From a virus, in IMG/VR virus record IMGVR_UViG_3300030105_002944, positions 1 to 22,356 of that record: 22,356 nt of DNA, one strand, 5' to 3'. Below, piece after piece: positions 1 to 22,356 of this stretch. Both the position numbers and the translations under genes were made by a program. The notes under the pieces were generated by a model. The model was not told where the DNA came from, did no database searches, and saw nothing but the letters and a program-made list of their open reading frames with translations. Position 1 is the first letter of the stretch; the number at the start of each line of letters is the position of its first letter.

Positions 1-1
1 C

Positions 2-2452
2 GTGGTTCGCCGTATGGCAGGAACTCCTAAAACAGGAGAAACAATAGTTCAAGAAGAAGTAATACAAAAACCTAAAGAGAAATTAGGATTCTTTGAAAAA
101 TTGTTTGATGGAGGAACAGGTCTAGGAGTAGGTCCTTATGCAGATTCAGAGCAAGGAGACATAATAGACTTAACAGAATACGGTGCAGGGACTTATGACA
201 GAAAAAATCCCCAGTTTATAGAATTTATAGAAACAAGATATATGGGCAATAAAAAAGATTACACCTCTGAGGAATTTCAAGAAGGTATAGATTCTTATGT
301 AAATTTTTTAAAGTCCTCTCAATCTGTAGACAGAGCAGAAGGCTCTCCTATGCAAGGTGAGCAAGTTAATGCTGAGAACGTTGGTATCATGGATGGTTTT
401 AGTGGTGAAGGCCAAGGCGAAGAAGCAGAAGCTATGGCTATTTTAGAAGAAGGACAAAGAGCAGAAAAAGAAATTGAAGGAACAGAAACATACGATGAAT
501 TAATGCGTTCCATCAGAGGTGATGATTTAAGTGAAGCAGACAGAAGAGAAGAACTAGCTTCTTACGTAGGGGAAAAAGATGCGGAGGAAACACCTGACAG
601 TGTGTTAACTTTAGTTCAACCTGTTATGCAAATGCTTGATCAAGATACGGCTAACACAGGTATTGGTCAAATAGAAGAGGGTCAAGAAATGGCTACTATT
701 GCACCCACACAACAAGATGCGGAGGAAATGATGGCTATGAACATGCCTCCACAACCCGTAGGCGTGGCTGACGGTGGGTATATGAGCTCTTTTCCTAATC
801 AAAATATGGGGACACAATCATTAACAGCAAGTGATAACATTGATGACCGCATCATGCAGAACTTACATTTTGAAAGAATGGCACCTGGAATGATGGGTTA
901 TGCTAATGGTGGACAAGTTCAGCATTTTGCTCCTGGTGGAATAGCTGGAAAGAAAGCTATTTATGATCCTTTATACATGGAATTAATGGAAGGATTTAAT
1001 GATCCTGAACGAAATAAAGGTAATACTCTTACGGATATTTCTAGATTAGCTTTAGCTTATGGAAGAGGAGATATAGATCCAAGTGAAGCAGGTAGCATGT
1101 TCTTAGATTCAACACAAAAAAGAGTAAACACACAAGGCGACAAAGAAAAAGCTTTAGAGATGCAACTTAAATCAGGTTCATTATCCTCTGCAATTGCTGC
1201 ACAAACAGCAGAAGATTTAGCGGAGTCTAATTTAGCAACAGCGAGAGCTAAAAAAGCAGGAGAAAAAGGAATTACTTATTTTAAAGGAGAGAACTCAACA
1301 CTTCCCTTAGAGTTTGCAGAGATTAGTGGTTTAGTTGAAACAATCGAGGGGTTACCAAACGGGGCATCAGTTTTTGTTGATAAAAATAACAAGTCTACAA
1401 TTACTTTACCAAAAGTAGAAAACAAAGAAGCTTACTATGATACGAGAGAAGATCAAAAAAAGGTAGTGTACTTTAGTGATGAAGAAATTAATGCAATGGA
1501 AACCACAGATTTCCTTACTACTGTTGGAGCTGGTCTTACATTTGTTAAAATTAAACGTATGAATGACGAGAACGAAGAAGTAATTTTAGATATCAATATG
1601 AGCGAGATTCAAAAATATTTAGATGAAAATAAAGGATGGCAAATTGTTCCAGATAGTGAAATTACTATTAAAAAAGAGGAAGGAATTCAACTTAATGCTG
1701 GAGGACCAGTTAGAAAAAGAAATGAAGGAACACCTAAGGAAGGTGAAATAGTAGGAGAGGAGTCTTTAGAATATTATGAAGATATTTTAGAGAATGCGGA
1801 AGAAGCAATGAAAGGAGGAAAAATATTTGTAGCTCAAACAGATGCGGATAGATCTTTTTTTAATTCTTTATACACATCAGCATATGACGGATTAAACGAA
1901 CTACAAACATTAAAAAAACTTATCGCGGAAGATCCAAATTTAGTTGGCTACACGGGTGTGTTTAAACAGACTCTTAATAAAGTTGCAGGTTTTATAAATG
2001 ACATGGAAAATTTAATGGGAGATAAAATATTTCCTGATGATGGTTCTACTGCCTTGGGTAAAGGCATGCAGTTTTTAACAGCACCAGAAATAGCTGATGT
2101 TAAAAGTTCTATTGAACAATTATCAGATGCGGTTGCTGATATTATGAGTCTAAGAGGAAAAAGAGGAACTCCTGAAAGTGTAAGAAAAAGAGCAGAAACA
2201 AGAACTGATGTTGTGTCAATGGATCAACGACAGATAGTTTTTAATAAAATTGATAAATTAACTGATTTTATGATAGATAAAACAAAATTATTTGGAATAG
2301 TATCAGGAAATTATGATGACGAAACTTATCCAGCTTTTAAAGATAGCATGGAGAAACTTAGAATAAACCTTAAAAATATAAACCCTGAAAATTTTGCAGA
2401 AAAGAAAACAACATTCACTATTGAAGAGTTACAAAATATTTTAGGAGAATAA
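2..2452 (+). CDS. Large putative virion-associated protein, 5' end cut
   Basis: The frame is open to the left edge, so the true start probably lies outside; a GTG at position 2 is only the first possible in-window start. The 816 visible residues are acidic, hydrophilic and rich in Glu, Gln and Gly. There are no enzymatic motifs I can name. Glycine motifs punctuate the chain: DGGY near residue 257, GGQVQHFAPGGIAG at about 303-316 and NAGGPV at 565-570. I associate such motifs from memory with large structural proteins of uncultured marine phages. The segment GTPKTGETIVQEE (residues 7-19) recurs as GTPKEGEIVGEE (576-587), an internal repeat. The next gene starts 1 nt after its stop, and three co-directional genes follow, which fits a late structural operon. 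Function as a virion or internal protein is inferred from size, composition and position only. Confidence 0.6.
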   Translation: MVRRMAGTPKTGETIVQEEVIQKPKEKLGFFEKLFDGGTGLGVGPYADSEQGDIIDLTEYGAGTYDRKNPQFIEFIETRYMGNKKDYTSEEFQEGIDSYVNFLKSSQSVDRAEGSPMQGEQVNAENVGIMDGFSGEGQGEEAEAMAILEEGQRAEKEIEGTETYDELMRSIRGDDLSEADRREELASYVGEKDAEETPDSVLTLVQPVMQMLDQDTANTGIGQIEEGQEMATIAPTQQDAEEMMAMNMPPQPVGVADGGYMSSFPNQNMGTQSLTASDNIDDRIMQNLHFERMAPGMMGYANGGQVQHFAPGGIAGKKAIYDPLYMELMEGFNDPERNKGNTLTDISRLALAYGRGDIDPSEAGSMFLDSTQKRVNTQGDKEKALEMQLKSGSLSSAIAAQTAEDLAESNLATARAKKAGEKGITYFKGENSTLPLEFAEISGLVETIEGLPNGASVFVDKNNKSTITLPKVENKEAYYDTREDQKKVVYFSDEEINAMETTDFLTTVGAGLTFVKIKRMNDENEEVILDINMSEIQKYLDENKGWQIVPDSEITIKKEEGIQLNAGGPVRKRNEGTPKEGEIVGEESLEYYEDILENAEEAMKGGKIFVAQTDADRSFFNSLYTSAYDGLNELQTLKKLIAEDPNLVGYTGVFKQTLNKVAGFINDMENLMGDKIFPDDGSTALGKGMQFLTAPEIADVKSSIEQLSDAVADIMSLRGKRGTPESVRKRAETRTDVVSMDQRQIVFNKIDKLTDFMIDKTKLFGIVSGNYDDETYPAFKDSMEKLRINLKNINPENFAEKKTTFTIEELQNILGE

Positions 2453-2453
2453 A

Positions 2454-5069
2454 ATGGGAGAAATTTTTATACCAGGTTTTCCTTATTCTATCACAATAGA
2501 AGGGACTAAACCTACTAAAGCAGAAGCTCAAAACATTTTAAAAATTGTTGAACGTTTAGATGAAGTTAAAATGCAAGGAGGTAATGATCTTTTAAATTTA
2601 GCCGATAAATTTGCAGAGAAAGGAAGTGAACTTGGCTCAAAACTTGTTGAAGGAACAGTTACTTATACAGAAAAAGAAAATGCTATAAATATACTTGATG
2701 ACTTAAACATGCTTAATAAAGAAGAGTTAAAACCTTTAGAGAAAATTGGTTTAGATAGAACAACGGCAGGGGTGGCAGGTTCTATGTTTCTTTCTGCTGG
2801 CGGGTATAGAGATTTATATAATCAAGTTAAAAAAAATGTGAAGCTAGGAAAAATTCCTACTGTAGCTAACATAGTATTATCAGGGGGAAAAGCTTACTTT
2901 GGAGGTGTATTTGGAGATATAGGAGGTAGAGCAGCATTGGATATTGCTAATGCAATTATAAGTGGTGACCCTAAGATGTTAGAATTTTTAAAAGACGGAA
3001 CATTAGACGCGGATGCTAAACAAGCTATGTGGTACGAGTCAATAGGTATGGCTTTTCCTCAACTCATAGGAGCTGGTTTTAAAGCTTTAACAGATTTAAA
3101 AGATCCTGCGGTTAAAGCAGCATTAGAATCAGCCGAACGATTAGGAATACAAATTAATTTTGGTCAAATTGCAAAATATGCAGACAAGGTAAGAGCTATT
3201 GGTCCTTTACCTTATATTGGTAAAGGAGTAAGAAATAGCATAAAGGCTCAAGGAAAAATATTAAATGACACATTTAGAAAGTTCACAGAATTATATACAC
3301 CTGTTAAAACATTTTCTGATGCGGGAGTAGATATTTTTGCAAGAGCAGATTCTAGATTTGAAGCAGGAAAAAGAATTTTAAATAGTTTGTGGAACAAAGC
3401 GTACGACTCTCATGCAATGCTACCTAATAAAAATATATTTAAAGGAGAGGGGGTTAATAATTTTATAAATAAATTAGTTAAAGGAGATGTGTTAAGACAA
3501 TTTAAAGGTCTTCCTGTTAACTCGGAGGGAATTATTAAAGAATACGACACTATTATTAAAGAAGGTTTTTTTGATAAAACTGCATTATCGCGTATTAAGG
3601 GAGAGGGACTTAAAGATTTAATTACCACATTACGTAAGTATCAGCTTGATTTAAAACAAGGAAAAGGAAACATTAGTTATGAACAAATAAGAAACTACAA
3701 TGAAGAGATAAGTATACTGTTTAAAGATTTAACGGAGGGAGATAAAGTTTTTGCATCTCCTTTTAAAAAATTATTATCTCAATTTAGAGGTGCGAATGAC
3801 AGTCTTTTAACTAATGAATCAAATTTAATTAAAGAATTAATTCCTGAAAAAATGCTTTCAGCAATTTTACAGAGCCACAAAAATGCTATGAATTATACGA
3901 AAGGTCTTAAACTTTTATATGAAAGACCATCAGGATCAATTTTTGGAAAATATGTAGATAATATTTTTGAACCAGGTATTCTAAGAGAAAAAAAAGAAGT
4001 GGATCAGCTTCTAGAATCATTAATGAAAATAAAATCTCCTGCTGGTTTAAGAGATTTAAGAAAAATTATAGGGGAAAAACAATTTGGAGCTTTTGCAGAT
4101 GAATACCTAACTAATATTTTTAAAAAATCTTTTACTAAAGGATCAGAAAGTGTTCTTTTGGGAACTAAAAGTAATCTTTTAATTTTTGATCCTGTAACAC
4201 TTAATAAAAACTTAGGCTTTGATATTAGAGGTAAAAGTGAGTTTATGGATGAGCTTTTTAAAACTTTAGGTATTAGTAGCCAAAAATTAAAAGATGTTAT
4301 TAGAACAGGAGCGTTCATTGAAAATGTAAAAATTGGTGATCCATCCGCATTCCTTCAAAGACGTTTTCAATTAACAGGAGCCAAGGATGTTTTTGGTACT
4401 TTATTAGGAGCAGGAGCAGCTTACAAAGGTGGTGAAGCAGTTTTTAGTGAAGATGATGGTATTTTTACAAAAGGTATTAAAGGGCTAGTAGGATTAATGG
4501 CAATGAAATACAGTCTTGGTAAGGTATTTGCTAACCCTAAATTAGCAAAAAATATTATTGATATTTATGAACTTAAACCAAGAACTTTTTCTTTTAAAAA
4601 GAAATTAGACATTATGCGTTCTATTTTTGATTTTCATCACAATGAGCAACCTGATGAAATAGTAAATACAACAACAATGTTTGGAGAGTTATTTGAAGAT
4701 ATTTCAAGTACTTTAAATAAAAAAGATTTAGATGACATGAGTGACTTGTTTAATGACTTAAAAACAAAATCAGATATTTATTTAAAGATTGAAAAACTTG
4801 ATGCAGAAGATGCCGAAATGGAAGACATGAGAAATGAAATTATTAACCCTAACGAAAAAGTAATCATTGATGAGGGAGCTACTTTAAACGTCCCACAACC
4901 CGATGCAAACTTTAATATGGCCGCTGTTGTTGAACCTTTACCTGGTCCTAGTTCAGATCGTCAAGAACCATTACAATTAGACGATGTAGGATTATCTCTC
5001 TTTAACGCAAATCAAGGGGGCATAGCTTCTTTATGCGGTGATAAAAAACCACAACAAATGGTGGCGTAA
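2454..5069 (+). CDS. Large putative internal virion protein
   Basis: This protein has 871 residues. The ATG is preceded by AGGAGAATAAA, a good ribosome-binding site, and sits 1 nt past the previous stop. The N-terminus carries ITIEGTKPTKAEA (about residues 14-26). It resembles a short 'I-x-G-x-x-PT-x-x-E' motif that I remember at the start of, or repeated in, large marine podovirus proteins. Most of the rest is predicted helical with charged residues. A Gly/Ala-rich hydrophobic stretch near residues 644-665 (LLGAGAAYKGGEA, then GIKGLVGLMAMKY) could touch a membrane. The C-terminus has GGIASL, the same style of glycine motif as in the upstream gene. Size and position resemble the internal or ejection proteins of T7-like phages, but no lytic transglycosylase motif is evident. 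Other structural roles are possible. Confidence 0.6.
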   Translation: MGEIFIPGFPYSITIEGTKPTKAEAQNILKIVERLDEVKMQGGNDLLNLADKFAEKGSELGSKLVEGTVTYTEKENAINILDDLNMLNKEELKPLEKIGLDRTTAGVAGSMFLSAGGYRDLYNQVKKNVKLGKIPTVANIVLSGGKAYFGGVFGDIGGRAALDIANAIISGDPKMLEFLKDGTLDADAKQAMWYESIGMAFPQLIGAGFKALTDLKDPAVKAALESAERLGIQINFGQIAKYADKVRAIGPLPYIGKGVRNSIKAQGKILNDTFRKFTELYTPVKTFSDAGVDIFARADSRFEAGKRILNSLWNKAYDSHAMLPNKNIFKGEGVNNFINKLVKGDVLRQFKGLPVNSEGIIKEYDTIIKEGFFDKTALSRIKGEGLKDLITTLRKYQLDLKQGKGNISYEQIRNYNEEISILFKDLTEGDKVFASPFKKLLSQFRGANDSLLTNESNLIKELIPEKMLSAILQSHKNAMNYTKGLKLLYERPSGSIFGKYVDNIFEPGILREKKEVDQLLESLMKIKSPAGLRDLRKIIGEKQFGAFADEYLTNIFKKSFTKGSESVLLGTKSNLLIFDPVTLNKNLGFDIRGKSEFMDELFKTLGISSQKLKDVIRTGAFIENVKIGDPSAFLQRRFQLTGAKDVFGTLLGAGAAYKGGEAVFSEDDGIFTKGIKGLVGLMAMKYSLGKVFANPKLAKNIIDIYELKPRTFSFKKKLDIMRSIFDFHHNEQPDEIVNTTTMFGELFEDISSTLNKKDLDDMSDLFNDLKTKSDIYLKIEKLDAEDAEMEDMRNEIINPNEKVIIDEGATLNVPQPDANFNMAAVVEPLPGPSSDRQEPLQLDDVGLSLFNANQGGIASLCGDKKPQQMVA

Positions 5070-6122
5070 ATGGGTCTTTGGAGTTTTTTAACAGGAGGAG
5101 GTAAAAAAAACCCTACCACTACTTCTTCAGGTTCCTCACAACCTAATTCTCCTCAATCTCAATCAGTAAAAGAATCAACACAAGGAATTGAACAGTTAAT
5201 AGCTGATAAAGATAAATATAAAAATAATATGGTTGTCGGCGATAACCGTAATGAATATCAAATGAGAATGAGAGCTCTTCAAACAGGGCAAACTTTTGAT
5301 CCTTCTCAGTTTCAATTTACAGATAATAAAGGAAAATCAGTTGACGCAGGCTCTAATAATAAAACTATAGGAAATGCAGGTGGTTCGCAAGCTTATAAAA
5401 AAAGATTCCCTTTTGAATCTGGAATTGGAAAATTAGCGGGAGCAGCTACCAACCTTATTCCAGGTGTTGGAATGTTTAAATCTATTTTAGGTGTATTAGG
5501 CAAGCTCGGTAAAGGAGCTAAAACAGGATTTAATACACTTGCAGATAAAACAGGTATAACAGATACTAAAGTATATCAAGATTTAGCTGCTGCTCCTTCA
5601 GGTTTCGCGGGTGATTTTAAAAATTTAATTACTGGCGGAAGAGGAGAAGACGATGAAATTTCTCTTGATGTGGAAGCTATTAAAGAAAAGAAAAAAAACA
5701 AGAAGATAGCGAATTTAGATACAGATACAAATAATGCTGTTATGGCAATGGCAAATACAAAAAGTAATATTACTCCTTATAATTTTAATGCTAATACAAA
5801 TGATTTTAACGCGCTTCGCGGTAACCGTTCGTTAGATTTTAGTCAGTTAGCAGGGGCTCCTAATACAGTGGCAAATACTGTGGGAATAGGAGGAGTAAAC
5901 TTAGACAGCACGGCTTACAATAATTACTTAGCTAACAAAGCAGGCTTTGCAGATACAGGTCTTGACAATACAAATATGGTAAATGAAATGATAAGCAACC
6001 CTACTTTACTTAACAGAGCAAGCCCTACAGGTTTAAATTATAATGCTTTAGGCGAGGTATCTAACCCGCAAGATTTAGATGCTTCCTTAGGTTATGAGTT
6101 TTTAAATAATAGGATAGTGTAA
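5070..6122 (+). CDS. Putative virion protein with low-complexity N-terminus
   Basis: A 350-residue protein whose ATG directly abuts the previous stop (TAAATG), implying translational coupling; the upstream ribosome-binding site is weak. Residues 1-40 are Gly/Ser/Thr/Gln-rich. A hydrophobic, Gly/Ala-rich segment at about residues 115-150 (GIGKLAGAATNLIPGVG, then SILGVLGKLGKG) looks amphipathic and could insert into or cross a membrane, as expected of an ejection protein. A Lys-rich patch (KEKKKNKK) lies near residue 210, and the C-terminal 130 residues are Asn-rich, a composition often seen in phage tail or internal proteins. I recognise no domain. It belongs to the same plus-strand unit as the two large proteins upstream. 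The virion role is inferred from context. Confidence 0.55.
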   Translation: MGLWSFLTGGGKKNPTTTSSGSSQPNSPQSQSVKESTQGIEQLIADKDKYKNNMVVGDNRNEYQMRMRALQTGQTFDPSQFQFTDNKGKSVDAGSNNKTIGNAGGSQAYKKRFPFESGIGKLAGAATNLIPGVGMFKSILGVLGKLGKGAKTGFNTLADKTGITDTKVYQDLAAAPSGFAGDFKNLITGGRGEDDEISLDVEAIKEKKKNKKIANLDTDTNNAVMAMANTKSNITPYNFNANTNDFNALRGNRSLDFSQLAGAPNTVANTVGIGGVNLDSTAYNNYLANKAGFADTGLDNTNMVNEMISNPTLLNRASPTGLNYNALGEVSNPQDLDASLGYEFLNNRIV

Positions 6123-6325
6123 TGGAAACTAATGTTAGAAATGCTATTTGGTTTGCTATAATTTTAGTGAGTGCTGGAGTAACTTATGGAATGATGTCTC
6201 AACGATTAGAAGCAGTGGAATCACAGCAATCAAAACTAGAAATGATAATACTCCAAGACATACCAGAAATAAAAGAACGAGTGATACGGCTTGAAGTATT
6301 ATTAGAAAAAGCATTAAACAACTAA
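6122..6325 (+). CDS. Small membrane protein with coiled coil (holin or spanin candidate)
   Basis: This protein has 67 residues, and its ATG overlaps the upstream stop by one base (TAATG). One hydrophobic segment (about residues 8-26, WFAIILVSAGVTYGMM) is followed by a charged heptad-like helix to the end (SQRLEAVESQQSKLEMI, then IKERVIRLEVLLEKAL). A single membrane pass plus a coiled coil at the end of a structural operon would suit a holin-type or spanin-type lysis protein, or a small virion membrane protein. No lysozyme or endolysin lies beside it, so the lysis role is only a guess. It is the last plus-strand gene of the structural block and converges on the minus-strand gene with a gap of only 4 nt. 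Confidence 0.6.
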   Translation: METNVRNAIWFAIILVSAGVTYGMMSQRLEAVESQQSKLEMIILQDIPEIKERVIRLEVLLEKALNN

Positions 6326-6329
6326 TACT

Positions 6330-6791
6330 TTAAATTGAATTCCTAATTTCATTCAGCTTAGGAAATTCTACGTGTGTAGAATAATGAGGCTTATCTTTTT
6401 CAAATTTTTCATTATCAAAAGTAGGATCAAAATTAGTAGAACTTTTTAAATAAAGTTTATTTACTTTAATCATTCTTTCTAAATCTAATATTCTTTGTTC
6501 TGAATATTGCATCCTTTTCATTTTAGCTATTGGTAATGCTTCTTTAACGGTCATACAAACATCGCTTGCTTTTATAAACCAATCAAAAGTTTTAGTGCCT
6601 CTGTGATACTCGCTTTGTAACCAAAAAACATTAGTCATTACACCTTTAATTTTTTTCTTTTTATGATAGACACCGTAAGTGTCTCTTGATTTTAAATTAA
6701 CCATACCACTACCAGATTTAATTTCTAAAAATTCTACTGGTTTAGTAAAGTAAACTGCATTGTTTAATTTTTGTTCAAATATATTTTTCAT
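6330..6791 (-). CDS. Hypothetical protein, last gene of R1 operon
   Basis: 153 residues from the ATG at 6791. I chose it because GGAGG lies 5 nt upstream and the ATG overlaps the upstream stop as ATGA. A TTG four codons earlier would sit on the ribosome-binding site itself. The protein is basic and rich in Lys, Tyr and Phe, without recognisable catalytic motifs. The N-terminal half looks beta-rich (VEFLEIKSGSG, then FWLQSEYHRGTKTFDWF) and the C-terminal half helical (QRILDLERMIKVNKLYL). No homologue is recognised. It ends 4 nt from the convergent structural operon, and no GC-rich terminator hairpin is visible in the gap. Confidence 0.65.
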   Translation of the reverse strand: MKNIFEQKLNNAVYFTKPVEFLEIKSGSGMVNLKSRDTYGVYHKKKKIKGVMTNVFWLQSEYHRGTKTFDWFIKASDVCMTVKEALPIAKMKRMQYSEQRILDLERMIKVNKLYLKSSTNFDPTFDNEKFEKDKPHYSTHVEFPKLNEIRNSI

Positions 6792-7198
6792 AAAGTCCTC
6801 CAATATTTACCCTTAATAATAAGGGGTTTAGTTTTAAACTTTGTATCAATCCCAATTACTTTTAATTTTAACTGAGTGTTTACAAAGCGACAAATTTGAG
6901 AAGAGCTTAATTTAGGAAACTGTTCTCGCAGTTTTGCAATCAACGGTTTTTTCTTTAAGCCTTTATCTACTAAGTTAGCTAAAGCATTCATCAAATCCTC
7001 CTGACGTTTTTTCTTCAACTGTTTTGTTGATAATGGTAATGAAGGCACCACAATTTCTTTGGGTGCCTCTTTGTGTTGTGTTTTAGATTTTTTCCCTGCA
7101 ACATCACGTAACCATTGCGGGACAACTAAGATACCTTCCTTATGAAAGATATCTTGTTCTTCTTTAGTCATTGTATCAGGTAAAATTATTTTACTCAT
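6788..7198 (-). CDS. Hypothetical basic protein, possible helix-turn-helix
   Basis: This 136-residue, strongly basic protein begins at an ATG overlapping the upstream gene by 8 nt and ends in an ATGA overlap with the next. The start MSKIILPDTMTKEEQ is followed by a Lys/Pro-rich linker (residues 36-58). The segment from about 70 to 112 (ALANLVDKGLKKKPLIAKL, then SSSQICRFVNTQLK) reads as three short helices, with SSSQICRFV in the place of a recognition helix. A DNA-binding role is therefore possible, but this is a by-eye inference and no named family is recognised. Confidence 0.6.
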   Translation of the reverse strand: MSKIILPDTMTKEEQDIFHKEGILVVPQWLRDVAGKKSKTQHKEAPKEIVVPSLPLSTKQLKKKRQEDLMNALANLVDKGLKKKPLIAKLREQFPKLSSSQICRFVNTQLKLKVIGIDTKFKTKPLIIKGKYWRTL

Positions 7199-7424
7199 GA
7201 TTACCTACTTTTAATGGAGATAATTGATTATCCATAATTTCATCAACATGTGAGTCAATGGCTCTATCTAATTGAAAGTCTGCTTCTTTTTCTTCATTAA
7301 AATCAGCAATAGCATTTAATAAAACAGATCCTCTTTGATTTGATTGTCTGTTTACTTTTCTAATAGCATCTTTAAATGTAAAGATGCTTCCAAAATTAAA
7401 TTCTAATTGTTTTGAATCAAACAT
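7191..7424 (-). CDS. Hypothetical small acidic protein
   Basis: 77 residues from the ATG at 7424, which has GGGAGG six bases upstream and overlaps the previous stop by 8 nt. A longer reading back to 7520 would overlap the previous gene by about 100 nt and has no matching ribosome-binding site, so it is rejected. The N-terminus is MFDSKQLEFNFGSIFTF; the rest is acidic and helical (AIADFNEEKEADFQLDRAID). No family is recognised. It is the second gene of a four-gene overlapping unit driven from R1. Confidence 0.6.
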   Translation of the reverse strand: MFDSKQLEFNFGSIFTFKDAIRKVNRQSNQRGSVLLNAIADFNEEKEADFQLDRAIDSHVDEIMDNQLSPLKVGNHE

Positions 7425-7776
7425 TATTTCCTCCCACAAGTTTAATAGCAGGAATGATATCATTCCCTCTAATTTTAAGATGTTTAAGTAAACCTTTTTC
7501 TGCCGAAAGTTTAGAGTCAAGGTTTAAAGTAATTGACCTCCAAGCTTTCTTTGGGTCATCAACTTTTTTTAATGCAATCATATCAACAACCTCTAGTAAA
7601 AGAGATCGGTCACCGTTTAAAGAACCACCCGCAAAAAACTTTTCATTGCTTACAAGTTTAGCAAGCATAGTTCTTTCTTCTGGTTGGTCTTGTCCTTTTT
7701 TAAGTTTCTTTAAAAACACTGCACTGAAAATTTCATTTCCGATGTAGTTTAGTGTGTCTTCTTTTTTTAGATACAT
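7417..7776 (-). CDS. Hypothetical protein, first gene of R1 operon
   Basis: 119 residues with an ATG preceded by AGGAGAAAGAA, a good ribosome-binding site. It is mixed helix/strand, Lys- and Leu-rich, with no cysteines and no visible catalytic motif. It lies immediately downstream, in transcription direction, of the AT-rich R1 element and heads four translationally overlapping genes ending at 6330. Its place between the replication operon and the structural block does not reveal its role. I recognise no homologue. Confidence 0.65.
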   Translation of the reverse strand: MYLKKEDTLNYIGNEIFSAVFLKKLKKGQDQPEERTMLAKLVSNEKFFAGGSLNGDRSLLLEVVDMIALKKVDDPKKAWRSITLNLDSKLSAEKGLLKHLKIRGNDIIPAIKLVGGNNV

Positions 7777-7813
7777 TTCTTTCTCCTGTATATTTAATAT
7801 AATTTTATATTAC

Positions 7814-7864
7814 ATTATATTATATACATTACAAGTAGTATCTAATTTACCGCAGAAAACAGCC
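7814..7864 (-). promoter_or_regulatory. R1: AT-rich promoter/operator-like element, copy 1 of 3
   Basis: Read on the minus strand, GGCTGTTTTCTGCGG (7850-7864) is followed after 2 nt by AATTAGATA (7839-7847) and then by an AT block holding overlapping TATAAT boxes (plus-strand attatattatataca, 7814-7828). The first ATG (7776) is about 40 nt further on. The same three parts recur at 19880-19926 and 22253-22304, each time before a minus-strand operon and just after the end of another gene. The likely reading is a host-type promoter with an upstream protein-binding site. A replication-related iteron is an alternative. The AT block continues weakly to about 7790. No other gene lies in 7777-7870. 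Confidence 0.5.
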
Positions 7865-7870
7865 AATATT

Positions 7871-9733
7871 TTAAGTTGCGTCACCCCACGATTTTCCTGT
7901 TTCACAATCAACTTTACTCGGAACAGTCAAAGGTAAAGCATTTTCCATGACCTCGATAATTTTCTTTTTTGTTTTTTCAGAGCCATCAAAACTTAAAGTC
8001 AGCTCATCATGAATTTGTATAAGAGGAACTAATTTTTCTTTATACAATTCTATCATCGCTTGTTTTGTTTGATCTGCGGCGGAACCTTGTATTAACCTGT
8101 TAAGTGCTTTGTATGTCCCTGCTCTTTTTAAATGATGGTGCTTTCCATATTTTAATTCAGCTTGATCTTTTGGCAAAGCTTTAAAGACACCGAAGGTTGT
8201 TGGTTCCCATAATTCAAAACGACATTTTCTTCCTTTAATTGTTGCTACATTTCCTTCATCATTAGCAAGTTTAGATATTCTTTTTGTTAGTTCTTTAACA
8301 AAAGGAACTTTTTCATTATACTCTGCTAAAATTTCTTTTGCCGTATCTACATCTACTTGTAGTTCGTTGGAAAGTTTGTTAACACCCATTCCATAAAACA
8401 GTCCAAGATTAATTGTTTTTGCTTGATCCCTTTCAATATTAGCTATCTTAGCAACAATGCTGTGAAAGTCTGCTTCAGGATTTTTTCGATACTCTTCTAC
8501 GACCGACGATGCTCCTTCGCATTTAAGTTTATAAGCAAAGTGTGACGCGATCCGTGGCTCTTGTTGTGAGTAATCAAAACTACCCCACGTCTCTCCTTCC
8601 TCAGGTAGAAACAATCCTCGAATTTGTTTTTTAATTTCTTTATTTTTGGAAGGTAGTTGTTGTAGATTAGGATTAGAGTAACTAAATCTTCCTGAAACAG
8701 TTCCCGCAGTACCATCACGCATTTGATGAATACTAGCATGTATCCTTCCCGTTGAACCATGACGAATAATTGTGTCAAGAAAAGTAGACTGAACTTTATT
8801 TATTTCCCTAGCACTTTGAATCTTCTGAGCAATAGGGTGTTTGTGATTCAATAAAAAATCTTTCGTAAAGCTCGGTGCCCCTGTCTTCTCTGTTCGTGGA
8901 TACTCTATTTTAAGTTTGTCAAAAACTTTTTGAATAGAATTTGCAGCCCAAATATCAACCGTAATACCCGTGTCTGCCAAAATACTACCCAGTATCTTCT
9001 TCTCTGTAATCTTAAAAGTTTTTTTATAACTCTCTGCTTTTTCCACATCAACTCGTACTCCTTTTTTTGTCATCTCAAATATTATAGGAAGAAGATCCAT
9101 TTCTAATCTATAAACACTCATTAAATCTTCTTTGTTAATAATGCTTAACATACTGTGATAAAGTCTCAATGTTAAGTCAGCATCCTGTTCCGCATAGCCT
9201 CCTACATAAATAGCAGGCAGTTTGTACATTTCACTTTTAGGATTAACACCAAATTCACTTGCGGCTTGCTTCAATAAATTTTCATCTTTGTATTCACCTA
9301 ATATATCTTTGCCTACTGCGTTTAATGCATAAGAAAATTTATTCTCATTAATGATGGGAGCCATTAACATTGTGTCTACAATTGGTCCTTTAACATCAAT
9401 ACCTTCCGCATAAAGCCAACCAAGGTCATACAAGGCGTTATGAGCTACTTTTATTGCATCAGTTTGCATTAAATTTTTGACCCATGCCATAACACGCTTA
9501 CGATCCCAATTGAAACCGTTTTCATGTCTTATGGGGTAATACCCCTTCCAGCCATCTACAGCGATAGCCACGCCTATGATATGACCTTTTTTTATTGTCC
9601 ATCCAGGTCCCGTTGTCTTGAGTTGAGGGTCATATGTCTCTAAATCAAAAGCAATGACTTTTGCTTCTGACAGGTCAGGTAATTCATAAGGAGGTATCCA
9701 TTCTGATTGTGTAAATCCAAAATTATGTTGCAT
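7871..9733 (-). CDS. polA: Family A DNA polymerase with 3'-5' exonuclease domain
   Basis: This is the 620-residue replicative polymerase of the phage. The exonuclease domain shows Exo I FDLETYD (D30, E32), Exo II HNALYDLGW (D103) and Exo III YAEQD (Y180, D184), so proofreading should be active. The polymerase domain shows TVSGRFSYSNPNLQQLP (345-361), motif A FDYSQQEPR (D387), motif B RDQAKTINLGLFYG (R435, K439, Y447) and motif C HDE (575-577). There is no 5'-3' exonuclease domain, as is usual for phage PolA. Leu443 occupies the position of E. coli Pol I Phe762. The ATG overlaps the DUF6378-like gene by 11 nt, with AAAGGA upstream. It is the last gene of the replication operon, and R1 begins right after its stop. 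Confidence 0.97.
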   Translation of the reverse strand: MQHNFGFTQSEWIPPYELPDLSEAKVIAFDLETYDPQLKTTGPGWTIKKGHIIGVAIAVDGWKGYYPIRHENGFNWDRKRVMAWVKNLMQTDAIKVAHNALYDLGWLYAEGIDVKGPIVDTMLMAPIINENKFSYALNAVGKDILGEYKDENLLKQAASEFGVNPKSEMYKLPAIYVGGYAEQDADLTLRLYHSMLSIINKEDLMSVYRLEMDLLPIIFEMTKKGVRVDVEKAESYKKTFKITEKKILGSILADTGITVDIWAANSIQKVFDKLKIEYPRTEKTGAPSFTKDFLLNHKHPIAQKIQSAREINKVQSTFLDTIIRHGSTGRIHASIHQMRDGTAGTVSGRFSYSNPNLQQLPSKNKEIKKQIRGLFLPEEGETWGSFDYSQQEPRIASHFAYKLKCEGASSVVEEYRKNPEADFHSIVAKIANIERDQAKTINLGLFYGMGVNKLSNELQVDVDTAKEILAEYNEKVPFVKELTKRISKLANDEGNVATIKGRKCRFELWEPTTFGVFKALPKDQAELKYGKHHHLKRAGTYKALNRLIQGSAADQTKQAMIELYKEKLVPLIQIHDELTLSFDGSEKTKKKIIEVMENALPLTVPSKVDCETGKSWGDAT

Positions 9734-10073
9734 TGTATTTTTCCTTTATATATTTCGATGTTTCTCTTCCTCGTCTTTCACCTTCTGATTCAAACGAGTG
9801 ATTATCTTTATTCGTTCTTGCTTCTATCTCTCCTGCTATAGCCATATAAGCAGAAGCATCTATATAACTATCTTTTTTATGACTGTGAACTAAGCGAGCA
9901 ATTTTAACAAGAGCCATGCATATGGCTACATCATGAGCTTTTATTTCTTTCTTTAAAACAACTGACCATAACTTAGCTATGTTTTGATGATTAGTAAGTC
10001 GATCCCCGTAGTCCGTGTTTCGATCTCCGCCTATTAATTTAATAGCTTCTTCTAAAATTTCTTTATGTATCAT
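9723..10073 (-). CDS. Phage conserved protein, DUF6378-like
   Basis: 116 residues. The core matches my memory of the DUF6378 phage family: DYGDRLTNHQNIAKLW (about 21-36), then KAHDVAICMALVKIARL (45-61), then DSYIDASAYMAIAGE (about 68-82). The conserved Asp, His and Lys residues look like a small helical domain; the biochemical role is not established to my knowledge. The C-terminus is Glu/Arg-rich. The ATG overlaps the helicase stop as ATGA, and the 3' end overlaps polA by 11 nt, so it is tightly coupled to replication genes and may serve nucleotide or DNA metabolism. The functional part is inference. Confidence 0.75.
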   Translation of the reverse strand: MIHKEILEEAIKLIGGDRNTDYGDRLTNHQNIAKLWSVVLKKEIKAHDVAICMALVKIARLVHSHKKDSYIDASAYMAIAGEIEARTNKDNHSFESEGERRGRETSKYIKEKYNAT

Positions 10074-11560
10074 ATTTTATATGCCTCTTCTCGTTGAGCC
10101 TCGACTAAATAAAGTTTTTCTTTTGCTCTGGTTACCGCAACATAAAAAACTCGATGCTCATCATCAGGGTTTCTTGCGTATGATCTGTAAACTAGTCTTC
10201 CAATATCCAGCAGGACAACAACATTATCACACTCACCGCCTTTTGCTTGATGGATCGTAGAGACTTTAATACGTGGCTCCCCTTGCACGTCTTCTCCTAC
10301 TCTTTCCAACCTTCTTAAATAAGCAATTTCTTTTGGTGTTAAACTACTTAATACCTCATACCATTCGCCATCTACGAGCAACCCTTTATCATTATGTAAA
10401 GCCTGTAAATCAAACAGTTTTTTTTCTTCCTCTTCTTTATGTGTCTTAGCTCCTCTTTTTAAATACCCTTTAGAAGAAATTTTAGAATATAAAGTTTTTA
10501 ATTCAGGTAGAGTAATAGACGCGCCTTGTTTTAATCTTTTCCAAATTTCAATAGCTTTAATAATAGTCATAGAAACTGGTCGATGCTCTCCTCTTCCATA
10601 CCAATACCCTTCATTAAATAAATAATTTTCAATCATCTCATTACGAATTTTTTTAGTTCTTCCTAACAAGAGCCAGTTACCTTCAGACATATTAATATGT
10701 TTGATATCAGACATTCTTTTAACCTGACCTTCTTCTTCTTTAGGTTGCCAAGTTTTTACTCTTCTGTTTTTTACCTTAGAAATAATATTGTTTGCAATAT
10801 CATAAATAAGCTTAGGACATCTATAAGACTTGTTTAACACGGTTACCTTACCTTCTAGCGCGATAAATTTATCTACATCAGCTCCCATCCATCTAAAAAT
10901 AGCTTGATCATCATCACCTGCTATGTATGTTTCTTTACTGTTGGCCATTAACTTATCAACCATGTTGTACTGAATACGTGGCATGTCTTGTGCTTCATCA
11001 ATAAAGAGTACATCAAACTGTGTAGAAAATGTGTCATTTGTGTAATCAACAATCATGTCAGTAAAATCAAATAAATTATTATCCTTTTTATATTTTTTAA
11101 TTGTACGGTTTAAGTAATCTAACTTAACGGTATTAAAAATCTCAGAACTATTGCTACACTCTTCCTCTAATGTAATGTCTTTTATTCTCGCCGCGTTGAT
11201 TAAATTTAAATATTTAAAATTAGAATTAGTATAAATAGAATCATCATTATCATTAACTACAAGGTTAAAACCAATAAGATCCGATAACTCTTTCCAGTGC
11301 TTACCTTTCATTAAGTTATCTTTTTCCACAGGCAAATGTCTAAAAGCAAAGCTATGAAGAGTTTTAAAGTTTGCTAAATCATCTCTACTCGCTTGAAATT
11401 TAAAACTAGCTCTGTCACGTGCTTCGCGTGCCGCTCTCTTGGAAAAAGAAAAGAAACCAATTTTATTCCATTCAATACCTTGTTCTTTTTTCTGTTGGCA
11501 AATATCTAATAACTTAGTTGTTTTACCTGTGCCTGGAGGACCTAAAATAATATTGATCAT
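10070..11560 (-). CDS. UvrD/PcrA-like superfamily 1 DNA helicase
   Basis: A 496-residue SF1 helicase. Motif I (Walker A) is GPPGTGKTT at 7-15, motif II DEAQD at 188-192, motif III-type GDDDQAI at 215-221, motif IV SYRCP at 245-249, motif V STIHQAKGGE at 434-443 and motif VI YVAVTRAK at 473-480. All key residues are present, so it should hydrolyse ATP and translocate on ssDNA, presumably 3'-5' as in its family. It is shorter than bacterial UvrD (about 700 residues), mainly through reduced 1B/2B domains. The start overlaps the primase stop (TAATG) and the end overlaps the DUF6378-like gene (ATGA). Since no DnaB-like helicase is visible here, it may be the replicative or a fork-assisting helicase. 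That role is inferred. Confidence 0.93.
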   Translation of the reverse strand: MINIILGPPGTGKTTKLLDICQQKKEQGIEWNKIGFFSFSKRAAREARDRASFKFQASRDDLANFKTLHSFAFRHLPVEKDNLMKGKHWKELSDLIGFNLVVNDNDDSIYTNSNFKYLNLINAARIKDITLEEECSNSSEIFNTVKLDYLNRTIKKYKKDNNLFDFTDMIVDYTNDTFSTQFDVLFIDEAQDMPRIQYNMVDKLMANSKETYIAGDDDQAIFRWMGADVDKFIALEGKVTVLNKSYRCPKLIYDIANNIISKVKNRRVKTWQPKEEEGQVKRMSDIKHINMSEGNWLLLGRTKKIRNEMIENYLFNEGYWYGRGEHRPVSMTIIKAIEIWKRLKQGASITLPELKTLYSKISSKGYLKRGAKTHKEEEEKKLFDLQALHNDKGLLVDGEWYEVLSSLTPKEIAYLRRLERVGEDVQGEPRIKVSTIHQAKGGECDNVVVLLDIGRLVYRSYARNPDDEHRVFYVAVTRAKEKLYLVEAQREEAYKI

Positions 11561-13161
11561 TAAAAGGGTACCTCTTCATCATCTTCTCTACTTAAAAGCT
11601 CTTTATCTGTTGGCTTAGTTGTTTTAAGATTAGGCATATTTTTTATTCTATTAGGTCTGTCAAAAGAAGGTATTGCCCATGCTCTTGCTTGTGTTTTATT
11701 AGGGTAAACTAAAACATCCACTCCATGTAAATTTTTTAATCGTTGAACAATCCAAGCTCTAGACTCTTTAAAGTTTTTACTATTCTCTAACCACTTACTT
11801 AAATCTCTTAGCCTAAAGTATGTTGGGTAAGCGTTAAAAGAAGAACTACCTTCACCAAAAGAAATTTTATTCTCATAGTCGGTGAAAGGTTTTTCCATAT
11901 CTAATTCATCCACACTAAATGACTCGCCACGTCCAACACAAAACTCCATTAAGTAATCTTTAAACTCACCTACTTTTGATACATCCTCTGGAACACTAAT
12001 CTTTGTAATTGTTTCAAATAAATTTGCTAAAATATCATTCCAATCTTTTTGTTTCATTTGAGGAATAAAACGCAACAACTGATCCGATACTAAGTCTCTT
12101 AGTCCTTCATGATACTTTATATTTTTCCAGTTACTTGTTTCAACGGTATCGGAGTCTATGTTTAAAAACCAAATTTTAGGATCAGACTCAAGGGCTCTTA
12201 GATCAGAATACACAGGATGATCAGATCCTGATACGCCTACACCGTATTTTCTTGTCTTACATAAAGCTTTATTGCAAACACTCTCAACAGGCGGTTGGGT
12301 GCATTTGTACATGTACTTAAGAGAGCCATCTGTTTTATCTGCTCCCACTTGTTTTTGTAATACGGTCACCTCATTCGCATCCAAAGGTGGATCCATATAC
12401 TCACGGTTATATTTCTCCATTAATTGTTTCCATGAGTCAGGATTAGATTTGCGGTAAAAAATTCCTATATTAAATAAACCATTATTTCTAGTGCCTTCAG
12501 GAAACCCTTGTGTCGTTAAAACTTGTAAACATGGAGGACCATTCTTTATGATATCTTGTTCTACCTTGATTGCGATTTTGCTAATATCATCACAAGCATA
12601 TTTGTCGTATAACTCAAAGAACTCGTCAAGAGAAGCACCCTCACCATTGTCAAGAAACGCGTACCGTGTCTCACCATGATAGGGAAGGTTCAGCCATGAA
12701 CCCGCATCCTTTTCGCTGGCCAGTTTAATTTGTTTAGGAAATACCTCAGTATTAGCATATCCGATGTAAGAGGCTATCTCCTTTAATTTTTGTTGAAAGA
12801 GGGAAGCTGGTTGTGGCTTTTTTGAAAAAAGAAAAAGATGGGCTCCAAAAGATTTGGATGCACACATTACTAATGGGAATTTGTATTGCCGTATTTTGGA
12901 TAATATTTTTTTGTGATCCAGCGGGTACTCGTCTATATCAATACAACCCCAAATGGCAGTTGCATCATCGCGAATGGGAACAATACCTAGAGAAGGGTTC
13001 TTACCCTCTAAATGATCTGCAAACATTTGCAAAGTAGGTGCTTCGTGCTTCGTATATGATTGACCATCACGCTTGCCACTAACTTTCGTTTCCGAATAGC
13101 GGTATTCACCATGTGCACGGTCTAATCCCGAAAATATATTTTTAAACTTTTCTGCTTTCAT
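11560..13161 (-). CDS. Archaeo-eukaryotic (TOTE-type) DNA primase
   Basis: 533 residues. The N-terminal domain has the archaeo-eukaryotic primase signature of the TOTE-associated group: LGIVPIRDD near 58-66, the metal-binding CIDIDEYP (D75, D77), SKSFGAHLF (102-110, H108) and the later EVFPKQIKL (139-147) and GSWLNLPYHG (154-163). A second region has PPC at 209-211, GTRNNGLF (223-230) and a cysteine cluster C287-x8-C296-x4-C301 followed by KYGVG. With C211 this could form a Zn or Fe-S site. The C-terminal 200 residues are unassigned. It should make primers for the PolA encoded downstream. No clear ribosome-binding site precedes the ATG, which lies about 20 nt past a terminator-like hairpin. 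A bacterial DnaG-type primase is excluded by the motifs. Confidence 0.85.
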   Translation of the reverse strand: MKAEKFKNIFSGLDRAHGEYRYSETKVSGKRDGQSYTKHEAPTLQMFADHLEGKNPSLGIVPIRDDATAIWGCIDIDEYPLDHKKILSKIRQYKFPLVMCASKSFGAHLFLFSKKPQPASLFQQKLKEIASYIGYANTEVFPKQIKLASEKDAGSWLNLPYHGETRYAFLDNGEGASLDEFFELYDKYACDDISKIAIKVEQDIIKNGPPCLQVLTTQGFPEGTRNNGLFNIGIFYRKSNPDSWKQLMEKYNREYMDPPLDANEVTVLQKQVGADKTDGSLKYMYKCTQPPVESVCNKALCKTRKYGVGVSGSDHPVYSDLRALESDPKIWFLNIDSDTVETSNWKNIKYHEGLRDLVSDQLLRFIPQMKQKDWNDILANLFETITKISVPEDVSKVGEFKDYLMEFCVGRGESFSVDELDMEKPFTDYENKISFGEGSSSFNAYPTYFRLRDLSKWLENSKNFKESRAWIVQRLKNLHGVDVLVYPNKTQARAWAIPSFDRPNRIKNMPNLKTTKPTDKELLSREDDEEVPF

Positions 13162-13179
13162 ATTTTTTTAAACAATAAA

Positions 13180-13202
13180 TAAGGGCGAAAATTTCGCCCT
13201 TA
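13180..13202 (-). terminator. Hairpin terminator between SSB-like gene and primase
   Basis: An almost perfect inverted repeat: arms TAAGGGCGAAA and TTTCGCCCTTA around a single central base. In RNA the stem would be about 8 bp with an A/U-rich loop. On the minus strand it is followed by TTATTTATTG, a U-rich tract, so it can act as an intrinsic terminator or attenuator after the SSB-like gene. Primase, helicase and polymerase lie downstream, so partial read-through could give more SSB-like protein than replication enzymes. The symmetry could also stabilise or process the transcript. Confidence 0.65.
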
Positions 13203-13221
13203 ACCTAAAATATTAAGGTGA

Positions 13222-14052
13222 CTACTGATAAAGTAACTTACCGTCCGAATTAACTTTATCGGTTTCGGTTACTACATCATCATCATTATCATTTAAAGCT
13301 TCTGGTGTTGGATCAATAGATCCAGAACTTACAAGCTCATGAAAGTGCTTTGCTTCCTCCACAACATAAGATGGATTAGGTAAATCATTAACTGATTTTT
13401 CCATTGTGATATTCCATCCCCACCAGTCATTCTTTTTATTTTGCTCTTGTATACCTTTCATATTGTAAACATTGGCAAACATTGGAAGAGTAACTAGTTT
13501 CCCATTACTGGCTTTCATTTTTTGATTCATCATCATTGTATTCCAGTAGCGAGATTTTTTGTATTGAGTTTTCTGCATAATGATTTGACATTTTTCAAAA
13601 GAGCCATCATCATTTAAACGTAAAACAAAATACTCCGCCGTTCTTACTATGTAAGTAGGGCTTACTGCACCATTAATCATGTAATGGTCTTCGCCGTCCG
13701 CTCCTCGCGTTAATGCAGGGATATCTTCGGGCTTATATATTTTTACTGGTGCTCCAGTGCCTTCACCAAGAGGACTCCACTCTACACCACGAACTCTAAA
13801 TGCACAGGGCACTACAGATATTCCTTTGTAAAAATCTTTAGTCACCGAGTTAAAAATGTCGCCTTGCTCAAGTCCATCTACGAACTTAGCATTGCTCTTT
13901 TTAACTTCTGGAGTCTGGGAACTAGCAATCTTTAAAAATGGAATTGCCATTTCCAGCGCGTTAACATTTTCAAATCCTGCACCAGCAAGATCTGTAAAGT
14001 CAAACACGTGAGTCGATATTTCGCTTTTCTTTTTTTTTGTTACATCGTTCAT
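13222..14052 (-). CDS. Putative single-stranded DNA-binding protein (phage SSB-like)
   Basis: 276 residues. IPFLKIASSQTPEV (about 37-50) and EQGDIFNSVTKDFYKGISVV (about 62-81) resemble a phage protein family that I remember near replication genes. The centre is rich in aromatic residues and looks beta-rich (VEWSPLG, then YFVLRLNDDGSF, then WWGWNITME). The C-terminus is an acidic tail (NDNDDDVVTETD, about residues 254-265), a hallmark of SSBs that recruit partners. It is followed by a terminator hairpin and then the primase. A recombination mediator is an alternative. The functional call rests on the tail, composition and neighbourhood, not on a motif I can prove. Confidence 0.5.
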   Translation of the reverse strand: MNDVTKKKKSEISTHVFDFTDLAGAGFENVNALEMAIPFLKIASSQTPEVKKSNAKFVDGLEQGDIFNSVTKDFYKGISVVPCAFRVRGVEWSPLGEGTGAPVKIYKPEDIPALTRGADGEDHYMINGAVSPTYIVRTAEYFVLRLNDDGSFEKCQIIMQKTQYKKSRYWNTMMMNQKMKASNGKLVTLPMFANVYNMKGIQEQNKKNDWWGWNITMEKSVNDLPNPSYVVEEAKHFHELVSSGSIDPTPEALNDNDDDVVTETDKVNSDGKLLYQ

Positions 14053-14054
14053 TG

Positions 14055-14618
14055 TTATTTACCTTTTTTTATTTTAACTTTGTTACCCATAAAAACGCTA
14101 AATGTTTCTATAGGAAGCTCTTTGCCCGCGTTTATTTGTTCACCAATAAAGGCATTCAAGGTCATCGGCTCGACCTTGCGTTTTTGATCAGGAGCTAAAC
14201 CACTTTGTTCTAAGTCTTCAATTAACTTAGAAGCTTGATCGTTATCTCCTTTACCAAACCTGATAGACACAATGTTTTTAATTAGCTCTCCGTGATTATT
14301 TTTCTCGAGCCAACCAAAAGCTTCCGCTTCTTTGTCGCGTGTAATACTGCCTTTAAAAAAAGGTTTAAAACTAACAGCATCACCATTGATCAATTTAATT
14401 TCTTTAACTCCACGTGACTCCATTAACTGAACAATAGAATCATTCATCTGCAAGAGTTCGTTTTTTTTATGTTTAACTTGATGTTCAAGAGCAAGAATTT
14501 CGCTCTCAATCTCTAAAAATTTATTCGATGCTTCTGATACATCTTTTACTTCTGATATTTCAACTTTATTATTTTCTTCTGGTGGTAAGTAATTTGTAAA
14601 ATCAACTTTCTCGGTCAT
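14055..14618 (-). CDS. Conserved phage protein with coiled coil, replication operon
   Basis: 187 residues with AGAGGA upstream of the ATG, overlapping the previous gene by 17 nt. Residues about 30-70 form a heptad-like coiled coil (SEILALEHQVKHKKNELLQM). A globular part follows (RGVKEIKLINGDAVSFKPF, then HGELIKNIVSIRFGKGD) and a basic end (NKVKIKKGK). I recall similar proteins beside SSB-like genes in marine phages, but no function. Ending 2 nt before the SSB-like gene, it may work with it in replication or recombination. The coiled coil suggests oligomerisation. Confidence 0.65.
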   Translation of the reverse strand: MTEKVDFTNYLPPEENNKVEISEVKDVSEASNKFLEIESEILALEHQVKHKKNELLQMNDSIVQLMESRGVKEIKLINGDAVSFKPFFKGSITRDKEAEAFGWLEKNNHGELIKNIVSIRFGKGDNDQASKLIEDLEQSGLAPDQKRKVEPMTLNAFIGEQINAGKELPIETFSVFMGNKVKIKKGK

Positions 14619-14955
14619 AGTTATTCCTCTCGTTAATGTCTATCTGTATTGGATAATATGTAAAAGTGCGTCTATCATATTTTAAAACTTTATATTTTCC
14701 TCGATTAATATCTGCTGCTATTGAACAAGCTAATCCAATCATGGACGGATCACCGATCAACAACAAATAATCGTTGTCATTAAAATCTTTTAATATGGTT
14801 TTTGCCTTACGCACCGCTGGGGCTGGAGATAACATTATTTGCTTACCCTCTTCAAATATAGGAACTAAGTTTCCATATCCTTGAGCACTAATAACGTTAA
14901 ACTTTGACACCTCTTGGATGACGTACACATTACCTTTGTTTTCTAAATCTTTCAT
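14602..14955 (-). CDS. Conserved phage protein, first gene of replication operon
   Basis: 117 residues. Features are VYVIQEVSKFNVISAQGYG near the start, VRKAKTILKDFNDNDYLLL (about 48-66), IGDPSMIGLACSIAADINRG (67-86) and YKVLKYDRRTFTYYPIQID (88-106). The pattern of a hydrophobic strand, GDP, then a helix is distinctive, and I believe it is conserved in phages, but I cannot name its role. The ATG has only a weak AGAAAG directly before it. A promoter-like pair lies so close upstream that the mRNA leader may be only a few bases. Its place as leader gene suggests early expression. Confidence 0.65.
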   Translation of the reverse strand: MKDLENKGNVYVIQEVSKFNVISAQGYGNLVPIFEEGKQIMLSPAPAVRKAKTILKDFNDNDYLLLIGDPSMIGLACSIAADINRGKYKVLKYDRRTFTYYPIQIDINERNNYDRES

Positions 14956-14967
14956 CTTTCTAAAAAC

Positions 14968-14996
14968 CCTATAATATTTTAATTTACATTGTACAA
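14968..14996 (-). promoter_or_regulatory. Divergent promoter region, minus-strand sigma70-like promoter
   Basis: On the minus strand TTGTAC (-35, 14991-14996) is separated by 17 nt from TATAGG (-10, 14968-14973), pointing at the replication operon. The predicted transcript would begin only about 6 nt before the ATG at 14955, so it could be nearly leaderless. A plus-strand TATAAT at 14970-14975 overlaps the same bases and may serve the SNF2-like helicase gene, though its -35 is poor. Nothing else is seen in 14956-15040. Confidence 0.45.
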
Positions 14997-15040
14997 GAAA
15001 AAAGTTAATGCTGGTAGGATTATTTTTAATCAGAGAAAGT

Positions 15041-16498
15041 ATGCCAGAATTTAAATACAGTTTTAAAACAACGCCTTATGATCATCAACTAGCAGGAATG
15101 GGTGCTATGCTCAATCATTTCTCTAGAGGAGAAAAAGAATTTGCACTTTTAATGGAAATGGGTTGCGGAAAAACTAAAGTTCTAATAGACTCTTGCTCTT
15201 TTTTATATGACAATGGATACATAAATGGTCTACTCGTTATTTGTCCTAACGGTGTTAAAGGAACATGGGTTAAAGAAATTGAAACACATATGCCTGATCA
15301 TGTGGATCGTAACGTTGTAGTATGGACAGGTCAAAAAACTAAAAAGCATGAAGAAGAATTACAAACTTTATTTGTTTTAGATTCAGTTCATCTTAATATT
15401 TTAATAATGAATGTTGATACGTTTACTACGGATCGTGGTAAAAAATTTGCTGATAAATTTTTAATGACAAAGCAAGCTCTTTTGTCTGTTGATGAAAGCA
15501 CGGTCATTAAAAACTCAACCGCGCTTCGTACTAAAGCTATTACAAAACTTGGTAACTTAGCGCGCTACCGTGTTATTATGACAGGCTCTCCCATTACAAA
15601 ATCTCCTGAAGATTTGTATGCTCAATGTAATTTTCTTAATCATGAACTGCTGGGCTTTAGTTCGATATACACGTTCCGTGCCAGGTACTGTCAACTGCAA
15701 CGATTATCTTTTGGTGGTCGGTCTTTTAATAAAGTAACAGGTTTTAAAAACTTAGATGAACTTAATACTAAGTTACAAAAATTTTCTTACCGTGTTTTAA
15801 AAAAAGATGCATTAGATTTACCTGACCAAGTATGGGTAAAAAGATTAGTATCCATGACTCCTGAACAACTTGATGCGTACATGCAAATGAAGAAACATGC
15901 ATTAGTACAACTCAAACAAGAAACATTGACGACTACGTCAGTGCTCGCTCAGATGATTAGACTCCACCAAATTGTTTGTGGTCATATGGCGACGGATGAC
16001 GGTAAAGTTTTATCGTTGCCAAATAACCGTGTCAAAGAATTATTAGCTATTCTAGAAGAGCATGGTGACAAAGCAATCATCTGGGCGAATTATAGACATG
16101 ATATTCAAGCAATTGAAAAAACATTAATAAAGAAATATGGTGCGCGCTCCGTGGTCACTTATTATGGTGATACACCACAAAATATTAGACAAGAAAATAT
16201 TAGACGATTTCAGGAAGATGAGGATACACAATTCTTTATAGGACAACCTATGACAGGGGGAAGAGGGATCACGTTAACAGCAGCTAGCTTAACAGTGTTT
16301 TATTCTAATAGTTATGACTTAGAAATTAGAGAGCAGGCAGAAGCAAGAAATCATCGTATTGGTACACAAAATAAGGTAACATACATTGATCTTGTTTCTC
16401 AAGGTACTGTAGATGAAAAAATTATTTATTCATTAAGGAATAAAATAAACTTAGCAACATCTGTACTAGCTGAGGATATTAGGGAGTGGTTGATATGA
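15041..16498 (+). CDS. SNF2-like superfamily 2 helicase/translocase
   Basis: 485 residues from the ATG at 15041. I prefer it over an ATG 33 nt upstream because MPEFKYSFKTTPYDHQ looks like the normal family start and GAGAAAG precedes it. The TxPYDHQ Q-motif lies at 10-16, Walker A MGCGKT at 40-45, motif II DEST at 151-154 (a DEAH-box variant), motif III TGSPI at 181-185, motif V GQPMTGGRGITLTAAS near 400-415 and motif VI QAEARNHRIG at 432-441. All are expected for dsDNA translocation by an ATPase. In phages such proteins are thought to aid replication, recombination or remodelling. It is the only replication-type gene on the plus strand here and is divergent from the replication operon. Its stop overlaps the next start (ATGA). 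Confidence 0.93.
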   Translation: MPEFKYSFKTTPYDHQLAGMGAMLNHFSRGEKEFALLMEMGCGKTKVLIDSCSFLYDNGYINGLLVICPNGVKGTWVKEIETHMPDHVDRNVVVWTGQKTKKHEEELQTLFVLDSVHLNILIMNVDTFTTDRGKKFADKFLMTKQALLSVDESTVIKNSTALRTKAITKLGNLARYRVIMTGSPITKSPEDLYAQCNFLNHELLGFSSIYTFRARYCQLQRLSFGGRSFNKVTGFKNLDELNTKLQKFSYRVLKKDALDLPDQVWVKRLVSMTPEQLDAYMQMKKHALVQLKQETLTTTSVLAQMIRLHQIVCGHMATDDGKVLSLPNNRVKELLAILEEHGDKAIIWANYRHDIQAIEKTLIKKYGARSVVTYYGDTPQNIRQENIRRFQEDEDTQFFIGQPMTGGRGITLTAASLTVFYSNSYDLEIREQAEARNHRIGTQNKVTYIDLVSQGTVDEKIIYSLRNKINLATSVLAEDIREWLI

Positions 16499-16722
16499 TT
16501 TGTCCTCATTGTAAAGGTAATGGTTATCTCAGGCTATGTTTTGAAACAGAGAAAGCTATAGAACAATGTTGGGTATGTGACTCTAAAGGGGAAGCCAATG
16601 AGACTAAACATTTTAGTCAAACATGGCAAGATGGAGATGATAACGAAAGTTTTCGCACTATCTATTATGGTCCTTTACTGGATCCAGATGGATTTAAAAA
16701 CTATAGGATAGAAAAAGAATGA
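16495..16722 (+). CDS. Small DnaJ-type zinc-knuckle protein
   Basis: 75 residues from the ATG at 16495, preceded by AGGGAG and overlapping the helicase stop. A GTG nine bases upstream is less likely. The N-terminus holds two half-sites, CPHCKGNGY (about 3-11) and CWVCDSKGE (about 25-33). The first fits the DnaJ-type CxxCxGxG pattern, the second is a looser copy (CxxCxSKG); together they could bind one zinc ion. No J-domain is present. The acidic C-terminal half (DGDDNES, then YGPLLDPDGF) is unassigned. It may be an adaptor for the SNF2-like enzyme or a chaperone-like factor; both are guesses. Confidence 0.7.
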   Translation: MICPHCKGNGYLRLCFETEKAIEQCWVCDSKGEANETKHFSQTWQDGDDNESFRTIYYGPLLDPDGFKNYRIEKE

Positions 16723-16934
16723 TTAAAGTATTTTTATTAGTTTTAATGATGCATGCTCCAAATATGCCTACTGTAAAGTATCAAGCCTATGTCTTACCTA
16801 CTTTAGAAGAGTGTGAGAACGCCAGAATTGTAAGAGAAAACCTTGCACATCATATGGCAAAACAACGAGGTATTGATGTAATATGGATAAAAAGTGCTTG
16901 TATAGAGATGGATGTGTTTACTCAGGAAATTTAA
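16719..16934 (+). CDS. Small exported or membrane-anchored protein
   Basis: 71 residues, ATG overlapping the previous stop as ATGA. A short hydrophobic N-terminus (MIKVFLLVLMM) could be a signal peptide or anchor, followed by a soluble domain with LEECENARIVRENLAHHMA and two cysteines (about positions 30 and 60) that could form a disulfide outside the cytoplasm. I recall small phage proteins of this layout (hydrophobic start, then EECxxAR) without known function. It ends the SNF2-like helicase unit, and a new promoter follows at once. Confidence 0.6.
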   Translation: MIKVFLLVLMMHAPNMPTVKYQAYVLPTLEECENARIVRENLAHHMAKQRGIDVIWIKSACIEMDVFTQEI

Positions 16935-16936
16935 TA

Positions 16937-16965
16937 TTGTTTATTGCTTAAAATATAGGTATAAT
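16937..16965 (+). promoter_or_regulatory. Sigma70-like promoter
   Basis: TTGTTT (16937-16942), a 17-nt spacer and a consensus TATAAT (16960-16965) lie in the intergenic gap. Transcription should start near 16972, about 20 nt before the ATG at 16994, whose ribosome-binding site is GAAGGCGAGG. It is the best-formed host-type promoter in the window and would transcribe just one small gene before convergent genes are met. Confidence 0.65.
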
Positions 16966-16993
16966 TCGCTAAAATATTAAAGAAGGCGAGGTT

Positions 16994-17191
16994 ATGTTAT
17001 TACCTAATAGTCCTGTACGAAAAATATATGAATGCCACAATTGTGGTGATGTGTCTGTTCATTTTTACGATCCTAAACACAATAAGGTTTTTTCTAAAGA
17101 AGAGTGGAGTAATGTTTTAGTAGAGGGAAAAGAGGCTTTACGTAAAATTATAAAGCCCCTCACAGAAGATCCTAAGTTTTTTACTGATTAA
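16994..17191 (+). CDS. Small protein with one CxxC knuckle
   Basis: 65 residues with a good ribosome-binding site and its own strong promoter. YECHNCGDVSVHFYD (about 12-26) has one CxxC pair, half of a zinc ribbon; no second pair exists, so it may bind metal as a dimer or with the nearby His. The C-terminal half is amphipathic and charged. I recognise no family. A single strongly promoted small gene in a phage accessory region could be an early host-takeover factor, which is inference. Its 3' end overlaps the convergent minus-strand gene by 4 nt. Confidence 0.6.
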   Translation: MLLPNSPVRKIYECHNCGDVSVHFYDPKHNKVFSKEEWSNVLVEGKEALRKIIKPLTEDPKFFTD

Positions 17192-17394
17192 ATGTCATTC
17201 TTGCTCCATGACTCTAACCAATCAAGACTTCTTGCGCTTTCACAAAAGTAATCTGAATCTTTATTATTATAATTTTTCACTGCCTCCTCAATAGAAGGCG
17301 CTGCTATTAAGTCCCATGTGCGTCTATACCATCCTGGAATCTTTGGTTTTTTCTTTGCGTAAATAACAAAAGTTTTACTTCTTACTTCGTTCAT
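17188..17394 (-). CDS. Hypothetical small protein, last of R2 operon
   Basis: 68 residues from the ATG at 17394 with GGGGAGA seven bases upstream; a TTG one codon earlier is less likely. The N-terminus is basic (SKTFVIYAKKKPKIPGWYRR), then WDLIAAPSIEEAVKNYN and an acidic, Trp-containing end. The pattern of a strand followed by 'APSIEEAVKNY' looks like a small alpha/beta fold of the kind used to handle queries such as signal or amino-acid binding, but no family is certain. It overlaps the 35-residue membrane peptide by 20 nt. Confidence 0.55.
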   Translation of the reverse strand: MNEVRSKTFVIYAKKKPKIPGWYRRTWDLIAAPSIEEAVKNYNNKDSDYFCESARSLDWLESWSKNDI

Positions 17395-17482
17395 CAATCA
17401 TTCTCCCCATTACATAAACCATAAATCCAATACCTATTAGGACTAAGAGTATTAGCCCTAGTAAAATGTTTGTTACCACCAT
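17375..17482 (-). CDS. 35-residue single-pass membrane peptide
   Basis: A short frame, ATG at 17482 to TAA at 17375. After MVVTN comes a long hydrophobic stretch (ILLGLILLVLIGIGFMVYVM) and a charged tail (GRMIDERSKK), a clear positive-inside single membrane segment. It overlaps the upstream gene by 10 nt and the downstream gene by 20 nt, consistent with the coupled style of this operon. The ribosome-binding site is weak, so translation would rely on coupling. Similar tiny membrane peptides in phages include lysis or superinfection factors; no specific role is claimed. Confidence 0.5.
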   Translation of the reverse strand: MVVTNILLGLILLVLIGIGFMVYVMGRMIDERSKK

Positions 17483-17622
17483 GATGCTGCTTTTTCTAAA
17501 AGTTTTTCTAACTGCATAGGCCTCGATAACTTTGTTTTCTTACATAATTGGTCGAGTAGTTTCCTTGTTCTCATTGTTATTTGTTGAGGACAATGAGTTG
17601 ATGGTTGTTTTTTCTTTTTCAT
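17473..17622 (-). CDS. 49-residue ribbon-helix-helix candidate
   Basis: Start ATG at 17622 with AAAGGA eight bases upstream, overlapping the previous stop as ATGA; stop TAA at 17473. After a basic arm (MKKKKQPS) the segment ITMRTRKLLDQLCKKTKL fits a short strand then a helix, followed by SRPMQLEKLLEKAA as a second helix. That is the spacing of Arc/CopG-type ribbon-helix-helix DNA-binding proteins, which act as dimers on palindromic operators. The fold call is made by eye. If right, it is a candidate regulator of the operons headed by R1-R3. The gene is flanked by overlapping neighbours on both sides. Confidence 0.55.
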   Translation of the reverse strand: MKKKKQPSTHCPQQITMRTRKLLDQLCKKTKLSRPMQLEKLLEKAASWW

Positions 17623-17801
17623 TTTTTTTCCTTTGGTTGTAGTTTTTTTAATTGATCACGTAACTCAAAAATTTTTAATATTGAATTGTGATGCATTTGA
17701 TTTAATTCATCATTGGTTCTTTTTAATATGTCATTACTTGTCATTATATTTTCCTTCTCCTTTAATAAATCTTTATATAATATTCTATAATCTTTAGGCA
17801 T
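17619..17801 (-). CDS. Small coiled-coil protein
   Basis: 60 residues from the ATG at 17801, which overlaps the previous stop as TAATG. Nine codons upstream in the same frame there is another ATG, but it would lie inside the previous gene. An internal ATG at 17744 has a good AAAGGAGAAGG before it and could give a 41-residue form. The sequence is almost all charged helix (YKDLLKEKENIMTSNDIL, then FELRDQLKKLQPKEKK). No family is recognised. Confidence 0.5.
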   Translation of the reverse strand: MPKDYRILYKDLLKEKENIMTSNDILKRTNDELNQMHHNSILKIFELRDQLKKLQPKEKK

Positions 17802-18001
17802 TAATTGGAACAAGTTGAACGGCCGCATGTTGAGCGACCATTTCTTTTTACTCCTATGTTCCTGTCATAATGTTTCCAGCCAATAATACCTTCCTCCGCA
17901 TCTTCATGATGTATTTCTAAAAGCAAACCAAACCTGGTCTGCTTACAAAACAACCATAAAAATAAATCCGCTAAATAATTAAAAATAAATCGATTTCTCA
18001 T
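17801..18001 (-). CDS. Small membrane-associated protein with Cys-rich tail
   Basis: 66 residues, ATG overlapping the previous stop as ATGA. The hydrophobic N-terminus (FIFNYLADLFLWLFC) could sit in the membrane, then comes EIHHEDAEEGIIGWKHYDR. The end NGRSTCGRSTCSN is a tandem duplication of GRSTC, visible in the DNA as two imperfect 15-nt units near 17808-17838. Three cysteines, one in the membrane segment and two in the tail, are uncommon for such a short protein. Function unknown. Confidence 0.5.
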   Translation of the reverse strand: MRNRFIFNYLADLFLWLFCKQTRFGLLLEIHHEDAEEGIIGWKHYDRNIGVKRNGRSTCGRSTCSN

Positions 18002-18216
18002 CCTGCTCTCCTATCTCCTTTATTAAATCGTACAAGAGAGTAACCTAATCGTCTCATCCCTTGCTCTGCACATTCATGTGAAAACTCTTTTGCACATTTT
18101 GTGCTGCAAAAATACTCTACTATTGCCACAGAAAAACCAGCACTAGACCGCTTAAAATCTTCATGGCAGTTAACACATTTTTTTACTTTAGGGGGCTCTA
18201 TGTTCCACACGTTCAT
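17998..18216 (-). CDS. Small zinc-finger protein
   Basis: 72 residues, with ATGA overlaps on both sides. CVNC (14-17), then YFCSTKCAKEF (about 35-45) and HEC (47-49) give five cysteines and a histidine in a spacing like treble-clef or MYM/TRASH-type zinc fingers (CxxC ... CxxxC). The C-terminus is basic (RFNKGDRRAG). It could bind nucleic acid or partner proteins. It lies in a chain of overlapping small genes downstream of R2. The zinc-binding call is firm by pattern; the target is unknown. Confidence 0.6.
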   Translation of the reverse strand: MNVWNIEPPKVKKCVNCHEDFKRSSAGFSVAIVEYFCSTKCAKEFSHECAEQGMRRLGYSLVRFNKGDRRAG

Positions 18217-18467
18217 GCCACATCCTTATTTAGTTTTATTGAGTCAAGAATAGACTTGCCTGCTTTAGTCATGTGATAAGTAATATCTACCCACTTTAAA
18301 AAAAATGTACCCTGACTAATAGAATACACCCATCCTGCATCAGAGGGAGTAGTTGCTACACCACCACCCTCAAACAGAAACTTATATTTAGGATTACCAC
18401 TAACTGAGTTATTCAATCGTTGAACTCCTGTTACTTTTTGATTTTGTATTTTATATATTTTATTCAT
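18213..18467 (-). CDS. Hypothetical small protein
   Basis: 84 residues, preceded by AATAAAGGAGAA, the 12-nt leader found five times here. The sequence looks beta-rich (YKIQNQKVTGVQRL, then YKFLFEGGGVATT, then GWVYSISQGTFFLKW). It ends in a charged helix (SILDSIKLNKDVA). No catalytic motif and no family recognised. It follows a cassette hairpin and opens the tightly overlapped run down to 17188. Confidence 0.55.
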   Translation of the reverse strand: MNKIYKIQNQKVTGVQRLNNSVSGNPKYKFLFEGGGVATTPSDAGWVYSISQGTFFLKWVDITYHMTKAGKSILDSIKLNKDVA

Positions 18468-18471
18468 TTAT

Positions 18472-18483
18472 TTCTCCTTTATT
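18472..18483 (-). repeat. 12-nt ribosome-binding leader repeat, one of five identical copies
   Basis: The minus-strand sequence AATAAAGGAGAA occurs here and at 18774-18785, 19334-19345, 20984-20995 and 21087-21098, each 4 to 6 nt before an ATG. Elsewhere in the window ribosome-binding sites vary, so this identity marks a set of genes with shared leaders, possibly spread by duplication or kept for equal translation. Confidence 0.65.
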
Positions 18484-18487
18484 TAAA

Positions 18488-18507
18488 AAGGCGCTTTATT
18501 GCGCCTT
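18488..18507 (-). terminator. Stop-codon-embedded hairpin, copy 1
   Basis: Arms AAGGCGC and GCGCCTT with a 6-nt loop on the minus strand, followed by TTTTTAAA. The loop carries the TAA stop of the upstream gene, whose last codons (Lys-Ala-Gln) form the first arm. It is either a weak intrinsic terminator/attenuator or an mRNA stability/processing element, because co-directional genes continue downstream. Confidence 0.55.
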
Positions 18508-18768
18508 AAATATATAGTCAGTTTTATAACCTTTAGGTTTATTAAATAATTCTTTTACCTGCTCTATAACTTTATTTTTATCAGTCCAAGACTCATAAAA
18601 AATATGGTTTGTAGGAATATATTTTATTTTAAAAACAAATTTAAAATCATTTGCAATTTTAATCATTCCATTATTAAAAACCCAAGAATTGTGTTTAGGC
18701 TTAACTTTTATAATCCCGTAATTATTAATATTATCTTTAAAAGTTTTTAATTTATTCCAATTACTCAT
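18496..18768 (-). CDS. Hypothetical small protein ending in KAQ
   Basis: 90 residues, Lys- and Asn-rich, preceded by the AATAAAGGAGAA leader. It looks like a small alpha/beta protein (GIIKVKPKHNSWVFNNG, then FKFVFKIKYIP, then a helix NKVIEQVKELF). No family is recognised. Its final codons are part of the hairpin stem. It is preceded by a second hairpin of the same type, so it forms a complete 'leader-gene-hairpin' cassette. Confidence 0.55.
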   Translation of the reverse strand: MSNWNKLKTFKDNINNYGIIKVKPKHNSWVFNNGMIKIANDFKFVFKIKYIPTNHIFYESWTDKNKVIEQVKELFNKPKGYKTDYIFKAQ

Positions 18769-18789
18769 TTTATTTCTCCTTTATTTTAA

Positions 18790-18809
18790 AAGGCGCTTTA
18801 TTGCGCCTT
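18790..18809 (-). terminator. Stop-codon-embedded hairpin, copy 2
   Basis: The same AAGGCGC / GCGCCTT stem and loop as at 18488-18507, again holding the TAA stop of the upstream gene (Lys-Ala-Gln end), with TTTTAAAA on its 3' side on the minus strand and then the 12-nt leader of the next gene. Confidence 0.55.
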
Positions 18810-19328
18810 AATTAATTTATCGTTTTCTCCCCATTCGTTGTCTACCCTAAAGTAAAGAACAAAAAGACTATAACTTGCATCGTTATGACCTTTTAAAGTG
18901 CACCATGCAGGAGACTCTACATTCAATTCTTTTAAACCAAATGCATTTAAAATACGGCTTCTGCCTCCACCATTATTATGAGGCAAGAATTTCTTTCCAC
19001 CAAAATTAACTTTTTCATCATCATGTAAAAGCCACACAGATTTTTTGTTACCAGTAAACTGATCAGTAACAAGAATTTCTTTTGCTTTAATACGACGGTC
19101 ATTAAGATATAAACCAACAAAAGAATGCAGTCCTTCATTACGACAAAGATCTTCTTTTGCGCGATCTAATTGAGAAGTTTCTCCTTGAGCCCACTGCGAT
19201 AAATATCCGTCAGTATCACAACGATCAAAACTATCACGTGCTCTTTGAGAAGCATCAGATGATGATTGATTAAATTCGTTTGCTTTAGCATTCCAATCTT
19301 TTTTAGTCATTTCATTTCTATTATTCAT
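18798..19328 (-). CDS. Conserved phage protein of unknown function
   Basis: 176 residues with the AATAAAGGAGAA leader. The N-terminus KKDWNAKANEFNQSSSDASQ and the stretch SFDRCDTDGYLSQWAQGE (about 33-50) look strongly constrained; I recall similar 'RCDTDG-LSQWA' sequences in phages and plasmids but no function. The middle appears beta-rich (KEILVTDQFTGNKKSVWLL) and the end acidic, finishing in KAQ within a hairpin. It follows the metallopeptidase gene by 12 nt without a hairpin, so the two are probably co-translated and may act together. Confidence 0.65.
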   Translation of the reverse strand: MNNRNEMTKKDWNAKANEFNQSSSDASQRARDSFDRCDTDGYLSQWAQGETSQLDRAKEDLCRNEGLHSFVGLYLNDRRIKAKEILVTDQFTGNKKSVWLLHDDEKVNFGGKKFLPHNNGGGRSRILNAFGLKELNVESPAWCTLKGHNDASYSLFVLYFRVDNEWGENDKLIKAQ

Positions 19329-19340
19329 TTTATTTCTCCT

Positions 19341-19838
19341 TTATTTTTTATGTTGATGAGAGTAAAATGCTCTCACTAAATTTTCTTCTACTTTATTTGC
19401 TTCGATCTCCCAAGGTGCATCCTCGTAAGAAACATCCTGCATCCAAACACCTAATTCTTTTCCTTCCCAACGAACATGTAATCGACCATCAGAAGACCAC
19501 ACTCTTGTTTGTAAACGGTTTTTACAAGATTGTTCAACGTGAGCACACTCATGCGCTAAAGTTCTTAACTGCTGGAAATAAGGTTGATCTTCCGCTAAAA
19601 CAATTTTAAAATCTCTTGTAGAAATAGATCCATTGTTTGTAAGATTACAAGATCCTAAAGTATCTTTTGCAAGAACAGTTTTTCTAATGTGAACTTTGAT
19701 GCTTAAAGTATTTTGTAGTCTTGTAGAAATTTTAAGTTCATTCAAAAAAAACTTAACAGCGTCTTCATAATTATTTTCTACCCAGCTTAATCTTGGTAGA
19801 GAAACATTTACGTTTAATTTTTTATTTCTTTTTTTCAT
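19341..19838 (-). CDS. Putative HExxH zinc metallopeptidase (SprT-like)
   Basis: 165 residues. LAHECAHVEQ (95-104; zinc ligands H96 and H100, catalytic E97) is an HExxH motif, and PWEIEANKVEE (142-152) offers a third ligand (E144 or E146) about 45 residues later, as in small gluzincin or SprT-like peptidases. The N-terminus is basic, and the rest fits a minimal catalytic domain. No signal peptide is seen, so it should be cytoplasmic. Targets could be a host protein, a DNA-protein crosslink or a virion protein. It is the first gene after R2, with GAAAGAAG as ribosome-binding site. Confidence 0.7.
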   Translation of the reverse strand: MKKRNKKLNVNVSLPRLSWVENNYEDAVKFFLNELKISTRLQNTLSIKVHIRKTVLAKDTLGSCNLTNNGSISTRDFKIVLAEDQPYFQQLRTLAHECAHVEQSCKNRLQTRVWSSDGRLHVRWEGKELGVWMQDVSYEDAPWEIEANKVEENLVRAFYSHQHKK

Positions 19839-19879
19839 AATTTCTTCTTTCTGTTTTGTTATCTATTTTATAATGTAAT

Positions 19880-19926
19880 ATTATATTATATACAACAACT
19901 ATCTAATTATTGGCTGAAAACAGCGG
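19880..19926 (-). promoter_or_regulatory. R2: promoter/operator-like element, copy 2 of 3
   Basis: Minus strand: CCGCTGTTTTCAGCC (19912-19926), then AATTAGATA (19900-19908), then TATAAT boxes within the AT block; attatattatataca at 19880-19894 is identical to R1. It overlaps the end of the methyltransferase gene, whose TAG stop is part of AATTAGATA. Its 15-bp site is the most symmetric of the three (GCTG-TTTT-CAGC). It drives the metallopeptidase operon. Confidence 0.5.
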
Positions 19927-20979
19927 TAAATCAGACTCTAATCTTTTCTCTGCTATCTCAATATATTCCTCATTTAACTCACATAAAATAGCATTACGAT
20001 TATGTTTATTAGATACAACAGCCGTTGTTCCCGCTCCGCCAAACGGATCTAAAACTGTGCCTCCTTCAGGACAACCTGCAAGTATACATGGCTCAATTAA
20101 ATCCATCGGGAACGTTGCAAAGTGTGCGCCCTTAAATGGTTTCGTTGTCACCGTCCAAACGGATCGTTTATTTTTCTTTGTGTAATTATTTGTTTTCAGT
20201 CCAGCCATTCTTGTTCTGCCTGGCGTGTTATTAAGTTTAGTGTTATCACGATCTCTATTGGAATTATCATTAGTTATGCAGTCTTCTTTAATAGCCTCAT
20301 GATCATAATAATATTTTGCATTCTTAGTTAACAAGAAAATATATTCATGAGCTTTAGTACATCTATCTCGTACACTCTCAGGCATTGGGTTTGGTTTATG
20401 CCAAATAATATCTTGTCTCAAGTACCATCCATCTTGTTGCAGGGCAAATGCGACGCGCCACGGTATTCCAATTAAATCTTTTGGTTTAATGCCTTCACTG
20501 GGTGCAGGTCTAGTGACACCGTAATCTTTATCTCCTCGTAATGATTGATTTGTTGTGGTTCGTCGTCCGCCAGACGAATAACTATCACCAAGATTAAGCC
20601 ACACGGTTCCATCATCGCGTAACACTCGTCGTATCTCTCTAAAAAGCATCACTAGGTTATGTGCAAATTGTTCGGGAGTGTCTTCTAGTCCTAGCTGGCT
20701 ATCTTTTCTTACAGCATTACATTTAGGACAAATATCTTTGTAAATAGCATCTCCTACTGCATGACCTTTGTCTGCCATTCCTTTGTGACCTGTTGCAGTG
20801 TTAACACTTATTTTAGTTGTTCTCATGTGAGGACAGTCTGGATCACCACCCTCCCATGTACCTGTTCCATAGTCTCGTAAACCCCAATACGGAGGTGATG
20901 TTACAACCGTATTGATACTTTGGTCGTCTAACGTTTTTAACGTGTCAAAATTATTGCCTTTTAATATTTTCGTTGTCAT
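19903..20979 (-). CDS. DNA methyltransferase (N4-cytosine or N6-adenine, SPPY type)
   Basis: 358 residues from the ATG at 20979, chosen because AAAGGAGAA precedes it and a longer reading to 21042 would run through the 24-residue peptide gene. Motif IV is TSPPYWGLRDYG (27-38), and motif I lies near the C-terminus as DPFGGAGTTA (311-320), the permuted order of beta-class methyltransferases. SPPY is typical of N4-cytosine enzymes but also occurs in N6-adenine ones. An insert after motif IV carries C49-x-H51 and CPKC (84-87), a likely zinc knuckle. No restriction gene is adjacent, so it probably protects phage DNA or modifies regulation. It belongs to the R3 operon, third gene after the 24-residue peptide. 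Confidence 0.93.
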   Translation of the reverse strand: MTTKILKGNNFDTLKTLDDQSINTVVTSPPYWGLRDYGTGTWEGGDPDCPHMRTTKISVNTATGHKGMADKGHAVGDAIYKDICPKCNAVRKDSQLGLEDTPEQFAHNLVMLFREIRRVLRDDGTVWLNLGDSYSSGGRRTTTNQSLRGDKDYGVTRPAPSEGIKPKDLIGIPWRVAFALQQDGWYLRQDIIWHKPNPMPESVRDRCTKAHEYIFLLTKNAKYYYDHEAIKEDCITNDNSNRDRDNTKLNNTPGRTRMAGLKTNNYTKKNKRSVWTVTTKPFKGAHFATFPMDLIEPCILAGCPEGGTVLDPFGGAGTTAVVSNKHNRNAILCELNEEYIEIAEKRLESDLPLFSANN

Positions 20980-21005
20980 TCTATTCTCCTTTATTTTATT
21001 ATTTA

Positions 21006-21080
21006 TTATATCCAATGTGGGATATGTACGGCTATTAAACAAGCAAACAAATATAAGATAACCCAGTGTGCTTTAAACAT
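21006..21080 (-). CDS. 24-residue membrane peptide
   Basis: ATG at 21080, TAA at 21006, with AATAAAGGAGAA 6 nt before the ATG, one of five identical leaders. The peptide has a short basic start (MFKAH), a hydrophobic core (WVILYLFACLIAV) and the end HIPHWI, which would suit one membrane pass. It fills the gap between the hairpin after the 367-residue gene and the methyltransferase leader. Size and hydrophobicity allow a regulatory or lysis-related role, but none can be assigned. Confidence 0.55.
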   Translation of the reverse strand: MFKAHWVILYLFACLIAVHIPHWI

Positions 21081-21103
21081 TTTTGTTTCTCCTTTATTTT
21101 AGA

Positions 21104-21121
21104 AGGCGCTTTATTGCGCCT
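21104..21121 (-). terminator. Stop-codon-embedded hairpin, copy 3
   Basis: Stem AGGCGC / GCGCCT with a 6-nt loop holding the TAA stop of the 367-residue gene, which ends Glu-Ala-Gln. It is followed by TTCTAAAATAAAGGAG, weaker in U than the other two copies, and leads into the 24-residue peptide. An attenuator or RNA-stability role is more likely than full termination. Confidence 0.5.
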
Positions 21122-22214
21122 CCTTCCTTTCTTTTGCTGTTAATTGCTGGCTCCAGTTGTCAACTTTCTTTTGTTCTTTTTCAATTGTTTGATTTAAACT
21201 TACAAGTCTATTGTTCCAAACAAACAAAAGTTGAGAAAGAGTAGTGTCTTCTTTTACTCTTAACTGGTCAAGATAAACGGGTTGATCTTTAGCAGGCAAA
21301 TCAATTTTAAGTTCCCAGTTAATCCATCTGCTAAAAGGATTGCCTCTTCTATCATAATATCTAACGTCTTCTTTGTATCTATCACCATGAGTTTTATAAA
21401 GTTTTGATAACTCTTCCTCATACGCTACATACTCAGCAAATAATGCTTTAAGTTTAAGAACAGTTTCTTCGTTAGGTTTTTTATTAAGAAGGTGATCTCT
21501 TTCATTCTCAACCATTTTAATAAAAGCAACTTTACCTTCAGTTGATTTCTCCCACACTTGAAGACGACTACCTACACAAGGACCAGCACGAAAACCTAAT
21601 TGCTGGAAGCCATGATCATAGATAACACCATTTCTGTTACCTTCGTCCCATCTTTCAATGTAACGCTCACAGGCACCGCAAACAGCACGATTTTCTTTTG
21701 CATATTTTTCCTGTTTTCTTTTATAATCATCCTCTTCTTTGATGCGAATTTTATCCTGATACTGGAAAAACTTAGATACCCAGACATCATATTTAAAAGT
21801 AGTCATATCATAAACTTCCCAAAGTTTCGAGGAAGAGCCTTCACTGTAAGGAGGAGAAACATAACTAATGTTGGAGGCGGTACAATGATCAAGAAAAACA
21901 GGGTCAGCCCATTCATACGTATGAACTTGATGTCCCAACGTTTCATCAAAATCGGAGTGCTGCTTACTGATCCCCCAAACAACATATTTAGTTGGATGCT
22001 TCTCCCATCCTTTCCTGCAACGGTAAATAGCAAATTTATTATTAAATTTAAAAAGGTCATAAACTTTACCTTCCTCATCAAAAGTTTTATAGATAGGAAA
22101 TTTATGTTTGCCAGCAGTTGCAATACTAATTGTTTTTGATTCAAACATAGCTCTGTGAGGAAAGTATTCAAAAGTTATTTTAGCGATTGGTATGTATACT
22201 TGTTTAATATTCAT
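21111..22214 (-). CDS. Uncharacterised protein with CxxC-HG-CxG zinc motif
   Basis: 367 residues, ribosome-binding site GAAGGAATAAA. The N-terminal 150 residues look beta-rich with many aromatic residues (YEWADP, KLWEVYDMTTFKYDVW). The centre has VCGACERY (C179, C182), DHGFQQLGFRAGPCVGSR (H201, C213, G215); C-x2-C ... HG ... C-x-G is a zinc-site pattern I recall from many unnamed phage and plasmid proteins. The C-terminal 150 residues are charged helical, probably coiled coil. It is the first gene after R3 and shares its operon with a methyltransferase. Function unknown; nucleic-acid binding is plausible. Confidence 0.75.
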   Translation of the reverse strand: MNIKQVYIPIAKITFEYFPHRAMFESKTISIATAGKHKFPIYKTFDEEGKVYDLFKFNNKFAIYRCRKGWEKHPTKYVVWGISKQHSDFDETLGHQVHTYEWADPVFLDHCTASNISYVSPPYSEGSSSKLWEVYDMTTFKYDVWVSKFFQYQDKIRIKEEDDYKRKQEKYAKENRAVCGACERYIERWDEGNRNGVIYDHGFQQLGFRAGPCVGSRLQVWEKSTEGKVAFIKMVENERDHLLNKKPNEETVLKLKALFAEYVAYEEELSKLYKTHGDRYKEDVRYYDRRGNPFSRWINWELKIDLPAKDQPVYLDQLRVKEDTTLSQLLFVWNNRLVSLNQTIEKEQKKVDNWSQQLTAKERKEAQ

Positions 22215-22252
22215 TTTATTCCTTCTTTCTATTTGTTATAGTTATATATAAT

Positions 22253-22304
22253 ATTATATTACATAGGAGTAAATACTTATCTAATTTATGGCTGTTTTCT
22301 GGGG
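22253..22304 (-). promoter_or_regulatory. R3: promoter/operator-like element, copy 3 of 3
   Basis: Minus strand: CCCCAGAAAACAGCC (22290-22304), AATTAGATA (22278-22286) and an AT block with TATAAT (plus-strand attatattacata, 22253-22265, one base different from R1 and R2). The 15-bp site is the reverse complement of that in R1 apart from one base, so the site is inverted while the promoter part keeps its direction. The ATG of the downstream gene lies about 40 nt away at 22214. Confidence 0.5.
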
Positions 22305-22356
22305 CTATTTGGATGCTTCGATAACCGCGTTACACCACCAATTAAGATCTTTTTCT
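22305..22356 (-). CDS. 3' end of a further minus-strand gene (cut by window edge)
   Basis: A reading frame enters from the right edge and stops at TAG 22305. The visible end, EKDLNWWCNAVIEASK, is protein-like, with no rare features. Its stop lies one base pair outside the R3 15-bp site, mirroring the way the other copies adjoin the ends of polA and the methyltransferase. Too short to identify. Confidence 0.4.
   Translation of the reverse strand, partial: EKDLNWWCNAVIEASK

Follow-up and report, generated by a model that had tools for sequence, protein, structure and literature searches.

The accessory island and its junctions

The window, that is, the whole stretch of DNA analysed, is a virus record of 22,356 bases in which 28 genes were counted. 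Because its DNA polymerase has 51% identity to the counterpart in Pelagibacter phage HTVC023P, and its gene E has a homologue with 60% identity in Pelagibacter phage HTVC106P, the virus is likely a marine, Pelagibacter-phage-like one, presumably with a Pelagibacter-type host. The genes and junctions considered here are the following.

21111-22214, minus strand: gene A, 367 aa, ending EAQ-stop in J3; present or absent among relatives
21078-21124, minus strand: junction J3 (A to 24-aa ORF), whose hairpin has the core of the other two on a 9-bp stem at 21124-21101; stop of A 21113-21111, leader 21098-21087, ATG 21080-21078
21006-21080, minus strand: 24-aa ORF (MFKAHWVILYLFACLIAVHIPHWI), between J3 and the methyltransferase leader
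20984-20995, minus strand: leader AATAAAGGAGAA without a hairpin, before the methyltransferase
19903-20979, minus strand: N6/N4 DNA methyltransferase, 358 aa from its ATG; a different, 211-aa methyltransferase stands instead in L006/L004
19341-19838, minus strand: gene B, 165 aa, a member of PHROG 10499 with a weak metallopeptidase-like match
19334-19345, minus strand: leader AATAAAGGAGAA without a hairpin, before gene C
18798-19328, minus strand: gene C, 176 aa, ending LIKAQ-stop in J2
18766-18809, minus strand: junction J2 (C to D), hairpin identical to that of J1 at 18809-18790; stop of C 18800-18798, leader 18785-18774, ATG of D 18768-18766
18496-18768, minus strand: gene D, 90 aa, ending IFKAQ-stop in J1; missing in L006/L004 and L008
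18465-18509, minus strand: junction J1 (D to E), hairpin AAGGCGC-AATAAA-GCGCCTT at 18507-18488; TAA of D 18498-18496 in the loop, leader AATAAAGGAGAA 18483-18472, ATG of E 18467-18465
18213-18467, minus strand: gene E, 84 aa; preceded in relatives by C, D, X or others; homologue in HTVC106P
17998-18216, minus strand: gene F, 72 aa, with a weak match to zinc fingers; it forms the right edge of the accessory island and in L008 comes straight after the C hairpin

All three junctions match model R1. The hairpin core is GGCGC-AATAAA-GCGCC, with the TAA stop of the upstream gene within the AATAAA loop, and GGCGCAATAAAGCGCC is found on the minus strand at 18505-18490, 18807-18792 and 21120-21105. An earlier note on this DNA had claimed that the last codons of three minus-strand genes, Ala-Gln-stop, fall in an identical hairpin, and the sequence and its ORFs bear this out: the C-termini are KAQ-stop (ORFs 18496-18768, 90 aa, and 18798-19328, 176 aa) and EAQ-stop (21111-22214, 367 aa). 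Its claim that the next gene follows a repeated leader stands, with one correction. There are exactly five copies of AATAAAGGAGAA in the window (minus-strand starts 21098, 20995, 19345, 18785 and 18483), but only three have a hairpin upstream, none being present before the methyltransferase and the 176-aa gene C. The proteins were also said to be unrelated; indeed, the three upstream proteins have no mutual similarity by blastp, and the five upstream and seven downstream genes tested at element junctions are all unrelated.

The stems are 7-9 bp long and the repeated junction spans about 40 bp. RNA folding of each window hairpin gives -11.6 to -16.1 kcal/mol, with z of -3.7 to -6.0. Only five positions in the window pass a scan for stems of at least 6 with at least 4 GC pairs, and three of these five coincide with stops of the 28 genes, against about 0.1 expected at random placement. 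The coincidence of stop and hairpin in the window is not due to chance. Among 140 genes of HTVC023P and HTVC027P (50 kb scanned in each), no stop codon lies in a hairpin, nor does any in the first 8.5 kb of HTVC106P.

The island (17998-22214, and loci L053, L058, L072, L084 and L085) is hypervariable and bounded by endonuclease-like and zinc-finger-like genes, and its reassortment involves some ten small genes and two distinct methyltransferases. Gene A has no match in Pfam or PHROGs, and a search of bacterial genomes found no relatives of gene E. The HTVC106P locus (L133), which has the gene E homologue, also has, at 1427-1552, a gene whose annotation is alternative ribosome-rescue factor A. 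Similar AT-rich, promoter-like stretches of the ATATAATATAATATTA type lie on the minus strand at 22215-22290, 19839-19905 and 7797-7827. They precede genes A and B and the gene at 7417-7776, respectively, and may be early promoters of the operons. A conserved CAGAAAACAGCCA motif (CCCCAGAAAACAGCCATAA in most) is found at 22289-22317 (minus) and 7837-7865 (plus), just before the promoter-like stretch, and also in many relatives (L051-L059, upstream of gene B). A separate, terminator-like hairpin at 13202-13180 follows a Pam3 gp34-like gene; one stands in the same place in L076 and L077, with a different sequence in each.

A sister stem and paired changes

A sister stem, GGCTC-AATAAA-GAGCC, is present at the end of gene K in L053 and L068. 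In L071, the gene K end has this stem with a short AATA loop and a TAG stop, and in L127 the stem ends an unrelated 67-aa gene. The gene A homologue of L046 ends in GCGGCTC-AATCAT-GAGCCGC, with a TGA stop. The sister-stem genes end Ala-Gln-stop, excepting that of L046 (Ala-Gln-Ser-stop). Downstream of the sister hairpin there are four arrangements: E (L079, where the contig edge cuts the hairpin), s37-E (L068), MYG-s37-E (L053) and MYG-E (L071).

Across ten distinct junctions, which are phylogenetically related and three of which come from one gene family, 95% of cells pair, and in three of the stem pairs both partners have changed. The covariation score was reached by none of 500 shuffles, and slid controls were 34-59% paired. 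Since three stem pairs change on both sides, the hairpin is, on the evidence of these related sequences, maintained as a structure.

Rfam returned no family at gathering score and otherwise chance-level matches only. A distant blastn search of the junction against isolate phages gave weak matches, none convincing; those listed cover about half its length, from near the 3′ arm of the hairpin through the leader. Most exact 16-mer matches in viral contigs are unrelated sequences that lack the leader, and these were set aside, as was an opposite-strand model match in L104 (5578-5624), which is not the element. Besides the known loci, a scan of viral contigs for CAATAAAGNGCC plus GGAGAA yielded L127 as the only real further case.

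Gene order around the junction in close relatives

A hairpin identical to that of the window is carried by L004/L006, L008 and L104; all element-bearing relatives are metagenome contigs. L004 and L006 are one virus in two metagenomes (99.97% identity over 5785 bp). The window, L006/L004 and L008 have island stretches in common at 94-99.9% identity, in these orders:

Window: A-hairpin-24-aa ORF-methyltransferase-B-C-hairpin-D-hairpin-E-F
L006: K-A-hairpin-211-aa methyltransferase-B-C-hairpin-E-g147-F
L008: K-24-aa ORF-methyltransferase-B-C-hairpin-F

Thus, the C hairpin is followed by D in the window, by E in L006/L004 and by F in L008, and the A hairpin is followed by the 24-aa ORF and methyltransferase in the window and by another methyltransferase in L006. 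The upstream neighbour of E also varies, being D, C or, in L104, a fourth gene, X, which precedes the identical hairpin and leader (X-hairpin-E).

The earlier note had suggested comparing related phages for gene content that differs while the junction is kept, and among these close relatives (the window, L006/L004, L008 and L104) the result is positive. Its view of the genes as exchangeable modules is accordingly upheld as far as different genes stand at one junction in close relatives, but the island also reshuffles at junctions without a hairpin: such reassortment is seen in about 20 relatives, for the most part where the hairpin is lacking. Therefore, the element is not required for gene exchange.

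The high-identity blocks stop at hairpin-leader units, at window positions 21078 and 21082 (J3) and 18761 and 18777 (J2). At the right edge of L008 there is a short Shine-Dalgarno-like match, TAAATAAAGGA versus TAAATAAGGA; the leader itself may also act as microhomology. In a count made by hand, six of nine exchange edges fall in hairpin units, an enrichment over random positions (p about 5e-6) but not over gene junctions generally (p about 0.13).

Boundaries with and without the hairpin

In five gene families, junctions that have the hairpin were compared with those that lack it for the spacing between a stop and the next start. With the hairpin, the distance is +23 to +30 nt (n = 11 junctions); in homologues lacking it, -14 to +1 nt (n = 15 junctions). 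The end of gene C reads AAGGAGGATCAATAATG without the hairpin and AAGGCGCAATAAAGCGCC...AAAGGAGAAATAAAATG with it. Where C and D lack the hairpin, the Shine-Dalgarno sequence lies inside the upstream gene and the boundary has the form TAATG or ATGA: hairpin-less relatives of C (e.g., L072, L084 and L085) end LIKEDQ-stop with a TAATG overlap with the next gene, and the gene D homologue of L088 also ends in a TAATG overlap. In the place of the hairpin junction, then, relatives have genes that overlap or abut. At larger distance, too, a gene pair may overlap instead of having the hairpin, as A does with the 211-aa methyltransferase gene in L076.

The overlapping boundary of the hairpin-less relatives is probably translationally coupled. 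The most efficient coupling is seen at spacings of -4 to +3 nt, and in a set of studies it drops about 3- to 10-fold towards +40 nt (PMC12548453). One study, as cited in that review, found coupling undiminished out to +25 nt, which counts against reading the hairpin junction as an insulator.

A proposed portable junction element

We propose that, within the hypervariable accessory island, the hairpin and leader together act as a portable element at gene junctions, providing both homology for exchange and an independent ribosome-binding site, and we give this reading a probability of roughly 55%. The element would consist of the hairpin, with the upstream stop in its loop, and then a Shine-Dalgarno leader that is unstructured and rich in A; the next gene would start about 29 nt past the stop. 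The flanking genes would in this way be made self-contained, each with its own stop and its own leader, the coding overlap being gone. Self-contained genes would, therefore, be exchangeable by recombination within the repeated junction of some 40 bp, which would serve as homology, and recombination there would damage neither protein.

At the level of RNA, the hairpin most likely insulates the neighbours, so that each gene would initiate independently. It would form only when the stop is free of ribosomes, and would block ribosome carry-over, weakly attenuate, or both; a hairpin boundary should then reduce coupling relative to overlapping boundaries. That recombination uses the element, and that the element has an effect on the RNA, are what we infer from the arrangements described above.

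It is tempting, though here we are on more doubtful ground, to propose a promoter-less standard linker that spreads by recombination, each time converting an overlapping, coupled boundary into an insulated, interchangeable one, and that is selected for exchangeability or for insensitivity to neighbours. Mosaicism is often attributed to recombination at gene boundaries, and overlapping, coupled boundaries should resist it. Here, gene families occur both with the hairpin linker and without it, and gap and overlap contrast cleanly. This makes it possible to test how coupled genes of an operon turn into modules that can be exchanged, in marine phages that are difficult to study genetically.

Alternative explanations

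As possible controls at the level of RNA, the earlier note had named attenuation, RNase protection and termination-reinitiation. The hairpins could instead be partial, translation-sensitive terminators, or attenuators. A ribosome at the stop would cover the hairpin and allow read-through, transcription would stop when translation fails, and the shuffling would be incidental. Five U residues follow GCGCC in J1 and four in J2, and the same core followed by a T9 run is found, on one strand, in the unrelated contigs L005 and L007. In addition, translation represses a terminator that lies a few nucleotides past a stop codon, bringing it from about 90% down to below 10% (PMC4824070); any attenuation here would therefore depend on upstream translation. 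However, the U tract varies (UUUUU in J1, UUUU in J2, UUCU in J3), and L071, L127 and L046 have no run; a terminator scan lists none of the three window hairpins on the coding strand; and canonical terminators elsewhere in these phages (L076, L077) look different. Nor is there room for a promoter between the hairpin and the next start, so strong termination would silence the downstream genes. The loss of the U tract in some junctions speaks against a conserved intrinsic terminator, and the function that the junctions have in common is not simply intrinsic termination. We regard the attenuator reading as unlikely overall.

According to a second alternative, the hairpins act in mRNA processing or 3′-end protection, giving each operon gene its own RNA stability. 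In its favour, the stems are stable (-11.6 to -16.1 kcal/mol) and paired changes preserve them although the U tract is not conserved. However, nothing points to a particular nuclease, and RNase III generally needs longer stems than the 7-9 bp found here; moreover, this function by itself leaves the exchange of genes at the junction unexplained. We consider it improbable.

False gene swaps might also have arisen in assembly, by the joining of co-occurring strains at repeated junctions, given that every sequence with the element is a metagenome contig and that the repeated stretch is about 40 bp long. This is very improbable: the C-hairpin-E order is identical in two metagenomes (L004 and L006, 99.97% over 5785 bp), other gains and losses (K, g147, the 3′ side of the methyltransferase) have edges without a hairpin repeat, and in other phages the sister hairpin shows the same behaviour. 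Finally, integron-like, site-specific cassettes with the hairpin as attachment site would account for a gene with its 3′ hairpin repeated in a single orientation and for cassettes gained and lost, but the attC core sites GTTRRRY/RYYYAAC are absent from the junction sequences, no recombinase, of the tyrosine type or otherwise, is among the proteins scanned in the window (a fragment record), and the same island swaps genes at hairpin-less junctions, which leaves this reading scarcely credible. Both were considered and are disfavoured on this evidence.

Comparison with known systems

Literature searches turned up no description of this element among titles and abstracts, and in a paper on HTVC023P-type Pelagibacter phages (PMC9599517) none of the words hairpin, stem-loop and terminator occurs. 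Like intrinsic, Rho-independent terminators at gene ends, the element has a GC-rich 3′ stem, with four or five U residues in J1 and J2. It differs in that the U tract is not conserved, no promoter follows, and the loop holds the stop, a position at which translation would keep termination down. Translationally coupled TAATG pairs (reviewed in PMC12548453) are the form taken by most hairpin-less versions of these junctions; the hairpin version is without overlap and supplies an independent leader.

The PeSLs (promoter early stem-loops) of T4-type phages (Arbiol 2010; Comeau 2014; as cited in PMC4503421 and PMC3950731) are repeated stem-loops between small accessory genes, for which a part in modular gene shuffling has been proposed. 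The present element resembles PeSLs in how it would work: a stem-loop is repeated here at several junctions of an accessory region, and gene content between the elements differs among close relatives. Unlike PeSLs, the element holds no early promoter: the stop lies inside the loop, and the downstream part is a Shine-Dalgarno leader of about 20-25 nt between stem and start, by inspection too little for a -35/-10 promoter plus a leader. Because it lacks the promoter, we do not file it as a PeSL.

In cluster K mycobacteriophages, a short conserved sequence, the 13-bp SAS GGGATAGGAGCCC, stands at the start of many unrelated non-structural genes, and about half of the copies have inverted repeats just upstream, the ESAS, whose sequence differs between subclusters (PMC3203893). 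The ESAS are 17-bp imperfect repeats with a spacer of mostly 4-13 bp, are not described as holding a stop codon, and are nearly always kept by a given gene family across phages (PMC3203893). The present element resembles this system but differs in its leader AATAAAGGAGAA, its stems of 7-9 bp and the stop codon in its loop, and, unlike the ESAS, the hairpin is present or absent within one gene family.
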